From Notoacmeibacter ruber (GTDB lineage Bacteria; Pseudomonadota; Alphaproteobacteria; Rhizobiales; Rhizobiaceae): 64,000 bases of DNA. A program made the translations under genes and the position numbers. The notes below the pieces were generated by a model. The model saw only the letters and a program-made list of their open reading frames with translations. It was not told the DNA's origin and did no database searches. The stretch lies in assembly GCF_003668555.1 (NCBI RefSeq), contig NZ_RCWN01000001.1:2889501-2953500 (forward strand), written 5' to 3'. Position 1 is the first letter of the stretch. Each line of letters begins with the position of its first letter. This document shows, piece after piece, positions 1 to 64,000 of this stretch.

Positions 1-221
1 GCCATCCGATGGATCGACTTGCCATCAAGGAGCACCTTGCCTGCGGCCGGCGCCAGAAGGCGTGACATGGCCCGCAGAAGGGTGGATTTGCCGCAGGCGT
101 TTGCGCCGACGATCGCGGTGATCTTGCCGGGCGGAACAAGAAGGTCGATGCCGCTGAGAACAAGTGCATCGCCATAGCCGGCGGAAAGATCGTCGACGAA
201 AAGAGTGTGACCGGAGTTCAA
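1..221 (-). CDS. Iron-siderophore ABC transporter ATP-binding protein (partial, N-terminal part)
   Basis: Only the first 73 or so residues are inside the window. The reading frame contains a Walker A motif, GANACGKST, preceded by a typical ABC opening (VDDLSAGYGDALVLSGIDL). This is the FecE/FepC-type ATPase that would power the two permeases encoded just upstream. The start is a TTG whose bases overlap the TGA stop of the preceding permease, so translation is probably coupled. It is the last visible gene of the leftward uptake operon. The family is clear from motif and context; the siderophore transported is not. Confidence 0.85.
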   Translation of the reverse strand, partial: MNSGHTLFVDDLSAGYGDALVLSGIDLLVPPGKITAIVGANACGKSTLLRAMSRLLAPAAGKVLLDGKSIHRM

Positions 222-1258
222 AGCGTGCCACCGCCGCGATTTGCTCTGACGATCAGATAGAGAAGATAGGGCGCGCCGAGGGCGCCGGTGACCACCCCGA
301 CGGGATAGCGGTTCGGCAGGAGAAACTGCCCGCAATAGTCGCCCAGAAGAACCAGTATGGCGCCGATGAGAGCGGCCGGAACCAGAAGAGAGCCATTGGC
401 GCCCATCACACGCGAGGCGATCGGTCCCGACAGGAAGGCGACGAAGGCGATCGGGCCCGCCATGGAAGTCGCAAAGGAGATGATCCCGACGGCGGCGACC
501 ATGACGATGACGCGGGTCGGCGCGACGCGCACACCAAGCGCTGCTGCGGTATCGTCGCCAAGCCGCAATGCCTCCAGGTCACGCGAACGGCTGAGAAGGA
601 GTGCGCCGAATGAGACCAGTGCGATGGCGAGCAGTGCGGACTGTTCCAGCCGAGCGCCGTTCACGCTGCCGGTCAGCCAGCGCATTGCTTCCTGAAGGCT
701 CCATTCGGGCGCGATCGAGAGCAGATAGGCAAGGGCGCTTTGGAGCATGGCCGAAATGCCGATTCCGACGAGAATCAGCCGGGTGCCGGCAACGCCGCCG
801 CGAAAGGACAGCCCGTAGATGAGGAGCGCGACGGCTAATCCCGCGGCGATCGCAAACACCGATACAACCGTGCCGCGCAACGAAAGACCGACGATTGCGA
901 AGACCGCGGCGGCACTGGCGCCGGAACTGATGCCGATAATGTCGGGGCTGGCGAGCGGATTGCGCAGCATGATCTGGAATGCGACCCCACCGAGGCCAAA
1001 GCTCAGACCGGTCAGGATCGACAGGAGGGCGCGAGGAAGGCGTAATTCGCCCACGGTAAAGGACGCGCCAGCGATATCTTCGCCCATCAGAACACGCAGG
1101 ACGTCCAAGGGAGGCGTGAGCGATTCGCCGCGAAGGAGTGTTAGGGCAAAGAGACCGACGAGGAGCGCCAGTAGAAAGCCGATCAACATGCGACGATGGA
1201 CGCTGCGTGTCCTGCGATTTCGGGCAAGCGTCTCAATGGCTGGTGACAAGGCCGTCAT
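218..1258 (-). CDS. FecCD-family iron-siderophore ABC permease (second subunit)
   Basis: A protein of 346 residues, the usual FecCD length, with many hydrophobic segments. It has the family landmarks near residues 70-125 (LPRALLSILTGLSFGLGG, RNPLASPDIIGISSGAS) and a C-terminal segment with GAPYLLYLI. It forms half of the inner-membrane channel that takes Fe-siderophore from the periplasm to the cytoplasm. The ATG overlaps the stop of the upstream permease as ATGA, so I chose it over an upstream in-frame start that would lie inside the neighbour. Companion permease, ATPase and binding protein are all adjacent. Confidence 0.93.
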   Translation of the reverse strand: MTALSPAIETLARNRRTRSVHRRMLIGFLLALLVGLFALTLLRGESLTPPLDVLRVLMGEDIAGASFTVGELRLPRALLSILTGLSFGLGGVAFQIMLRNPLASPDIIGISSGASAAAVFAIVGLSLRGTVVSVFAIAAGLAVALLIYGLSFRGGVAGTRLILVGIGISAMLQSALAYLLSIAPEWSLQEAMRWLTGSVNGARLEQSALLAIALVSFGALLLSRSRDLEALRLGDDTAAALGVRVAPTRVIVMVAAVGIISFATSMAGPIAFVAFLSGPIASRVMGANGSLLVPAALIGAILVLLGDYCGQFLLPNRYPVGVVTGALGAPYLLYLIVRANRGGGTL

Positions 1259-2298
1259 AAGGCGCGGACTTTCTGTTGCCTGACGATCCAGATGAAAACG
1301 GGCGCTCCTACCAGAGCGGTGATGATACCGACATCGATCTCCGCCGGCCGCGCGACGAGGCGGCCGACAATATCCGCGAACAAAAGCAGGCACGCACCGC
1401 CAATGGCTGAAAACGGGAGAAGCCAGCGATGGTCGACGCCCACCAGAAGCCGGCAAAGATGAGGGACGACCAGTCCGAGGAAGCCGATCGGGCCACAGAT
1501 CGCCGTTGTCGCGCCGCACAGCAAAATTGCAGCGAGCGCCGAGACGCCGCGCGCGACCGCGACGCGCTCACCAAGACCGGCCGCCAGCTCTTCGCCCAGC
1601 GCGAGGGCGTTCAGTTTGCGTATGCATAGAAGGCCGATGATGAAACCGGCTCCGAGGAAAGGCATCGCATGACGGATATTGTCGAATGTGGCGCCACCAA
1701 CGCCGCCAATCTGCCATTGGTGAATACCGCCGGCGATATCGGCACGCGGAAGAACCACGGCGATCACCAGCGATGACAGGGCGACGGAGGTGGCTGCGCC
1801 AGCGAGGGTGAGCTTCAGCGGTGTCGCGCCGCCTCGTCCCAACGATCCGATTGTGTAGACGAAAATCGCCGAGATGCCTGCCCCCAGAATGGCCGTCCAC
1901 ATATAGGCATTGGCGGACCCGATGCCGAACCAGACCACACCGACGACGACTGCGAGGGAAGCGCCGATATTGACGCCGAGAATCCCGGGATCGGCGAGAG
2001 GGTTGCGTGTTATGCCCTGCATGATGACGCCGGCCATCGCCAGTGCCATGCCGGCGAGGAGCGCCAGAACGGTTCTTGGCATGCGTACCGCCACGGCAGC
2101 CTGATCGATGGTCTCGGCCTGGCCGGCGAAGGCGGCGGCGATATCGTGAAAGCCGACTTCACGGGCGCCTAGCGCGACGGAGAAAAAGCACAGCGCCACG
2201 AGCACCAGAAGTGAAACGATCAGCCAGACGAGACGGCCGCTATTGGAACGGTCGCGCTCGGACGTTCGTCCCGCCAATGCCAGGGCGCCGAAACTCAT
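1255..2298 (-). CDS. FecCD-family iron-siderophore ABC permease (first subunit)
   Basis: A 347-residue polytopic membrane protein with the FecCD signature (MPRTVLALLAGMALAMAG followed by GITRNPLADPGILGVNIGAS). It pairs with the downstream permease to build the transmembrane channel. Start and stop both form ATGA overlaps with its neighbours, so binding protein, two permeases and ATPase are translated as one coupled unit. The C-terminus has the expected GAPVFIWIV element. No residue anomalies are visible. Confidence 0.93.
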   Translation of the reverse strand: MSFGALALAGRTSERDRSNSGRLVWLIVSLLVLVALCFFSVALGAREVGFHDIAAAFAGQAETIDQAAVAVRMPRTVLALLAGMALAMAGVIMQGITRNPLADPGILGVNIGASLAVVVGVVWFGIGSANAYMWTAILGAGISAIFVYTIGSLGRGGATPLKLTLAGAATSVALSSLVIAVVLPRADIAGGIHQWQIGGVGGATFDNIRHAMPFLGAGFIIGLLCIRKLNALALGEELAAGLGERVAVARGVSALAAILLCGATTAICGPIGFLGLVVPHLCRLLVGVDHRWLLPFSAIGGACLLLFADIVGRLVARPAEIDVGIITALVGAPVFIWIVRQQKVRAL

Positions 2299-3290
2299 CT
2301 TGCCTTCCCTGCAGCATCGGCAAGGCGTGCGACATATCGGTCGAGCACCCAGGGAATGGAAAGTGGTGTCGGATTGGCGGCTGTACCGAGCGGATCGCGG
2401 CCGAGTAGGACGACTGCTTCATTTTCGATCGCCGGCATCTTCGAAAGCAGCGGGTTGAGAGAGAGAGTCTCCATCATCTCCGGGTTGCCATAGGAGACGA
2501 TGATATCAACATCGTCGAATTCGTCGATCCGTTCGGCGCTGATCGAGCCGGCGAACCGGCCGGCTTCGGCAGCCTGTTGCGCCACGGCAGGCACGCCAAG
2601 ACCCAGATCGCGGAAGAATTTCACGCGAGTATCGCTGGCCGTATAGAAATTCACCATGCTCAGATTGGTCACGTCGAGATGGCTGACGAACAGGGCGGTC
2701 TTGCCCTGTAGCGTTGGGTGGGCCGCCGCCGTTTTCGAGATCTGTGCTTCGATGTCCGCGACAAGGTGCTCGCCTTCGCTAGACATGCCCAGACCCCGGC
2801 TGTTGAGGCGGATCATCTCGCGCCAGTCCGTCGACCATGCCGTCTCGGGGTAGGCCACCACCGGCGCGATCCGGCTCAACATGTCGTAGTCCGACCGGCT
2901 CAGGCCGGAATAGGCGGCCAGAATGATATCGGGATTGGTGCTTGCAACGGCTTCGAAATCGATGCCGTCGCCCTCATCGAAGAGAACCGGTGTCTTGGCC
3001 TCGAGGTCGGTGAGTTTTTCTTCGACCCATGGGAGAAGCCCGTCACCATCGTCATCGCCGAAATCGGCTCGCGCAAAGCCGACGGGGACAATGCCGAGTG
3101 CCAGCGGAACTTCGTGGTTCGCCCATGCGACAGTGGCGACGCGCTCGGGTTTCTTTTCTACGATCGTCGTGCCGAAAGCGTGATCGATCTCGATCGGGTA
3201 ACCCGGTTCATCCGCGCCGGCATTCGGCGACGCCGTGATCGCGAGCAATCCTGCGAGTACGGTAACGGCGAAACGAATGGGCAAACCCAT
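2295..3290 (-). CDS. Periplasmic iron-siderophore-binding protein
   Basis: A 331-residue FecB/CeuE-like substrate-binding protein. The N-terminus is a signal peptide (hydrophobic stretch FAVTVLAGLLAITAS, probable cleavage after NAGA); no lipobox cysteine is visible, so it looks soluble rather than a lipoprotein. The mature part has the family opening (IEIDHAFGTTIVEKKPERVATV) and a central NPDIILAAYSGL segment. I chose the ATG at 3290 because AGGGAG lies just before it; an in-frame ATG 60 bases upstream would put 20 extra residues ahead of the signal peptide. It is the first gene of the importer operon and is divergent from the TonB receptor. Confidence 0.92.
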   Translation of the reverse strand: MGLPIRFAVTVLAGLLAITASPNAGADEPGYPIEIDHAFGTTIVEKKPERVATVAWANHEVPLALGIVPVGFARADFGDDDGDGLLPWVEEKLTDLEAKTPVLFDEGDGIDFEAVASTNPDIILAAYSGLSRSDYDMLSRIAPVVAYPETAWSTDWREMIRLNSRGLGMSSEGEHLVADIEAQISKTAAAHPTLQGKTALFVSHLDVTNLSMVNFYTASDTRVKFFRDLGLGVPAVAQQAAEAGRFAGSISAERIDEFDDVDIIVSYGNPEMMETLSLNPLLSKMPAIENEAVVLLGRDPLGTAANPTPLSIPWVLDRYVARLADAAGKAR

Positions 3291-3350
3291 GAAAGCGACT
3301 CCCTGCTGGCGAAAGTGGAGTTTCGTTTCAGGTAAAAAACGATGCGTCAA

Positions 3351-3569
3351 GGCGCGCCGAGCCGGAACGACGCAATGTGATCAAACTTGCCGGAGAATTC
3401 TCCAAGACCGGTGAAATCTCCAATACAGGACTAAAACGATCAAGTTAAGCGATCCGCTGTCGTATCGGGTCTTCGGCTGCACCCACGCGACGAATAGAGT
3501 TTCGACTTTCGGTGAGGCGCAATAAAGCGGCCGAGAGCGCCAACAGCGTGGATTCACGGGAACCAGACT
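3351..3569. promoter_or_regulatory. Divergent promoter region between binding protein and TonB receptor
   Basis: About 220 bases drive both arms of the siderophore system. A perfect 12-base palindrome GGAGAATTCTCC lies at 3392-3403, and AACTTG (about 3384) is repeated in inverted form as CAAGTT (3441). These are candidate sites for the AraC-type regulator encoded at 5764-6663, but nothing in the sequence proves binding. I did not find a convincing Fur, Irr or RirA box here. Confidence 0.35.
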
Positions 3570-5723
3570 ATGAAAATTGAACGGACCGGCCTGACGGCTG
3601 AAGACGCGATGATCCATTATCGCAAGGCAATGCTTCTTGGCTGCACCGCTCTAGCAGTGTTCATGCCGTTCCACGTCTGGGCTCAGGAGCAACCGGCAGG
3701 ACGTGTCACGACGCTTGAGACGATCACTGTCGAAACCCCTGACGAAGACGCCAGCGCCGGCTCTAACCGTGATACGCCCCTTGACGATGACGCCAATTCC
3801 ATCGTCGCAACACAGACGACCGGCGGCGGCAAACTACCGACTGATATTCTCGAGACCCCTGCCTCCATATCCGTCGTGACGGCAAAGGAACTGCAACGAC
3901 GCGATGCCGACAGCGTTGAAGAGGCCTTGAATTACACCGCTGGTGTCAACACGGACTTCTACAGCGGCGATGATCGGTTCGACTATTTCCGGATCCGCGG
4001 CTTTGATGCCTATCACTACCGCGATGGCCTCACACTTGGAGACCCGTTCGGCGGCCCGCGGGAGGAAATCTATGCTTATGAACGGATCGAGGTTCTGAAG
4101 GGCGCAAATTCCACGATCTTCGGCGTTTCCGATCCGGGCGGCTCGGTCAATTACGTGACCAAGTTGCCAAAGTCCGACCGGTTCGGGGAGGTTTACGTCT
4201 CCGGTGGCTCTTTCGACCACAAGGAGATCGGTATCGATTTCGGTGACAATATTACAAGCGACGATACGCTCTCTTTCCGTCTGATCGGCAAGTTGAAGGA
4301 CAGCGACAAGGAATACGACTATTCGCAGGATGACGAGATCTTCCTGATGGGCGGACTGACCTGGCGGCCGACCGACTACACCAGCCTCTCCGTTGTTTTC
4401 GATCACCTGGACACAGATGAAACGACCGCGAGCGGTTTTCCGATCGGTACGGATTTTGATCGCGACCGCTTCTTCGGCGAGCCGGATTTCAACTATCGCG
4501 GAGTGGAACGCGACACGCTGAGCGTGATGTTCGACCATGATTTCGGCAACGGACTCTCGGTCAGCTCCAATGCGCGCTATTCCAATCTCGACAGCGATTA
4601 CGGCTATGTCTACGTCGCCGCACCGCCTGCACCGGGCTCAACCGTCGTGGCCCGTGATTATATCGCCAATGAGAGCCCTGAGGAGAGCTTCATCATCGAC
4701 GCGCATGCGCGCTACGATGCCACCTTTGATTTCATTGAAAGCAGTACGATTGTCGGCGCGGAGTTCGGCACACTCGATAGTGAAACGGTCGGATATTACA
4801 CATCCGCTTCGCCGATCGATTACACCGATGTCCAGTATAGCGGCGCTCCCGCTTCGCTACCCGCTTACAGCGACACCGCCCGCGACCAGGAGACAAGAGC
4901 GGTCTACCTCCAGCAGAATGTGACGTTCGTCGACAGGCTGACCGCCTCTCTTGGTCTGCGACATGACTGGATCGATATCGATCAGACGAACCGGTTGACC
5001 GGTGAGGATACCGACGCGGAATTCGACGAACTCACCACACGTTTTGGTCTCTCCTACAAATTGACCGACGAGTTCGCCGTCTATGGCAGCTACGCGGAAT
5101 CGGTTGTTCCCGCTTCGCTGACCGTGGAGCCCGAGCGCGGCGAGCAATATGAGGTCGGCGTCAAATATCAGCCGGCGGCCTTCCCGGCGCTGCTCACGGC
5201 GTCCTTCTTCGATCTGACGAAATACAATATCACCCGCAACAACCCTGTCACTCTATTGCCGGAAACCACGGGCGAGGTACGGGTCCGCGGCCTCGAACTG
5301 GAAGCGAAGGCCGAACTGCCGCACAATTTCGATCTGACGGCGGCCTACAGCTATCTCGACACAGAGATCATCGAGAACGGCACGCTCGGCAATGAAGGCA
5401 ACAATCTGTCTCTGATTCCCGATCACCTGGCATCGCTTTGGCTCAACTACGAATTGGAAGGACAGGGCCGTCGCGGCGACCTCAATGTTGGCGTCGGAGC
5501 GCGTTATCTCGGTTCGGCTTTCTTCGACGATGCCAATACGAGCGAGGCCCAGGCCGCCGTCATTCTCGACGCCGCCCTGTCTTACGAGGTGGTCGACGAC
5601 ACCACGCTTCAGGTCAATGTCCGCAACATCCTGGATGAAAAGCACGTGACCTATGGCGGGTTCGGCGCGAACTTCTACAATCCGGGCCGCGAGATCACGG
5701 CGACGCTGCGCCGCACGTGGTAA
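3570..5723 (+). CDS. TonB-dependent siderophore receptor
   Basis: A 717-residue outer-membrane receptor. A signal peptide (about residues 18-38, ending VWAQ) is followed by a TonB box region (TLETITVE), a plug domain (TPASISVVTAKELQRRDADSVEEAL, then RIRGFD and VLKGANSTIFGVSDPGGSVNYVTK), and a long beta-barrel ending in an aromatic residue (TLRRTW), as outer-membrane proteins do. It imports ferric siderophore across the outer membrane using TonB energy and hands it to the divergent ABC importer. The ATG at 3570 has GGGA upstream; an ATG at 3609, just before the hydrophobic core, is the alternative. Confidence 0.94.
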   Translation: MKIERTGLTAEDAMIHYRKAMLLGCTALAVFMPFHVWAQEQPAGRVTTLETITVETPDEDASAGSNRDTPLDDDANSIVATQTTGGGKLPTDILETPASISVVTAKELQRRDADSVEEALNYTAGVNTDFYSGDDRFDYFRIRGFDAYHYRDGLTLGDPFGGPREEIYAYERIEVLKGANSTIFGVSDPGGSVNYVTKLPKSDRFGEVYVSGGSFDHKEIGIDFGDNITSDDTLSFRLIGKLKDSDKEYDYSQDDEIFLMGGLTWRPTDYTSLSVVFDHLDTDETTASGFPIGTDFDRDRFFGEPDFNYRGVERDTLSVMFDHDFGNGLSVSSNARYSNLDSDYGYVYVAAPPAPGSTVVARDYIANESPEESFIIDAHARYDATFDFIESSTIVGAEFGTLDSETVGYYTSASPIDYTDVQYSGAPASLPAYSDTARDQETRAVYLQQNVTFVDRLTASLGLRHDWIDIDQTNRLTGEDTDAEFDELTTRFGLSYKLTDEFAVYGSYAESVVPASLTVEPERGEQYEVGVKYQPAAFPALLTASFFDLTKYNITRNNPVTLLPETTGEVRVRGLELEAKAELPHNFDLTAAYSYLDTEIIENGTLGNEGNNLSLIPDHLASLWLNYELEGQGRRGDLNVGVGARYLGSAFFDDANTSEAQAAVILDAALSYEVVDDTTLQVNVRNILDEKHVTYGGFGANFYNPGREITATLRRTW

Positions 5724-5763
5724 GCTGTTCGAGGCTACCCGATACCGGGCAGGTGAGATGAGA

Positions 5764-6663
5764 CTAGTGCTCTCTCTTCTTCTGCGCCCGCCGCCACGCG
5801 GCGGGCGTTTCACCCACCGTCTGGCGAAAAGCATTGGTAAGGTGAGCCTGATCGGAAAAACCGAGCTGAGCGGCAATCACGGCGATCGTCAACTCGCTCG
5901 TCCGCAAGAAATCCTTGGCGCGGTCAATACGATTGGCCAACTGCCACTGCGAAGGTGTCTGGCCTGTCGTCTCCTTGAAGACAGTCGCAAACCAGCTTTC
6001 CGACAATCCGACCGTCTCCGCCATCTCGGCGACACTCAGCCGGTGGTCGCTCTGGGAATTAAGGCGACCGCAAAGCCTGTTCATCTGAGCTTGCGTCAAT
6101 CGGCCTTTCGCCTCTTTGCGCTCTTTTTCCGGCAAGTCCAGAAGCCCGGTCACGATACAGCCAACCAGGTTCTCGGCGTGGAGGGGATGGTGTCCCGGCC
6201 TTCGCAATTCCTCGACCAGCAGGCGTGCGAGCGCCTCGATGGCACTGACATCCTGAACTTCAGCCGGGCGCTGCAAAATGGCCTGAGAGGCCGCCCGCCC
6301 GAACGATGGCGACAGAAATCTTATGAGCCGGTCCCGGTGAAGATGAATGTCGAGATGAGAAAAGCGATGCGCTGAAGAGAAGCTTGTCCAGAGCGGCATG
6401 CCGGGGGGCACATAGATTGCCCGGCTCATGGGCCGGTAATGAGAAGAACTTACACCGGCGCTGCTCGCCATACCGATATGCGAGGAGATGTCGTTGAAAA
6501 AAAAGAGGATCCGGGGATCTGGAGAGAGATAGTAGCCGCGCGCGCCGGTTTCGCCTTCCGCGTCCCAGAAGACGCCAACAATACCGTCGAGGCTGCGCCA
6601 ATTGGCCGAACGTGTGGGCCGAATACCCTCTGTATGGGTCGTCATGGAATGCAGGAAGTTCAT
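5764..6663 (-). CDS. AraC-family transcriptional regulator of siderophore uptake
   Basis: About 299 residues. The C-terminal 100 form the double helix-turn-helix of the AraC family (LSVAEMAETVGLSESWFATVFKETTG, then LTIAVIAAQLGFSDQAHLTNAFRQTVG). The N-terminal part resembles no domain I can name but fits the ligand-binding half of PchR-like regulators, which sense ferri-siderophores. It lies tail-to-tail with the TonB receptor gene. A GTG at 6681 is an alternative start; neither start has a strong ribosome site. Function in this locus is inferred from position. Confidence 0.85.
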   Translation of the reverse strand: MNFLHSMTTHTEGIRPTRSANWRSLDGIVGVFWDAEGETGARGYYLSPDPRILFFFNDISSHIGMASSAGVSSSHYRPMSRAIYVPPGMPLWTSFSSAHRFSHLDIHLHRDRLIRFLSPSFGRAASQAILQRPAEVQDVSAIEALARLLVEELRRPGHHPLHAENLVGCIVTGLLDLPEKERKEAKGRLTQAQMNRLCGRLNSQSDHRLSVAEMAETVGLSESWFATVFKETTGQTPSQWQLANRIDRAKDFLRTSELTIAVIAAQLGFSDQAHLTNAFRQTVGETPAAWRRAQKKREH

Positions 6664-6681
6664 TCCGCTAACCGTGTGCAC

Positions 6682-6965
6682 GATGAGACAAGGGCTGGTT
6701 CTGCCCTCCGCAGGACAGGATTAGCCTGACACTTTTTATCATGTTTAGCGGCCCGTGCAAGCGGAGGCGTCTGAACGCCATTAATGGCCGCCCGGCGCAA
6801 CCCTTTCGCCTTCGTTCGCTGCAATCCCATACGAACAGCACACACGCGCAGAGGACGGCAAGCGGTGCCAATCCTGCCATGCGTCGCAGGGCCCACCGAC
6901 GACGTCTTCACCCGCGACCGCATGACAGAGTGAAAGCCGGGCAACTTGCCGCCCGGCTCGCCCGC
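6682..6965. promoter_or_regulatory. Intergenic region with a possible iron-responsive (TGA-N9-TCA) element
   Basis: This 284-base gap precedes the AraC gene. TGA-CACTTTTTA-TCA at 6727-6741 fits the IRO pattern bound by the Fe-S regulator RirA in rhizobia, which would suit an iron-uptake regulator. The pattern has only six fixed bases, so chance occurrence is a real possibility. No credible gene was seen in the gap. Confidence 0.25.
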
Positions 6966-7361
6966 TTAGCCTTGATAGTCCTCGTCGGAGACTTTCTCCA
7001 TCCAGGTGACGGGACTGCCGTCGATGCTCTCCTGGACGGCGATGTGGCTCATCGCTGTTTCGGGTGAGGCGCCGTGCCAGTGCTTCTCGCCGGCAGGAAA
7101 CCACACCACGTCACCTTGGCTGATTTCCTCCACCGGGCCGCCCTCGCGCTGGACGCGGCCGCGCCCGAAAGTGACGATCAGCGTCTGGCCGGCCGGATGG
7201 GTGTGCCAGGCGGTGCGGGCGCCAGGCTCGAAGGTCACCAGCGCTCCGCTCGTGCGGCCCGGCTCCTCGGCCTGGAACAGAGGGTCGATGCGCACAATGC
7301 CTGTGAAATACTCTTCCGGGCCGGGACCGGAGGGGTTGGTGCCCGAACGGGTGATTTTCAT
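6966..7361 (-). CDS. Cytoplasmic single-domain cupin
   Basis: A 131-residue cupin with both conserved metal-binding stretches: [16 protein letters not shown] (motif 1) and [14 protein letters not shown] (motif 2). There is no signal peptide. It is the last gene of a three-gene leftward set with the oxidoreductase and the carboxymuconolactone-decarboxylase-like protein. Its C-terminal VSDEDY recurs in the secreted cupin at 10188-10646, so the two are close paralogues in different compartments. Homologues are often annotated quercetin 2,3-dioxygenase-like; the substrate is unknown. A strong AAGGAG precedes the ATG. Confidence 0.85.
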
Positions 7362-7388
7362 TTTCGACTCCTTGAGTTGGGTGCGGCG

Positions 7389-8027
7389 TCAGTCGCGCAG
7401 CTTTTCGAAACGGTAGGTGAGTGCCGGTCCGCCGGGCTGGCCATAGGCCAGCTCCGCGGTGACCATGGCGAAGGGCTCGACGAAACGTGCGGTATGCAAC
7501 CCGCCTGCCTCCAGCGGTTCGAAACCGATGTCGCCGATCAGATCGTGTGCGATCGTCTTGGCCCCTGCATCGTCGCCATAGACGAGCAGGTGCGGTCGCG
7601 GGGTCCGGTCCTTCCGCGCGAAGACCCCGGCGAAACTCTCCGATGGGCTGGTGTTGAAGCACGACACCCAGCGGGCATCGGGGCGCATCTTCGCCAATTC
7701 CTCGGCACCGGAGGTGGTCGTGCCGACGACGAGGTTGGTGTTGGTCTCGTCGAGGGGAACGCAGCAATTCAGCACGACCTGTCCGGCGAGGTCGCCGGCC
7801 TGTTCCAGCACGTCGTCAATCCGCGACCAGTGAACTGCCAGCAGCACCGCATCGGCATCCTGCACGGCCTCGGCGACGGAGCCGCTGGCCGCATTCGCTT
7901 CACGGGCTACACGCTCCAGCTTCGCCGTGCTGCGCGCATAGGCGAAGGTCACGTCATGACCGCAGCGCGACCAAAGCGTGCCGAGCTTGGCGCCCATGAG
8001 CCCAGATCCCAGTATGCCGATTTTCAT
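7389..8027 (-). CDS. NAD(P)-binding oxidoreductase of the F420/NADP-reductase type
   Basis: A 212-residue Rossmann protein opening with GILGSGLMGAKLGTLW, the dinucleotide fingerprint. The strand-loop ADAVLLAVHW and the central NCCVPL and FNTSP segments are as in the NADPH-dependent F420 reductase-like family. Many bacterial members lack F420 and probably use NAD(P) with an unknown partner. Start: ATG after GGAAAGGAG. It sits between a secreted carboxymuconolactone-decarboxylase-like gene (upstream) and a cupin (downstream), with short gaps, so one transcript is likely. Confidence 0.82.
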   Translation of the reverse strand: MKIGILGSGLMGAKLGTLWSRCGHDVTFAYARSTAKLERVAREANAASGSVAEAVQDADAVLLAVHWSRIDDVLEQAGDLAGQVVLNCCVPLDETNTNLVVGTTTSGAEELAKMRPDARWVSCFNTSPSESFAGVFARKDRTPRPHLLVYGDDAGAKTIAHDLIGDIGFEPLEAGGLHTARFVEPFAMVTAELAYGQPGGPALTYRFEKLRD

Positions 8028-8070
8028 CGCGGGTCTCCTTTCCCTCCAGCGGCACTATCCGCTGGACAGC

Positions 8071-8832
8071 TTACTCGGTGCGGGCCTCAAAGACCTCTTT
8101 CGCCACCGGCAGGGCGGAAAACACTTTCGGCCAGCCTGTATAGAACGCCAGATGCGACAACATCGCTCCGGCCTCCTCCTGCGTCAGACCGTTATCCATC
8201 GCTCGGTTGAGGTGGAAGGTCATCTGCTCGGGCTGGCCGGCCGCGATCAGCGCGGCGACGGTGATGAGGCTGCGGTCGCGCGGCTCCAAATCCGGACGCA
8301 GCCACAGATCGCGGAACAGCAATTCGCGCGTATTGTCGACGACACCCATGCTGACATCGCCGAAATTGCCGCGCACATTCTCTTCGCGTTTAGCCTCGGC
8401 CTCTTCGTCCAGCGGCAGCAGTTCGGGATCGACGGCGGGCAGGTCGTCCGCGGTCACGCCGCGTTCGTCGAAGACGGGTGCAACGGCTCTTGCAGCGGCG
8501 GTGGCGTTGCCCCAGCCACTGTAAAAGGCAAGATGAGTAATGGTTTCGGAAATTTCCGCCGGCGTCACCCCGGCCTCAAGCGCAAGCGCTACGTGGTCGG
8601 CCAGATTGTCCGTCTCGTGCCGGGTCATCAGCGCGGCGAAAGTGACAAGCGCCCTGTCACGGGCGGAAAGCTCTTCGCCCTTCCAGACGGAGCTGAAGAG
8701 ATCGTCATTAGAATAGGATTCAAGCGCCGGGGCCACATGTCCTACGGCATCGGGCAAGGTGCGCGAAAGATCCTGTGCGGATGCGGTGGAAGCAGCGAAC
8801 GCCATGGCGGCGGTTGCGAGAAGGGGTTTCAT
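8071..8832 (-). CDS. Secreted carboxymuconolactone decarboxylase-like protein, two tandem domains
   Basis: A 253-residue protein with a signal peptide (LLATAAMAFAASTASAQ) and two repeats of the CMD/AhpD fold: residues about 55-115 (ARDRALVTFAALMTRHETDN ... ITHLAFYSGWGNA) and about 180-245 (PRDRSLITVAALIAAGQPEQ ... LSHLAFYTGWPKV). No cysteine is visible in either repeat, so the CxxC of AhpD-type peroxidase members is absent and a redox role through that motif is excluded. AAAGGAG precedes the ATG. Its promoter carries a perfect T-N11-A operator at 8915-8929. Substrate unknown. Confidence 0.88.
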   Translation of the reverse strand: MKPLLATAAMAFAASTASAQDLSRTLPDAVGHVAPALESYSNDDLFSSVWKGEELSARDRALVTFAALMTRHETDNLADHVALALEAGVTPAEISETITHLAFYSGWGNATAAARAVAPVFDERGVTADDLPAVDPELLPLDEEAEAKREENVRGNFGDVSMGVVDNTRELLFRDLWLRPDLEPRDRSLITVAALIAAGQPEQMTFHLNRAMDNGLTQEEAGAMLSHLAFYTGWPKVFSALPVAKEVFEARTE

Positions 8833-8914
8833 CGGGGAACTCCTTTGTTGCAGCGACCCGATCTATGTGGCGCATTACGGCCGGAATTTAATGGCTGGCC
8901 AGATCACCTCGCCC

Positions 8915-8929
8915 ATGAGCCCGACTCAT
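8915..8929. promoter_or_regulatory. LysR-type operator (ATGAG-N5-CTCAT), site A
   Basis: ATGAG-CCCGA-CTCAT is an interrupted dyad containing T-N11-A, the LysR-family core. It lies about 85-100 bases upstream of the carboxymuconolactone-decarboxylase-like gene and next to the 3' end of the lysR gene. The same arms and the same spacer length recur at 10772 and 11216. Confidence 0.65.
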
Positions 8930-8934
8930 AAATG

Positions 8935-9864
8935 TCAGCTCCGCTCGCGCAGCGCGTCCAGCACCACCTGAAAGGCCGAGGACGGGCGCAGCCGGCTTGG
9001 GTAGTAGAGATGAAAGCCTGCGAAATAGGGCGAATAGCTTTCCAGGCAGATTTGCAGCGCGCCGGAAGCGATATGCTCGGCGGCCAGCTGCTCGGGGACA
9101 AGCGCCAGACCCTGCCCGTCTTTCGCTGCGCGCAATACCAGATTGATCGTGTTGAAGCAGGCCTGGCCCTGCACCTTGACGCGGATTTCGTTGCCGTTCT
9201 CGTCCTCGAACTCCCAGGCATAGAGTGCGCCGTGGTTGCTGAGCCGCAGATTGATGCAACGGTGGTCGCCGAGCTCCTGTGGGGTCTGCGGCGTGCCGTT
9301 GGCCTTGAAATAGTCCGGCGCGCCGACGCAGATCATCCGCTCCTCCGGCCCGATCCGCATCGAGACCATGCCCTCGCTCACCTGGTCGCCGTAGCGCACG
9401 CCGGCATCGCATTGCGCGCTGGCAAGGTCGGTATAACCATAGTCGACGACGAACTCGACATTGACCGAGGGATAGGCCTTCAGTGCAGGAGAGAGCTTCG
9501 GCCAGAGCAGGGATTCGATCGCGTATTCGGTGGCGACGATCCGCACGGTACCCGTGGGCCGGTCGCGCGCCTCGTTGAGCGCCTCCAGCCGCGCCTCGAT
9601 CTTCTCGAAACACGGCGTGAGCGTAGCCAGCAGATCTTCCCCCTCCAGCGTCGGCGCGACGGAGCGGGTCGTGCGGGTCAGAAGCCGCAGGCCAAGCCGC
9701 TTTTCCAGCCCCTTGATTGTGTGGCTCAGCGCCGATTGCGAGACGTTGAGCCTGGCTGCGGCGCGAGTGAAACTGCGCTCCTCTGCCACCGTGGCCAGCG
9801 CGATCAGATCGATGATGTTTTCACGAAGCATGCGGGACGCCCTGATCTGCCGGTCGAGGATCAT
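8935..9864 (-). CDS. LysR-family transcriptional regulator of the cupin/CMD/SDR cluster
   Basis: A 309-residue LysR protein. The N-terminal winged helix-turn-helix (AEERSFTRAAARLNVSQSALSHTIKGLE) is followed by the co-inducer domain (TGTVRIVATEYAIESLLWP ...). The start at 9864 has GAGGG nine bases upstream; an ATG at 9831 is possible. It lies in the middle of the accessory cluster, and three promoters around it share an identical interrupted dyad, which makes it the probable local activator. The ligand is unknown; the sequence resembles regulators that sit next to SDR/aldo-keto reductase genes. Confidence 0.9.
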   Translation of the reverse strand: MILDRQIRASRMLRENIIDLIALATVAEERSFTRAAARLNVSQSALSHTIKGLEKRLGLRLLTRTTRSVAPTLEGEDLLATLTPCFEKIEARLEALNEARDRPTGTVRIVATEYAIESLLWPKLSPALKAYPSVNVEFVVDYGYTDLASAQCDAGVRYGDQVSEGMVSMRIGPEERMICVGAPDYFKANGTPQTPQELGDHRCINLRLSNHGALYAWEFEDENGNEIRVKVQGQACFNTINLVLRAAKDGQGLALVPEQLAAEHIASGALQICLESYSPYFAGFHLYYPSRLRPSSAFQVVLDALRERS

Positions 9865-10187
9865 GGTAGGTTTCCCTCACGATATATGCGTACGGCTCAT
9901 CAGTCCATGAACTGTGCAATCATGGCACCATCAGGATCAGGCGATCTTCCGAGGTCAGCCAGGTCGCGGATGCGTTCGCCCAAAGAGAAGGCGTCGAAGG
10001 CCGTGCCGCTGCTGGAAAGGGCCACGGCATCTTCATGCCCTCGCCGGTCTCGTCGCTTCGCCTAGTTGTCGCCGCCCGTCGGGATACGCGCGGCCCCTTC
10101 CTGCGGGGCTTTCGAGACGGCGGGCGCTCCCGCCGCTCGGTTCAGCCCATAGTGACGTAGAGCATCGCGTCCGGGCCGCGATCCCGT
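9865..10187. other. Intergenic stretch without a supportable gene
   Basis: The region holds the lysR promoter side (a loose GCTCAT...CATGAAC dyad near 9896-9911 that does not match the three clear operators) and short open stretches on the minus strand that continue in the frame of the cupin after its stop. The stretch ending at 9900 reads protein-like (GTAFDAFSLGERIRDLADLG) and might be the tail of a decayed gene, but it is too short to support a call. Confidence 0.3.
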
Positions 10188-10646
10188 TCACTGCGCATAA
10201 TCTTCGTCCGAAACCGGGTCGCCCCAGCTCACCGCTGAGCCGTCGATTGCCTCCTGGACGGCGAGATGCGTCACCGCGTGCTGATCGGTCGCGCCGTGCC
10301 AGTGATCGACATCAGCCGGAAACCAGATGACGTCACCGACATTCATGACCTGCTTCTCTTCGTCGCGGACCTGGTACCAGCCCGTCCCGGAGGTCACGAC
10401 GAGCCATTGCCCAACCGGGTGCTTATGCCAGTGCGAACGCGCCCCCGGCATGAAGGTGACGGAGCCGGCGTTGATATTGCCCATCCGGGCATCGAAGACG
10501 GGCTGGACGTAGACCGTGCCGGTAAACGTGTCGGCGCCGCCAACCCTGCCGGCGCGTTGCTCGGCGCTGGTGACTTCCGCGGTTTGTGCGAATGCGGCAG
10601 GCGCAGAAAGCGCCATAACGAGTGTTGTTGCGAGAATGCGTTTCAT
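10188..10646 (-). CDS. Secreted cupin-domain protein
   Basis: A 152-residue protein with a signal peptide (ILATTLVMALSAPAAFAQ) and a complete cupin: HWHKHPVGQWLVVTSGTG (motif 1) and DVIWFPADVDHWHG (motif 2), with histidines able to bind a metal. It is a paralogue of the cytoplasmic cupin at 6966-7361 and shares the terminal VSDEDY. Homologues are annotated as quercetin dioxygenase-like or carboxymuconolactone-associated cupins. AAAAAAGGAG precedes the ATG. A T-N11-A operator lies about 130 bases upstream, so it is probably in the regulon of the neighbouring LysR. Confidence 0.87.
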   Translation of the reverse strand: MKRILATTLVMALSAPAAFAQTAEVTSAEQRAGRVGGADTFTGTVYVQPVFDARMGNINAGSVTFMPGARSHWHKHPVGQWLVVTSGTGWYQVRDEEKQVMNVGDVIWFPADVDHWHGATDQHAVTHLAVQEAIDGSAVSWGDPVSDEDYAQ

Positions 10647-10771
10647 ATCGGGTCGTCTCCTTTTTTGATCGAGATGCGGCCTTCGCCGCCAGCGGCAGGG
10701 AACGGTGCCTCGCTCAGACTCAATTAGTGCGTGCCTTCCGTGCGATCATGATCGCTGGATGGGATACGTTC

Positions 10772-10786
10772 ATGAGACAGCCTCAT
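10772..10786. promoter_or_regulatory. LysR-type operator (ATGAG-N5-CTCAT), site B
   Basis: ATGAG-ACAGC-CTCAT, followed by GAGT, lies upstream of the secreted cupin gene. Arms and spacer length are identical to sites A and C. The inner TGAG-N5-CTCA is T-N11-A. Confidence 0.65.
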
Positions 10787-10942
10787 GAGTTGGAGCAGGT
10801 GGCGCTACCCAGAGTAGGACAACAAATTCGGCATTCATGAAGCCTTCTCGTGACTGCTCGCACGATTGAGAGCTTCGTTTGCTACAAACGTAACACCAGT
10901 TTGGGAGCGTGGAACATCCAGCCCGCAAGGAAAAGGTCATAG

Positions 10943-11185
10943 TCGGGATCGGCTTCTTCGGAGCTTCAGGACCGCGTTGATCGCCAACGAATCGGGGTTG
11001 TCGGTATATGCGGCTTCGCGGGCATAGTCCTGAGCGCCGTCTCCGCCGACCATGCCGATCTCTACGACGACGTCGGCATCATCTCGTTCGATAAGCTGCA
11101 ATCGTCTTCCGCACAGAGCCTTGCGGGACACCTCGCCAAGCCCAATCTCAAAGGCAGGCGGGCCCGGCCTACCGAATGCCCATGA
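10943..11185 (+). pseudogene. Remnant of an alpha/beta hydrolase (dienelactone-hydrolase type)
   Basis: An 80-codon open stretch with no good start, bounded by TAG and TGA. It reads DRVDRQRIGVVGICGFAGI near its beginning, which strongly recalls the nucleophile-elbow region of alpha/beta hydrolases of this type (family pattern roughly D-R-x-R-I-G-V-x-G-I-C-G-x-G-G). The sequence after the elbow diverges quickly, and neither the N-terminal half nor the C-terminal catalytic His region is recognisable nearby. I interpret it as a decayed gene that once lay between the cupin and the cyclophilin-like gene; coincidence cannot be excluded. Confidence 0.4.
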
Positions 11186-11208
11186 CACGAAGCCGGCGCA
11201 GTCACCGA

Positions 11209-11234
11209 CTCATTAATGAGCGTTGCTCATGAGT
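11209..11234. promoter_or_regulatory. LysR-type operator (ATGAG-N5-CTCAT), site C
   Basis: CTCATTAATGAG, a perfect palindrome, runs directly into a second dyad: ATGAG-CGTTG-CTCAT-GAGT. Its core at 11216-11230 matches sites A and B in arms and spacer. It lies about 90 bases before the cyclophilin-like gene and is the most elaborate of the three sites. Confidence 0.65.
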
Positions 11235-11319
11235 GATAGAGACACTCAACCGATTATCCTGCGCGCAATAGCGATTAGATTGGAAGCCAATCGAGCGGCA
11301 CGCGAATGGAGATTTCACA

Positions 11320-11769
11320 ATGACCGGGCGGAGCATGACGTTGACGATCGCTGCGGGGGCATTGGTTCTTTTGGCCGGTGCGGCGCCCTCGAATTCCCAG
11401 ACAGGAGAAACCGCCATGACCAAAATCCATGTCATTGTCGGCAATGAAACTCTGGAGGCGATGCTTGACGACACGCAGGTCGCGCGCGACTTCGCCTCGC
11501 TGCTGCCGCTCGACCTGACGCTGAGCGACTTTCACGCCACCGAAAAAGTCGCCGACCTGCCACGCAAGCTCGATATTGAAGGTGCGCCGGCAAGCTACAC
11601 GCCCAAAGCAGGGGATATCACGCACTACGCGCCGTGGGGCAATCTCGCGATTTTCTACAAGCCTTTCCAGGATTCCCGCGGCCTCGTGCGGCTTGGCGAA
11701 TTCAACGAACCGATGGATGCGTTGATCCAGGACAGCGCCTTTGCGGTCCGTATCGAACTGGCCGACTAA
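11320..11769 (+). CDS. Cyclophilin-like fold protein, probably secreted
   Basis: A 149-residue protein. Residues 34-148 match the small bacterial cyclophilin-like domain (family landmarks: ARDFASLLPLDLTLSDF, ADLPRKL, GDITHYAPWGNLAIFYKPF, SRGLVRLGEF). It should not be assumed to have prolyl isomerase activity. The first ATG (GGAG eight bases upstream) gives a signal peptide (LTIAAGALVLLAGAAPSNSQ). A second ATG at 11416 has its own AGGAG and would give the bare cytoplasmic domain, so two products are conceivable. It is followed by the SDR gene and preceded by the strongest T-N11-A operator. Confidence 0.85.
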   Translation: MTGRSMTLTIAAGALVLLAGAAPSNSQTGETAMTKIHVIVGNETLEAMLDDTQVARDFASLLPLDLTLSDFHATEKVADLPRKLDIEGAPASYTPKAGDITHYAPWGNLAIFYKPFQDSRGLVRLGEFNEPMDALIQDSAFAVRIELAD

Positions 11770-11856
11770 TCCACCATTACAAACTCTGCGGACGATGCAG
11801 GGCAGCCCGTTACTCGCGGGATCGCCTGATCCGCACCAAACCTCAAGGAGACCATC

Positions 11857-12609
11857 ATGACCAATAATATCACCGGCAAGACCGTCATCATCACCGGCGC
11901 TTCCTCAGGCATCGGCGAGGCGACGGCGAAACTGCTCGCATCAAAGGGAGCCAATGTGGTGCTCGGCGCGCGCCGTGGCGACAAGCTCAAACAGATCGCG
12001 GACGCGATAAAAAACAACGGCGGTCAAGCCGTCTGGCAGGAACTGGATGTGACCGACCCGTCGCAGAACGACGCGATCGTCGCGCTTGCCAAGGAAACCT
12101 ATGGCGGCGTTGATGCGATCTTCCTCAATGCCGGGCTGATGCCGAGTTCGCCCGTTTCCGCGCTCAAGACGGATGAGTGGAACCAGATGGTCGACGTCAA
12201 CGTCAAGGGCGTGCTGAACGGCGTAGCTGCGGTAATGCCGATCTTCACCGAGCAGAAATCGGGCCACATCCTCGCGGTTTCGTCCGTCGCAGGCCTCAAA
12301 AACTATGCCGGTGCGGCGGTTTATGGCGGCACCAAATGGTTCGTACGAAACTTCATGGAAGTGCTGCGTATGGAATCGGCCACTGAAGGCACCAATATCC
12401 GCACCGCGACGCTCTATCCTGCGGCGATCAACACCGAGTTACTCGACACGATCACCGACAAGCAGACCGCCGAGGGGATGCAGGGTCTTTACGATACCTA
12501 CGGCATCTCGCCCGACCGGATCGCTGATGTCGTCGCGTTTGCACTCGACATGCCGGAGGACACGACGGTGAACGAATTCACCGTGGGGCCGGCGAAACAG
12601 CCCTGGTAA
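11857..12609 (+). CDS. Short-chain dehydrogenase/reductase
   Basis: A 250-residue classical SDR: nucleotide-binding TGASSGIGEATA near residue 14, an NAG motif (FLNAGLMP), catalytic Ser in AVSSVAG and the YxxxK pair in YGGTKW. The TGASSGIG form with an arginine-rich patch (GARRGDK) favours NADP(H). Residues 235-250 (TVNEFTVGPAKQPW) resemble the YdfG/serine-dehydrogenase-like clade. A strong AAGGAG precedes the ATG. It probably shares a transcript with the cyclophilin-like gene 87 bases upstream. Substrate unknown. Confidence 0.9.
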   Translation: MTNNITGKTVIITGASSGIGEATAKLLASKGANVVLGARRGDKLKQIADAIKNNGGQAVWQELDVTDPSQNDAIVALAKETYGGVDAIFLNAGLMPSSPVSALKTDEWNQMVDVNVKGVLNGVAAVMPIFTEQKSGHILAVSSVAGLKNYAGAAVYGGTKWFVRNFMEVLRMESATEGTNIRTATLYPAAINTELLDTITDKQTAEGMQGLYDTYGISPDRIADVVAFALDMPEDTTVNEFTVGPAKQPW

Positions 12610-12675
12610 CGGTCGGCAGGCATCGGGGTCCATGACCTAACACGACAAGGTTGGACACACAGTAATGGCCTCAAT

Positions 12676-12700
12676 TCCCGCCCGGACCTGCCGGGCGGGA
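12676..12700. terminator. GC-rich hairpin between convergent SDR and lysine-operon genes
   Basis: TCCCGCCCGG and CCGGGCGGGA form a perfect 10-base-pair stem with loop ACCTG. There is no run of T on either side. It lies between the 3' ends of convergent transcripts, so a two-way termination or mRNA-end-protecting role is likely. Confidence 0.5.
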
Positions 12701-12867
12701 CCATTGACGTCACGCGCATAAACGCTTCCATTCGACAAGCTTTCAGTCCAATCGCTTGTTAGGATCCGGGCAATGGCAGGAGCGCACTCCCATCGCCGGC
12801 CAGAAAGATGGTTTCGGGGACGCGTCTTCCGCCGGAGCCGTGGTATTCCAGGGAGGTCCGCCGCGTC

Positions 12868-14370
12868 CTAGATGTCGAACTTGACGCCCTGGGCCAAAGG
12901 CAGCTCCGCCGAATAATTCACCGTATTGGTCTGCCGGCGCATATAGCCTTTCCAGGCGTCCGAACCGCTCTCGCGGCCACCACCGGTTTCCTTCTCGCCG
13001 CCGAATGCCCCGCCGATCTCCGCGCCCGACGGGCCGATATTGACATTGGCGATGCCGCAATCCGATCCGACAGCCGAGAGGAAGCTTTCCGCCTCGCGCA
13101 TGTTCAGCGTAAAGATGCACGACGACAGGCCCTGCGGAACGTCGTTCTGCATGGCGATCGCTTGTTCCAGAGTATCGTAGCCCATCACATAGATGATCGG
13201 GGCGAAGGTCTCTGTGCGGACAATATCGCTCTGGGCCGGCATCTCGGCGATCGCAGGTGCAACATAGGCGCCGCCATCGGGCACGTTGTCGGTGACAGCT
13301 TCGCCGCCATGCACGTGGGCTCCTTCCTCCTTGGCCGTCTTGAGCGCGGCCCGCATCTGCTCCCGCGCCTTCCCGTCGATCAGCGGGCCGACCAGGGTGC
13401 CCTCCTTACGGGGGTCGCCGACCGGCAGGGTCTGATAAGCCTTGGCGAGTTTGGCCACCAGATCCTCCCGGATCGACTCATGGGCAATCACCCGGCGAAG
13501 GCTGGTGCAGCGCTGGCCCGCCGTCCCCACGGCCGAGAAGACGATCGCGCGGACAGCCATGTCGATATCGGCGGACGGCGCGACGATCATCGCATTGTTG
13601 CCGCCAAGTTCCAGAATCGGCCGGCCCCAGCGCTCCATCACCTTCGGCCCGACGACGGAACCCATCCGCGTCGAACCCGTCGCGGAGAGGATGGGGACAT
13701 CTTTCGAAGCGACCAGCGCTTCGCCGATTTCCGCACCGCCGATCACCAGTTGCAGGAGACCGTCCGGCGCATCGTCGCCAAAGCGTTCGAGGGCGCGCTC
13801 CATGATCTTCATCGTCGCCATGGCTGTCAGCGGCGTTTTTTCGGACGGCTTCCAGATCACCGGGTCGCCGCAGATCAGCGCCAGCGCCGTGTTCCAGGAC
13901 CAGACGGCGACCGGGAAATTGAAGGCGGTGATGACCCCGCACGGGCCGAGCGGATGCCATGTCTCCATCATACGGTGGCCCGGCCGTTCCGATGCGATGG
14001 TCAGGCCGTAGAGCTGTCGCGACTGGCCCACGGCGAAATCGCAGATGTCGATCATCTCCTGTACTTCGCCGAGGCCTTCGGAAACGATCTTGCCGGCTTC
14101 CAGCGTGACCACCGCGCCGAGTTCTTCCTTCGCGTTGCGCAATTCCTCACCGAGCAGGCGGACGAGTTCCCCGCGGCGCGGCGCCGGCACTTCGCGCCAG
14201 GCGCGGAAGGCGTCCTGAGCTTTCGCGATGATCGCCGGCATCTCCTCCGGCCGCGTCTCCCTGACCTTTGCAACTTCGGTGCCGTCGATCGGCGAATGGA
14301 CCGAAAGCGTGCCGCCCGTCAGTTCGGCTTCGGTCAGTCCGGCTGCTGTGAGAACGTTCCGGTGGCTCAT
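12868..14370 (-). CDS. amaB: Aldehyde dehydrogenase of the ALDH7 type (piperideine-6-carboxylate / aminoadipate semialdehyde dehydrogenase)
   Basis: A 500-residue aldehyde dehydrogenase with the catalytic Cys in GTAGQRCTSLRR and the general-base Glu in LELGGNN. The GEKETGGGRESGSDAWK block near residue 465 is characteristic of the ALDH7/AmaB branch that oxidises 2-aminoadipate 6-semialdehyde (in equilibrium with piperideine-6-carboxylate) to 2-aminoadipate. It is the last gene of the lysine operon, overlapping the FabD-like gene by ATGA, with AAAGGAG before the start. Its substrate is the product of the lysine dehydrogenase at the other end of the operon. Confidence 0.92.
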   Translation of the reverse strand: MSHRNVLTAAGLTEAELTGGTLSVHSPIDGTEVAKVRETRPEEMPAIIAKAQDAFRAWREVPAPRRGELVRLLGEELRNAKEELGAVVTLEAGKIVSEGLGEVQEMIDICDFAVGQSRQLYGLTIASERPGHRMMETWHPLGPCGVITAFNFPVAVWSWNTALALICGDPVIWKPSEKTPLTAMATMKIMERALERFGDDAPDGLLQLVIGGAEIGEALVASKDVPILSATGSTRMGSVVGPKVMERWGRPILELGGNNAMIVAPSADIDMAVRAIVFSAVGTAGQRCTSLRRVIAHESIREDLVAKLAKAYQTLPVGDPRKEGTLVGPLIDGKAREQMRAALKTAKEEGAHVHGGEAVTDNVPDGGAYVAPAIAEMPAQSDIVRTETFAPIIYVMGYDTLEQAIAMQNDVPQGLSSCIFTLNMREAESFLSAVGSDCGIANVNIGPSGAEIGGAFGGEKETGGGRESGSDAWKGYMRRQTNTVNYSAELPLAQGVKFDI

Positions 14371-15413
14371 TCTGTCACTCCTTTGGATACGGTTTTGCGC
14401 TGCTCCGCCATGCCCATGGCTGCCAGAAGCGGCTTGTCATCATGTTGCGCTTGAAAATCAGTTTTGCTGTCCATGCCCAACCAGCGCGCAAGGATCAGCG
14501 ATTGCGCCACCGCGCCGCCGAGGGTCGTCCCCGGCCCCGTGACAATGAAGAGGTCGGGCGCAAATTCCCGCGCCGCGATGGTGATCGCTTGCGTGAAATC
14601 ATAGGTCTCCGTCACCTGTGCGCCGAGCGTATAGTTTCGCAGCGCCTCGGTTGGCGTAGCGTCAGGCCACCAGATGGCGCCGCGCCCGTCAATCAGCGGC
14701 AGGTTCGGTTGACGGAACAGTTCCGATGGAAGCTGCTCGCGTCCCTGCTTCGCCACGGGCGCCTGCAACGCGGTGTGGAAGGCGGCGTGGTTGCCGAGAC
14801 GCATCGGAAAACGCTGCTGAACAGGTTCCACCTCTTGCTCGAAGGCTTTCAAACCGGCCTCGTTGCCCGCTAGCACGAGCATTCCGCCAAGAGCGATGGA
14901 AAGCCCGAGCAGATGGTCGGCGCGAGCGTCGATCTCGTCCACTTTGGCGAGCAGCGTCTGCCGACGCTCGGGCTGCGCCATCCAGTTTTCGTCGACGAAC
15001 GGATAGACGAGCTGGCCGCCGATGAGGGCGCGCTGCATCAGCGTACCCATCGTATTGGCGACGCGAAAGCCGTTTTCCGGCGAAAGCGCACCGGCGCAGG
15101 CGAGGGCGGAATACCAGCCCATCGAATTGCCGGTCACGGCGACGATTTCGATCTCATCGCGGTCGATGGAGAGAAAGTCGCCCAGTGTCGCAGCATAGAT
15201 CAGCGCGGAGGCATTGTCGCCGCGCGTATGCTGGGCAATGGAAAACGTCTGTGCGCCATCCAGTTCGGCGAGCGTTGGTTGACCCTCGTCCCGGCGCAGC
15301 GCGTCGAAGGATTCTAGCAGAGCCGGGTCCGGAAAATGGCGCTTCAGATAGCCGAGTTCGGACTTGTTGTATGTGCCCCGGCCGGGGCAGATGACGACCG
15401 CCGTCTTCTTCAT
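14367..15413 (-). CDS. FabD-like acyltransferase lacking the malonyl-binding arginine
   Basis: A 348-residue protein of the malonyl-CoA:ACP transacylase fold. The nucleophile elbow is GNSMG (Ser97) and the catalytic His is in AAFHTAL (His213). A gapless alignment by eye over the 35 residues after the elbow with E. coli FabD puts Met122 where FabD has Arg117, which binds the malonyl carboxylate; His before the nucleophile Ser is also replaced by Asn. So it is unlikely to be a true malonyl transferase. It lies between the 2-oxoacid dehydrogenase E1 gene and amaB with ATGA overlaps on both sides, implying a role in lysine breakdown, perhaps acyl transfer or acyl-CoA hydrolysis. Confidence 0.8.
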   Translation of the reverse strand: MKKTAVVICPGRGTYNKSELGYLKRHFPDPALLESFDALRRDEGQPTLAELDGAQTFSIAQHTRGDNASALIYAATLGDFLSIDRDEIEIVAVTGNSMGWYSALACAGALSPENGFRVANTMGTLMQRALIGGQLVYPFVDENWMAQPERRQTLLAKVDEIDARADHLLGLSIALGGMLVLAGNEAGLKAFEQEVEPVQQRFPMRLGNHAAFHTALQAPVAKQGREQLPSELFRQPNLPLIDGRGAIWWPDATPTEALRNYTLGAQVTETYDFTQAITIAAREFAPDLFIVTGPGTTLGGAVAQSLILARWLGMDSKTDFQAQHDDKPLLAAMGMAEQRKTVSKGVTE

Positions 15414-17599
15414 GCCGGTACCGTCATCAGCGATAGCGCCGCTTCGAAAATCGAGTCGGCCGATGGCATGGTCGCGGCATAGGCCGGCCCGGTTGCGATG
15501 AAGCTGTCCTCTGCGCTGATGCGCGAATGGGGAATGTCCGTCCGCTCTGTCAGCATCGCCATCAGCCCTTCGGCAAGCCCGCCGGTGCGTCGGGTCTCAT
15601 CGACCACCAGAATATTTCGGCAGCCGGTGACCGCATCGAGGATAGCCGCTTCGGGCAGGGGCGATAGCCACCGAAGATCGATGATGCGGGCCGAAACGCC
15701 TTCCTTTTCCAATTGCTTGCTGGCCTGTCGGGAAAGATAGAGACCATTGCCGAAGGAGAGAATGGCCAGATCGGTGCCGTCGCCATGCTGGCCGACCTCT
15801 CCGAAGCCAATCCGTTTGGATGGGTCGGGATAATGCGTCATCCAGCCGCTCTCGCCCGCTTGGTCGAGGTCCCGCATGGAATAGAGCGCGATCGGCTCGA
15901 GAAAGACCACAAGGCGCTGCTCTTCACGCGCCAGCCGGACGCATTCGCGCAGCATCATCGCCGCATCCGCGCCGTTGGAAGGGCAGGCAAGGATCAGGCC
16001 CGGAATATCGCGCAGCACGGCGATCGAATTGTCATTGTGGAAGTGGCCCCCGAACCCGCGCTGATAGCCGAGACCAGCGATACGGAGGACCATCGGGTTG
16101 GTGTACTGGCCATTGGAGAAGAAGGGCAGCGTCGCCGCTTCGCCGCGCAACTGGTCCTCGGCATTGTGCAGATAGGCGAGAAACTGGATCTCCGGCATGG
16201 GCAGGAAACCGTTATGGGCCATGCCGATCCCAAGACCGAGGATGGATTGCTCGTCGAGCAGCGTATCGATCACGCGGGAGGGTCCGAAGCGGCCGATCAG
16301 CTTCTGGGTGACGCCATAGACACCGCCCTTGCGACCGATATCCTCACCCATCAGGGCGATCTCGCCATGTTCCAGCATCAGATCGGTCAGCGCCCAGTTG
16401 ATCAGGCGTGACATGATCTGCGGCTCTTCCATAGCCTTCATATCGTTGCCGAATGTGTTCGCACGCATCTCTTGCGTCGGCCCGCCGTCCTTTCGGCAGG
16501 ACCGGGGCGGGGGAATGAGGCTCGCCATCACCTCGTCCGCGGATTTCAGCCGCGGACGCTTCACGGCATGGTCCGCGATGCGTTCGACGCGCGCATTGGT
16601 CTCGTTATAGATGTCGAGCGCATCAGCCGGGTCCAGCGCGCCGGCTCCAGCCAGAAGACGGACCGAATGGAGCAGCGGATCGTTGGCCTCTTCGGCTTCG
16701 ACCTCCTGCCGCTTCATATAGGTGGTCGGCACATCGGCGCCGGCATGGCCGTAAAGCCGGATCGTCCGCACATGAAGGAAAGCGGGACGCCGCCGCTTGC
16801 GCACATAGGCCGCCGCTTCCTGCGCCACTTTGAAGGTCTCGAACATGTCCAGGCCGTCGCAGGAAAAGTACTTGAGCCCTGTGCGGTTGGCGAAGGTCGC
16901 GCCGATCCAGCCCTTGGGGGTCTTGGTGGAGATGCCGATGCCGTTATCCTCGCAGACGAAGAGAAGCGGCATGGGTATGCCCTGATAGGAGGTCCATTGC
17001 GCGCTATTGAAAGCGCCCTGTGCGGTGGAATGGTTCGCAGACGCATCGCCAAAAGAGCACATGATGATGCCGTCGGAGGGCAGCGCCTGATGCTCCGGTT
17101 TCTGCCGACGCGTCATGCCGATCGAATAGGCTGCGCCCACCGCCTTCGGTAGATGGCTTGCTATGGTCGATGTCTGCGGCGGAATGTTCAGCGCTTTCGA
17201 TCCGAGCACCTTGTGCCGTCCGCCCGAGATCGGGTCCTCGGTCGAACAGGCGAAGGAGAGGAGCATGTCCCAGGCGATGGACTGCCCCGGAACCTGCGCG
17301 GCCCGTTGGATCTGGAAGGCCGCGTCACGATAATGCAGGAAGGCCATGTCTGTCGGCCGGAGCGCGGCGGCAACGGCCGCCATGCCCTCATGGCCCGATG
17401 ATCCGATCGTGTAATAGCCCTGGCCCGCTGCCTGCATCGCACGGCTCTTCCGGTCGAGCGCCCGGCACAGACAGCCGGAACGAAAGATCGACACCGCATC
17501 GGCGCGTGACAGCGGTCCGTCCGCCGGTTGTCCAGCGGGCAGGTCGCCTGCGGCCACGCGGCGCAGGAAATTGTCGTGAACAATTGCGGAGCGGTCCAT
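15410..17599 (-). CDS. Fused E1 alpha-beta component of a 2-oxoacid dehydrogenase (probable 2-oxoadipate dehydrogenase)
   Basis: About 729 residues. The first half is the E1-alpha, thiamin-diphosphate-binding domain (GDASANHSTAQGAFNSAQW ... EDNGIGIST). The second half is the E1-beta domain (ALMGEDIGRKGGVYGVTQKL, PEIQFLAYLHNAEDQ). By operon logic it decarboxylates 2-oxoadipate toward glutaryl-CoA. No dihydrolipoyl acyltransferase (E2) or lipoamide dehydrogenase is encoded here, so E2 must come from elsewhere or another acceptor is used. The ATG at 17599 lies 10 bases after the gcdH stop; an in-frame start 42 bases upstream would overlap gcdH. Confidence 0.85.
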   Translation of the reverse strand: MDRSAIVHDNFLRRVAAGDLPAGQPADGPLSRADAVSIFRSGCLCRALDRKSRAMQAAGQGYYTIGSSGHEGMAAVAAALRPTDMAFLHYRDAAFQIQRAAQVPGQSIAWDMLLSFACSTEDPISGGRHKVLGSKALNIPPQTSTIASHLPKAVGAAYSIGMTRRQKPEHQALPSDGIIMCSFGDASANHSTAQGAFNSAQWTSYQGIPMPLLFVCEDNGIGISTKTPKGWIGATFANRTGLKYFSCDGLDMFETFKVAQEAAAYVRKRRRPAFLHVRTIRLYGHAGADVPTTYMKRQEVEAEEANDPLLHSVRLLAGAGALDPADALDIYNETNARVERIADHAVKRPRLKSADEVMASLIPPPRSCRKDGGPTQEMRANTFGNDMKAMEEPQIMSRLINWALTDLMLEHGEIALMGEDIGRKGGVYGVTQKLIGRFGPSRVIDTLLDEQSILGLGIGMAHNGFLPMPEIQFLAYLHNAEDQLRGEAATLPFFSNGQYTNPMVLRIAGLGYQRGFGGHFHNDNSIAVLRDIPGLILACPSNGADAAMMLRECVRLAREEQRLVVFLEPIALYSMRDLDQAGESGWMTHYPDPSKRIGFGEVGQHGDGTDLAILSFGNGLYLSRQASKQLEKEGVSARIIDLRWLSPLPEAAILDAVTGCRNILVVDETRRTGGLAEGLMAMLTERTDIPHSRISAEDSFIATGPAYAATMPSADSIFEAALSLMTVPA

Positions 17600-17609
17600 A
17601 CCGATAGCC

Positions 17610-18812
17610 TTAGAAGAACGCCTGCAGGCCTGTCTGGGCACGGCCGAGAATCAGCGCATGAACGTCGTGCGTGCCCTCATAAGTGTTGACCGTCTCCAGA
17701 TTGGTCATGTGGCGGAAGACCTGAAATTCTTCGGAAATCCCGTTGCCGCCATGCATGTCGCGGGCGAGCCGCGCGATATCGAGCGCCTTGCCGCAATTGT
17801 TGCGCTTGATGAGCGAGATCATCTCCGGCGCAGCACTGCCCTCGTCCATCAAACGACCCACGCGCAGGGAAGCTTGAAGACCGAGAGTGATTTCGGTCTG
17901 CATATCGGCCAGTTTCTTCTGGAAGAGCTGGGTCCCGGCGAGCGGCTTGTCGAACTGCTTGCGATCCAGTCCGTATTGCCGCGCGGCATGCCAGCAGAAC
18001 TCCGCAGCGCCCATGGCGCCCCAGGAGATGCCGTAGCGCGCGCGGTTGAGACAGCCGAAAGGCCCCTTCAGGCCTTCTACATTGGGTAGCAGGGCGTCTT
18101 CGCCAACTTCGACATCGCTCATCACGATCTCGCCGGTCACCGAAGCGCGCAGCGACAGCTTGCCGCCGATCTTCGGGGCGGAAAGTCCCTTCATTCCCTT
18201 CTCAAGAACAAAGCCACGGATCTTGCCGCCATGGGTTTCCGACTTCGCCCAGACGACAAAAACGTCGGCGATGGGAGAGTTGGAAATCCACATCTTCGAG
18301 CCATTCAGCACGTAGCCGCCATCGCTCTTCTTCGCGACCGTCTTCATGCCGCCGGGATCCGACCCGGCATCCGGCTCGGTCAGGCCAAAGCAGCCGATCC
18401 ATTCGCCCGATGCGAGCTTCGGCAGATATTTGCGACGCTGTTCTTCCGAACCGTAGGCGTGGATCGGGTACATGACGAGGGAGGACTGAACGCTCATCAT
18501 CGACCGATAGCCGGAATCCACCCGCTCGACCTCACGCGCCACGAGCCCGTAGGCGACATAGCCGGCACCGGCACCGCCATATTCATCCGGGATCGTCACG
18601 CCGAGAAGGCCGGTCTGGCCCATTTCCGCGAAGATCTCCGGCTCCACACGCTCTTCCCGATATGCGGCGGTGACGCGCGGCTGCAGCTTCTCCTGCGCAT
18701 AAGCTGAGGCCGTATCGCGTATCAGGCGCTCTTCATCCGTCAGCTGCTGCTCGAGAAGAAGCGGGTCTTCCCATGAGAAGGCCGAGAGCGAGGGGCCATG
18801 TCCATTGGTCAT
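17610..18812 (-). CDS. gcdH: Glutaryl-CoA dehydrogenase
   Basis: A 400-residue acyl-CoA dehydrogenase. The catalytic Glu is in [17 protein letters not shown], and [17 protein letters not shown] carries the Arg that binds the free carboxylate of glutaryl-CoA in characterised enzymes; [14 protein letters not shown] and the [13 protein letters not shown] block are also typical. It oxidises and decarboxylates glutaryl-CoA to crotonyl-CoA, the last dedicated step of lysine degradation. The start forms an ATGA overlap with the aminotransferase, and AAAAGGA precedes it. A longer open frame upstream is not part of the protein. Confidence 0.94.
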
Positions 18813-20014
18813 GATGAAATCCTTTTCAGTGCTTCGGCCATGCGTGACAGGCCGTCCGACAACTCGGCATCGGAATAGGCGAAAGAGAGGCGGACGTAAC
18901 CCGGCAGTCCGAAAGCCCGGCCGGGCACAAGCGCGACGCCGGCATCTTCCAGTAGCCATCGACAGAGATCGGCGTCGCTTTTGAAGGGGCCGCCTTCCGG
19001 CTTGAGGAGGCCCGCGCAGGATGCGAAGGCGTAGAACGCGCCTTCCGGCACCCTGCACCGAAGGCCCGGCATCGCGTTGAGTGCGGCCACCACCCTGTCG
19101 CGGCGGCTTTTCAGGATGGCGCATCGCTCTTTCAGCAGAGCTGTATCGCCCTGGATGGCGGCCAGCGCGGCTGCTTGCGAGATCGAGCTGGCGCCAGAGG
19201 TGAACTGGCCCTGCACGGCGGCCATGGCGGCGATCAGGGGGCGGGGGCCGATGCCCCATCCGATCCGCCAACCTGTCATCGACCATGCCTTGGAGGCGCC
19301 ATTGACGGTCAGCGTCCGCTCTTTCAGCGCCGGAGCCTCGGCGGCGAAGGAGGCAAAATCCCCATAGGTCAGATGCTCGTAGATCTCGTCTGACAGGATC
19401 CAGACATGGGGATTGCGTTCGAGCACCGCCGCGAGGGCGCGAATTTCCTCTGCGCTGTAAACGGCGCCCGAGGGGTTGGACGGTGAATTGAGCATCAGCC
19501 AGCGGCTGCGCGGCGTGATCGCCTGTTCGAGCATATCGGGCGAGAGCTTGAAGCCTTCATCCATCGGGCAGGGAACCGTCACCGCTACCGCCTGGCAGAT
19601 CCGGACAATATCGGAATAGGTGGTCCAGTAGGGCGTCGGAATGATGACTTCGTCGCCCGGGTCGAGCGTTGCCATGAGGGCGTTCGCGATCACCTGTTTC
19701 GCGCCCGTCGACACAAGCACGTTTTCCCGCCCGCTATTGGCCTGCGCAGCAATGGCGTCGCGCAGAGCCGGCGTGCCGGCGGTGGGCGTGTATCGGGTTT
19801 GCCCCGCAAGAGCGGATTTGTGCGCGGCGGCAATGATGTCCGGCGGTGTCGGAAAATCCGGCTCGCCGGTGCCGAACGAAACGATGTCGCGGCCTTCGGC
19901 ACGCAATTGCGCCGCCTTCTCCGAAATCTGCACGATTTCGGAGAGTGCCAGACCCTGCATACGGTTTGCCGGGCGGAACGCGCCGGACGTTTCAGGCGTC
20001 ATAACGACTGCCAT
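18809..20014 (-). CDS. Class I/II aminotransferase (probable 2-aminoadipate aminotransferase)
   Basis: A 401-residue fold-type I PLP enzyme of the aspartate aminotransferase Ib group: the Schiff-base lysine is in [17 protein letters not shown], with [13 protein letters not shown] and [11 protein letters not shown] as expected, and the C-terminal Arg in YVRLSFAY. In this operon it should convert 2-aminoadipate to 2-oxoadipate. Its start overlaps the upstream dehydrogenase by 23 bases (12 fewer if Met5 is used). Substrate assignment rests on context, since this group acts on many amino acids. Confidence 0.85.
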
Positions 20015-21050
20015 TGCGGGTCTTGAGGAAGGTGTCGAGCGAAATATCCTCTTGCTTGAGAAAGCCTGTGGCCGGGACGGTGCCGTCGCGAACCATTTCC
20101 ATCACGGCGACCACCGAGGAGGCGGTTGTCCACGCAATGGCCGTACGGAACTTGCCGCCGATTTCGACCGGTTTGAGGCCGCGCACGAATTCGCGGCGCT
20201 CCAGCCGCCCGCCGATCAGGCCTTCTGCCGAGATATGAATATAGACGATGTCGTCATTCACCGGCGGTTTGGCATTGACGAGAATGTCACCCGCTTCCTT
20301 GCGTCGTTCACGCATGAGCAATTCATGGAAGAAGAAATTCATCAGGGCGACATGGCCCGGATAGCGCATGGTCTTGTAGTCGAGGTTCGGCACCCGGTCC
20401 TTGTAGGTCTGGCACATCGTGCCGAGACCACCCGAGGTGGTGAAGGCTTCCAGTTCGATCCCGCCGATCACGATCTTCTCGATCCACTCCATCGGCGAGA
20501 CAGTCTTGATGACGCCGTCCTCCAGCACCTCGCAATCGTTGAGATACTCGTTCACGACGCCTTCCGGCGACCAATTGAACGAGTAGCCCATCAGACCGGT
20601 CGGGTTCTGCGGAAGAGCGCCGACGCGCATGCGACAGGAGCGGCAATCGTCGAACTGCTCGATCAGATGGGCTCCGACAATGCCGACGAAACCGGGTGCG
20701 AGGCCGCATTGCGGCGCCATCAAGCCTTCCGAAGTCTTGGAGAGTTCGAGGATGGCTTGAGTGGTCGGAACATCTTCGGTCAGGTCGAAATAATGCAGGC
20801 CGAGCCGGTGCGCGACATTGGCGACGCCGATGTTGAAGGAGTAGGGCAGGCAGGAAAGCACCGCGTCGAAATCGCCGAGTGCGGAAGCGAGGGCGGCGGT
20901 GTCGCTGACGTCGATCTGACGAGTGGGGAAGGGCAGATCATCCCGTGGGGGGAGGCTGTCGAACCCCGTAACGGCAAATTCGCATTCGTGGAGAAGCTCG
21001 CTGGCCAGCGTCCCCACTTTTCCAAGGCCGAGAACGGCGATCGTTTTCAT
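19992..21050 (-). CDS. Lysine 6-dehydrogenase / saccharopine-dehydrogenase-family protein
   Basis: A 352-residue protein with the Rossmann fingerprint VLGLGKVGTLASELL and the saccharopine-dehydrogenase fold (FDAVLSCLPYSFNIGVA, GLAPGFVGIVGAHLI). The length and single-domain form match L-lysine 6-dehydrogenase, which makes aminoadipate semialdehyde directly from lysine. I prefer this to saccharopine reductase because no lysine-ketoglutarate reductase gene is present and the next enzymes follow from the semialdehyde. The ATG at 21050 has AAAAGGAG six bases away. First gene of the operon. Confidence 0.82.
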   Translation of the reverse strand: MKTIAVLGLGKVGTLASELLHECEFAVTGFDSLPPRDDLPFPTRQIDVSDTAALASALGDFDAVLSCLPYSFNIGVANVAHRLGLHYFDLTEDVPTTQAILELSKTSEGLMAPQCGLAPGFVGIVGAHLIEQFDDCRSCRMRVGALPQNPTGLMGYSFNWSPEGVVNEYLNDCEVLEDGVIKTVSPMEWIEKIVIGGIELEAFTTSGGLGTMCQTYKDRVPNLDYKTMRYPGHVALMNFFFHELLMRERRKEAGDILVNAKPPVNDDIVYIHISAEGLIGGRLERREFVRGLKPVEIGGKFRTAIAWTTASSVVAVMEMVRDGTVPATGFLKQEDISLDTFLKTRNGSRYDA

Positions 21051-21103
21051 GCGCATCTCCTTTTGAGGTCGGTGCAGCTTAACGGGTTCGTTCTTGCATA
21101 AAA

Positions 21104-21128
21104 CACCAGCAAAAGGCATTTTCTGGTG
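21104..21128. promoter_or_regulatory. Imperfect palindrome in the divergent lysine-operon/lysR promoter
   Basis: CACCAG at 21104-21109 and CTGGTG at 21123-21128 are perfect inverted arms, flanking AAAA and TTTT runs that continue the symmetry. The site sits in the 99-base gap between the divergent lysR and the first lysine-catabolism gene, the usual place for a LysR operator. Confidence 0.5.
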
Positions 21129-21149
21129 AGCTATTGTAATGGATAAACC

Positions 21150-22118
21150 ATGCTTACGCCTGCGCCGCTCCCCAGCCTTGCCATTCTCCGTTGCTTCGAG
21201 GCCGCGGCCAAACACCAGAGTTTCACAGCGGCGGCAGAAGAACTCGGTTTGAGCCAAGGCGCGGTCAGCCGACACGTGAAGGAACTGGAAGATCAGGTCG
21301 GTGCCCGCCTCTTCCGGCGCGAGGGGCGCGGTGTCCGGCTGACCGATGCGGGCCGGGATCTCTCGGCTCATCTGCTATCTGATCTCGAGCGGCTGCGCGG
21401 CACCATCGCCCGCGCCGTCGCAGCCGGCAACAGCGCCCGGCTTCTCTCGATCGCTGTTCTGCCGACCTTTGGCAGTCGCTGGCTCGTTCCGAGACTGAAG
21501 GATTTCAAAGCCGGGCAGGACGATCTGGAACTGGTCATTCATAGCCGCAGCGAGCCATTCGATCTTGTGGAGAGTGGCATTGATCTGGCCATTCATTTTG
21601 GCAGCGACGACTGGCCGGGCGCGCAACTGACGCCGCTTTGCCGGGAAGACCTGATCGCCGTGGCGGCCCCGGACCTCATCGAGCGTTTCGGACTTTTGCA
21701 AAAAGCCGATCTCTTCCGGATGCCTCTGCTGCATCTGTCGTCGCGACCCATGCTTTGGGAAAGCTTCAGGCAGACGGTGGACAAGGCGGAAGGCGCGACC
21801 CGGAAAGGAAGTTACTTCGACCAGTTCGCACTTATCATATCGGCCGCCGTCGCGGGCCTCGGCGCAGCCATTCTCCCGGCCTACCTTATCGAGACCGAAT
21901 TGCAGAACGGACTGCTGGTGCCTTTGGAATCGGTGCCCGACACCTATGGCCGGAGCTACTACATCGCGACGCCTGCGGGGTTGAACAAGCCGCTGACCGC
22001 CCAGTTTTCCCGTTGGATCCGTAAACAGGTCAGCCACCTGTCGCATGACGGGCCGGAGGGCGGACCGATCTCCTCGCGTTGGCTGAAGGCGAGTTTCTCG
22101 GAAAGGATAGAAGGATGA
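21150..22118 (+). CDS. LysR-family regulator (GcvA-like), probable regulator of lysine catabolism
   Basis: A 322-residue LysR protein: helix-turn-helix [27 protein letters not shown], then a GcvA-type effector domain ([34 protein letters not shown]). It is divergent from the lysine operon with a 99-base gap containing a dyad, the classical arrangement for control of that operon. Its 3' end overlaps the xylitol dehydrogenase start as ATGA, so the sugar-alcohol genes downstream are probably co-expressed with it. Confidence 0.9.
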
Positions 22119-23167
22119 AATCGCTCGTACTGGAAAAGAAGGACGATCTGAGCCTGCGCGATTTTCCCGAGATTGACCGTCAGGAAGAGATCCTTGGCCC
22201 GCGCGATGTCCGGATCAAGCTGCACACGGTCGGAATTTGCGGATCCGACGTGCACTATTACACACACGGCCGTATCGGTCCTTTCGTGATCGAGGAGCCT
22301 ATGATCCTCGGTCATGAAGGCGCGGGGACCGTCATCGAAACCGGAGCGGAGGTGACCGGCCTTTCCATCGGCGATCGGGTCTGCATGGAGCCGGGCGTTC
22401 CCGATCCGAACTCGAGGGCCGCGCGGCTCGGCATCTATAATGTCGATCCGGCTGTACGTTTCTGGGCCACGCCCCCGGTCCATGGCATTTTGCGGCCGAC
22501 ATGCGTCCATCCTGAAGCATTCACCTTCAAACTGCCCGATAATGTCAGTTTCGCCGAAGGGGCGATGGTCGAGCCGCTCGCCGTCGGTGTTCACGCGGCC
22601 ACCAAGGCGCGGGTAAAGCCCGGCGATATCGGCGTGGTCATGGGAGCCGGCCCGATCGGCCTTGTCACCGCGCTTTCGGCGCTGGCCGCAGGCTGCGCCC
22701 GGATTTATGTGAGTGATCTTGCTGAGAAGAAACTGGAAATCGCTCAGAGCCTCAACCCGGCGATCATCCCCGTCAATATCGCCAACGATGATCTGGTCGC
22801 CCGGGTCATGAAGGATACGGATGGCTGGGGTGCCGATGTGGTCTGGGAGGCTACTGGCTCGCCGAAGGCTGCGGCGACTGTCTTCGAACCACTGGCGCCT
22901 GGTGGTTGCGTGGTGATGATCGGCGGTCAGGCCGAACCGATCAGCTATGATGCCGGCGCGGCCATGATCCGCGAGGCTCGCGTCGAGAATATCTTTCGCT
23001 ACGCGCACGTCTTCCCTCGCTGTGTCGCGATGCTGTCCTCCGGGGCCATCGATATCAAGCCGCTGATCACCCGCACCTTCGACTTCGGCGACAGCGTCGA
23101 AGCCTTCGAGGTGGCGGCCTCGGCGCCGCCCGCCGACGTCAAGATGCAGATCATCTTGCCGCAATAG
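22115..23167 (+). CDS. Zinc-dependent xylitol/sorbitol dehydrogenase (MDR family)
   Basis: A 350-residue medium-chain dehydrogenase. Catalytic-zinc motifs are [10 protein letters not shown] and GHEGAG; the Rossmann motif is [11 protein letters not shown]. The lobe segment [20 protein letters not shown], without the structural-zinc cysteine cluster, is typical of bacterial xylitol dehydrogenases. It would oxidise xylitol to D-xylulose for the kinase encoded next. ATG at 22115 follows AAGGATAGAAGG and overlaps the lysR stop. Sorbitol or another polyol is an alternative substrate. Confidence 0.87.
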
Positions 23168-23178
23168 CCGGAATGGCT

Positions 23179-23246
23179 GGGGGTCTTCGAGACCCCGGCT
23201 CTAGGACGGACAAAAGGCCTCCGCCGATATTCCGGTCGGCCTTTCG
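23179..23246. terminator. Two hairpins between xylitol dehydrogenase and xylulokinase
   Basis: A compact stem GGGGTC-TTCGA-GACCCC at about 23180-23196 is followed by a second stem with arms AAAGGCC (23213-23219) and GGCCTTT (23238-23244). Position and structure suggest at least partial termination before the kinase gene, which then starts 55 bases further on. Confidence 0.45.
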
Positions 23247-23300
23247 ATGCGATAGGGGTGGAGGCCATCGCGGTATGAGTAGAAGATTGGGAGAATTATT

Positions 23301-24752
23301 GTGAGTTATCTCGGCATCGACCTCGGTACATCCGGTTTGCGCGCGCTGCTGATCGACGCTGCCGGAGAGGTCGTGGGCTCCGTCGAGCGGAGCTACAGCG
23401 TCTCCCATCCTCACTCCGGCTGGTCGGAGCAGGATCCGGCGCAATGGATCGAGGCGCTGGAAAGCGCGATGGAGGAGATGCGCGCCGCCTTTCCGGATTT
23501 CGCCGGACTGCGGGGTATGGGCGTCGCAGGGCACATGCATGGCGCTACGCTCCTTGATGCGAACGACGCCGTGTTGCGTCCCTGCATTCTCTGGAACGAC
23601 ACCCGGGCTCATGCCGAAGCGGCGCGGCTCGATTCCATTGCAGAGGTTCGATCGCTTTCGGGCAATATCGTCTTTCCGGGGTTTACCGCGCCGAAATTGA
23701 AATGGGTGCGGGCTCACGAGCCGGAAATCTTCGAGCGCGTCGCGAAGGTCCTGCTGCCCGCGGCTTTCATGAATTTCTACCTGACTGGCGAACATGTCGC
23801 GGACATGTCCGACAGCGCCGGCACCTCATGGCTCGATACCGGGGCACGGCAATGGTCCGACGCTCTTCTGAGCGCCAGCCACATGCGCAGCGATCAGATG
23901 CCACGCCTTGTCGAGGGCAGCGAACCAGCCGGTCAGCTAAGAAGCGAACTGGCGCGAAAGTGGGGCCTCTCCCAGACAGTGACCGTGGCCGGTGGCGCTG
24001 GCGACAATGCCGCAGCGGCCTGCGGCATCGGCGCGACACAGGAAGGACAGGGTTTCGTGTCGCTCGGCACATCCGGCGTTCTTCTGGCCGCCCGAGACGG
24101 CTATCGCCCGGCGCCGGAAACCGCTTTGCACACCTTCTGCCACGCCATACCCGAGCGATGGTACCAGATGGGGGTCATGCTGTCGGCGACAGACAGCCTC
24201 AACTGGCTTTCTTCCATAACCGGCGTGAAGCCGGCGGAGTTGACGGCCGGCCTTGGCGAAGAGTTGCGTATTCCAGGTCTGGTCCGGTTCCTGCCTTACC
24301 TGTCCGGTGAACGGACGCCGCATAATGATGCGGTCATCCGCGCCAGCTTTACCGGCATCGGAGCCGATACGGACCGAACGGAACTCACACGCGCTGTCCT
24401 CGAAGGGGTGAGTTTCGGCCTGCGAGAGAGTTTCGACGCGCTGAAAGCCACCGGAGCACGGCCGGAACGCCTCTTCGCCATTGGGGGCGGAACACGCTCC
24501 CGCTATTGGCTGCGGCTGATCGCAACCGTTCTGGACATTCCTCTCGCCCTGCCTGCCGGAGGCGAATTCGGCGCCGCGCTCGGTGCCGCTCGGCTGGGAC
24601 GCCTTGCGGCCAGCGATGCGGCGATCGAAGACGTTCTTCTTCCCCCGGAGACGGCTGAGGTGATCGAGCCGGAAAATGACAAGCGGGCCGCGTTCGACGA
24701 CGCTTATCTGCGCTTTCGCGCGGCCTATCCCGCAACGCGCCAGATCCAGTAG
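23301..24752 (+). CDS. xylB: Xylulokinase
   Basis: A 483-residue FGGY-family kinase: N-terminal phosphate motif YLGIDLGTSGLRALLID, xylulokinase-type GMGVAGHMHGATLLD and WNDTRAHAEA, and the C-terminal adenosine-binding FAIGGGTRSRYWLRLIA. It phosphorylates D-xylulose to xylulose 5-phosphate for the pentose phosphate pathway, the natural follow-on from xylitol dehydrogenase. The start is GTG with GGGAG eight bases upstream. Confidence 0.94.
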   Translation: MSYLGIDLGTSGLRALLIDAAGEVVGSVERSYSVSHPHSGWSEQDPAQWIEALESAMEEMRAAFPDFAGLRGMGVAGHMHGATLLDANDAVLRPCILWNDTRAHAEAARLDSIAEVRSLSGNIVFPGFTAPKLKWVRAHEPEIFERVAKVLLPAAFMNFYLTGEHVADMSDSAGTSWLDTGARQWSDALLSASHMRSDQMPRLVEGSEPAGQLRSELARKWGLSQTVTVAGGAGDNAAAACGIGATQEGQGFVSLGTSGVLLAARDGYRPAPETALHTFCHAIPERWYQMGVMLSATDSLNWLSSITGVKPAELTAGLGEELRIPGLVRFLPYLSGERTPHNDAVIRASFTGIGADTDRTELTRAVLEGVSFGLRESFDALKATGARPERLFAIGGGTRSRYWLRLIATVLDIPLALPAGGEFGAALGAARLGRLAASDAAIEDVLLPPETAEVIEPENDKRAAFDDAYLRFRAAYPATRQIQ

Positions 24753-24770
24753 CGGGCCAGGAGCCGTCGC

Positions 24771-25199
24771 TCAGCCTGTGACGGGGGCCAGGAGAATGCT
24801 GGTCTGGCTGTTGTTCACGCCCGGAATCTCGCGAATGTCGCGGAGCACGCGGTCGAACTGAACGAGACTGTCGGTCTTGATCTCGACCACGAGGTCCCAG
24901 ACACCATTGGTGGAATGGATGGCCGAGATTTCGGGGATACGCCGCAAGGTCCCTATGACCGCCCGCGAGAGCTTGCCCTGAAGCTCGATCATCATGATCG
25001 CCTTGACCTCTCCCTCCACATCGACGTCGGTTTCGATGGTGAAGCGTCGAATGCGTCCCTCCTGAACGAGGAGTTCCAGGCGTGCCTTCACTGTCGCTCG
25101 GGAGACGCCGATAAGATGGGAGAGTTCCGTAATGGACGCTCTGGAATTGGTCCTCAATGCAGCCAGAAGGCTTCGGTCGACATCGCTGAGTTCGCGCAT
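24771..25199 (-). CDS. Lrp/AsnC-family regulator of arginine/ornithine catabolism
   Basis: A 142-residue Lrp/AsnC protein: N-terminal helix-turn-helix (TNSRASITELSHLIGVSRATVKARLELL) and the C-terminal RAM ligand-binding domain (VKAIMMIELQGKLSRAVIGTL, VWDLVVEIKTDSL). It is divergent from arginase, with two CAAT-N6-ATTG repeats 21 bases apart in the shared gap. It probably responds to arginine, ornithine or proline; this is inferred from neighbours. Confidence 0.92.
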   Translation of the reverse strand: MRELSDVDRSLLAALRTNSRASITELSHLIGVSRATVKARLELLVQEGRIRRFTIETDVDVEGEVKAIMMIELQGKLSRAVIGTLRRIPEISAIHSTNGVWDLVVEIKTDSLVQFDRVLRDIREIPGVNNSQTSILLAPVTG

Positions 25200-25200
25200 A

Positions 25201-25235
25201 CAATGTCCATATTGGTTATTGCAATCGATATATTG
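25201..25235. promoter_or_regulatory. Paired CAAT-N6-ATTG repeats in the lrp/arginase promoter
   Basis: CAATGTCCATATTG (25201-25214) and CAATCGATATATTG (25222-25235) have identical arms and spacer and start 21 bases apart, two helical turns. They begin one base upstream of the lrp start codon in the gap shared with arginase. This fits the helically phased sites bound by Lrp-family octamers. Confidence 0.55.
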
Positions 25236-25325
25236 AGAGAAAAAGGTATCATTATGCGCAATTTATCATGCGAAATGTTCAGGTAGAAGAGGCATCATCA
25301 CCCCTTTCAATCGTGAGAGGAAAGC

Positions 25326-26255
25326 ATGAAGGGAAATTGTGCGATCATCGGCGCGCCAATCCAGTCCGGAGCCTCCCGGCCCGGATGCGTCATGGGACCG
25401 GCAAGCTTGCGGACCGCTGGCCTCGAAGCGGCCATCTCAGGCCTCGGCTGGCAGGTCACCGATCTCGGCGATCTCGCCATCACCGATCCGCAACCCGTCG
25501 ATCATCCCAATGATGCGGTCAAGCACCTGTCCGAGACGTCCGCCTGGATCAAGGTCGTCGAGCAGGCCGCCTACGACGTGACCGGAAACTATGATTTTCC
25601 GATCTTCATGGGCGGCGATCACAGCATGTCCGCCGGTTCCGTCGCCGGAATTGCGCGCCGTGCCGCCGAAGGCGACCGGCCGCTTTTCGTTCTTTGGCTC
25701 GATGCCCATCCCGATCTGCATACCCTCGAGACGACGCAGAGCGGCAATCTGCATGGCACGTCGGTCGCCTATTTCACGGACCGAAAGGGTTGCGAAGCCT
25801 TTCCACCTCCTGCCGCTCCCGTGCCACCGGAAAATGTCTGCTTCATCGGGCTGCGTTCCGTTGATGACGCGGAACGCGAACGCCTCGCCTCGGACGGCTT
25901 CGAGGTGCACGATATGCGAATGATCGACGAAAGCGGTGTCTTGCGGCCGCTGCGCGGTTTTCTGGAGCGCGTCAGCGCCGCGAACGGGCTTCTGCATGTC
26001 AGCCTCGACGTGGATTTTCTCGACCCGTCCATCGCCCCCGCTGTCGGCACGACGGTGCCCGGTGGCGCGACATTCCGCGAGGCCCATCTCATCATGGAAA
26101 CCCTCTGCGACAGCGGCCTCGTCCGTTCCCTCGATCTGGTCGAACTGAACCCCTTTCTCGATGAACGCGGACGAACCGCCGAACTGATGACCGATCTTGC
26201 GGCGAGCATTTTCGGACGACGGATTTTCGACCGGCCCACGAGGAGCCACCCATGA
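25326..26255 (+). CDS. rocF: Arginase
   Basis: A 309-residue ureohydrolase with the manganese ligands in place: GGDHSMSAG, LDAHPDLHTLET, and SLDVDFLDPSIAPAVGT. The N-terminal GAPIQSGASRPGCVMGPASLR is the arginase substrate loop. It splits arginine into ornithine and urea. The ATG follows GAGAGGAAAGC. It overlaps the ornithine cyclodeaminase start by ATGA, so arginine goes via ornithine to proline in one coupled unit. Confidence 0.95.
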   Translation: MKGNCAIIGAPIQSGASRPGCVMGPASLRTAGLEAAISGLGWQVTDLGDLAITDPQPVDHPNDAVKHLSETSAWIKVVEQAAYDVTGNYDFPIFMGGDHSMSAGSVAGIARRAAEGDRPLFVLWLDAHPDLHTLETTQSGNLHGTSVAYFTDRKGCEAFPPPAAPVPPENVCFIGLRSVDDAERERLASDGFEVHDMRMIDESGVLRPLRGFLERVSAANGLLHVSLDVDFLDPSIAPAVGTTVPGGATFREAHLIMETLCDSGLVRSLDLVELNPFLDERGRTAELMTDLAASIFGRRIFDRPTRSHP

Positions 26256-27316
26256 CCGTGCTCGAACCATCGGCGCTGGCCCATGTGCCCTTTGTGAGCG
26301 TCGCCAACATGATGCGGCTGGTCAATGATGTCGGCGTCGAGGCGGTGATCACGGAATTGGCGGATTATATCGAGGCCGATTTCCGGCGCTGGCCGGAATT
26401 CGACAAGATCGCCCGAGTCGCCAGCCATTCGCACGATGGTGTGATCGAGCTGATGCCGGTCGCCGATGCCGAATATTACGGCTTCAAATATGTGAACGGT
26501 CATCCCAAGAATACGCGCGAAGGCTTTCAGACCGTAACGGCGTTCGGCGTATTCGCCTCCGTCGGCAATGGATATCCGCTTCTGTTTACCGAAATGACCT
26601 TGCTGACCGCATTGCGGACGGCCGCCACTTCGGCCCTTGTCGGTCGCTACCTCGCGCCACCAAACGCCAAGACAATGGCCATGATCGGCAATGGCGCACA
26701 GTGCGAATTTCAGGCGCTCGCCTTTCGCGCCCTATGCGGCATCGAGAATGTGCGGCTCTACGATATCGACCCGGACGCCACCGAAAAGGCAACGGCCAAT
26801 CTGAAAACCGCCGGCTTGAATGTGACCGCCTGTCAGACTGCGGAAGCAGCGGTCGAGGGCGCGCAGATCATCACGACCTGCACGGCCGACAAGCAATATG
26901 CCACGATCCTCAACGACAACATGGTCGGCGCGGGTATTCACATCAATGCGATCGGCGGCGACTGCCCCGGCAAGACCGAGCTCCACAAGGATATTCTGAC
27001 GCGATCCGAAATCTTCGTGGAATATCCGCCGCAGACGCGCATCGAAGGTGAGATACAGCAGCTTGAGGAAGACCATCCGGTCACCGAACTATGGCAGGTG
27101 ATGACCGGCGATACGGCTGGCCGGACCGACGAAACCCAGATCACGCTGTTCGACAGTGTCGGCTTTGCTATCGAGGATTTCAGCGCGTTGCGCTACCTGC
27201 TCGACAAGACAAAAGGCACCGACTACGCCGAGATGCTGGACCTTCTGGCCGATCCGGACGATCCTCGTGATCTCTACGGCATGTTGCAGCGAGCCGGAGC
27301 GGGAGCGCCGGCCTGA
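26252..27316 (+). CDS. Ornithine cyclodeaminase
   Basis: A 354-residue member of the ornithine cyclodeaminase/mu-crystallin family, with N-terminal substrate residues (PVADAEYYGFKYVNGHPKN), Rossmann motif MIGNGAQCEFQALAF, and a conserved GIHINAIGGDCPGKTEL. It deaminates and cyclises ornithine to proline using bound NAD. The ATGA overlap with arginase and the adjacent Lrp regulator are the usual arrangement of the arginine-to-proline route in rhizobia. Confidence 0.94.
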   Translation: MTVLEPSALAHVPFVSVANMMRLVNDVGVEAVITELADYIEADFRRWPEFDKIARVASHSHDGVIELMPVADAEYYGFKYVNGHPKNTREGFQTVTAFGVFASVGNGYPLLFTEMTLLTALRTAATSALVGRYLAPPNAKTMAMIGNGAQCEFQALAFRALCGIENVRLYDIDPDATEKATANLKTAGLNVTACQTAEAAVEGAQIITTCTADKQYATILNDNMVGAGIHINAIGGDCPGKTELHKDILTRSEIFVEYPPQTRIEGEIQQLEEDHPVTELWQVMTGDTAGRTDETQITLFDSVGFAIEDFSALRYLLDKTKGTDYAEMLDLLADPDDPRDLYGMLQRAGAGAPA

Positions 27317-27428
27317 CGGGTCAGGGGAACCAGCTGGCGTGCCGATATCGACATGGATGCAGGTGGCATAGCTGTTCCGCGCCGTTGTCTCATCACTGGG
27401 ATCGACGATGTGGTTCTTCTCGGCGCGC

Positions 27429-27797
27429 TTAATGCCGTACTTTCAGAAACTGAAGCAATCCGAGAACTCCGACCCCGACGGCGACGAGCAGTGTCAGCAC
27501 GATACCCGGCGCCGTCGTCACAAATGTTCCGGTGACCACCAAGGTGAGCGAGATAAGCACCCACGCTGCATCACCGGCTGAAAAATACAGCACTTGGATT
27601 CGTCCCGGATCGTCGTGGCGACTGACGTAACCCAAGTGAAGGCCGTTCAGGATCAGAACGATACCGACACCAAGGACAAGATTAGGCGGAGTCGCGCCCA
27701 AAAATGCCGCGATCATCCTTGGTCGAAAGACGAAAAGCGCACCGAAAAACAGGCATGAAGCGGCGTTGAGTCGTAAAACGGACTTGAGGCTTGGCAC
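27429..27797 (-). CDS. Small four-helix inner-membrane protein of unknown function
   Basis: A 122-residue protein with about four predicted membrane segments (LNAASCLFFGALFVF, VLGVGIVLILNGLHLGYV, AAWVLISLTLVVTGTFV, GIVLTLLVAVGVGVLGLL) and short loops. I recognise no named family. It is divergent from a MarR regulator, with only 51 bases between the start codons and two repeats in that gap, so it is very likely the regulator's target. Confidence 0.72.
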   Translation of the reverse strand: MPSLKSVLRLNAASCLFFGALFVFRPRMIAAFLGATPPNLVLGVGIVLILNGLHLGYVSRHDDPGRIQVLYFSAGDAAWVLISLTLVVTGTFVTTAPGIVLTLLVAVGVGVLGLLQFLKVRH

Positions 27798-27812
27798 CCA
27801 TCACCTAATCTC

Positions 27813-27867
27813 TTGTCAACAAAATTTACATCTCACGCCGAGGCTAACTTGTCAACAAAGATGACAA
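27813..27867. promoter_or_regulatory. Repeated TTGTCAACAAA operator at the marR/membrane-protein promoter
   Basis: TTGTCAACAAA occurs at 27813-27823 and again at 27849-27859. The second copy belongs to an inverted repeat TTGTCA-N7-TGACAA (27849-27867) that overlaps the marR translation start. Two such sites beside divergent genes suggest autorepression by the MarR protein. Confidence 0.55.
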
Positions 27868-28313
27868 CATTGCCGGTTCCGATGACGCCTGAAAAACCTC
27901 TCGGCTTGTGTCTGATGGACGCGCAGCAGTGGATCGGAAAATATATTCTCGAATGGATGCACCGAAACGGGCACGATCTGAACGCGGCCGATATCGCGTT
28001 TCTCGCCAATCTCGATTGTGGCGAAACCCATGCCTCGGAATTGGCCCGTCGGATGGGGATTACACGACAAGCGGTCTATCGCACCACCAAGGGCCTGAGT
28101 GAGCGGGGGCTTCTCGATCTCGTCGACGACCCAGAGCGGCGCAACCAAAAGATCGTCGCCATGACCGACTATGGTTTGGAAGTCGTCGGCGTCGCGCGGG
28201 CGGGACTCGAGGCAGCCGAACGTGACCTTGAAGATCGCATTGGAAACCACAACGTAGTTGCCTTGAAGGCCGCATTGTCACAGGATTGGGGTCCGCCCGC
28301 CAGTCGGACCTGA
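27849..28313 (+). CDS. MarR-family transcriptional regulator
   Basis: About 154 residues with a winged helix-turn-helix (ETHASELARRMGITRQAVYRTTKGLSERGLLDLVDDPERRNQK), the MarR wing carrying the conserved D-x-R residues. I chose the TTG at 27849 because GAGG lies seven bases upstream; an ATG at 27861 and a TTG at 27813 are alternatives. It is divergent from the small membrane protein gene. The inducer is unknown. Confidence 0.85.
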   Translation: MSTKMTTLPVPMTPEKPLGLCLMDAQQWIGKYILEWMHRNGHDLNAADIAFLANLDCGETHASELARRMGITRQAVYRTTKGLSERGLLDLVDDPERRNQKIVAMTDYGLEVVGVARAGLEAAERDLEDRIGNHNVVALKAALSQDWGPPASRT

Positions 28314-28318
28314 TGGCG

Positions 28319-29320
28319 TCAGTTTGTCGTCGCCTCATTGCGTGTCTGCAGATGCCGCTCCCAGCGGAGTGCATCTTCGACGATACCGGTGAGATCGTCA
28401 TGCTGCGGTTGCCAGTTGAGTTCTCGCCGCGCCTTTGACGCATCGGCCACGATGCTGGCGGCATCGCCGGGGCGGCGCGGGCCCATGGTTTTCCGGATCG
28501 GACCGGCCACGTCATCGACCGTCTGGAGCACCTCCTTGACCGAAAAGCCGTGTCCATAGCCGAGATTGGCGGTGAGGCTGTCGCCGCCGTCCCGCAACCG
28601 GTCGAGCGCCAGAAGATGGGCCGCCACCAGATCGGTGACATGGATATAGTCGCGCACGCAGGTGCCGTCGGCAGTCTGGTAATCCTCGCCGAAGATCTCG
28701 ATGCCCTCACGTTTGCCGACTGCGGCCTCGACAGCAACCTTGATCAGATGGGTCGCGCCCTTGGTCGATTGCCCGGTTCGCCCCGCCGGATCGGCTCCCG
28801 CCACATTGAAATAGCGCAGCACGCCATAGGTCAGATCATGCGCCCGGGCCGCATCGGCCAGCATGATTTCCGTCATCAGCTTGCTGGAGCCATACGGCGA
28901 TTCCGGCCGAAGCGGCGTGTCTTCGGCAACCGGCTCGGAGCCAACCGACCCGTAGACGGCAGCCGTCGAGGAAAAGACGAAATGGGGCACGCCCGCCCGC
29001 ACGGCACATTCGATCAGCCCGCGGGATTTGACGGTATTGTTTTCATAATAGGAAAGGGGATCGGCGACCGATTCCGGCACCACGATGGAGCCGGCGAAAT
29101 GCATGATGGCGTCGAAGCCGCCATCTTGGAGAAGAGAGGCGACGCGCTCGGTGTCGCCTATATCGGCCACAACAAGGTCGGCGGCGGCGGGGACCAGCCA
29201 GTCGAAGCCGGTCGACAGGCGGTCGATAATGACGACCTCGTCGCCGCGATCGACCAGAGCATGCGCTGCGTGGCTACCGATATAGCCGGCTCCACCGGTC
29301 ACCAATACGCGCTTTGTCAT
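28319..29320 (-). CDS. galE: UDP-glucose 4-epimerase
   Basis: A 333-residue extended SDR: VLVTGGAGYIGSHAAHAL at the N-terminus, FSSTAAVYG and the catalytic YGSSKLMTE near residues 120-150, and the NVAGADPAG block typical of GalE. It interconverts UDP-glucose and UDP-galactose for surface polysaccharide. The ATG at 29320 follows GGGAGGAGC and GGAGAG. Its 3' end faces the marR 3' end with a six-base gap. galM lies two genes away. Confidence 0.93.
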   Translation of the reverse strand: MTKRVLVTGGAGYIGSHAAHALVDRGDEVVIIDRLSTGFDWLVPAAADLVVADIGDTERVASLLQDGGFDAIMHFAGSIVVPESVADPLSYYENNTVKSRGLIECAVRAGVPHFVFSSTAAVYGSVGSEPVAEDTPLRPESPYGSSKLMTEIMLADAARAHDLTYGVLRYFNVAGADPAGRTGQSTKGATHLIKVAVEAAVGKREGIEIFGEDYQTADGTCVRDYIHVTDLVAAHLLALDRLRDGGDSLTANLGYGHGFSVKEVLQTVDDVAGPIRKTMGPRRPGDAASIVADASKARRELNWQPQHDDLTGIVEDALRWERHLQTRNEATTN

Positions 29321-29366
29321 CTCTCCGATGCTCCTCCCGGCTTTTTGTGCACGAAAGAAAAGCATA

Positions 29367-29410
29367 GGCCGGCGCAATCACCAACTGATTAAGCGGTGAT
29401 TGCGCCGGCC
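29367..29410 (-). terminator. Long perfect hairpin after the cytochrome c gene
   Basis: GGCCGGCGCAATCACC and its exact complement at 29395-29410 make a 16-base-pair stem with a 12-base loop, just past the cytochrome c stop and before galE. A T-rich stretch (CTTTTCTTTC) follows on the minus strand after a few bases, so it probably terminates the cytochrome c message. Confidence 0.7.
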
Positions 29411-29432
29411 CGTTCAGAGACGATTGGGGGGT

Positions 29433-29843
29433 TTATTCGCCGGTTTTCGCACCCTCGGAATCGAAGGTCGCGAGATACGCGATCACGTTATCGATATCCT
29501 CTTCCTTCTTCAGGCCGGCGAAAGCCATCTTGGTGCCTTTGACGACCTTGCGCGGTGCGGCGAGATACGTGGTCAGGTGTTCCTCATCCCAGACCTTGTC
29601 TTCGCCAAACTCAACCATGGCCTTGGAATATTTGAAATCTTCCAGGCTGCCCGGCTGGCGGCCGAACAGCTCGTTGAGCTCAGGTCCGACGCGGTTCTTG
29701 GCGCCTTCACCGACAGCGTGACAGGCCTTGCACTTGTTGAAGACCTTTTCGCCGGCGGCTGCATCGCCCTTGAGGTCCTGCGCCTGAGCGGCGGCGATAC
29801 CGGTGCCTGCCGTCAATGCGATAGCCAGGATGAATTTCATCAT
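29433..29843 (-). CDS. Periplasmic cytochrome c (class I, cytochrome c2-like)
   Basis: A 136-residue protein with a signal peptide (FILAIALTAGTGIAAAQAQ), a single haem site CKACH and a distal methionine in GTKMAFAGLKK, as in cytochromes c2/c550. It shuttles electrons in the periplasm between the bc1 complex and oxidases or other acceptors. GGAG lies before MMKF; the second Met is an equally possible start. A perfect FNR/FixK box about 92 bases upstream predicts induction at low oxygen. Confidence 0.92.
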   Translation of the reverse strand: MMKFILAIALTAGTGIAAAQAQDLKGDAAAGEKVFNKCKACHAVGEGAKNRVGPELNELFGRQPGSLEDFKYSKAMVEFGEDKVWDEEHLTTYLAAPRKVVKGTKMAFAGLKKEEDIDNVIAYLATFDSEGAKTGE

Positions 29844-29934
29844 GAAACGGATCTCCGATCTTTCATAGCTTACACACGCAATCCTCATGGTATCGCGTTT
29901 TGATCGATACTCGTCCTTTACGGTCGATAGTGCC

Positions 29935-29948
29935 TTGATCGATATCAA
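29935..29948. promoter_or_regulatory. FNR/FixK-type box upstream of cytochrome c
   Basis: TTGAT-CGAT-ATCAA matches the FNR/FixK consensus TTGAT-N4-ATCAA at every fixed position. It is 92-105 bases upstream of the cytochrome c start and overlaps the last codons of galM. A second TTGATCGATA half-like copy lies 36 bases closer to the gene. Confidence 0.7.
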
Positions 29949-30922
29949 AGAATAGGAACGTCCCGCGTTTCGAAAACCCATTCCGTCGTGGTCTGGGCGT
30001 TCTTTTCCGGACGAAAAATGGCCTCCGGAAAGTCCGGCCTGTTGGGTGCGTCCGGCCAGATCTGCGTTTCCAGACAGAGGCCCGAGCGAGGGCCATACAT
30101 GATTCCGCCCAGGCCGGTCGCACCCTCCGGAGGAATGGCGTCGCCAGTATAGAATTGCAGACCCGGCCGATCTGTTCTGAGCCTCATCGCGACGCCGGAT
30201 GCACGGCAACTCAGACGAGCGGCGTCTGCGAGGCCTCTGTTTTCGGTCTCGTGGAGGCAGAAATTGTGATCGCAGACCGTATCGCCGATCGGACGCGGCT
30301 GGCGGAAATCAAAAGGGCTGCCCTCAGTGGTGGCCGGCTCGCCCGCCGGGATGCCATTTGCATCGACCGGCAGATAGCTTCCGGCAAGGATCTGCACGGT
30401 ATGGTTGTCGATCGACGTCGCGCCGCCATCAGCGAGGTTGAAATAGGGATGTGCGGTGGGGCTCCATATGGTCGGCGCATCGGTACGGCCACTCAATGTC
30501 AGGCGCAGCGATCGTCCCTCGACCGACCAGTTCGCCACCGTTTCGCATGTGCCGGGAAAACCCATATGGCCGTCTGGCAGGGCGCAAGAGAGACGGCAAC
30601 TGGACGGTGCGACATCCTCGATCGTCCAATCGCGCTGAGATAGACCGTCTCTTCCGCCATGAAGACAGTTCGGACCATCATTGGCGTCGAGGTTGTATCG
30701 CACCCCGTCGAGCTGAAAACGCGCATCGGCGATGCGGTTGGCAAACCGTCCGACCACGGCGCCGGCAAACGGTGGGGAAAGCGGCCCCTGCTTTTCGCGC
30801 GACGACAGGACGAGCGGATACGGGTGTCCGACCAACCGCAAATCGTAGAGCGCCGCGCCGCGGCACACGATCATTGCGGTCAGCGCCTCGGATCGGAGGA
30901 TAATCGTGTCCGGTTTCGCCAA
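29945..30922 (-). CDS. galM: Aldose 1-epimerase
   Basis: A 325-residue galactose-mutarotase fold protein with the catalytic histidines and acid in context: GRFANRIADARF, NCLHGGRDGLSQRDW, SPTAHPYFNLAD, and a late GLCLETQIWPDAPN. It interconverts alpha and beta anomers of hexoses. The start is TTG, ten bases after the fdsD stop, so it sits as the last gene of the formate dehydrogenase transcript although its job is unrelated. The ribosome site is weak, and the N-terminus could be a few residues different. Confidence 0.88.
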   Translation of the reverse strand: MAKPDTIILRSEALTAMIVCRGAALYDLRLVGHPYPLVLSSREKQGPLSPPFAGAVVGRFANRIADARFQLDGVRYNLDANDGPNCLHGGRDGLSQRDWTIEDVAPSSCRLSCALPDGHMGFPGTCETVANWSVEGRSLRLTLSGRTDAPTIWSPTAHPYFNLADGGATSIDNHTVQILAGSYLPVDANGIPAGEPATTEGSPFDFRQPRPIGDTVCDHNFCLHETENRGLADAARLSCRASGVAMRLRTDRPGLQFYTGDAIPPEGATGLGGIMYGPRSGLCLETQIWPDAPNRPDFPEAIFRPEKNAQTTTEWVFETRDVPIL

Positions 30923-30932
30923 TTTGTTGCGA

Positions 30933-31226
30933 TCAGTCCCTGTGAGCGGGGCTGATTGGCTCTGATCCCACCGGCGATGGCGGCGCGGCGGGTTTCTGGA
31001 CTTCGGTTTCCGACAGGCGGATCAGAGGCACCGCCTCGCGCACGAGGTCGCGCGCCGGCAATCCGGATTCGTTCTTCATCGCGTCGACAAATTGACGGCG
31101 CATGCGTGGATCCCAGAAATCATTGATGTGCGCGGCAAGGCCCTCCAGCGCTTCGTCGCTGGTCGGCTTGCTCTCCATGAAAAGGCTGATCTGATTGGCC
31201 ATGCGGATAAGTTTATCGGACTGCAT
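30933..31226 (-). CDS. fdsD: Formate dehydrogenase subunit delta
   Basis: A 97-residue protein with the FdsD pattern (LIRMANQISLFMESKP, AAHINDFWDPRMRRQF) and a proline-rich, probably flexible tail. In FdsGBACD enzymes this small subunit helps assemble or stabilise the cytoplasmic NAD-dependent formate dehydrogenase. The ATG at 31226 follows AAGGG; it overlaps the fdhD 3' end by 14 bases. A further in-frame ATG at 31241 has no ribosome site. Confidence 0.92.
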   Translation of the reverse strand: MQSDKLIRMANQISLFMESKPTSDEALEGLAAHINDFWDPRMRRQFVDAMKNESGLPARDLVREAVPLIRLSETEVQKPAAPPSPVGSEPISPAHRD

Positions 31227-32052
31227 GGCTGGGCCCTTCATTATCGGCTTGTGATGGATCGATCCGATGCGGATGCGTGAAAATCTCGAACTGGTCGCCC
31301 CGGGCGAGGGCGACCACCGTCAGACCGTTGCGCTTTGCAAGGTCCAGCGCGGAGGCCGTTGGCGACGAAGTGGCGATGAGAATCGGCGTCCCGCATCGCA
31401 GCACCTTCTGCACCATATCGATGGAAACGCGTGAGGTGATGACGATGGCCCCTCCGGTACGATCCGTACCGCTCAAGACCATCGCGCCGATCAGCTTGTC
31501 GAGGGCGTTATGGCGTCCAACATCTTCCCGCGCCAGGATGATCCCCTGCCTCGGATCGAAGAACGCCGCGCCATGGACTGCGCGTGTGGCGTCGTGAAGC
31601 GGCTGGAATGTCGGCAGTTGCGCCATGGCGCGCGACACATCGCCAGGCGTTAGCCGGCAGGCCGCATTCCGGGGAATGAGGGGCGGCACATGCATCGCCG
31701 CTTCCAGGCTTTCAATGCCGCACAGGCCGCAGCCGACGGGACCAGCCATGGAGCGTCGCCGGATGGCAAGTCGCGACGCCGCCTCTTCGGTTACCCGAAT
31801 CTGCAGATCGATCCCGAGTTCCGTCTCCACCGGTTCGATCGATTCGATCTCGTCTGGCTGGGCAATGCCTTCGGTCATCAGGAAGCCGGTGGCGAAATCC
31901 CTCAGATCGGCCGGCGTGCCCATCATGACGGCTTGCGTCGATCCGTTGCACGACAACGCAATCGCAACCTCTTCCGGCAGTTGCCGCTCTCGCTCAGCGG
32001 CCGTGTTGCCCGTATGTCGTGCGATACTCCGGATCTTGCGCCAACTGTCCAT
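31213..32052 (-). CDS. fdhD: Formate dehydrogenase accessory sulfurtransferase FdhD (FdsC)
   Basis: A 279-residue FdhD-family protein with the cysteine motif GCGLCGIES, CAACGL-like in other members, and a conserved FDPRQGIILAREDVGRHNALDKLIG block. It transfers sulfur to the molybdenum cofactor of formate dehydrogenase, without which the enzyme is inactive. It lies between fdsA and fdsD, the order of fdsGBACD operons, with a six-base gap after fdsA. Confidence 0.93.
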   Translation of the reverse strand: MDSWRKIRSIARHTGNTAAERERQLPEEVAIALSCNGSTQAVMMGTPADLRDFATGFLMTEGIAQPDEIESIEPVETELGIDLQIRVTEEAASRLAIRRRSMAGPVGCGLCGIESLEAAMHVPPLIPRNAACRLTPGDVSRAMAQLPTFQPLHDATRAVHGAAFFDPRQGIILAREDVGRHNALDKLIGAMVLSGTDRTGGAIVITSRVSIDMVQKVLRCGTPILIATSSPTASALDLAKRNGLTVVALARGDQFEIFTHPHRIDPSQADNEGPSHAVR

Positions 32053-32058
32053 CGGAAA

Positions 32059-34947
32059 TTATTCAGCCGCCTGAATGATGCGCCGCGCCGCGCCGGAGTG
32101 TTCGGCATAGTCCTCCTGCCATTCCGAAGGACCGTTGGACGGCGCGACCTGCACGGCCGTCACCTTATACTCCGGACAGTTCGTCGCCCAGTCCGAATTG
32201 TCGGTGGTGACGACATTGGCCTGCGTATCGGGGTGATGGAAGGTCGTATAGACGACACCCGGCGACACGCGGTCGGTGATCGTGGCGCGCAAGGTCGTTT
32301 CGCCCGACCGTGAGGCGAGGCGTACCCAGTCGCCCTCGCGAATGCCGCGATTTTCTGCATCGTGCGGATGGACCTCGAGCACGTCCTGATCGTGCCAGAC
32401 CGTATTGGCCGTGCGACGGGTCTGGGCACCGACATTGTATTGCGACAGAATGCGGCCCGTCGTCAGCAAAAGCGGGAAGCGCGGCCCGGTCTTCTCTTCG
32501 GTCGCGACATAATCGGTACGGATGAAGCGCCCCTTCCCGCGCACGAAACCCTCGACATGCATCATCGGCGTGCCATGCGGATGCGCTTCGTTGCAGGGCC
32601 ACTGCACCGAGCCTTGCTCTTCGAGCAGATCGTAGGTGACGCCGGTGAAGGATGGCGTGGTGGCCGCAATCTCCGCCATGATCTCGCGAGGATGGCTATA
32701 GGTCCAGTTCGCGCCCATCGCGTTGGCGAGCATCTGCGTGATTTCCCAATCGGCATAATCGGCCTTGGGCGCCATCACCTTGCGGACGCGGTTGATACGC
32801 CGCTCGGCATTGGTAAAGGTCCCGTCCTTTTCCAGGAAGGATGAGCCCGGCAGAAAGACGTGCGCATAGTTCGAGGTCTCGTTCAGGAAAAGATCGTGGA
32901 CGATCACGCAGTCCATCGCCGACAGGGCGGCAACGACATGCTTCGTGTCCGGGTCCGACTGGACGATATCCTCGCCCTGGCAGTAGAGCCCGCCGAACGA
33001 CCCCTCGAGCGCTGCGTCAAACATGTTCGGGATGCGAAGGCCCGGCTCGGAATCGATTTCGACGCCCCATGTCTCTTCGAAAATCGCCCGCACGTCTGCA
33101 TTCTTCACATGGCGATAGCCGGGAAGTTCGTGCGGGAAGGATCCCATATCGCAGGAGCCCTGAACATTGTTCTGGCCGCGCAGGGGATTCACGCCAGCGC
33201 CCACCTTGCCGACATTGCCGGTCAGCATGGCGAGATTGGCGATGCCGATGACGGTGGTCGAACCTTGACTGTGCTCGGTGACGCCAAGACCGTAATAGAT
33301 CGCGGCATTGCCGCCCGTCGCATAAAGTCGCGCTGCGGCCCGCAAGTCCTCGGCGGGCACGCCCGTCAGCGCTTCGACGGCCTCCGGTGAATGGCGGGGA
33401 TCACGCACGAATTCGACATAATCGGCAAACGCGTCGCTTTCGCAACGCTCATCAATATAGGCCTGATACTGCAGCCCCTCTGTCACGATTACATGCGCCA
33501 TGGCGGTGACGACGGCGACATTGGTTCCCGGTAGAAGCGGCAGATGATGGGCGGCTTTCACATGGGGCGTTTTGACCAGATCGATGCGCCGCGGATCGAT
33601 GACGATCAGTTTGGCGCCCTGCCGAAGGCGCTTCTTCAGCCGGCTTGCAAAAACCGGATGGCCGTCGGTGGGATTGGCGCCGATGACGAGCACCACATCG
33701 GCTTTTTCCACGGAATCGAAGTCTTGGGTGCCGGCGGAAGTGCCATAGGTCTGGCCGAGGCCATAACCCGTTGGCGAATGGCAGACACGGGCGCAGGTGT
33801 CGGTGTTGTTATTGCCGAAAACAGCCCGTGTGAGTTTCTGAACGAGGAAGGTCTCCTCATTGGTGCACCGGCTGGAGGTGATGACGCCAATGGAGCGGCG
33901 GCCTTTCTCTTCCTGAACCGATTTCAGGCGGTCGGCGGCGAATGAGAGGGCCTCCTCCCACGAGACTTCGCGCCATGGCTCGTCGATGCTGTCACGGATC
34001 ATAGGTGAGAGAATGCGATCCTTGTGTTCCGCATAGCCATAGGCGAAGCGGCCCTTCACACAGCTATGGCCGCGATTGGCCTTGCCATCCTTGTAAGGCA
34101 CCATGCGGACCAGTTCGTCGCCGCGCATCTGCGCTTCGAAGGAGCAGCCGACGCCGCAATAGGCGCAGGTCGTCACGACGCTGCGTTCCGGCGTGCCGCT
34201 CTCGACGACGCTTTTCTCGACCAGCGTGGCTGTCGGGCAGGCCTGCACGCAGGCGCCGCAGGAGACGCATTCGGATGAAAGAAAATCGTCAAACGAAGCG
34301 CCGGCGGAAACGCGGCTGTCCCAGCCCCGCCCGGCGATGGTCAGCGCGAAAGTGCCCTGCACCTCTTCGCAGGCCCGAACGCAGCGCGAGCAGACGATGC
34401 ATTTGCTGGGATCGTAATCGAAATAGGGGTTGGACTGATCTTTGGGTAGATAGAAGGGGTTATGCTCACCCGCGTTGTTGCGGACTGCGAAGTGACTATC
34501 CTTCTCTGCGATCGTGTCGTAGCGGACATCTCGGAGGCCGACCGCGCCGGCCATATCCTGCAATTCGCAGTCGCCATTGGCGGCGCAGGTCAGGCAGTCG
34601 AGCGGATGATCGGAGATATAGAGCTCCATCACGCCCTTGCGCAGTTTCTTCAATCGGTCGGTCTGGGTCTTGACCACCATGCCTTCGGCCACCGGCGTGG
34701 TGCAGGATGCCGGGGTGCCGGGTCGGCCCTCGACTTCGACCAGACAGAGACGGCAGGAGCCGAAAGCGTCGAGCATATCGGTGGCGCAGAGCTTCGGAAC
34801 CTTGATATCCGCTTCGGACGCTGCGCGCATGATGGACGTGCCGGCGGGAACCGAAACAGGCATTCCGTCCACGGTGAGCGTCACCATGGTCTCGGCCTCG
34901 ACGGCCTTTGTGCCGCGATCTTCGGTGAGCGAAAGAGGAATGGTCAT
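32059..34947 (-). CDS. fdsA: NAD-dependent formate dehydrogenase, molybdenum catalytic subunit alpha
   Basis: A 962-residue subunit: N-terminal 2Fe-2S domain (FGSCRLCLVEVEG), His/Cys cluster domain (HPLDCLTCAANGDCELQD), two 4Fe-4S clusters (CIVCSRCVRACEEVQG, CVSCGACVQACPTATL), the NapA-type cluster (CAYCGVGCSFEAQ) and the bis-molybdopterin domain. The active-site metal ligand is cysteine (CARVCHSPTGYG), not selenocysteine. C-terminal molybdopterin-binding domain follows. It oxidises formate to CO2 and passes electrons to FdsB for NAD. ATGA overlap with fdsB. Confidence 0.95.
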   Translation of the reverse strand: MTIPLSLTEDRGTKAVEAETMVTLTVDGMPVSVPAGTSIMRAASEADIKVPKLCATDMLDAFGSCRLCLVEVEGRPGTPASCTTPVAEGMVVKTQTDRLKKLRKGVMELYISDHPLDCLTCAANGDCELQDMAGAVGLRDVRYDTIAEKDSHFAVRNNAGEHNPFYLPKDQSNPYFDYDPSKCIVCSRCVRACEEVQGTFALTIAGRGWDSRVSAGASFDDFLSSECVSCGACVQACPTATLVEKSVVESGTPERSVVTTCAYCGVGCSFEAQMRGDELVRMVPYKDGKANRGHSCVKGRFAYGYAEHKDRILSPMIRDSIDEPWREVSWEEALSFAADRLKSVQEEKGRRSIGVITSSRCTNEETFLVQKLTRAVFGNNNTDTCARVCHSPTGYGLGQTYGTSAGTQDFDSVEKADVVLVIGANPTDGHPVFASRLKKRLRQGAKLIVIDPRRIDLVKTPHVKAAHHLPLLPGTNVAVVTAMAHVIVTEGLQYQAYIDERCESDAFADYVEFVRDPRHSPEAVEALTGVPAEDLRAAARLYATGGNAAIYYGLGVTEHSQGSTTVIGIANLAMLTGNVGKVGAGVNPLRGQNNVQGSCDMGSFPHELPGYRHVKNADVRAIFEETWGVEIDSEPGLRIPNMFDAALEGSFGGLYCQGEDIVQSDPDTKHVVAALSAMDCVIVHDLFLNETSNYAHVFLPGSSFLEKDGTFTNAERRINRVRKVMAPKADYADWEITQMLANAMGANWTYSHPREIMAEIAATTPSFTGVTYDLLEEQGSVQWPCNEAHPHGTPMMHVEGFVRGKGRFIRTDYVATEEKTGPRFPLLLTTGRILSQYNVGAQTRRTANTVWHDQDVLEVHPHDAENRGIREGDWVRLASRSGETTLRATITDRVSPGVVYTTFHHPDTQANVVTTDNSDWATNCPEYKVTAVQVAPSNGPSEWQEDYAEHSGAARRIIQAAE

Positions 34948-36497
34948 TCCGCGGCCTCCCTTGCAGGTGTCGGCAGAAAATCTTCCGGGAAATGATTGAG
35001 CGCGCTCATGACCGGGTAGGGCGTGAAGCCGCCGAGTGCGCAGAGAGAGCCTGCCCGCATCGTTTCGCAGAGATCTTCCAGCAGGCTCATTGCGCCGGCA
35101 TCGCCGTCACGGATGCGGTCGATCGTTTCGACGCCGCGAACCGCGCCGATCCGGCAGGGTGTGCATTTGCCGCAGCTTTCAATGGCGCAGAACTCCATGG
35201 CGAAGCGCGCCATATGACTCATATCGACGCTATCATCGAACACCACGAGACCGGCATGACCGATCAGCCCCGATTTCGAGGAGAAATCCTCGTAACCAAA
35301 GGGCGTATCGAACAGATCCGGCGGGAAATAGGCTCCGAGCGGCCCGCCCACCTGAACGGCGCGCACCGGTCTGCCCGAGGCTGTGCCGCCGCCAATATCG
35401 TTGACGATCTCGCCGAGCGACATGCCGAAGGCGGCTTCGAAAAGTCCGCCATAACGGACATTGCCGGCAATCTGGAGCGGGATGGTACCACGCGAACGAC
35501 CGATACCATGGGCGTGATACGCCTCTCCGCCTTCCGCCAGAATGAACGGGACGGCGGCCAGGCTGATGGCGTTGTTAACCACTGTCGGGCGACCCATGAA
35601 GCCTTCGATCGCCGGAAGCGGAGGCTTGGCGCGTACGACACCGCGCTTACCTTCCAGACTGTTGAGGAGTGAGGTTTCCTCCCCGCAGACATAAGCCCCT
35701 GCGCCGACGCGAAGCTCCAGATGGAAAGACTTGCCGGAGCCGAGAATATTCTGGCCGAGGACACTGTTTCGCTCCGCGATCGCGATGGCTTCACCCGTCA
35801 CACGAATGGCATCCGGATATTCGCTGCGCAGATAGATGTAGCCCTTGGTCGCTCCGACGGCGAGGCCGGCAATTGCCATGCCTTCGATGAGGCAGAAAGG
35901 ATCGCCTTCCATCAGGATCCGGTCGGCGAAAGTGCCGCTATCGCCTTCATCGGCATTGCAGACGATGTATTTCTGCTGGCCGTCGGTATCCAGGACGGTC
36001 TGCCATTTGATGCCGGTTGGAAAACCGGCGCCGCCGCGACCGCGAAGGCCAGACGCCTTGACCTCATCGACAATCGCCTGCGGTTCTCTGCCGAGCGCTT
36101 CGCGCAGGCCCGCAAGACCGCCATGATCTTCATATTCGGAAAGGTCGAGGGGATCGATCACGCCGCAGCGACAATAGGTGAGCCGTGTCTGGCGCTTCAT
36201 CCAGTCCAGTTCGTCCACAGGGCCGAGGGCCTTGGGATGGTTGTCCGGATCGTCGAAAAGTCCGGGTATATCCGAAGCCTCCATCTCGCCGAAGCCATAT
36301 CGAATACCGTCTCGTTCGATTTCGACGAGCGGCTCCAGAAACATCATGCCCCGGCTGCCATTTCGCGTAAGGCGAAGATTGAGACCACGCTCCGCTGATT
36401 CACGTGAAACGGCTTCCGCCACCTCATCCGAGCCAAGCGACCGGGCCGCCATGTCGGCCGGCACGAAGATCCGGGTGACACTGTCCATACCGGCCAT
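34944..36497 (-). CDS. fdsB: NAD-dependent formate dehydrogenase, diaphorase subunit beta
   Basis: A 517-residue NuoF-like subunit. The FMN/NAD region is GLRGRGGAGFPTGIKW with CNADEGDSGTFADR; the 4Fe-4S site is ESCGKCTPCRIGAVRG plus a later SLCALGG. The N-terminal 120 residues are the extra domain seen in FdsB. It takes electrons from FdsA and reduces NAD. The start shares one base with the fdsG stop (TGATG), so coupling is tight. Confidence 0.95.
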   Translation of the reverse strand: MAGMDSVTRIFVPADMAARSLGSDEVAEAVSRESAERGLNLRLTRNGSRGMMFLEPLVEIERDGIRYGFGEMEASDIPGLFDDPDNHPKALGPVDELDWMKRQTRLTYCRCGVIDPLDLSEYEDHGGLAGLREALGREPQAIVDEVKASGLRGRGGAGFPTGIKWQTVLDTDGQQKYIVCNADEGDSGTFADRILMEGDPFCLIEGMAIAGLAVGATKGYIYLRSEYPDAIRVTGEAIAIAERNSVLGQNILGSGKSFHLELRVGAGAYVCGEETSLLNSLEGKRGVVRAKPPLPAIEGFMGRPTVVNNAISLAAVPFILAEGGEAYHAHGIGRSRGTIPLQIAGNVRYGGLFEAAFGMSLGEIVNDIGGGTASGRPVRAVQVGGPLGAYFPPDLFDTPFGYEDFSSKSGLIGHAGLVVFDDSVDMSHMARFAMEFCAIESCGKCTPCRIGAVRGVETIDRIRDGDAGAMSLLEDLCETMRAGSLCALGGFTPYPVMSALNHFPEDFLPTPAREAAE

Positions 36498-36970
36498 CAG
36501 TCGAGCTCCTTGACCAGTGCGGCGAGTTTCTCGCCGGAGAGCTTCGCTACGGGGCGGTCGTCGATCAACGCGCTCGGACCGGAAGTGCAAAGCCCGAGGC
36601 AATAGACCGGCTCCAGCGTGACCGAGCCGTCTGGGGTGGTCTCGTTCCAGTTCAAACGAAGCAATTCGCGCGCCTTGTCCTCAATCGACTGGCCGCCACG
36701 GGCCTGACAGGCCTCCGACCGGCAGATCTTGACGATGTGACGGCCGCGGGGTTCGGTGTGAAAGTCGTGATAGAAACTGATGACACCGTGCACTTCGGCC
36801 CGGCTTATATTGAGAGCGGCCGCAATCGGCCGTACCGCCTCTTCCGGAACATGGCCGAATTCGTCCTGTATTGCATGAAGGATCGGCAGAAGCGGCCCTT
36901 CCATCTCTGCGTGGTCATCGACGATGCCCTGCACACGCTCCGCGATGGCGTGGCCCGAGTGCTCTGACAT
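36497..36970 (-). CDS. fdsG: NAD-dependent formate dehydrogenase, 2Fe-2S subunit gamma
   Basis: A 157-residue NuoE-like subunit whose four cysteine ligands for the 2Fe-2S cluster are visible in CRSEACQARGG and CLGLCTSGPSA. The PILHAIQDEFGHVPEEAV segment is the family's N-terminal signature. It is the first gene of the operon; GGGAGG lies four bases before the ATG. Confidence 0.94.
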   Translation of the reverse strand: MSEHSGHAIAERVQGIVDDHAEMEGPLLPILHAIQDEFGHVPEEAVRPIAAALNISRAEVHGVISFYHDFHTEPRGRHIVKICRSEACQARGGQSIEDKARELLRLNWNETTPDGSVTLEPVYCLGLCTSGPSALIDDRPVAKLSGEKLAALVKELD

Positions 36971-37086
36971 TGATCCTCCCATCCGTTTCTCCGCCGACGA
37001 GTGTCCACGAATTCACGAGATTGTCACACGATAGGATTGGTTGCATGGCATTTCAATCTCAAACCATCGTCGGTCAATAGAGAGAA
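36971..37086. promoter_or_regulatory. fds operon promoter region
   Basis: On the minus strand the gap carries a GATTG-N14-CAATC dyad and the half-site CAATCCTATC. The latter resembles CAATTCTATC upstream of the oxalate/formate antiporter gene, in the same orientation toward its gene. Both may be bound by the LysR protein encoded next door. Confidence 0.4.
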
Positions 37087-37995
37087 TTAATCACGAGCGC
37101 GCAATTCGCCCGCGGCGTCTCTCAGGGCGTTGAGAGAAGCAGGCAGGCGGTGGCGATTCGGTAGAAGAAGTCCGATCTGCGGGTCGTCAGTCGCACTCTT
37201 TCCATCGGTGATCGACAGGCGTTTGACCGGCGCTTGTACGGCAACCGAATGCGCCAGCCTTTCCGGCAGCACGAAGGCATGATCGCCCAAAGCGACGAGG
37301 GTGGTCAGCGCGAGGATCGAGTTGCTGTCGACGGAGGGCGCCGGCGCCACACCTGCCTGACGAAGATGTTCTTCGACAATGGCGCGGTTTGTCATGCCCG
37401 GCGTGAGAAGACATGGTGACGCGTCGCCGACCTCGCTCCAGTCGACGCTCTCACGCGCGGCAAGCTCATGGTCCTGATGGACGAGCAGGCATGAATGCTC
37501 GGTGAGAATGGGCGTCACCGAGATCGAGCGTTCCTCCATGCCCATCGTATAGGAAAGGCCCGCTTCCAGCTCCAACCGTTCCAGTCCGTCAGCGATTTCC
37601 CCGGCCGTCCGAGAGAGAATGCGAAAGCGCAGAGCCGGGTGCTTGCGGCGGGTTGCCGCAACCAGCTCTGCCGAGAGCGGCAACGCCGTGGGCACGACCC
37701 CCAATCGGATGAGCCCGCTCACCTCGCCCTTCACGCCACGCACATCATCGCGAAGCGCGCGCGTTTCGGCGACGATGCGCAGAGCCCGTTCATAGACGCG
37801 CTCGCCTTCTGCCGTCAGGCCCTGATAACGCGAACCGCGGCGAACCAGCGGGGCGCCGAGCTGGTCTTCCAGGGCCCGGATGCCGAAAGAGAGGCTGGGC
37901 TGCGTGATGCCAAGAGCTTCGGCGGCCCGCCCGAAATGCTTCTCCCGTACCAGCGCAATGAGCATTTCGAGGCGATCTTGCATGCGGGCTTCCAT
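37087..37995 (-). CDS. LysR-family regulator of formate dehydrogenase genes
   Basis: A 302-residue LysR protein with helix-turn-helix (KHFGRAAEALGITQPSLSFGIRALEDQLGAPLVRRGSRYQGLT, in part) and effector domain (LIRLGVVPTALPLSAELVAATRR). It sits 116 bases upstream of fdsG in the same direction. Its place matches the FdsR-type regulators of formate dehydrogenase operons. Formate or a molybdenum cue are possible signals; nothing in the sequence decides. Confidence 0.87.
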   Translation of the reverse strand: MEARMQDRLEMLIALVREKHFGRAAEALGITQPSLSFGIRALEDQLGAPLVRRGSRYQGLTAEGERVYERALRIVAETRALRDDVRGVKGEVSGLIRLGVVPTALPLSAELVAATRRKHPALRFRILSRTAGEIADGLERLELEAGLSYTMGMEERSISVTPILTEHSCLLVHQDHELAARESVDWSEVGDASPCLLTPGMTNRAIVEEHLRQAGVAPAPSVDSNSILALTTLVALGDHAFVLPERLAHSVAVQAPVKRLSITDGKSATDDPQIGLLLPNRHRLPASLNALRDAAGELRARD

Positions 37996-38100
37996 ACCTT
38001 CGGTTGTATCAGCCTTAACGCCGATTGCTTCGGGACGAAAGAAAATAGCGGCCCGCCGGAGTGTCGGCGAGCCGCTATCGTTTTTGGGTGTCCTGAGGCC

Positions 38101-38235
38101 TCAGGTAAACAGAGCCGCCGCCTTGATGAGCGTCATCACCACGCCCCATGCAAGCGGAATTCCGACGAAAGCCCAGACCAGTGCGAGCTTGCCAGAACTG
38201 GTGCCCGATGGATCATTGATCGAATTATTCGTCAT
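38101..38235 (-). CDS. Small membrane subunit accompanying the MFS antiporter (44 residues)
   Basis: A 44-residue protein with one membrane helix (LALVWAFVGIPLAWGVVMTLIKAAALF) after a polar N-terminus (TNNSINDPSGTSSG). GGAGAAACC precedes the ATG, 11 bases after the antiporter stop. It matches the small subunits that follow OxlT-like MFS genes in many proteobacteria, whose role is still poorly defined. Its position and ribosome site support expression. Confidence 0.8.
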   Translation of the reverse strand: MTNNSINDPSGTSSGKLALVWAFVGIPLAWGVVMTLIKAAALFT

Positions 38236-38246
38236 GGTGGTTTCTC

Positions 38247-39611
38247 CTAAGCGGTGCCGGGTGCGGCGTCGGATGGCAGGTGATGCCTTTCGTGAACCGG
38301 GTTCATGAGCATGTTGAGCACCAATCCGACGGCCAGAAGCCCCGCCATGATGTACATGGTGATCGTATAAGCATCGGCTTTCGGAACACCCGAAGCGATC
38401 TGGAACTCGCGGATATAGTTGACGAGAACCGGACCGAGCACACCGGCCACGGACCATGCGGTCAGAAGCCTGCCGTGAATGGCCCCGACATATTGCGTTC
38501 CGAAGACGTCACGCAGGTATGCGGGGATCGTGGCAAAGCCACCGCCATACATGGACAGGATAACCGCATAGAACGCCACGAACAGGAACACCGATCCGAT
38601 CGCTCCCGTCCAGGGCACCGCAGCATAGAGAACGATACCGAGCGCAAAGAAGATGAAATAGGTATTCTTGCGTCCGATATAGTCCGAGGTCGACGCCCAG
38701 AAGAAACGACCGAGCATGTTGAAAAGGCTGAGAAGCCCGACGAAACCCGCGGCAGCACCGGCCGTGATCGCTCCCGGGAACATCTCCTGGCTCATCAGCG
38801 ATGCCTGGCCCAGAACACCAATGCCGGCGGTCACGTTCAGGCAGAGCACGCCCCAAAGAAGCCAGAACTGTCTGGTCTTCAAAGCCTGATCGACATGCAC
38901 ATTGGCGTGGGTGACAAGACCGACCGATTTCGTATGCGGGACATATCCGGCAGGCGCCCATCCTTTCGGCGGTATGCGTACGATTGTCGCGCCGACCATC
39001 ATATAGATGAAGTAGATGATGCCGAGCACCAGGAACGCGCCGGCCACGCCGACCTGGTTCATCAGCCAGACCGAGAGAGGCGAGGCGATGAATGCGCCAC
39101 CCCCAAAGCCCATGATCGCCATGCCGGTCGCCATGCCCGGGCGGTCCGGGAACCAGGTCATCAAGGTCTTCACCGGCGAAATGTAGCCCAGACCCAGACC
39201 GCAGCCGCCAAGGACGCCATAGCCGAGATAGACCAGCCAGAGCTGATGCCACATGATGCCGAGCGCCGAGACGATAAATCCGCCGCCGAAGAGTAGTGCG
39301 GCGGTGGCCATCGTCTTGCGGGGTCCGACGCGCTCCACCCAGGCGCCGCCGAATGCCGCCGCCAAGCCAAGGAACACGATTGCGATGGAAAAAATCCAGC
39401 CGAGAGCCGGAATGGACCAGTTTGCTGCATCCCCCTCGCCGAGCAGCAGACTCATCGGTTTGTTGAAAACGGAAAACGCGTAAACCTGTCCGATGCAAAG
39501 GTGAACGCAGAGTGCGGCTGGCGGAACCATCCAGCGGTTGAAGCCGGATTTGGCAACTGTTCGCTCACGCGACAGCCACCCGCCATCGCCAGCGTGTGTC
39601 GATATCGACAT
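38247..39611 (-). CDS. oxlT: OxlT-like oxalate/formate antiporter, MFS family
   Basis: A 454-residue 12-helix MFS transporter with OxlT-subfamily sequences (PPAALCVHLCIGQVYAFSVF, GGCGLGLGYISPVKTLMTWF, RPGMATGMAIMGFGGGAF). Next to a formate dehydrogenase operon it most likely moves formate or oxalate across the inner membrane. Start: ATG after GGGAGGATAGAT. The 44-residue partner gene follows at once. Substrate is inferred from family and context. Confidence 0.88.
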   Translation of the reverse strand: MSISTHAGDGGWLSRERTVAKSGFNRWMVPPAALCVHLCIGQVYAFSVFNKPMSLLLGEGDAANWSIPALGWIFSIAIVFLGLAAAFGGAWVERVGPRKTMATAALLFGGGFIVSALGIMWHQLWLVYLGYGVLGGCGLGLGYISPVKTLMTWFPDRPGMATGMAIMGFGGGAFIASPLSVWLMNQVGVAGAFLVLGIIYFIYMMVGATIVRIPPKGWAPAGYVPHTKSVGLVTHANVHVDQALKTRQFWLLWGVLCLNVTAGIGVLGQASLMSQEMFPGAITAGAAAGFVGLLSLFNMLGRFFWASTSDYIGRKNTYFIFFALGIVLYAAVPWTGAIGSVFLFVAFYAVILSMYGGGFATIPAYLRDVFGTQYVGAIHGRLLTAWSVAGVLGPVLVNYIREFQIASGVPKADAYTITMYIMAGLLAVGLVLNMLMNPVHERHHLPSDAAPGTA

Positions 39612-39665
39612 ATCTATCCTCCCATAGATTTATTCTATCAAATACCCTCCTCGTAATTGATAGAA
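39612..39665. promoter_or_regulatory. Inverted-repeat cluster upstream of the antiporter gene
   Basis: ATCTAT-CCTCCC-ATAGAT lies right at the start codon, ATAG-N7-CTAT follows (near 39624-39638), and TTCTATCAA (39633-39641) is repeated as exact inverse TTGATAGAA (39657-39665). ATAG-N7-CTAT is a LysR-type arrangement. At least one of these is likely an operator. Confidence 0.5.
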
Positions 39666-39797
39666 TTGAAGTAGGAGCACATTTTCAGGGGAATGCAAAG
39701 GACATTTATCTTATCCAACGGCGTCCAGGCGACGACGGACCAGGCCCGCTCCCATGGTAGATACGGACTTCATGCGCGGAAAAGAAAATGGTGACGG

Positions 39798-40118
39798 CTA
39801 GCGCGGAAACGGCTCGTCGTCAGGGCGCTCGATGCGCCACCGCCGCTCTTCCTCCGCTCTGCGCCTGTCGCGATAGGGCGGCACGTTCTCTTCGACGAAA
39901 TCCTCGTCGGCAAAGCGTGAAACGCCTTCCTCCGGCCTGGAATAGGGATCGTATCGCCTGTCCCGTTCGATACGGTCAGGTACGGCATAGCGCGGACCGA
40001 AAATCTTGCCGGAGGGGGCCAGTCCGGTCGGGTTCTCAACGGTGAATTGCGCGTGAGCGGCGCTTCCAAGGCAGCTCGCGCCGATGATGGCCACGCAGAT
40101 CAATCTAAGTTTTATCAT
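39798..40118 (-). CDS. Small secreted arginine/glutamate-rich protein of unknown function
   Basis: A 106-residue protein. A clear signal peptide (LRLICVAIIGASCLGSAAHAQ) is followed by a mature part very rich in Arg, Glu, Asp and Pro (RDRRRAEEERRWRIERPDDE) that is likely disordered. AGGAG lies seven bases before the ATG. I recognise no family. Confidence 0.65.
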   Translation of the reverse strand: MIKLRLICVAIIGASCLGSAAHAQFTVENPTGLAPSGKIFGPRYAVPDRIERDRRYDPYSRPEEGVSRFADEDFVEENVPPYRDRRRAEEERRWRIERPDDEPFPR

Positions 40119-40202
40119 GAGCGGGCTCCTAAGTGGCAGTCATGAGAATGAACGGCGGAGGTCGCAAAGTGATCCGATCACGCGGTCGACAACATCAATG
40201 AT

Positions 40203-40238
40203 AAAAAAAGGCCGACACTTCCATCGAAGCGCCGGCCT
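40203..40238 (-). terminator. Intrinsic terminator of the candidate sRNA
   Basis: AGGCCG pairs with CGGCCT and CTTC with GAAG around a four-base loop; the minus strand continues with TTTTTTTAT. The U-tract direction shows it ends a transcript coming from the right. Confidence 0.8.
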
Positions 40239-40300
40239 CAGTTGAACTGATCGGTTTGGGAGGAGCGCCGATCAGCCGCTTTCTCGCAAAAGGCGCCAGT
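40203..40300 (-). ncRNA. Candidate trans-acting sRNA with a CUCCUCCC anti-Shine-Dalgarno loop
   Basis: On the minus strand an 8-base-pair stem CTGATCGG/CCGATCAG (40247-40254 with 40268-40275) displays CGCTCCTCCCAAA in its loop. It is followed by a strong intrinsic terminator: stem GGCCG plus CTTC/GAAG, then seven T (40203-40238). No minus-strand gene lies upstream to need that terminator. Loops with CCUCCUCCC are the mark of the alphaproteobacterial alpha-r14 and cuckoo (CcsR) sRNA families. The 5' end is uncertain; I drew it by eye. Confidence 0.6.
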
Positions 40301-40778
40301 GTTGCTCTGTCGCCAAGAATCAAACTCACTGAAATGAATCTATCAGTTGCGAACGCGGACGCACGTCTTTCTCAACTCGTTTTGATTGGCTCCGATGAAG
40401 AAAGAAATATAGGTGTGGTCTTTATGCAGCATCCGGCCGCAAGACCTCAGCTAGTTCTGAGCCAGTGCGAGAACGTCTTTGATTTTGGAGGGCCTAGCCA
40501 GACCTCGGCATCCGTAAAGCAAAACAGATATTTACAGACGACAAGGAGTGAGTATGTCGTCAGGTTTCATTTCCGCCCAACCTGCCGGCCCCTCCCGGGC
40601 TTGCCAAGACGGCCGTGAGCCGCCATTGGGTGGACCAATTCAGCAGATTTTTTTTCGTAACCTTGATCCTGCGCAAAGCCGTTTCCATTCATCCCCCGAA
40701 AATGGTGGCATACACACAGACCGTAAAAGGGGACCCACGACCGATTTCCATTGAACGGATAGACGGACCAAAAGACCG
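40301..40778. other. Intergenic stretch upstream of ferredoxin-NADP reductase
   Basis: Beyond the sRNA candidate there is no gene I can support. A 66-codon open frame at 40554-40754 on the plus strand has a good ribosome site (AAGGAG five bases before its ATG), but its amino-acid make-up is unlike a folded protein and it matches nothing I know. The promoters of the sRNA (leftward) and of fpr (rightward) must lie here. Confidence 0.4.
40554..40754 (+). CDS. Possible 66-residue small protein
   Basis: The only argument is AAGGAG-TGAGT-ATG, a near-ideal ribosome site, in an otherwise gene-free stretch just ahead of fpr. The predicted product has no hydrophobic segment and an uneven composition rich in Pro, Gly, Arg and Ser, ending GPTTDFH. 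It may be a leader peptide, a remnant or chance. Confidence 0.2.
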   Translation: MSSGFISAQPAGPSRACQDGREPPLGGPIQQIFFRNLDPAQSRFHSSPENGGIHTDRKRGPTTDFH

Positions 40779-41597
40779 ATGACGATCGCCATGACAGAAC
40801 TCGAAGCTGCGCCGGTGGAACTGCCCAAGGGCGCCCTCGGCCTCACTGTGACCGAGGTCACGCATTACACCGACCGCCTGTTTCATTTCCGCACGACCCG
40901 CCCGGCAAGCTTTCGCTTCCGTTCCGGCGAATTCGTGATGATCGGATTGATGGTCGATGGAAAGCCGCTCTATCGGGCTTATTCGATCGCGTCTCCGAAT
41001 TGGTCCGACGATCTGGAATTCTTCTCCATCAAGGTTCCGGACGGGCCGTTGACGCAGCATCTTCAAAAGATCCAGCCCGGCGACACGGTTCTGATGCGTG
41101 CCAAGGCGACGGGGACTCTGGTGCATGATGCGCTCATTCCCGGGAAGCGTCTCTGGATGTTCTCCACGGGCACCGGCATCGCTCCTTTCGCCTCGCTTAT
41201 CCGTGATCCGGAAAGCTATGCCAAGTTCGACGAGTTGATCCTGACGCAGACCTGCCGCGAGGTGGCCGAATTGAAATTTGGTCTGGATCTGGTCGAGCAG
41301 ATCAAGAATGACGAGATGCTGAACGAGCTCTGCGATACGTCGAAGCTGCGTTTCTATGCGACCACGACGCGCGAATCCTACGGCAAGATGGGACGTGTCA
41401 CCAATTTGATCCGGTCGGGCGAGCTGTTCGCTGACCTCGGCCTTGAGCCATTCGACAAGAGTGCCGACAGAGCCATGATCTGCGGTTCGATGGAGATGCT
41501 GCAGGAGACCAAGGAACTTCTGGAAGAGGCTGGCCTGACCGAGGGCGCCAATTCCCAGCCGGGTGAATTTGTCATCGAGCGCGCCTTCGTCGGCTGA
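40779..41597 (+). CDS. fpr: Ferredoxin-NADP reductase
   Basis: A 272-residue bacterial-type FNR. The FAD-binding RAYSIASPNW and the NADP-domain motif FSTGTGIAPFASLIRDPE are visible, and the C-terminal VIERAFVG is the subclass I ending in which residues after the aromatic stack on FAD. It moves electrons between NADPH and ferredoxin or flavodoxin and is often tied to oxidative-stress defence. Met5 is an alternative start; neither has a strong ribosome site. Confidence 0.93.
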   Translation: MTIAMTELEAAPVELPKGALGLTVTEVTHYTDRLFHFRTTRPASFRFRSGEFVMIGLMVDGKPLYRAYSIASPNWSDDLEFFSIKVPDGPLTQHLQKIQPGDTVLMRAKATGTLVHDALIPGKRLWMFSTGTGIAPFASLIRDPESYAKFDELILTQTCREVAELKFGLDLVEQIKNDEMLNELCDTSKLRFYATTTRESYGKMGRVTNLIRSGELFADLGLEPFDKSADRAMICGSMEMLQETKELLEEAGLTEGANSQPGEFVIERAFVG

Positions 41598-41652
41598 CGG
41601 CTGAAAGTGAGATGGGCGGCACTTTAAGCGCCGCCATCCTTACGCCCATCAA

Positions 41653-41679
41653 AAAAGCCGCCCGAGCCGGGCGGCTTTT
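41653..41679. terminator. Two-way intrinsic terminator between fpr and ribH
   Basis: AAAAGCCGCCCG and CGGGCGGCTTTT form a 12-base-pair stem with loop AGC. The flanking A and T runs let it act in both directions, matching the convergent genes. Confidence 0.88.
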
Positions 41680-41700
41680 CCATTTCGGCGGGATGCAGCC

Positions 41701-42183
41701 TCAAACCTTGGCGGTCTCCTCCGCCTCGATCTGGGCATAGAGATTGATGGTCTCTATGGCTGCTTCAGCCACTTCCTCGCCCTTGGTCACGAAGTGCTTC
41801 TCGAAAAATTCGATCATTGGCGGCACTTCCTGAAAGTTATGCGGCGTCAGACAGGTGGAGAAGACCGGCACGCCGGTTTCCATCTGCGCATCCATCAATC
41901 CGTCAATCACGGTCGCGGAAACGAAATCATGCCGATAGATGCCGCCATTCACGATAAAGGCCGTGCCGATAATGCCGGCATAGCGACCCGTGTGGGCGAG
42001 CTTCTTGGCCGTCAGCGGAATTTCGAGCGCACCGGGCACGTCGTAAATATCGACCTGAAAGCCGGCAGCTTCGAGGTCGGCTTTGGCGGCGTCGACACAT
42101 CGGTCGACGATATTGGCATGCCAGCGCGCACGAATGATCGCGATCTGCCGGCTGGCCGAGGTGGGGTTGGTCATCTGATTCAT
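41701..42183 (-). CDS. ribH: 6,7-dimethyl-8-ribityllumazine synthase (type II-like)
   Basis: A 160-residue lumazine synthase with the substrate-binding [17 protein letters not shown] segment and [19 protein letters not shown]; the Arg-His pair of the active site is in IYRHDFV. It makes the lumazine precursor of riboflavin. The sequence is closer to the decameric RibH2 form of rhizobia and Brucella than to the icosahedral type. AAGGGAAAAGCAG precedes the ATG, and an FMN riboswitch lies directly upstream. Confidence 0.93.
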
Positions 42184-42284
42184 CTGCTTTTCCCTTGTAT
42201 TCAAGCACAGTGAACCAGGGCGCATGTCGGGAACCGGATAATCCAGGGCCGTGCCGGTCAATCGCACCGGTTGCCCTAGCCGTC

Positions 42285-42448
<164 letters not shown>

Positions 42449-42498
42449 GAAACTTAAATCGGGGTTTGGCAGGCCGGAGTCAAGCTCCGGCCTTCCGT

Positions 42499-43821
42499 TC
42501 ATCCGTCAAGCGCAAATGAGGGATTGGCGTGTTTCCTTGCCGGGCGCGGCGTAGCGGCGGCGCCAGCGAGTTTTTCGGCCCGTTCGCCAACCAGTCCGGC
42601 AACCAATTCGGCCGTCGCCGCGGACAATGTCCAGCCGAGATGGCCATGACCGGTATTATAGAAGACGCCCGGCTGGCGACCCGGCATGACGCGGGGCATC
42701 ATATCGGGCATCATCGGACGCAATCCGGTCCATGGCTGGAAGTCTCGTGTGGAAAGGCCGGGATGATAGCGCCGGACCCAGTCGACCAGCGGACGAATTC
42801 GGGCATCGCGAATATCGCGGTTCTCGCCATTATATTCCGCCGTTCCCGCCACGCGGTAACGGTCCGGGCCAAGGCGGGAGGTCACGATCTTGGAATCATC
42901 GTCCAGAATGCTGACCCACGGCGTGGCGGCGCGATCCTCATCGGTGTTCAGATGCACCGTGATCGAATAGCCTTTCACCGGGTAGACATTGACCCGGTCG
43001 CCCGCCATCGCGGCCAGCTTACGGGAGGCAACGCCGGCACAAATGACGATATTGTCGAAACGCGTGGTTTCGGCAGGGGCGCCCTTTTCCGCCTTGCGGT
43101 AGGTGACTTTCACGCCGTCCGCCCCGGGCCGCAGATCGGCAATTTCGGTCTCCATGCGCATGGTCACGCCGTTTTTGGCGCAAGCCTTGGCGAGGCCATT
43201 GGTGAACTTGTGTACATCGCCCGTAAAATCGGATTCGGTGAAATAGCCGCCAATGAACTGGCCCTTGAGGGCAGGCTCGATCCGTCGAATATCGTCCGGC
43301 CCGACAAGGTCACGATGCAGTCCGCCCCGGCGCAGCAACTCCGTCACTTGCGTGGCATGCTCGAGTTCGCCCTGCGTCTTGTAGACATGCAGGATACCGC
43401 GCCGGACGCAGTCGAAATCGATATTCTCCTCTTCTGCCATGCGGAAGAGGTGCTTGCGGGCTTCGATGGCAAGCCGGACGGTCGCCGTCGTATTGTCTTC
43501 GTAATCGGGAATATGGCGCAGAAACTCCGCCATCCACGAAATCTTGTGCCAGGTCGGCTTTGGATTGACCAGCAACGGCGCACCGGGCTGGAGCATCCAT
43601 TTGATGCCTTTTCCGACCGTCGAAAGCTGGTTCCAGACTTCCGCATTCGATGCGGAGAGCTGGCCGCCATTGGCATAGCTGGTCTCCATGGCGGCATAGG
43701 GGTGACGCTCGAAAAGCGTCACATCATGCCCATGGCGGGCGAGGGCATAAGCGGTTGTAACACCCGTTATTCCGCCGCCGATAACGGCAACGGTTGGGGA
43801 GGGGGATCGTCTGATCGACAC
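42499..43821 (-). CDS. dadA: D-amino acid dehydrogenase (FAD-dependent)
   Basis: A 440-residue DAO-family flavoprotein: FAD-binding VAVIGGGITGVTTAYALARHG, then ANGGQLSASNAEVWN and the C-terminal YNTGHGHLGWTLS typical of DadA. It oxidises D-amino acids to oxo acids and feeds the respiratory chain. The start is GTG after AAGGAG. A tandem glycine riboswitch precedes it, so the physiological substrate may be linked to glycine; a glycine or sarcosine oxidase-like role is an alternative. Confidence 0.9.
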   Translation of the reverse strand: MSIRRSPSPTVAVIGGGITGVTTAYALARHGHDVTLFERHPYAAMETSYANGGQLSASNAEVWNQLSTVGKGIKWMLQPGAPLLVNPKPTWHKISWMAEFLRHIPDYEDNTTATVRLAIEARKHLFRMAEEENIDFDCVRRGILHVYKTQGELEHATQVTELLRRGGLHRDLVGPDDIRRIEPALKGQFIGGYFTESDFTGDVHKFTNGLAKACAKNGVTMRMETEIADLRPGADGVKVTYRKAEKGAPAETTRFDNIVICAGVASRKLAAMAGDRVNVYPVKGYSITVHLNTDEDRAATPWVSILDDDSKIVTSRLGPDRYRVAGTAEYNGENRDIRDARIRPLVDWVRRYHPGLSTRDFQPWTGLRPMMPDMMPRVMPGRQPGVFYNTGHGHLGWTLSAATAELVAGLVGERAEKLAGAAATPRPARKHANPSFALDG

Positions 43822-43860
43822 GCGAAACTCCTTACCGGATCTAGCCGGCCGCGTGCCCCC

Positions 43861-44063
43861 TTCCGTATCAAGCCTGAGAGTTTCGCATGAAGCCGGCCCT
43901 ATGCCGGTTTCCGCTTGCTCCTTCGGCGGGCCGGATACTCATTTCCGACCACTCTTCGGAGTGCTGCCTGTTGCCACACGGTCCCGTTGCCTGAGAGTTT
44001 CCGGGGGCGGTTGCTCCTTCGGCGCCGGTCTTCTCACCGCAATGATTGACCGATCTCTCCCGC
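43861..44063 (-). promoter_or_regulatory. Tandem glycine riboswitch upstream of dadA
   Basis: Two aptamers of the gcvT type lie in series on the minus strand. The first has GGGAGAGA at 44063 inward, CGCCGAAGGAGCAA and GGAAACTCTCAGGCAA; the second has GCCGAAGGAGCAAGC and GAAACTCTCAGGCTT. The last conserved block ends about 45 bases before the dadA start. Glycine riboswitches usually switch on glycine-use genes. Confidence 0.93.
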
Positions 44064-44200
44064 ATGGCAGGTTTGGTGCTACTGGAACGAGAGATGCAAT
44101 GCGAGCGTCTCTGCCAAAAGCCCACTAATTGTGACGTGTTTTGACGATGCTGGCAAGGTGATGCCGGCGCCTCTCCCGCAATGCGATCTTCAACTATGGT
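44064..44200. other. Gap between glycine riboswitch and DUF1636 gene
   Basis: The promoter of the riboswitch-dadA transcript must lie here. I see no gene, repeat or obvious terminator. Confidence 0.3.
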
Positions 44201-44641
44201 CTATTGTCCGTTCGGGCCACGATCCGAACCCGCAAAAGCCTGCACCGGCGGTATCCGCGCCACCATGCCTTTCTTGAGACTGGAGGGGCGGCCGCGCCAG
44301 GGAAGAGGGCCTTCCGCGACGCTGCCCATCAGCCGAGCCCCGGTCATGAGGTCGGCTGCACTTTCGACCGTCAGATCACCGAACACATACTGCCAGTCGC
44401 CGGGAGACAGGATCGCGGCGGAGCAGCCGCGGCTGCAATTGCCGAGGCATTCGACGGTTTCCATGGCAATGCGGTGCTCGGCGGGCTCCCGCTCGGACAT
44501 TGCTATCGCGCTATCGGCGAGCAGCGCGCCAGGACGCACCTCGCCCTCCGTCCAGGACGGTCCCTTGCACGTGCGGCAGACGAGGACAACGACATCACGC
44601 TTGCCTGTCTCGATCGAATTGGCGGGGTCGGATTCGCTCAT
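44201..44641 (-). CDS. DUF1636-type metal-binding protein
   Basis: A 146-residue protein with VVLVCRTCKGPSW and the cysteine-rich VECLGNCSRGCSAAI, the cysteine pattern of DUF1636 (thioredoxin-like, predicted metal or Fe-S binding), followed by GDWQYVFGDL. In other genomes this family often sits near cobalamin or zinc-handling genes; no such gene is adjacent here. The ATG at 44641 is the sensible start, as the frame upstream has no family similarity. It is divergent from the phosphatase gene. Confidence 0.75.
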   Translation of the reverse strand: MSESDPANSIETGKRDVVVLVCRTCKGPSWTEGEVRPGALLADSAIAMSEREPAEHRIAMETVECLGNCSRGCSAAILSPGDWQYVFGDLTVESAADLMTGARLMGSVAEGPLPWRGRPSSLKKGMVARIPPVQAFAGSDRGPNGQ

Positions 44642-44719
44642 GGCGGTTGCATGCCCGCCGCTCGACGGCAGGTCAACCGCCATGCCAGAAGGGACCGCAA
44701 AGAAGAGGAACACCCGCAT

Positions 44720-45277
44720 ATGCCGCCAGACAACGATTTTGCCGACAGCGACGGGGAGGCGGCTGGCCCCTCGCTTATCGTTTGCCCGCGCCATACTTTG
44801 CTGGATATCGCAAGCACCCCCTCAATCCGGCGCTTCCTGATGTTGAGCAGCCAGGCTGAGGAGCCGCCAGCGGAATTGGTTCGGCGGAAAAGCGTGTTCA
44901 CACGCCTGATCTTCCACGACATTGCCGAGCCGCGTGCCGGATTGCAGATGCCGCTGGCGAGCGATGTCCGCGCCATTCTCAAGGCGGGGCGTGATGCCCT
45001 GGCATCATCCGAACCCCTGGCGATCAGTTGTTTCGCCGCCGTCAGCCGGTCCACTGCCGCAGCCTATATCATAGCCTGCGATCGGGCCGGGCCCGGCCGA
45101 GAGGGCGATCTCGCCCGGCAATTGCGCCTCCGATCTGCCGAAGCGACGCCCAACCCGGCGTTGATCGGGCTTGCCGATCAGATACTTGAGAGAGGGGGCG
45201 CCATGATAGAGGCCATTGCCGCAATCGGGCGCGGCGCCGAGTGCCGCGAAGGGCGCTCATTTAGCTGGACTGTCTGA
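44720..45277 (+). CDS. Tyrosine phosphatase-like protein (rhizobial predicted phosphatase family)
   Basis: A 185-residue protein with the Cys-X5-Arg phosphatase loop in ISCFAAVSRSTAAAY, preceded by FHDIAEPRAG and followed by ATPNPALIGLADQILER. This matches the small predicted dual-specificity phosphatases common in Rhizobiales. The invariant Cys and Arg are present, so it is probably active. GAGGAA lies ten bases before the ATG. A long open frame extending upstream on this strand is only a shadow of the DUF1636 gene. Confidence 0.8.
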   Translation: MPPDNDFADSDGEAAGPSLIVCPRHTLLDIASTPSIRRFLMLSSQAEEPPAELVRRKSVFTRLIFHDIAEPRAGLQMPLASDVRAILKAGRDALASSEPLAISCFAAVSRSTAAAYIIACDRAGPGREGDLARQLRLRSAEATPNPALIGLADQILERGGAMIEAIAAIGRGAECREGRSFSWTV

Positions 45278-45388
45278 CGGTTTACCTCCGCTTTGTTATA
45301 TTAGCCGCGATACCCATCCCTTTGGGAACGAGACCGGGAGCCGCGGCGTTTCAGGTCCGCCCTCTCCTACAGGAAATGCCCCCTGCCT

Positions 45389-46540
45389 ATGAGCGATCAG
45401 AACCCTGCCGAATTGCACCTGCCCAAAATCCGAAAATTGCTCTTCGGCATTTTCCTGATCCTTGTCGCCCAGGTGATCTATTTCGCCCAGGACATCGTCA
45501 TGCCCCTGATGCTGGGCATCCTTGTCGCTTTCACGCTCAGCCCGCTGGTCCGGTTGGGTCGCCGCATGGGTATTCCCGAATGGATCAGCGCGCTGCTGGT
45601 GATGAGCAGTTTCGGGCTGGTCGTGGCCCTCGTCCTCTATACGTTGAGCGGGCCCTTCACGGAGCTCGTCAACTCGGCTCCGGAAATCAAGGCTGCGTTG
45701 AGCCAGAAGCTCTCCAGCGTCCAGTCGCATCTGCAATCGCTTCAGCGGGCCAGTGAGGAGGCTGCCGAAGTGACCGGCCAGAGCGGTGATGGCGGAGGCG
45801 CCGAGAAGGTGGTGGTGGACGGTCCGCCGGTCTTCACCGGCCTGGCGTCGACAGTGGCAGGAAGTCTCGGGCAGATAGCTATTGCCCTGTTCCTTGCGCT
45901 TTTCATCCTGTCGATCGGCAAGCTCTTTTACGAGGGCATCGTCAAAATGGCGCCCACACTGACCGACAAGAAGATCGCGGTGCGCATTCTCTACGATGTG
46001 GAGAAAGAGGTTTCGCGTTACCTTCTGACCATCACCGTCATCAATGTCTGCCTCGGCTGCGCAATCGGCGTGGCGCTATGGTTCTATGGCATGAGCACAC
46101 CCTTTCTGTGGGGTGCGATTGCGGCACTGTTGAACTTTCTTCCCTATATCGGCGCAGTCATAGGAGCCCTCGGTATTGGCCTGACTGCAATCGCCGAATT
46201 TCCGACGCTCGCAACCGCGTTGGGCGCGCCGCTCATCTATTACGCGCTGACCGCGGTCGAAGGAAATATCATCACGCCGCTGCTGCTTGGCCGGCGGCTG
46301 GAGATGAATGTCGTGGCCGTCTTCGTCTCCGTCGTTGTCTGGGCGTGGATGTGGGGGTTCGCAGGCGCGCTGATGGCCGTGCCGATCCTCGTCATTCTCA
46401 AGGTGATGAGCGACAATATCAACTCCATGAAGAGTTTCGGCAATTTTCTTGCCGCTCCGGTTCATGACGAGGAACGGGCGGCGGCCGAAACCGAGCCGGA
46501 CGATCCGCCTGCAAAAGCGACCTCGGGGGACGCCGTTTGA
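45389..46540 (+). CDS. AI-2E-family transporter (PerM/YdiK-like)
   Basis: A 383-residue permease with about seven to eight membrane helices. It opens with IYFAQDIVMPLMLGILVAFTLSPLV and has the family's C-terminal AALLNFLPYIGAVIGALGIGL and EGNIITPLLLGRRLEMNVV. A roughly 60-residue acidic tail is cytoplasmic. Family members range from autoinducer-2 exporters to Na+/H+ antiporters, so the substrate is open. Confidence 0.88.
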   Translation: MSDQNPAELHLPKIRKLLFGIFLILVAQVIYFAQDIVMPLMLGILVAFTLSPLVRLGRRMGIPEWISALLVMSSFGLVVALVLYTLSGPFTELVNSAPEIKAALSQKLSSVQSHLQSLQRASEEAAEVTGQSGDGGGAEKVVVDGPPVFTGLASTVAGSLGQIAIALFLALFILSIGKLFYEGIVKMAPTLTDKKIAVRILYDVEKEVSRYLLTITVINVCLGCAIGVALWFYGMSTPFLWGAIAALLNFLPYIGAVIGALGIGLTAIAEFPTLATALGAPLIYYALTAVEGNIITPLLLGRRLEMNVVAVFVSVVVWAWMWGFAGALMAVPILVILKVMSDNINSMKSFGNFLAAPVHDEERAAAETEPDDPPAKATSGDAV

Positions 46541-46615
46541 GGAACTAGTTCCTGTTCCTCCGCGTTGATGTCGTGAAAATGAGAAAGACCCGCAAAGCGG
46601 GGAAGGGAGTTTCAA

Positions 46616-46804
46616 ATGGCTAACGAAAATCAAGCCGAAGGTCTTGGTCACCAGGCAAAGGGTACGGCCAAGGAGTTTGCTGGCAAGCTGACCGACAATG
46701 AGAAGATGGAAGCCGAAGGCAAGTTGGAAAAGGCCGGTGGGCAGATCCAAGAAACAGCCGGCGACGTGGAAGAAGAGTTCAAGAAAGACAACGACAGGGC
46801 CTGA
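46616..46804 (+). CDS. CsbD-family stress protein
   Basis: A 62-residue, highly charged protein with the CsbD pattern (GLGHQAKGTAKEFAGKLTDNEKMEAEGKLEKAGG, in part) repeated as two short KGxxK-like units. Such proteins are general-stress induced and of unknown mechanism. GGGAG lies before the ATG. A strong terminator follows. Confidence 0.9.
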   Translation: MANENQAEGLGHQAKGTAKEFAGKLTDNEKMEAEGKLEKAGGQIQETAGDVEEEFKKDNDRA

Positions 46805-46833
46805 TCTTAGCAGCCGTCTCTGACGCTATTACA

Positions 46834-46865
46834 AAGCGCGCATCGTTTCGATGCGCGCTTTTTTG
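46834..46865. terminator. Intrinsic terminator after csbD
   Basis: AAGCGCGCATCG and CGATGCGCGCTT form a 12-base-pair stem with loop TTT, followed by a further TTTT. The CsbD gene and the convergent membrane-protein gene end on either side. Confidence 0.88.
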
Positions 46866-46869
46866 GTTT

Positions 46870-47586
46870 TCAGTCCGGCTCTTTAAAGGGCGGCTCGCTA
46901 ACCCGCCGCGTCGAATGGAGGCCGTCCGCTCTTCTATCCCAGGGTCGCGCAGGCAAAATCTCGTCTGTCGCCTCGATCCTCTGAGCTGCAGGCTGATCTG
47001 AAGGTTCTGCCTGCATTTCGGTGTCGCGTTCGACACCAATGTCGTCACCGACCGGCCGTCGCATGTCGGCCATGAGTCCGAAGCTGTGCCGCAGAGAGAG
47101 CAACAGCCCAACCAGCAGAAAGAACGAAAAGCAAAGGAATGTGATCCAAGCGGACAGCGGCATTCTGGCCGGATCGTCGCTTTGCAGCCGTCCTTCCAGC
47201 CCGTCACGGACCATCGCGCTTATCGCGTCATAGAGCGGCTCAAGTAGCGGCAGGCAGAAAAGCGCGCCCACCGCGCAGACGGAAAGGCCGATGGCGACAA
47301 GCGCAGGGACAACCTTGCCGTTGCTTCGGGCGGCGCGCCGTCTGAGCCGCTTGGCAACCCGGTCGAAGAGGAGCGGCACGACACTCGCGACCAGAAGAGC
47401 CAGCGAAAAGTGCAAAAGGGTCTCGATGAACGGATAGACCCGCTGCACGACAAAACTGCCATAAGCCAGTATCGCGGCGAAAACGGTGCTGGTGTAGAGG
47501 CCGATCTGCGTTCCGAGAATCGCCCAGCCCAGCAACGGCTCCAGAATGATGGAGAGCGATCGATCGATCCTCGCGCTCGGGCTCAT
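46870..47586 (-). CDS. Four-helix membrane protein with long cytoplasmic tail, unknown function
   Basis: A 238-residue protein. Hydrophobic segments are near residues 18-42, 56-76, 94-118 and 148-170; a polar tail of about 65 residues follows (rich in Glu, Pro, Arg). An Arg-rich loop (RVAKRLRRRAARSNGK) after helix 2 fits the inside-positive rule. I recognise no family. It is divergent from hemA, and an FNR/FixK box lies 75 bases upstream. Confidence 0.65.
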   Translation of the reverse strand: MSPSARIDRSLSIILEPLLGWAILGTQIGLYTSTVFAAILAYGSFVVQRVYPFIETLLHFSLALLVASVVPLLFDRVAKRLRRRAARSNGKVVPALVAIGLSVCAVGALFCLPLLEPLYDAISAMVRDGLEGRLQSDDPARMPLSAWITFLCFSFFLLVGLLLSLRHSFGLMADMRRPVGDDIGVERDTEMQAEPSDQPAAQRIEATDEILPARPWDRRADGLHSTRRVSEPPFKEPD

Positions 47587-47660
47587 AACGGCTTTTCTCC
47601 TCCGGATCGCGTCCCGTCACCTTGCAGATGGTATCGCCGCGCGGTTTTCACCAGTCAAAT

Positions 47661-47674
47661 TTGACCTCTGTCAA
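47661..47674. promoter_or_regulatory. FNR/FixK-type box in the hemA upstream region
   Basis: TTGAC-CTCT-GTCAA, extended to TTTGAC/GTCAAA, is a perfect dyad of the FNR/FixK class. An extra GTCAAA arm overlaps on the left (47654-47659). It is about 180 bases before hemA and 75 before the divergent membrane-protein gene; hemA is a known FnrL/FixK target in other alphaproteobacteria. Confidence 0.62.
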
Positions 47675-47854
47675 ACAGCAGAAGGCGATTCTCTGCTTCC
47701 ATGGTTCCGTCGAGGATCGACGTGAGGGTCTCGCCGCCAAATCGGCTCTGATGGGTTGGAATCCTTCCAAAGGGCTGCCATAAGGCGAGATGGTTTTGGA
47801 TCGTTCCGCATTTCAATGCGATATGCCGACCGGGTAGGGTCGGAGGAGACAGGT

Positions 47855-49081
47855 ATGGATTTCGAAAGCCTTTTTCGCGCCGATCTCGAGCAGCTGAAGG
47901 ATGACGGCAATTATCGCGTTTTTGCCGACCTCGAGCGCCGGGCCGGTTCCTTCCCGAAGGCACATCACCATTTCGAAGGCTCAGGCCAGACCCGCGATGT
48001 CACCGTCTGGTGCTCCAACGACTACCTTGGCATGGGGCAGAGTGCGGTTGTGACCTCCGCCATGCACGAAGCGATCGACAAATGCGGTGCTGGCGCTGGC
48101 GGCACGCGCAATATCTCCGGGACGAACCATTATCACGTCCTGCTCGAGCAGGAACTCGCCGATCTGCACGGCAAGGAAGCGGCGCTTCTTTTCACCTCGG
48201 GCTACGTGTCAAACTGGGCGACGCTCGGCACGCTTCTGTCGCGCATTCCCGATGTGATGGTTTTCTCCGACGAGATGAACCATGCATCGATGATCGAAGG
48301 CATTCGCCATTCGCGGGCCCGCAAGGTGATCTGGAAGCATAATGATCTGGACGATCTTCGTGCCAAGCTGGCGGCGGCCCCGGCCGACGCGCCCAAGATC
48401 GTCGCTTTCGAAAGCGTCTACTCGATGGATGGCGACATCGCACCGATCGAGGCGATTTGCGACGTCGCCGATGAATTCGGTGCGATGACCTATCTCGACG
48501 AAGTTCACGCCGTCGGCATGTATGGCCCGCGTGGCGGCGGCATTGCCGAGCGCGAAGGGGTCATGGACCGGCTGACCATTATCGAAGGGACGCTGGGCAA
48601 GGCTTTCGGTGTCATGGGTGGCTATATCACCGGCTCTGTCGCTCTGATCGACTGGATCCGCTCTTTCGCATCCGGCTTCATCTTCACGACGGCCCTGCCG
48701 CCGGCACTTGCCGCGGGTGCGCTCGCCTCGATCCGCCATCTCAAGAAGAGCGCGATCGAACGGCGTCGCCACAAGGAAAACGTGGCCAAGGTTCGGGCTG
48801 GCCTCACCAAGGCGGGTATTCCTTGGTTGGACAATCCTTCGCACATTGTTCCGGTCATGGTGCGCGATCCGAAGAAGTGTAAGTGGATCAGTGACATTCT
48901 GATGGATCAGTCCGGAATTTACGTCCAGCCCATCAATTATCCGACCGTTGCGCGGGGCGCTGAACGTCTGCGGATCACGCCGACGCCGCTTCATACCGAT
49001 GCCGATATCGCAAAACTCATCTCTTCGCTCTCCGATCTGTGGAGCCAGTGCGCATTGGCGCGGCACGTCGCCGTCGCCTGA
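47855..49081 (+). CDS. hemA: 5-aminolevulinate synthase
   Basis: A 408-residue alpha-oxoamine synthase: [29 protein letters not shown], the PLP-binding lysine in [15 protein letters not shown], and [12 protein letters not shown]. It condenses glycine with succinyl-CoA, the first step of haem synthesis by the C4 route, which among bacteria marks alphaproteobacteria. ATG at 47855 follows GGAGGAGACAGGT. A terminator follows. Confidence 0.96.
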
Positions 49082-49106
49082 GGAGAAACGGGCAACAAAG
49101 AGCTTG

Positions 49107-49138
49107 AAGGCGATGCGCGTGGCGTGTCGCCTTTTTTA
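49107..49138 (+). terminator. Intrinsic terminator of hemA
   Basis: AAGGCGA (49107-49113) pairs with TCGCCTT (49127-49133), and the plus strand continues with a run of T. Confidence 0.8.
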
Positions 49139-49347
49139 TTGAGGCGATCGGCGGGTCATGCCGGTGCTTCATCCGTGGAAGGCCGATCCTCGATCGACGC
49201 AAGTGTCGGGCTGCGTTCTGGCTAGGATATCTCCGTTTTCGCTCCGTATTTGAGTTAATTTAACCGACCCAAATTGTCTCTCCGCTTACGCGTAATGCCC
49301 TAAGCCCAGCCTTCATTGATACGAAGGCGCGGAGTGCGGGCAAAACC

Positions 49348-49635
49348 ATGACGGTTGCGGGACAAGCCGATGAGCTGTTGCTGACCGAAACTTCGGAAGG
49401 CTTCATTTTCCGCATGGAGGAAGGCGGTCATCGGATGATGGTCACCATTGCGTGGGATGCGCTGATCACGCTCGGCGCGCCGATGGATCCGGACCGGCAA
49501 CGGCAGTTCGTCCGCCGTCGCATTCCGGCGTTCAAGATGATCGCACGTGCGCCGGAGTTCAAGAATGACAGACTGCGCGGCCGCCTTCGCCTCAGTCGGC
49601 GTCATATGATCGCGCTGGCCGATAGCTACGACTAG
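49348..49635 (+). CDS. Small hypothetical protein (95 residues)
   Basis: A 95-residue soluble protein with a beta-like first half (DELLLTETSEGFIFRMEEGG, HRMMVTIAWDALITLG) and a strongly basic second half (RQRQFVRRRIPAFKMIARA, RLRGRLRLSRRHM). I recognise no named family. It has a strong terminator directly after it and an AT-rich promoter-like stretch with the palindrome GTTAATTTAAC near 49253, which supports a real gene. Confidence 0.65.
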   Translation: MTVAGQADELLLTETSEGFIFRMEEGGHRMMVTIAWDALITLGAPMDPDRQRQFVRRRIPAFKMIARAPEFKNDRLRGRLRLSRRHMIALADSYD

Positions 49636-49652
49636 ATTTCCAGACAAGTGAA

Positions 49653-49681
49653 AAAGGCCCGGCGCGTTGCACCGGGCCTTT
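49653..49681. terminator. Two-way intrinsic terminator between the 95-residue gene and trxA
   Basis: AAAGGCCCGG and CCGGGCCTTT form a 10-base-pair stem around a nine-base loop, with A and T runs flanking. The genes on both sides converge on it. Confidence 0.88.
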
Positions 49682-49702
49682 CTGCTTTTCTGAGAGCGTC
49701 GT

Positions 49703-50023
49703 TCAAGCGTTGCCGGAGATCCAGCTCGACAGAGCCGTCTTCGGAGCCGCTCCGACCTTCATGTCCGCGACCTCGCCATCCTTGAAAAGAAGCAGGGTCG
49801 GGATGGAGCGGACGCCGTACTGGGCGGCCAGTTCCGGATTCTCGTCAATATTGACCTTCGCAATGGTGATCTTGCCGTCCATCTCGGCGGAGATTTCCTC
49901 TAGGGCGGGCGAGATCATCTTGCACGGTCCGCACCATTCAGCCCAGAAATCGACGACGACCGGCTCGCTGGCCTTCAGGACATCGCTGTCGAAGCTGGAA
50001 TTGGTGACAGTCTTCGTAGCCAT
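49703..50023 (-). CDS. trxA: Thioredoxin
   Basis: A 106-residue thioredoxin with active site WCGPCK in [18 protein letters not shown], the buried Asp in VVDFWAE and the cis-proline in [12 protein letters not shown]. It is the general cytoplasmic disulfide reductant. AAGGAGACGCC precedes the ATG. It lies just downstream of addA; the block divL to trxA keeps an order often seen in Rhizobiales. Confidence 0.96.
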
Positions 50024-50092
50024 TGTTGGCGTCTCCTTGTCGTTTCGGACCTGATGTGGCCCTCGGCGGCTGTCAGGTCAAGGCCGGAGCGG

Positions 50093-53000
50093 CTAGCTAC
50101 CCTGTCGATCCGAAGCCTTCTGATCCGACTTCACACCCAGGCGCTCCGCCGTCGCATCGAGAAGGGTCTCTGAAAGCGCCACGAGACGAGGCCCGCCGGT
50201 AAAGATCAGAGCGCAGCGAACAGCTTTTTCGGGAAAGAGCTGAACAAGAAGAGCGCGATAGAGCGCCATCTGGCCGGCATAGGCCTCGGGCACCGCGTCC
50301 TCGCTATCGGGTATTGTGGCGTTCGTCTTGAAATCGACCGCGAGAACCTCGTCTTCGGAAACGGCGATGCGGTCGATAATGCCGGAAACGGCGCGTTTCC
50401 GCCCCTGCACGATAAGTGTTCCGGCGATGGAAACCTCCGCTCGCGAGCCTGATGCGAAAGCGGCGCTGAATTCCGGGTGGTCGAGAACGGCGAGGACGTT
50501 TTCGCGGATGGAGCGCTGTTCGCTCTGCGTAAAATCATGGCCGGACAGCCAGCGGTCGCAGGCGTCGTGACGTTGCTCAGCAGGATACTCGGCTAGAAGT
50601 TCCAGCAAGCGGTGAACGGCAAGGCCCTTGCGGATGGGCCAGGCAACAGGAGCATGGTCCATGCCGAGAACCGGCGAAACACCGGCGACGGCTTCCGTCT
50701 CGGAATCGTCGATCGCCGTTTCCAGCAGATCGCCAGCGCCGGAGGGAGAAAGAGGGCGAGGTGCGGGATCGGGGGCAGGAAACTGCCGCAACGGGTCGAA
50801 CGGGAGCGGCCGTTCTGCCGTGGGCGAGGTTGTTTCCTCATTCGCGGCAAGCGGCAGCGCCGGGTGGGCGCTTGGCGCATAGCGCAGCACTTGGCGCCCT
50901 TGCACGACCGGATGTTCTGTCATCGGAACGACCTTGCCGCTTGCCTCAAGTCCGCTCTGCACGAGATTGAGCCAAGTCGGATGATCGGGCGCGGCCTTGC
51001 CGCAATAGCCGCAAACGATGAGCCGGTCTTCGGCGCGTGTCATGCCGACATAGAGAAGCCGCCGATACTCCTCCTCCTGAGCTGTCAGTGTGAGCGTCTT
51101 CAATTCTTCCATTTGCGGTACACGGCCGAGCTCCGGTGCTTTCCAGAGATAGGCGTCCGTTGAAGGGCCATGCTTGCCGGTTTTTAGCGGTAGACGCATC
51201 AGCTCGGGCAGGTGGGAGTGATGCGAGGGTGCGCCGCCGCTATCGACGAGAAAGACAATCGGCGCTTCGAGGCCTTTTGCCGCGTGAACCGTCATGATCC
51301 GGACCTCGTCGCGGCCCTGCTCCATCTCGCGCTTGATCTCCGGCGCCGAATGGCTGAGGGCGTCGACCACACGTTCCAGATCGGTCAGTCCGAGTTTCTC
51401 CTGCGCCATGACGAAGCGCTGAAATTCGTCGATCACCTCGCCCGCTTCTGGGCCAAGTCGGGCAATGAGCTTGCGTCTGCCGCCGTCGCGGCCGAGTACC
51501 GCGCCAAAGAAGTCGGCGGGCCGTCGATAGCCGGCCTCATCGCGCCAGATGCCCAGCTGACTTGCCGCCGCTTCGAAACGGCCATCATCGGCTCCGGCTT
51601 GACGCAGACGTTGCCAGAGCGAGCGGGAATCGCGCGGCAATAGCAGCGCCATCAGGTCGTCATCCGTCAGTGCGAAAAAGGGGCTCTTGAGCAAGCCCGC
51701 CAGCGCCAGATCGTCATTGGGTTGCTGGACGAAACGGCCGATGGCGGTCAGGTCCTGTACGGCAATGTGATCGGACAGGTGCAACCTGTCCGTTCCAGCC
51801 ACCGACACGCCCTTCTTCTTCAGGGCGCGCGCCAAAGCATGGATGAAGCGGTCACGTTTGCGCACAAGAACCAGCACATCACCCGCTCTTATCCGGCTCG
51901 CCTTGCCCGGCAGCCTCGAGTGATGGGAGAGCCAGTCGGCGATCTGGCCGGCGACCTCGTCCGCAAGTTTCGCGGCCGGCGCGGCCGACGGATCCAGCCC
52001 TTCGACCCAGCGGGCGGGCGTCTCAGCTTCATCTGCCGTAAGATACGGCCACAGTTCCACGTCCCCCGCATGACTTGCGCGCACTGTTTCATGTTCAACA
52101 GGCTCGTCATTCTGCATCAGCCCCCTGCGGGCGTCTGCCGTGCCGAAGGTCTGGTCGACTGCCGATAGAATGTCTGGCGTGGAGCGAAAGCTCTGCCGTA
52201 GTTTTACTCTGGCAAAACCCTTCTCAGCCTGTCGGATGCGCGCGCCAAACCGTGCGCCCGCCTCGGAGAACTGGCCCGGTTCGGCACCCTGGAATGAATA
52301 GATGGACTGCTTTTCGTCACCCACCGCGAAGATCGTTCGACGTTGATCTGCCTTCGATCCTTCGCCCGCGAAGAACTCTGAAGCCAGAGCCTCGATGACG
52401 CGCCATTGCCGCGGGCTTGTATCCTGCGCCTCGTCGACAAGAAGATGGTCGATTCCCTTGTCGAGTTTGTACTGCACCCATGATGCGGCGCGGTTGCGGG
52501 TCAGAAGGTCGGCGGTCCTTGTCACGAGGTCGGAGAAATCAAGAAGGCCGCGCGCGATCTTCGATCGCTCATACCGGTCGAGAAGCGCTTCGGCGAGCGT
52601 CAGGGCCGCATGGGTCGCCTCCAATAGATCGAGCGTATTGAGCTGTCTTTCGACGGTCGAGACATCGTTCACGGCCGAATGATAGTTGGAAACGAATGCG
52701 TCGCCCCGCGCTTGCAGAAGCTTCGCGCCGAACAGCCATTTTTCGCCGTAGGCTTCGCCATTATCCTTGCGCAATGCATGGGCGAAGGCGTGAAAGCGGG
52801 CAAGCGGGTCGTCCTGGTCCAGAGCGACCAGCAGCTTGTCGCAGAAATCCAGCGGTCGTTTCGCCCCAAGCTGATCGCAATGCGCGCGCAAATCTGAAAT
52901 GGCATTTTTATCCCAGCCCTCGGGGGGAAGCGCGTCCGCCAGAAGCGATTCAACGGTCAATCCTTCATGGAGACCGAGCTGGTCACGCAGGCGCGCCATG

Positions 53001-53662
53001 ATCGATTCGCGATCCGCCAGAACGGGCGTCAGTTCGTCCCGCTTGCGGATGATGTCCGTCAGAAGCCGGTCGAGACCGGTCTCTCCGGCGCGCGCCATGA
53101 TATGGTCGAAGGCATCAAAGAGCCCGGCATCCGAGCCCGATGTGGCTTTTGTCAGCAGCCGGCGGCGTGCATCGGCGAGGAGCGCTGCCTCCATCGCCGT
53201 GTCCATCATCTCGAAATGGCCGGCAATACCGGCTTCGAGCGGAAACTGATGCAGGATGGCTTCGCAAAAGGCATGGATGGTTTGGATTTTGAGGCCGCCG
53301 GGCGTTTCCAAAGCTTCGGCGAAGAGCCGCCGCGCTCTCGAAAGCCGCTCGGTATCGGGCGGAAACCCTTCCATATCCCGAATCGTCGCGGCGAGCTGCT
53401 CGTCGTCGAGATGCGTCCAGGCGCCCAGCAGGCCGAAGACACGCGCGCTCATATTAGCCGCGGCTGCCTTCGTGTAGGTCAGACAGAGAATGCGGTTTGG
53501 CTGAACGCCGTCGAGGAGAAGTCGTACCACGCGGTTGGCGAGAACATGGGTCTTTCCGGACCCGGCATTGGCCGACACCCATGCGGAGAGGGCAGGGTCC
53601 GCCGCCTGCCTCTGGCTTTCGATGGTCGAGGCGGTAATGTCCCAGTCGTTCCGCACGATCAA
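50093..53662 (-). CDS. addA: Double-strand break repair helicase-nuclease AddA
   Basis: A 1189-residue UvrD-type helicase with Walker A ANAGSGKTHVLANRV near residue 33, Walker B LLVDEAQDTSPRQW, a VGDEKQSIYSFQGA motif III and RIMTVHAAKGLEAPIV motif V. A C-terminal RecB-like nuclease has VLAVDFKTN. With AddB it resects double-strand breaks for RecA loading. ATGA overlap with addB. Confidence 0.95.
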   Translation of the reverse strand: MIVRNDWDITASTIESQRQAADPALSAWVSANAGSGKTHVLANRVVRLLLDGVQPNRILCLTYTKAAAANMSARVFGLLGAWTHLDDEQLAATIRDMEGFPPDTERLSRARRLFAEALETPGGLKIQTIHAFCEAILHQFPLEAGIAGHFEMMDTAMEAALLADARRRLLTKATSGSDAGLFDAFDHIMARAGETGLDRLLTDIIRKRDELTPVLADRESIMARLRDQLGLHEGLTVESLLADALPPEGWDKNAISDLRAHCDQLGAKRPLDFCDKLLVALDQDDPLARFHAFAHALRKDNGEAYGEKWLFGAKLLQARGDAFVSNYHSAVNDVSTVERQLNTLDLLEATHAALTLAEALLDRYERSKIARGLLDFSDLVTRTADLLTRNRAASWVQYKLDKGIDHLLVDEAQDTSPRQWRVIEALASEFFAGEGSKADQRRTIFAVGDEKQSIYSFQGAEPGQFSEAGARFGARIRQAEKGFARVKLRQSFRSTPDILSAVDQTFGTADARRGLMQNDEPVEHETVRASHAGDVELWPYLTADEAETPARWVEGLDPSAAPAAKLADEVAGQIADWLSHHSRLPGKASRIRAGDVLVLVRKRDRFIHALARALKKKGVSVAGTDRLHLSDHIAVQDLTAIGRFVQQPNDDLALAGLLKSPFFALTDDDLMALLLPRDSRSLWQRLRQAGADDGRFEAAASQLGIWRDEAGYRRPADFFGAVLGRDGGRRKLIARLGPEAGEVIDEFQRFVMAQEKLGLTDLERVVDALSHSAPEIKREMEQGRDEVRIMTVHAAKGLEAPIVFLVDSGGAPSHHSHLPELMRLPLKTGKHGPSTDAYLWKAPELGRVPQMEELKTLTLTAQEEEYRRLLYVGMTRAEDRLIVCGYCGKAAPDHPTWLNLVQSGLEASGKVVPMTEHPVVQGRQVLRYAPSAHPALPLAANEETTSPTAERPLPFDPLRQFPAPDPAPRPLSPSGAGDLLETAIDDSETEAVAGVSPVLGMDHAPVAWPIRKGLAVHRLLELLAEYPAEQRHDACDRWLSGHDFTQSEQRSIRENVLAVLDHPEFSAAFASGSRAEVSIAGTLIVQGRKRAVSGIIDRIAVSEDEVLAVDFKTNATIPDSEDAVPEAYAGQMALYRALLVQLFPEKAVRCALIFTGGPRLVALSETLLDATAERLGVKSDQKASDRQGS

Positions 53663-56600
53663 CCGGCCTCGCTATCGGTGCCGGCGCTCCATTCGAGCGT
53701 GCGGGCCAGATGGTCGTAATCGCCCAGCGCTTCGTCGGCGCGGAAAGGCAGAAGCCGCGCCGTATAGCCATTGGCCGGATCGCGATAATAGATCATCTGT
53801 TCGATCAGTCGCTCCCAGGCCAGATCGGCCAGTTCCGAGGCGCTGACGATCTGCTTGCGCCGTTGGTCGAGAACGCTTTTCGTTGTCACGTCGCCCCGCG
53901 CGCCGAGTTTGATATAGAGAAGATCCGCTGGCTCCTGCGCACCGACTTCGTCGAAAGCGCCACGCTTAAGGAGGGCGGCTTCGAGCGGCAACTGTGAGGC
54001 GGTGAGTGCGCGGACATCGCTGGCGGAGGGCGGCTCGCCTGTCTTGTAGTCGATGATATCCGCACCGCCGTCGGCCATCCGGTTGATCCGGTCTGCCATG
54101 CCGCGCAAGGTGCACTCTGTTTCGGCAATCGCGGTCTCCCCGGCTTTCGCTTCAACATGCGATGCCGTGATGCGCGCCTGCCTTTCCTGCTCCAGTGTCA
54201 GAACGTGCGGAACCATGGAGAGGAAGCGGGGCCACCAGACCGCGTGAATGTCCGCCGGCAGCTTCTCGGATGCGAAATTCTTTCGGCCGATCGCTTCAAA
54301 TTGCGCTCCGGCCGTCTCTGATGACGGATCGATTCGGGCGCGGATGAAGTCTTCCAGAATGGCATGAAAAAGCGTGCCGCGATCACGCGCATCATGGTCG
54401 CGCATCAATTCGGGCAATGGCGCGAGGCCAAGAATCTGCTCCGCATGAATGGCGTAGGGGTCACGGCGAAGCCGTTCGATCTGGGTCACGGAAAAGGCTG
54501 TAGGCCGGGCGTCGAGCGGCGGTATGGGGCAGGGCCGTCCGGCAAGCGGAACCGAGGGGCTTTCGTCGAGCATCGATCCCCAATGAAGATAATCCTTGCC
54601 GCGCAGACGCATCGCCTCGGTGGCATCCTGACCCGCCAGAACGGTCAGGCGCTGGAGCCACCGGGACGGGACGGTCGGTGCGCCATCGGCTTTGGCCGCG
54701 CGCGACAAAATGACGTTCGCGTGCCCCAGCGCCTGCTGAAAATCATGGGCCGCTAGGCCGATCCTTCGTTCCGGTGGCAGAAGCGAGAGATCCGACTGCA
54801 TGCTGCGCGAAAGGAAACGGTCGGCGCGGGCTGCGGAAGGCCAGCTTTTTTCGTTCAACCCGCCAAGAATGACGGTATCGACCGATTGCAAACGGCTCTC
54901 CAGCTGGCCCCAGATGAACACTCTCTGATCCGCTCCCGCGGCCGGCTTGACCGTTTCCCCGGCAAGGAGCGCCAGCAAAACGTCCGGCCATTCGCCGGGT
55001 GCGACAGGAAGGTCGCTTTCCTCTGCAATCAGACGGCGCAGCCGCTCGGCGAGCAACGCGCCGTTCTCGCCCTCATAGAGACGCTCGAGAGCACCGTCCT
55101 TCTGGCGTCCAAGCGCCTCGAAGACTCGGATTGTCGCGACGAGAAGCGCGTGGAGCGATACGTCATTTTCGGCACGCAATGCGGTGAGAGGTTCGAAGGC
55201 TTCCTGTAGCTTGAAACCGAGGACGTCATCGTCGAATGGCAGGCCGGCCGAAGCACGGCGCTTCTCGTAACGCCGGTCCGGCTTTTCACGCGGTCGCTCC
55301 TGCCGGCGCTCGGCGATTTCGTCTAGCAGTTCGTTGAGCCGGGCAATGTCCGGCCGAGCGGTGGTGCCTCGCAGGTGAAGGAGTTCGAAGAATTCCGCCA
55401 TTTCGCGCATGGCTGCGCGATGTTCGCCCAGATGAACCAGCGGATGCTTCAGCAGAGCCAGCAAGGGCAACACATCGCCGGGGCGCATGGCGCATTCCGC
55501 CGTCAGCAGCAAAAGCGTGGCAGGCGGCGTTGTCTCAAGTGGCGTACCGCCGGAATCATTGGCAATAAGGCCAAACCGCAGCAGTTCCGACGAGACGAGG
55601 CGCGCGAGTCCCCGGTCGGGCGTGATGAGAGCAGCGATCCGCTCCGGCTTCTCGATCGCTGCCCGCAGGGCTGCTGCAACGGCGATTGCTTCGTCCTGTT
55701 CGCTGGCGGCCTCGATCAGGGCCACATCGTCGAGCGCGCCGGCATTCAACCAGTCCTCGATCCGGCGTTCCTCCTGTTTCCAGCGATCGGTGAGCGGCGC
55801 CGGTGTCATGGCAAGAGAAACGATGCGTCCGCGGGAAGCGCGGGCGGGATCGGCCGTCCCGAGCGGTCGAACCTGATCCGCTGTGACGCCGAGTGCCTTG
55901 ACCAACGTGCCGAGGGCCTGCTGCGGATGGCCATGGAGAGACGGCGTTATGGGGGCGGTTGCGAGCAGCGACCATGTTTCGGCGTCAAGGTGACGGTCGA
56001 GGCCAGGCAGGACGACCGCTCCGGCCGGAAGGGACGCGATGGCGGCAAGGAGCCTGCGCGTCACTGGGTTCGTGCCGGTCGAACCGGCCGCTATGACCGG
56101 TCCGGGTGGCGGTGAAGCGACAAGGCGTCTCGCCAGCGCGTCGAGAAGCTGATTGGTATGATCGGCAGGATTGCTCAATCCCCTTTCGTCCAGATAGGCA
56201 GGCCAGGCTTCGGTCACGATGGTCAGGAATTGCAGGGTAAGCTGCCACCAGTCGGCCAGTTCTTCCGGTACGATATCTTGGAAGCTCTCCCATCCAACGC
56301 CTTCTGTTTCCACCTCGTCGATCAGGCGTCCGAGATCAGAGGCAAGGTGGATCGCATCGGCAAGAGTGGCCGGGACCGGGGTGTCCGGGCCTCCGCGCGC
56401 CTTGGCTTCGGCGGCTATACGCCTCCGCCAGCTCTGGACGAGCGGAGCCAGCGTCAGCGTGCGGTGCAGTGTTTCCGCCGGCGGTCGCAGGTCAGGCGAA
56501 TATGCTCCGCCCTCGACGATCAGCCCCGCATCCTCATCCGGATCGCCGAGGGTGCGGATGATCGGCATCATGACGGGCTGGCCGCCAGCCCGTTCCAGCA

Positions 56601-56778
56601 GATGAGCGCGTAAGGAACGCGCGGCGCGTCGTGTGGGCAGAAAGAGTGTCGTCGCGGGAAGGGCCAAGGGATCGCACGGATCGATCGGCATGCCTGTCAG
56701 TGTGCCGTCGAATAGGGCGTCCGCCAGCGTCGGCAAAAAGGGCAGGCCGGCATCGATGGAAAAAACCCTGTCGGACAT
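53659..56778 (-). CDS. addB: Double-strand break repair protein AddB
   Basis: A 1039-residue partner of AddA. The N-terminal part is the inactivated helicase-like domain (LFLPTRRAARSLRAHLL); the C-terminal part is a PD-(D/E)XK nuclease with DIIDYKTGEPPSASD. I see no group of cysteines in the last 300 residues, so the 4Fe-4S cluster of Bacillus AddB is absent. Coupled to addA by ATGA. Start ATG at 56778. Confidence 0.94.
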   Translation of the reverse strand: MSDRVFSIDAGLPFLPTLADALFDGTLTGMPIDPCDPLALPATTLFLPTRRAARSLRAHLLERAGGQPVMMPIIRTLGDPDEDAGLIVEGGAYSPDLRPPAETLHRTLTLAPLVQSWRRRIAAEAKARGGPDTPVPATLADAIHLASDLGRLIDEVETEGVGWESFQDIVPEELADWWQLTLQFLTIVTEAWPAYLDERGLSNPADHTNQLLDALARRLVASPPPGPVIAAGSTGTNPVTRRLLAAIASLPAGAVVLPGLDRHLDAETWSLLATAPITPSLHGHPQQALGTLVKALGVTADQVRPLGTADPARASRGRIVSLAMTPAPLTDRWKQEERRIEDWLNAGALDDVALIEAASEQDEAIAVAAALRAAIEKPERIAALITPDRGLARLVSSELLRFGLIANDSGGTPLETTPPATLLLLTAECAMRPGDVLPLLALLKHPLVHLGEHRAAMREMAEFFELLHLRGTTARPDIARLNELLDEIAERRQERPREKPDRRYEKRRASAGLPFDDDVLGFKLQEAFEPLTALRAENDVSLHALLVATIRVFEALGRQKDGALERLYEGENGALLAERLRRLIAEESDLPVAPGEWPDVLLALLAGETVKPAAGADQRVFIWGQLESRLQSVDTVILGGLNEKSWPSAARADRFLSRSMQSDLSLLPPERRIGLAAHDFQQALGHANVILSRAAKADGAPTVPSRWLQRLTVLAGQDATEAMRLRGKDYLHWGSMLDESPSVPLAGRPCPIPPLDARPTAFSVTQIERLRRDPYAIHAEQILGLAPLPELMRDHDARDRGTLFHAILEDFIRARIDPSSETAGAQFEAIGRKNFASEKLPADIHAVWWPRFLSMVPHVLTLEQERQARITASHVEAKAGETAIAETECTLRGMADRINRMADGGADIIDYKTGEPPSASDVRALTASQLPLEAALLKRGAFDEVGAQEPADLLYIKLGARGDVTTKSVLDQRRKQIVSASELADLAWERLIEQMIYYRDPANGYTARLLPFRADEALGDYDHLARTLEWSAGTDSEAG

Positions 56779-56866
56779 CCGGCTCCCGCTAGTCTGTCGG
56801 CCGTCTGGCCGGTTGGATCAGCCGAAGCTGGATCGATCCGCTTATATCGCCCGTCAAGCGCTGGCC

Positions 56867-57628
56867 TCAACCGGCGATACGGCGTTGCTCGGCGGTTCTC
56901 GATCTTGCAATGGCTTCTTCCGCTGGCGCAATGGCCTGCGGTGTCCCGACGGTAATCCAGCGGCCCTGCAGCACCACGCCAAACAGGCGCCCCTTTTCAA
57001 TGGCGCGGTCGAAATAGAGATTGAGCGAATGCGGCTCGGCCTTGGCGGCCTTGAAAATGGCCGGCGAAAGGATCGCGGCACCCGCGTAGATATAGGCGGG
57101 CAGACCGGACGCCTTCTCATCCTTGGCGCGCAGCAGCCGGCCCTCGGCATCCCTGGCGAAGTCGAGACCGCCACTATGACCGGTGGCATCGTCCATATCG
57201 GCAAGAAGGAGGGCGATATCCATCGCGGCAGGGTCGAAGAGATCGGCGAGAAGCGAAAGGGCCGGCTCTCCTTCATCGATCCAGAACGTATCGGAGTTCA
57301 GAAGATAGAAGGGCGCATCGCCTCCGATCAGGGAGAGTGCCTTGACCACACCGCCGGCGGAATCGAGCAACTGCTGCCGTTCGTCCGAAATGGCGATCTT
57401 CAGATCCTTGCGAGAGGCGAGGTGTTCGATGATCTGATCGGGCAGATAATGCACGTTGACCGCGCAACGGTTCACGCCGGTTTCGGCAAGCATGTCGAGG
57501 CCACGATCCAGAAGGCAGCGACCGCTGATCTCGATCAATGGCTTCGGCCGCGTTTCGGTCAGCGGACGCATCCGTTTGCCAAGACCGGCAGCCAGAACGA
57601 TGGCCTCGCGGGGCGCTTCGATACTCAT
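56867..57628 (-). CDS. murU: Sugar-1-phosphate nucleotidyltransferase, MurU-like
   Basis: A 253-residue nucleotidyltransferase with AIVLAAGLGKRMRPLTETRPKPL, the uridylyltransferase signature, and NSDTFWID with the metal-binding Asp. The neighbour is a phosphotransferase of the AmgK type, so the pair fits the MurNAc recycling route (AmgK phosphorylates MurNAc, MurU makes UDP-MurNAc). The ATG overlaps the upstream stop as ATGA. Confidence 0.85.
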   Translation of the reverse strand: MSIEAPREAIVLAAGLGKRMRPLTETRPKPLIEISGRCLLDRGLDMLAETGVNRCAVNVHYLPDQIIEHLASRKDLKIAISDERQQLLDSAGGVVKALSLIGGDAPFYLLNSDTFWIDEGEPALSLLADLFDPAAMDIALLLADMDDATGHSGGLDFARDAEGRLLRAKDEKASGLPAYIYAGAAILSPAIFKAAKAEPHSLNLYFDRAIEKGRLFGVVLQGRWITVGTPQAIAPAEEAIARSRTAEQRRIAG

Positions 57629-59175
57629 GATGTCTCCGCCGAAAGGCCGATCTGATCGTATAGCGGCCGAAGCGGCGCCAAAGCGGGATGGGCGAGGTTT
57701 CTGCGCAGATATTCCTCGATACGCGGCAAATGCGCGAGATAATGCGGCTTGTGGTCGCGCTGGTCGAGACGAACGAAAATGCCTGCGATCTTGCTGTTTC
57801 GCTGAGCGGCCATGATGGCGTAGGTGGTTTCGAACCGGTGGCGATCGAACCCGTCGCCCCGCGCCGCGCAATATGTCTTGACGACCGAATGTTCGAGGGC
57901 GGGAGAGATCGTCACGCGTGCATCCTGCGCCAGCGAAGCGACATCATAGGCGAGCGGTCCGATCACCGCGTCCTGGAAGTCGATGATGCCAACGCGGGCA
58001 AGGCCTTCCTTTTCCCCGCGCCAGATGATGTTGGGCGAATGAAAATCCCGAAGGACAAGACCCTGCTCGGCCTCGGAGAGATGCTCCAGAACCTCGTCCC
58101 ACGCAGCGCGATATCGCTTGGCAAACGCCACAGCGTCTGCATCCGGTAGACGATAGGGCATGTACCAGGCAGGCAGCAGGTCGATCTCTGCGCCCAGCGC
58201 TTCGCGATCGTAAGCGGGGATCTCATAGGTTTGGCCGTCTTCAAGCGCGATTTGGGCGGCGGAGGACTGGCCATGCAGATGGGCAAGCGCTTCCGCGCAG
58301 GCTTTGTAGCGTTCTTCGTCAGGCTCACCGGCCGCGGGCCCGTCGCTACGGACACCGTCTTCGCCAAGATGCTCGACGAGGAGAAGGCCTGAATCGAGAT
58401 CGTCCGCCATGATAGCCGGGGCCGCGAGGCCACTTTCGCGCAGCCTCTTTGCGATCGCGACGAAAGCCCGGACATCTTCCGCCAGATGGGCGACCTGGCT
58501 GTAAGGCGCACCATAGGCCTGGAGGACCGGCCCGTCCGGCTGCGCGGGCGCGTTCATCAGAACGGCAGTGCCGTCATGCAAGCCGATGGTCTCGTAGGAG
58601 CGGGTGGACGCATCGCCGCAGAAAAAGCGACGCTTCGCATTTTCGTGGTTCTGCGCGTCCAGAAAGGCGCGGATTGAAAGGCTGCGCTCCAGCCTGCTGC
58701 CGAACTCCGATGATGGAACGAGGCGAGCCTGCCGCCCTTCGCCTTGTAACGACATCTCGACTGTCAGGGCGGGAGCCGGCAGGACAGCTCCGCCACGCTC
58801 TGGCCATTCGACCAGAACCGCGCCGCCTTCCAGCCACTCCGTCATGCCAAGCTCATCCAGTTCGCTCTCATCACCAAGACGGTAAAGGTCGAAATGGGCA
58901 ACCGGCAACCGGCCCTCATAATGCTGGACGAGAGTGAAAGTCGGGCTAGGCACTTCCAGTTCGTCGTCATCCGCGAGGGCGCGGATGAGCGCTCGCGCGA
59001 GAAACGATTTACCCGCGCCGAGATCACCGGAAAGTGCGATCAGGTCGCCGGGTTTGAGGCACATGGCCAGGTCCTCGGCAAGACGGATGGTCGCGGTTTC
59101 GCTTGGCAAAGCAAGCGTGAGAACGGTCGCGGTTTCCGCCTCGGGTGACTGGGATGGTGCGGCGGCCATGCTCAT
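57625..59175 (-). CDS. tsaE: Fusion of TsaE tRNA-modification ATPase and AmgK-like sugar kinase
   Basis: A 516-residue protein. Residues about 1-160 are TsaE (Walker A ALSGDLGAGKSFLARALI, SPTFTLVQHYEG, HFDLYRLGD), needed for t6A37 in tRNA. Residues about 180-516 are an aminoglycoside-phosphotransferase-fold kinase (LVLRDFHSPNIIWRG with the catalytic Asp, VGIIDFQDAVIGPLAYD with the metal Asp), as in AmgK. The fusion is known from other Rhizobiales. The start overlaps the divL stop as ATGA. Confidence 0.92.
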   Translation of the reverse strand: MSMAAAPSQSPEAETATVLTLALPSETATIRLAEDLAMCLKPGDLIALSGDLGAGKSFLARALIRALADDDELEVPSPTFTLVQHYEGRLPVAHFDLYRLGDESELDELGMTEWLEGGAVLVEWPERGGAVLPAPALTVEMSLQGEGRQARLVPSSEFGSRLERSLSIRAFLDAQNHENAKRRFFCGDASTRSYETIGLHDGTAVLMNAPAQPDGPVLQAYGAPYSQVAHLAEDVRAFVAIAKRLRESGLAAPAIMADDLDSGLLLVEHLGEDGVRSDGPAAGEPDEERYKACAEALAHLHGQSSAAQIALEDGQTYEIPAYDREALGAEIDLLPAWYMPYRLPDADAVAFAKRYRAAWDEVLEHLSEAEQGLVLRDFHSPNIIWRGEKEGLARVGIIDFQDAVIGPLAYDVASLAQDARVTISPALEHSVVKTYCAARGDGFDRHRFETTYAIMAAQRNSKIAGIFVRLDQRDHKPHYLAHLPRIEEYLRRNLAHPALAPLRPLYDQIGLSAETS

Positions 59176-61676
59176 TCCGCGGCGTGGGTCATGCCGTTGG
59201 CCGAAAAGGGAATACGGCACGTCACGGTGGTGCCCTCGTCAGGACCTGTTTCGACCGTGACTTCGCCCTCATGCAGCTCCACAAGGCTTTTGACGATGGC
59301 GAGGCCAAGGCCGGCACCGTGCTTCTGGCCGGCGCGGCTTCCGGTCTGGAAGCGTTTGAAGATATTGGCGAGGACAGCCGGATCGACCCCCGGGCCGTCA
59401 TCGTGCACGGAAAACTCGACCGCGCCCGATGCTTGGCGGCAGGTCAGCGAGATCGTGCTGCCTTCCGGCGCATGGTCGGCTGCATTGCTGAGGAGGTTGT
59501 GCAGCACCTGGCGCATCCGTTCGGGATCGGCATTGATCTGGTCTGGCGCGTTCTCGTTCGACAGGACGAGGGTGAGGGCATCTTCTTCCAGGCGCGGCCT
59601 GATGGCGATTTCGCTCTGTTCGAGTAGGTTCGCCACGTCCACCTCTTCAATTTCAAGCTGCATCATGCCGGCATCCACGGTCGCCAGATCCAGAATGTCG
59701 TTCACAATCGTCAGCAATGTGGCCGAGGACGTGGAAATGTGCTCGATATATTCATCCTGTGTCGGAGTGAGCGGGCCGGCCATCCCCGTCGCAATCAGAT
59801 CGGTAAACCCGATAATGTTCGTCAGCGGACTGCGCAACTCGTAGGAGACGTGCTGGACGAAGTCGTTCTTAAGCTGGTCGGCGCGCTGAAGCGCCTCGTT
59901 CTTGTCTTTCAGTGCGCGTGCGACGCGCAGGGAATCCGTCTGGTCGACGAAGGTGACCATGAACTGGCCGGCAGGCAAGGGCGCCGCCGTCCACGCCAGG
60001 ATCGTCCCGTCGGATAGTTCGGTCGTCCCTTGCAAGGTGGCGCGGCTTTCGTCAAAGCCGGTGACGAGGGCCAGAAGATCGGCCCAGGGCGTTTCGCCAT
60101 GTTGCGCGGCAGCGGCAGCGCGAACCGCACTGATGTGTACACCTTCATTGATGAGATCGTCCGGCAGGCTCCAGAGACTAGCGAAGGCGGGATTGGCCAG
60201 GCGGATCTTTCCGTCGGGGCCGAACACGACCACGCCTTCCGCCAGATTTTCGAGCGTTTCGCCCTGAACGCGTAAGGCCTGCGTGTAACGGCTTTGCAGC
60301 GCCATCTGCTCGGTCAGGTTTTCGAAAATCCACGTCACGCCGCCATTGGGCTGCGGATTTGCGATCACGCGAATGGTCCGGCCGTCAGGCAGGTGCCACC
60401 AGTGCTCCTGGCTTTCGATGGCGCGATAGGCCGACAGGACATTGTCCTTCCAGCGCCGCCATTCGGGCTGTTCCGACAGAATCCTCTCCTGCCGTAAACG
60501 GTCGAGCAGAAGCGTGTTGGACGGCACGCTTTCCAGAAAGGGCGTATCGAGACCGAAAAGGCTCTGAAAGGCCTGATTATAGAACCGGAGCTTTTCGTCG
60601 CGGTCGAAGATGGCGATCGCCGTATTCAGACGGTCGAGCGTCAGGGCATGGCTTTGCGCCATCCGCTCCAGCTCGTCCCGCAATCCCGCGGTTTCCGTTC
60701 TGTCGATCACCATTCCGGCGCGGCCCTCGGCCGTCTGGACCGAGGTGATGTCGAGCCGCCGCTTGTCACCGGCGATTACCATGCTCGTCTCTTGGCGAAT
60801 GCGCGCTTCCTCACCATGGCGGCGGTTCAGCATTTCGCGGGCGGCCGTGTCGAGCAGTTCGACCGGTGGGTCGCCGGCGCTCTGGTCCCTGTCGAAGCCC
60901 GTCAGACCGGCATAGGCCGGGTTGATATAGCTGAGCGTGCCGTCCGTTTCACGGATCCACATCGGCAGCGGAGCCGCTTCCGCCAGTTCTTGTAGAAGGT
61001 GGAGGTCCTTGCGGATCTCCTCATGCTCGGCCTTGAGGGCGACATGCTCGGCACGCATCGCGGAGACCGACAGGAACCGGACGATGCTGTGGTGCGGCGT
61101 CAGCCGCCCGATGACCTCGATCAGTGTTCCGTTCCGGCTGGCGACGATGGTGTCGAAAGGCTCGCCCTGATCGCGGAGCGCGATGATCGCCGATTCCAGT
61201 TCGGCAGCGGTGCGGCCGGTCAGCCAGCGGCCGAAAGCCATGAAAGCGGAGCGGTCGTGCGGCGCGCCACAGGCGGCGGGCAGGTCTCCGACCAGTTCGG
61301 CACGGCCCTCACCTTGGCGGGGCCATACGATGAGCCGCTGATCTTTCAGGTTGAGAAGGCTCTCATTGCGCTGAAGCGCTGCGGACAGGTCGGACACACG
61401 GTTGCGAAGCTCTTCGTTGAGAGCATCGGACCGGGTCCGTTCCCGGATCATCCAGAAGGTCAGAAGAAAGGCCGCGCCCAATACGCCAGCCAGTACCGAG
61501 GTCATGATGACGTTTGCGGTGGAGAGATTGGCCAGCACCGCCGCCTCGGACGGACCCGTAATGCAAAGCAGCATCAAGGTCGCCATGACGATCCTGCGCC
61601 CAGCTGATCCGTAAAGTCGCGGTGTGCGGCGCGAACGCTTCGCGGCTTCGCACTTTCCGCCATCCTCGTATGGCAC
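59172..61676 (-). CDS. divL: DivL-type PAS sensor pseudo-kinase
   Basis: About 834 residues: a hydrophobic N-terminus with membrane segment (VIMTSVLAGVLGAAFLLTFW), several PAS domains (about 230-580; for example MWIRETDGTLSYINPAYAGLTG), a DHp helix and an HATPase domain (NLLSNAADHAPEGS, DDGPGVDPAV, GAGLGLAIVKSLVELHEG). The H-box reads HVSYELRSPLTNI: Tyr612 stands where histidine kinases have the phospho-His. This is the hallmark of DivL, which controls CckA-CtrA in the cell cycle. Start GTG (61676, GAGGGG upstream) or ATG at 61586. Confidence 0.88.
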   Translation of the reverse strand: MPYEDGGKCEAAKRSRRTPRLYGSAGRRIVMATLMLLCITGPSEAAVLANLSTANVIMTSVLAGVLGAAFLLTFWMIRERTRSDALNEELRNRVSDLSAALQRNESLLNLKDQRLIVWPRQGEGRAELVGDLPAACGAPHDRSAFMAFGRWLTGRTAAELESAIIALRDQGEPFDTIVASRNGTLIEVIGRLTPHHSIVRFLSVSAMRAEHVALKAEHEEIRKDLHLLQELAEAAPLPMWIRETDGTLSYINPAYAGLTGFDRDQSAGDPPVELLDTAAREMLNRRHGEEARIRQETSMVIAGDKRRLDITSVQTAEGRAGMVIDRTETAGLRDELERMAQSHALTLDRLNTAIAIFDRDEKLRFYNQAFQSLFGLDTPFLESVPSNTLLLDRLRQERILSEQPEWRRWKDNVLSAYRAIESQEHWWHLPDGRTIRVIANPQPNGGVTWIFENLTEQMALQSRYTQALRVQGETLENLAEGVVVFGPDGKIRLANPAFASLWSLPDDLINEGVHISAVRAAAAAQHGETPWADLLALVTGFDESRATLQGTTELSDGTILAWTAAPLPAGQFMVTFVDQTDSLRVARALKDKNEALQRADQLKNDFVQHVSYELRSPLTNIIGFTDLIATGMAGPLTPTQDEYIEHISTSSATLLTIVNDILDLATVDAGMMQLEIEEVDVANLLEQSEIAIRPRLEEDALTLVLSNENAPDQINADPERMRQVLHNLLSNAADHAPEGSTISLTCRQASGAVEFSVHDDGPGVDPAVLANIFKRFQTGSRAGQKHGAGLGLAIVKSLVELHEGEVTVETGPDEGTTVTCRIPFSANGMTHAAE

Positions 61677-62050
61677 CCTTCAACCCCTCATATTCGGCTG
61701 ATCGGATTCTCATCCGACTCATCGGTACGCATACGCAACACGCAAAACCCGATCCGGCAGGCCGCTCCGCCAAATGCATTCCCCGGCCTATATGGGTTTG
61801 CAGCACCGCACTTGCCCCATTGCGATGGCCGCAGTTCCCCTCATTAGGGCCGAATCACACCATAGCGGAGGGGCGGATTCGCTGGAAGTGCAACAAACCA
61901 CGCACAAAAGGTTAAGAGCCACAGGTAAGAGGCAGCCAGCGAAGAGAGGCGGCTTGTCATGGTAAACAAATCATAAAGACCGCCTTTAAATAAAAATACA
62001 TACCCCTGCGTCATAAAGGCACAATCCCGCTGTCTTTGACGAGATTTACG
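61677..62050. promoter_or_regulatory. Divergent region between divL and the chemoreceptor
   Basis: About 374 bases with no supportable gene. The half near the chemoreceptor is AT-rich (TTTAAATAAAAATACAT near 61983) and probably holds its promoter. CtrA-type TTAA-N7-TTAA sites were looked for; only a two-mismatch relative is present, so none is claimed. Confidence 0.35.
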
Positions 62051-64000
62051 ATGAAGCCCCATTTGAAGTTCAAACTGACAAATATCGTTTCATTTGCGAC
62101 CGCATGTGTGATGACCCTGGCGCTCGCAGCCGTTTCCATAGCGGTCTTTACCAGTCTCCAATCACGGATTGTCGAGCAGGCCCAGGAAAGCCAGGAAGGC
62201 AGCTTGCGGGTCGCTGCCGCAATCGTCAGCCGTGAGATGGACGGTGTGCGCATCACCACCGACAGCGAAGGCAATGTCGAGCGGGTCGAGATGGATGCCA
62301 TTCCCGAGACCTTCGCGGATCACACCATGATCGATGAGGTCGGTGGCGTGACAGCCGAGACCGCGACCATCTTTAAATGGGATGAGGAAACGCGCGATTT
62401 CTGGCGTAAGACCACCAATATCGTCAAACCCGACGGAACGCGGGCGGTCGGTACACAGCTCGGCCAGGACGGCGCGGTCTACCCCGTCATCATGAGGGGC
62501 GAGACCTATCGGGGCGAAGCCGTCATTCTTGGCAAGCCTTATTATACGATCTATGCGCCGATCTTTGGACCGGACGGTACGGTTAACGGCATTCTTTACG
62601 CCGGCATCGACAAGGCGCGGATCGATGGACTGATCGGCCAGGTGGCCTGGCCGCTTCTGCTCGTATCGGCTCTGACGCTGCTTGTCGTCGTCGTCCTGAT
62701 GACATTTCTCGCCCGCGCCCTGCTTCGGCCTATTCCGCAGCTGACTTCTGTCGCTACGAAAATCGCAGGCGGCGACAATTCCGTGACTGTTCCCTACAAA
62801 GACGCCAAGAACGAGATCGGCGAACTCGCCCGCTCCATCGAGGTCTTCCAGCAGAACGATATTCGCAAACGCGAAGTGGAAGATGAAGCCGAGGAAGTGC
62901 GGCGCGCCAATGATACCGAACGGACACGGCGCGACGAGGAGCGGGAGCAGTCGGCATCTGAGCTCAGCGGCGCCACCGTCGTTCTCGGCGAGGCGCTGCA
63001 TCGTCTGGCGGAAGGTGATCTGACTGTCCGCGTTGGCGGTCAGTTGCCGGATAATCTGCGGCGTCTGGGGGCCGATTTCGACCTCGCAGTCGAGCGCTTG
63101 GAAGAAACCATCGACAGTGTGCTCAACGGGGTCAATCAGCTCAAGACCGGCACCAATGAAATCGCCGGGGCATCGAAGGATCTGTCGACGCGAACCGAGA
63201 GTCAGGCCACAACGCTGCAGCAGACAGCGGCTGCGGTGACGCAGATCACCGAGACGGTCAATCATACGGCCGAGGGCGCCGTCCAGGCCACCGGCACGAT
63301 GGCAAAAGCCGGCGATGAAGCCGAAAAGAGCGGCCAGGTCGTTGCGCGCGCCGTCGCGGCGATGGGTGATATCGAGAAATCGTCCAAGGAGATTTCGGAG
63401 ATCATTGGCGTTATCGATGAACTGGCCTTCCAGACCAACCTTCTGGCGCTGAATGCCGGCGTCGAGGCGGCGCGCGCCGGCGAAGCCGGACGAGGCTTCG
63501 CGGTCGTGGCCTCGGAAGTGCGTGTTCTGGCGCAGCGCTGTACCGATGCGGCCAAGCAGATCAAGGACTTGATCTCGACCTCTTCCGGTCAGGTGGACGA
63601 GGGCGTGAAGCTGGTCAATCAGACCGGCGAAGCGCTGGCGCGGATCGTCAGCGGCGTCAACGAGATCAGCGCCGTCGTTTCGTCCATTTCACATTCGGCT
63701 CAGGAGCAGGCCGCCGGACTGAAACAGGTGAACGAGGCCGTCAACGAACTCGATAATGTGACGCAGCACAATGCCGCCATGGCTGAGGAATCGACTGCGG
63801 CGACCGATCAGTTGATGCAGCAGGCCAATGAGCTGGCCGATCAGATCAAGCGCTTCAAGACCGCTCAGGCGACGCAGATGCGCGCATCTGCTCCGGTTCA
63901 CGCCGAGCCCCAGCCGTCCGCCAGTTCCTCATCTCTCCGGGATCAGTTGAAGAAGGCGACACCGCACGCATTTGCCGAGCGCAAGCAAGCGGCGCCCACC
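62051..64000 (+). CDS. Methyl-accepting chemotaxis protein (C-terminal end cut by window)
   Basis: 650 codons visible, no stop before the window end. Order: short cytoplasmic N-terminus, first membrane helix (about 12-35), a Cache-type periplasmic sensor (IFKWDEETRDFW; YYTIYAPIFGPDGTVNGILYAGIDK), second helix (about 200-225), HAMP and linker, then the signalling hairpin (EIIGVIDELAFQTNLLALNA; VEAARAGEAGRGFAVVASEVR). The C-terminal tail (HAEPQPSASSS) is flexible. The Cache fold and its FDPDG-like segment suggest small-ligand sensing, maybe carboxylates. Attractant unknown. Confidence 0.93.
   Translation, partial: MKPHLKFKLTNIVSFATACVMTLALAAVSIAVFTSLQSRIVEQAQESQEGSLRVAAAIVSREMDGVRITTDSEGNVERVEMDAIPETFADHTMIDEVGGVTAETATIFKWDEETRDFWRKTTNIVKPDGTRAVGTQLGQDGAVYPVIMRGETYRGEAVILGKPYYTIYAPIFGPDGTVNGILYAGIDKARIDGLIGQVAWPLLLVSALTLLVVVVLMTFLARALLRPIPQLTSVATKIAGGDNSVTVPYKDAKNEIGELARSIEVFQQNDIRKREVEDEAEEVRRANDTERTRRDEEREQSASELSGATVVLGEALHRLAEGDLTVRVGGQLPDNLRRLGADFDLAVERLEETIDSVLNGVNQLKTGTNEIAGASKDLSTRTESQATTLQQTAAAVTQITETVNHTAEGAVQATGTMAKAGDEAEKSGQVVARAVAAMGDIEKSSKEISEIIGVIDELAFQTNLLALNAGVEAARAGEAGRGFAVVASEVRVLAQRCTDAAKQIKDLISTSSGQVDEGVKLVNQTGEALARIVSGVNEISAVVSSISHSAQEQAAGLKQVNEAVNELDNVTQHNAAMAEESTAATDQLMQQANELADQIKRFKTAQATQMRASAPVHAEPQPSASSSSLRDQLKKATPHAFAERKQAAPT

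Follow-up and report, generated by a model that had tools for sequence, protein, structure and literature searches.

Do the genes scattered around a lysR gene in Notoacmeibacter ruber answer to one regulator, and through which operator? An earlier note on this DNA had pointed to three identical copies of ATGAG-N5-CTCAT in promoter gaps and had read TGAG-N5-CTCA as the T-N11-A core of LysR operators. Both observations hold, and we followed them through the whole stretch of 64,000 nucleotides (the window), the source genome, related genomes and orthologous lysR loci. The best explanation of the whole, and a very likely one on sequence grounds, is a LysR regulon with a predicted operator at four promoters.

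Genes of the lysR cluster

The putative regulator is a LysR-type protein of 309 aa (8935..9864, minus strand) with an N-terminal HTH_1 domain (PF00126, 74.4 bits) and a C-terminal LysR_substrate domain (PF03466, 115 bits), both over cut-off. Beside it, also on the minus strand, lie genes for a two-domain CMD-family protein (8071..8832; best solved relative 4g9q), an F420-dependent-reductase-like NAD(P)-binding protein (7389..8027; PF03807) and a 131-aa cupin without an evident signal peptide (6966..7361), which in this order probably form a three-gene operon. The closest solved structures to the reductase-like protein, by sequence, are STEAP4 and FNO. The 253-aa translation of the CMD protein contains no cysteine and hence lacks the CXXC motif of AhpD/RclX-type peroxidases. 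Its assignment as the 4-carboxymuconolactone decarboxylase PcaC was rejected (TIGR02425, 101.2 bits, below the cut-off of 155.7).

On the other side of lysR are a larger cupin of 152 aa, predicted to be secreted (10188..10646, minus strand), and a plus-strand pair encoding a cyclophilin-like (Cyclophil_like2) protein (11320..11769; PF18050) and an SDR oxidoreductase (11857..12609; PF00106). Both cupins are predicted to be of the (R)-mandelonitrile lyase type, scoring 196.6 bits (131 aa) and 156.8 bits (152 aa) against the NF049940 cut-off of 140, and both have 4bif as their closest solved structure. A sequence search found no solved structural relative of the cyclophilin-like protein. The signal peptides assigned to the CMD protein, to the larger cupin and to the cyclophilin-like protein come from inspection by eye rather than from computation. 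The divergent gap between the larger cupin and the cyclophilin-like gene also holds a short relic of an alpha/beta hydrolase gene (10964..11050, plus strand; 29 aa, 52% identity, E 1e-4). The match is to a neighbour of an orthologous lysR in Agrobacterium; in this genus and in Roseibium, similar hydrolase genes occur near orthologous lysR.

Adjoining the SDR gene is a gene for L-piperidine-6-carboxylate dehydrogenase (12868-14370, minus strand; 814 bits, cut-off 730), and a TonB-dependent siderophore-type receptor and an AraC-type regulator (3570-6681) flank the cluster. The window scan at up to one mismatch found no operator at the dehydrogenase gene and none upstream of the receptor and AraC-type genes. 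Elsewhere in the window, an FMN riboswitch (42288-42452, minus strand; 115.2 bits) and a Glycine riboswitch (43969-44072, minus strand; 65.4 bits) exceed their Rfam gathering scores.

Predicted operator sites in the window

A whole-window scan finds exact ATGAG-N5-CTCAT at three places only. Operator 1 (8915..8929; ATGAGCCCGACTCAT; no strand is assigned to this or any other site) is the one exact site in the lysR-CMD gap (8833-8934), with its centre 90 bp upstream of the CMD start codon; relatives carry a site in the equivalent gap too. The divergent 673-bp gap (10647-11319) holds the other two. Operator 3 (10772..10786; ATGAGACAGCCTCAT) lies upstream of the larger cupin, its centre 133 bp from the start, and operator 4 (11216..11230; ATGAGCGTTGCTCAT) upstream of the cyclophilin-like/SDR pair, its centre 97 bp from the start. 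In 100 dinucleotide shuffles of the window the exact core appeared 0.04 times on average and at most once, against three observed.

Two further sites depart from the exact core. Operator 2 (9886..9900; ATGCGTACGGCTCAT), which reads ATGCG-TACGG-CTCAT, sits 22 bp upstream of lysR and abuts a conserved CATATAT; it is degenerate, with five mismatches to the 21-bp operator described below. A weak secondary operator-like site (10834..10854; three mismatches to the 21-bp operator) lies further upstream of the larger cupin. The scan at up to one mismatch gave five sites against a shuffle mean of 2.05, and 4 of 100 shuffles reached five, so this count is by itself near chance and unremarkable. The site before lysR therefore rests on its conservation in relatives. 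A lone one-mismatch core match at 33942-33956 is within chance expectation.

The earlier list of sites and genes was thus right about the three exact sites and missed those at 9886-9900 and 10834-10854, the F420-reductase-like gene and the second cupin. A regulon larger than earlier stated is supported, with lysR, the CMD gene, the F420-reductase-like gene, both cupins, the cyclophilin-like gene and the SDR gene as its predicted members.

Conservation in orthologous lysR loci

The footprinting set comprised 37 promoter gaps (7,669 bp) from 14 other non-redundant loci whose lysR is 70-88% identical; the window itself was excluded. All 5-base arms were ranked with spacers of 0-12, or 13,312 arm/spacer combinations. 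ATGAG-N5 came joint first with CATGA-N7, each with 25 near-matches against a mean over all arms of 0.28 (sd 0.80), and TCATG-N9 came third; as the 14 loci are related, these matches are not independent events. CATGA-N7 and TCATG-N9 are extensions of ATGAG-N5, which points to one palindrome, and the full operator is predicted to be about TCATGAG-N5-CTCATGA. Five hundred dinucleotide shuffles of the gaps gave ATGAG-N5 a mean of 0.28 and a maximum of 3, and the best of any arm in 8 gap shuffles was 8. Near-matches are also 63-fold denser in the gaps (26 in 7,669 bases) than in the rest of the same loci (10 in 184,705 bases).

Position is conserved along with sequence. Alignment of the CMD gap in 14 sequences gives a mean column identity of 29%; within the operator core, some stretches of columns show little or no variation. 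At up to one mismatch the site is present in the CMD gap of 8 of 11 loci (two mismatches in the remaining three) and in the cyclophilin-like gap of 6 of 10. Measured from the CMD start, seven of these eight sites begin between -98 and -105; all six in the cyclophilin-like gaps begin between -93 and -114 of that gene. All three larger-cupin gaps have a site at this threshold, one at -281 and one being that locus's cyclophilin-like site. At the lysR promoter, 7 of 14 loci have a site within one mismatch, at -19 to -49, and 12 within two; two have none. The motif is thus kept in the equivalent gaps of orthologous loci, the lysR promoter included, in line with the single predicted LysR regulon of the earlier note. 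The LysR-regulon reading is strongly supported by this sequence evidence.

Six of the 10 near-matches outside the gaps precede other genes: RibD_C/MFS genes in Roseibium (one) and Rhodobium (two), an MFS gene in Martelella (one), an aldo/keto reductase gene in Donghicola (one) and a (2Fe-2S)/molybdo-oxidase pair in Celeribacter indicus (one). The remaining four fall further upstream within gaps: two in that of Donghicola lysR, one in the Breoghania gap that separates lysR from the cupin gene, and one in front of the Celeribacter indicus cupin.

Among 28 more distant loci (LysR at least 40% identical), ATGAG-N5 ranked second of 13,312 with 11 matches in 9 loci; a GC-rich arm came first, with 12 matches. 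Four of the 11 overlap the lysR start region, where the ATG could be that of the gene itself, which makes the distant set weaker evidence. A shift in specificity in diverged orthologs (ATTAG-N5 type) was considered and dropped, the variant being exact in 1 of 16 loci.

That a short palindrome of this kind recurs by chance has next to no credibility. Two further exact places in the genome and the near-chance one-mismatch counts in the window speak for it; the window shuffles, the 37-gap ranking, the gap density and the gap shuffles all contradict it.

Rarity of the operator in the genome and in relatives

A motif common across the genome outside promoters, which the earlier note had named as counting against its proposal, is not what a genome scan finds. 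The exact core occurs at five places in 3.25 Mb, three of them in the cluster, and the reversed-pattern control at none. Of the two outside, C1:1333412 falls within an ORF judged NtrC-like on inspection and, as a regulon extension, was set down to chance. The other, at C1:2449527, has a thiE-like gene on one side and a purU-like gene on the other (both named by eye); it lies about 150 bp upstream of the likely purU start and lacks the outer arms. It too was taken as chance, being core-only and with the exact core absent genome-wide from a same-genus genome (G001). With the 21-bp pattern at up to three mismatches, this genome yields 12 places and the reversed control 1. Of the 12, 4 are in the cluster and 8 outside; the lysR site, with its five mismatches, is not among them. 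Two of the eight outside places were inspected as extensions of the regulon and both were rejected: C1:1333412, and C1:1189242, a one-mismatch match that was likewise ascribed to chance, as the ORF around it looks on inspection like one for a penicillin-binding protein.

Across 20 related genomes (about 102 Mb, from rounded sizes) there are 23 exact places, or about 0.23 per Mb, a density at which three within 2,316 bp are far outside chance. The reversed control gave 7. Orthologous lysR loci account for only 4 of the 23, the other 19 lying elsewhere, and this roughly threefold excess, mostly off lysR loci, suggests that other regulators may use the core. Together with the T-N11-A cores common to LysR-type regulators, it also speaks for the sites belonging to another regulator, such as a paralogous LysR encoded elsewhere, with lysR a mere passenger. 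We consider this improbable. The sites track lysR orthologs across genera and plasmids, and lysR's own promoter carries one within two mismatches in most of the close loci. The lysR/cupin locus also holds every exact site of two related genomes (2 of 2 in G004, 1 of 1 in G053), and exact sites occur at the lysR/cupin loci of three orthologs with 50-57% identity.

Putative promoters and a proposed mechanism

The conserved block of the 14-sequence CMD gap alignment suggests a -35-like element, CATTAA (8888..8893, minus strand), and a -10-like element, CCAnAT, here CCACAT (8865..8870, minus strand), 17 bp apart. Scans found no sigma-70 consensus promoter and no terminator. LysR proteins usually activate from a site about 65 bp upstream of the transcription start. 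If CATTAA/CCAnAT is the CMD promoter, the operator centre lies about 64 bp upstream of that start, a distance that would match the usual activating position.

We infer from the sequence LysR as the binder, the direction of regulation, the operon structure and the transcription starts. In the mechanism we propose, LysR (8935-9864) would bind the palindrome of about TCATGAG-N5-CTCATGA at the four promoters. In the presence of an inducer, it would activate the CMD/F420-reductase-like/cupin operon, from an operator roughly 65 bp upstream of the putative start, as well as the larger cupin gene and the cyclophilin-like/SDR pair. It would repress its own gene via the degenerate site on the lysR promoter; the abutment of this site on CATATAT fits such autorepression. 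A site on its own promoter, as expected of an autoregulated lysR, is present as sequence and, within two mismatches, kept in position in 12 of 14 loci. Thus, lysR and the surrounding detoxification-type genes very probably switch on together, and in kind the system is an ordinary local LysR regulon. The operator is a well-supported prediction for a LysR subfamily of several alphaproteobacterial genera and plasmids. The motif also offers a way to define the regulon of poorly understood families, namely PF18050 cyclophilin-like proteins, mandelonitrile-lyase-type cupins and two-domain CMD proteins.

Probable horizontal transfer of the cluster

In a search of 120 related genomes, its own not counted, the best LysR identity is 57%, and two same-genus genomes lack a match at E 1e-40. 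Identity nonetheless reaches 70-88% at 12 loci in other genera and 75-83% on plasmids of Celeribacter, Salipiger and Thioclava (five records). This distance in relatives and closeness in other genera and plasmids suggest that the lysR cluster moved by horizontal transfer. On a Celeribacter plasmid (L069, 6118-8009), the cyclophilin-like gene is separated from the cupin gene by IS5 and IS110 transposases, a sign of mobility at that locus. Annotated plasmids of enteric and beta-proteobacteria have parts lists that resemble the cluster. By annotation, an E. coli plasmid carries cyclophilin-like/cupin/CMD/LysR, Pantoea cupin/CMD/flavodoxin/AKR/LysR and Achromobacter cyclophilin-like/two cupins/CMD/LysR.

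Candidate functions of the regulon

The purpose, which the earlier note had called unknown, can be narrowed by inference to redox/carbonyl detoxification. The reading that we tentatively favour, while giving it less than an even chance, is a mobile, inducible module for the detoxification of reactive carbonyls or similar electrophiles, a purpose read entirely from gene families. The CMD protein, the larger cupin and the cyclophilin-like protein would be its exported part, and the SDR, the NAD(P)-binding protein and the 131-aa cupin its cytoplasmic redox part. In 15 loci, tblastn with chosen neighbour proteins found aldo/keto reductases in 6, Zn-alcohol dehydrogenases in 4, molybdo-oxidases in 2 and an MFS exporter in 4; the recurrence of the first three nearby suggests a carbonyl-redox theme.

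A broader version is more speculative still. The cluster could represent an alphaproteobacterial stress regulon, unrecognised so far, that moves horizontally and sets the exported trio and interchangeable cytoplasmic oxidoreductases against carbonyls or oxidants. As part of the same conjecture, plug-in genes (aldo/keto reductase, molybdo-oxidase, MFS exporter) would join by gaining the 19-21 bp operator.

A response to reactive chlorine (HOCl/chlorite) is unlikely. Chlorite dismutase is linked to a cupin of 131 aa (mean), an SDR and two LysR subfamilies according to PMC9751292, and the smaller cupin of the window equals that mean, a likeness of length only. In P. aeruginosa, according to PMC7950407, both an AhpD-like protein and the LysR-type regulator MexT matter in the response to HOCl. 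Against this, the source genome has no chlorite dismutase (PF06778) match, the cysteine-free CMD protein lacks the CXXC peroxidase motif, and an Ideonella dechloratans cupin locus has no annotated chlorite dismutase in 18 kb, in a gene table that is incomplete.

Catabolism of an aromatic compound, induced by its substrate, with the CMD protein as decarboxylase and a cupin as a dioxygenase-like enzyme, appears less likely again. CMD-family proteins and cupin folds are known in such pathways, and some relatives degrade hydrocarbons, Celeribacter indicus P73 being one. The CMD protein, however, stays at 101.2 bits against the PcaC cut-off of 155.7. Both cupins pass the mandelonitrile-lyase model, and the larger one reaches 19.6 bits for gentisate dioxygenase (cut-off 442.1). 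Moreover, the by-eye signal peptides on three products misfit a cytoplasmic ring-cleavage pathway. Detoxification of reactive carbonyls or electrophiles is favoured over both of these readings.

Comparison with known systems

Among the matches listed in a literature search, neither the cluster nor the operator is described in titles or the beginnings of abstracts. An occurrence of TCATGAG in PMC9019972 was discarded as part of a primer.

The chlorite dismutase-linked cupin/SDR/LysR neighbourhoods (PMC9751292) share a parts list of 131-aa cupin, SDR and LysR with the cluster, which differs in having no chlorite dismutase match and a cupin likeness of length only. In the HOCl response of P. aeruginosa (RclR-RclX), an AhpD-like product has an activator of its own, as proposed here; this RclR is a homologue of the E. 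coli one, and RclX has a CXXC (both as given in PMC7950407), in contrast to the CMD protein with no cysteine. The closest solved sequence to our LysR is PDB 3hhg, which we take to be CrgA, a distant relative despite a near full-length alignment (98.1 bits). E. coli RclR is an AraC-type regulator, not LysR.

A further likeness is to LysR-type regulators with palindromic T-N11-A operators. As in these, HTH_1 and LysR_substrate domains go together with a T-N11-A core, a site that would lie near -65 of the putative CMD promoter and another on the regulator's own promoter. The present system differs from them in having four predicted sites, one before a co-directional downstream operon, and an operator that extends to TCATGAG-N5-CTCATGA.
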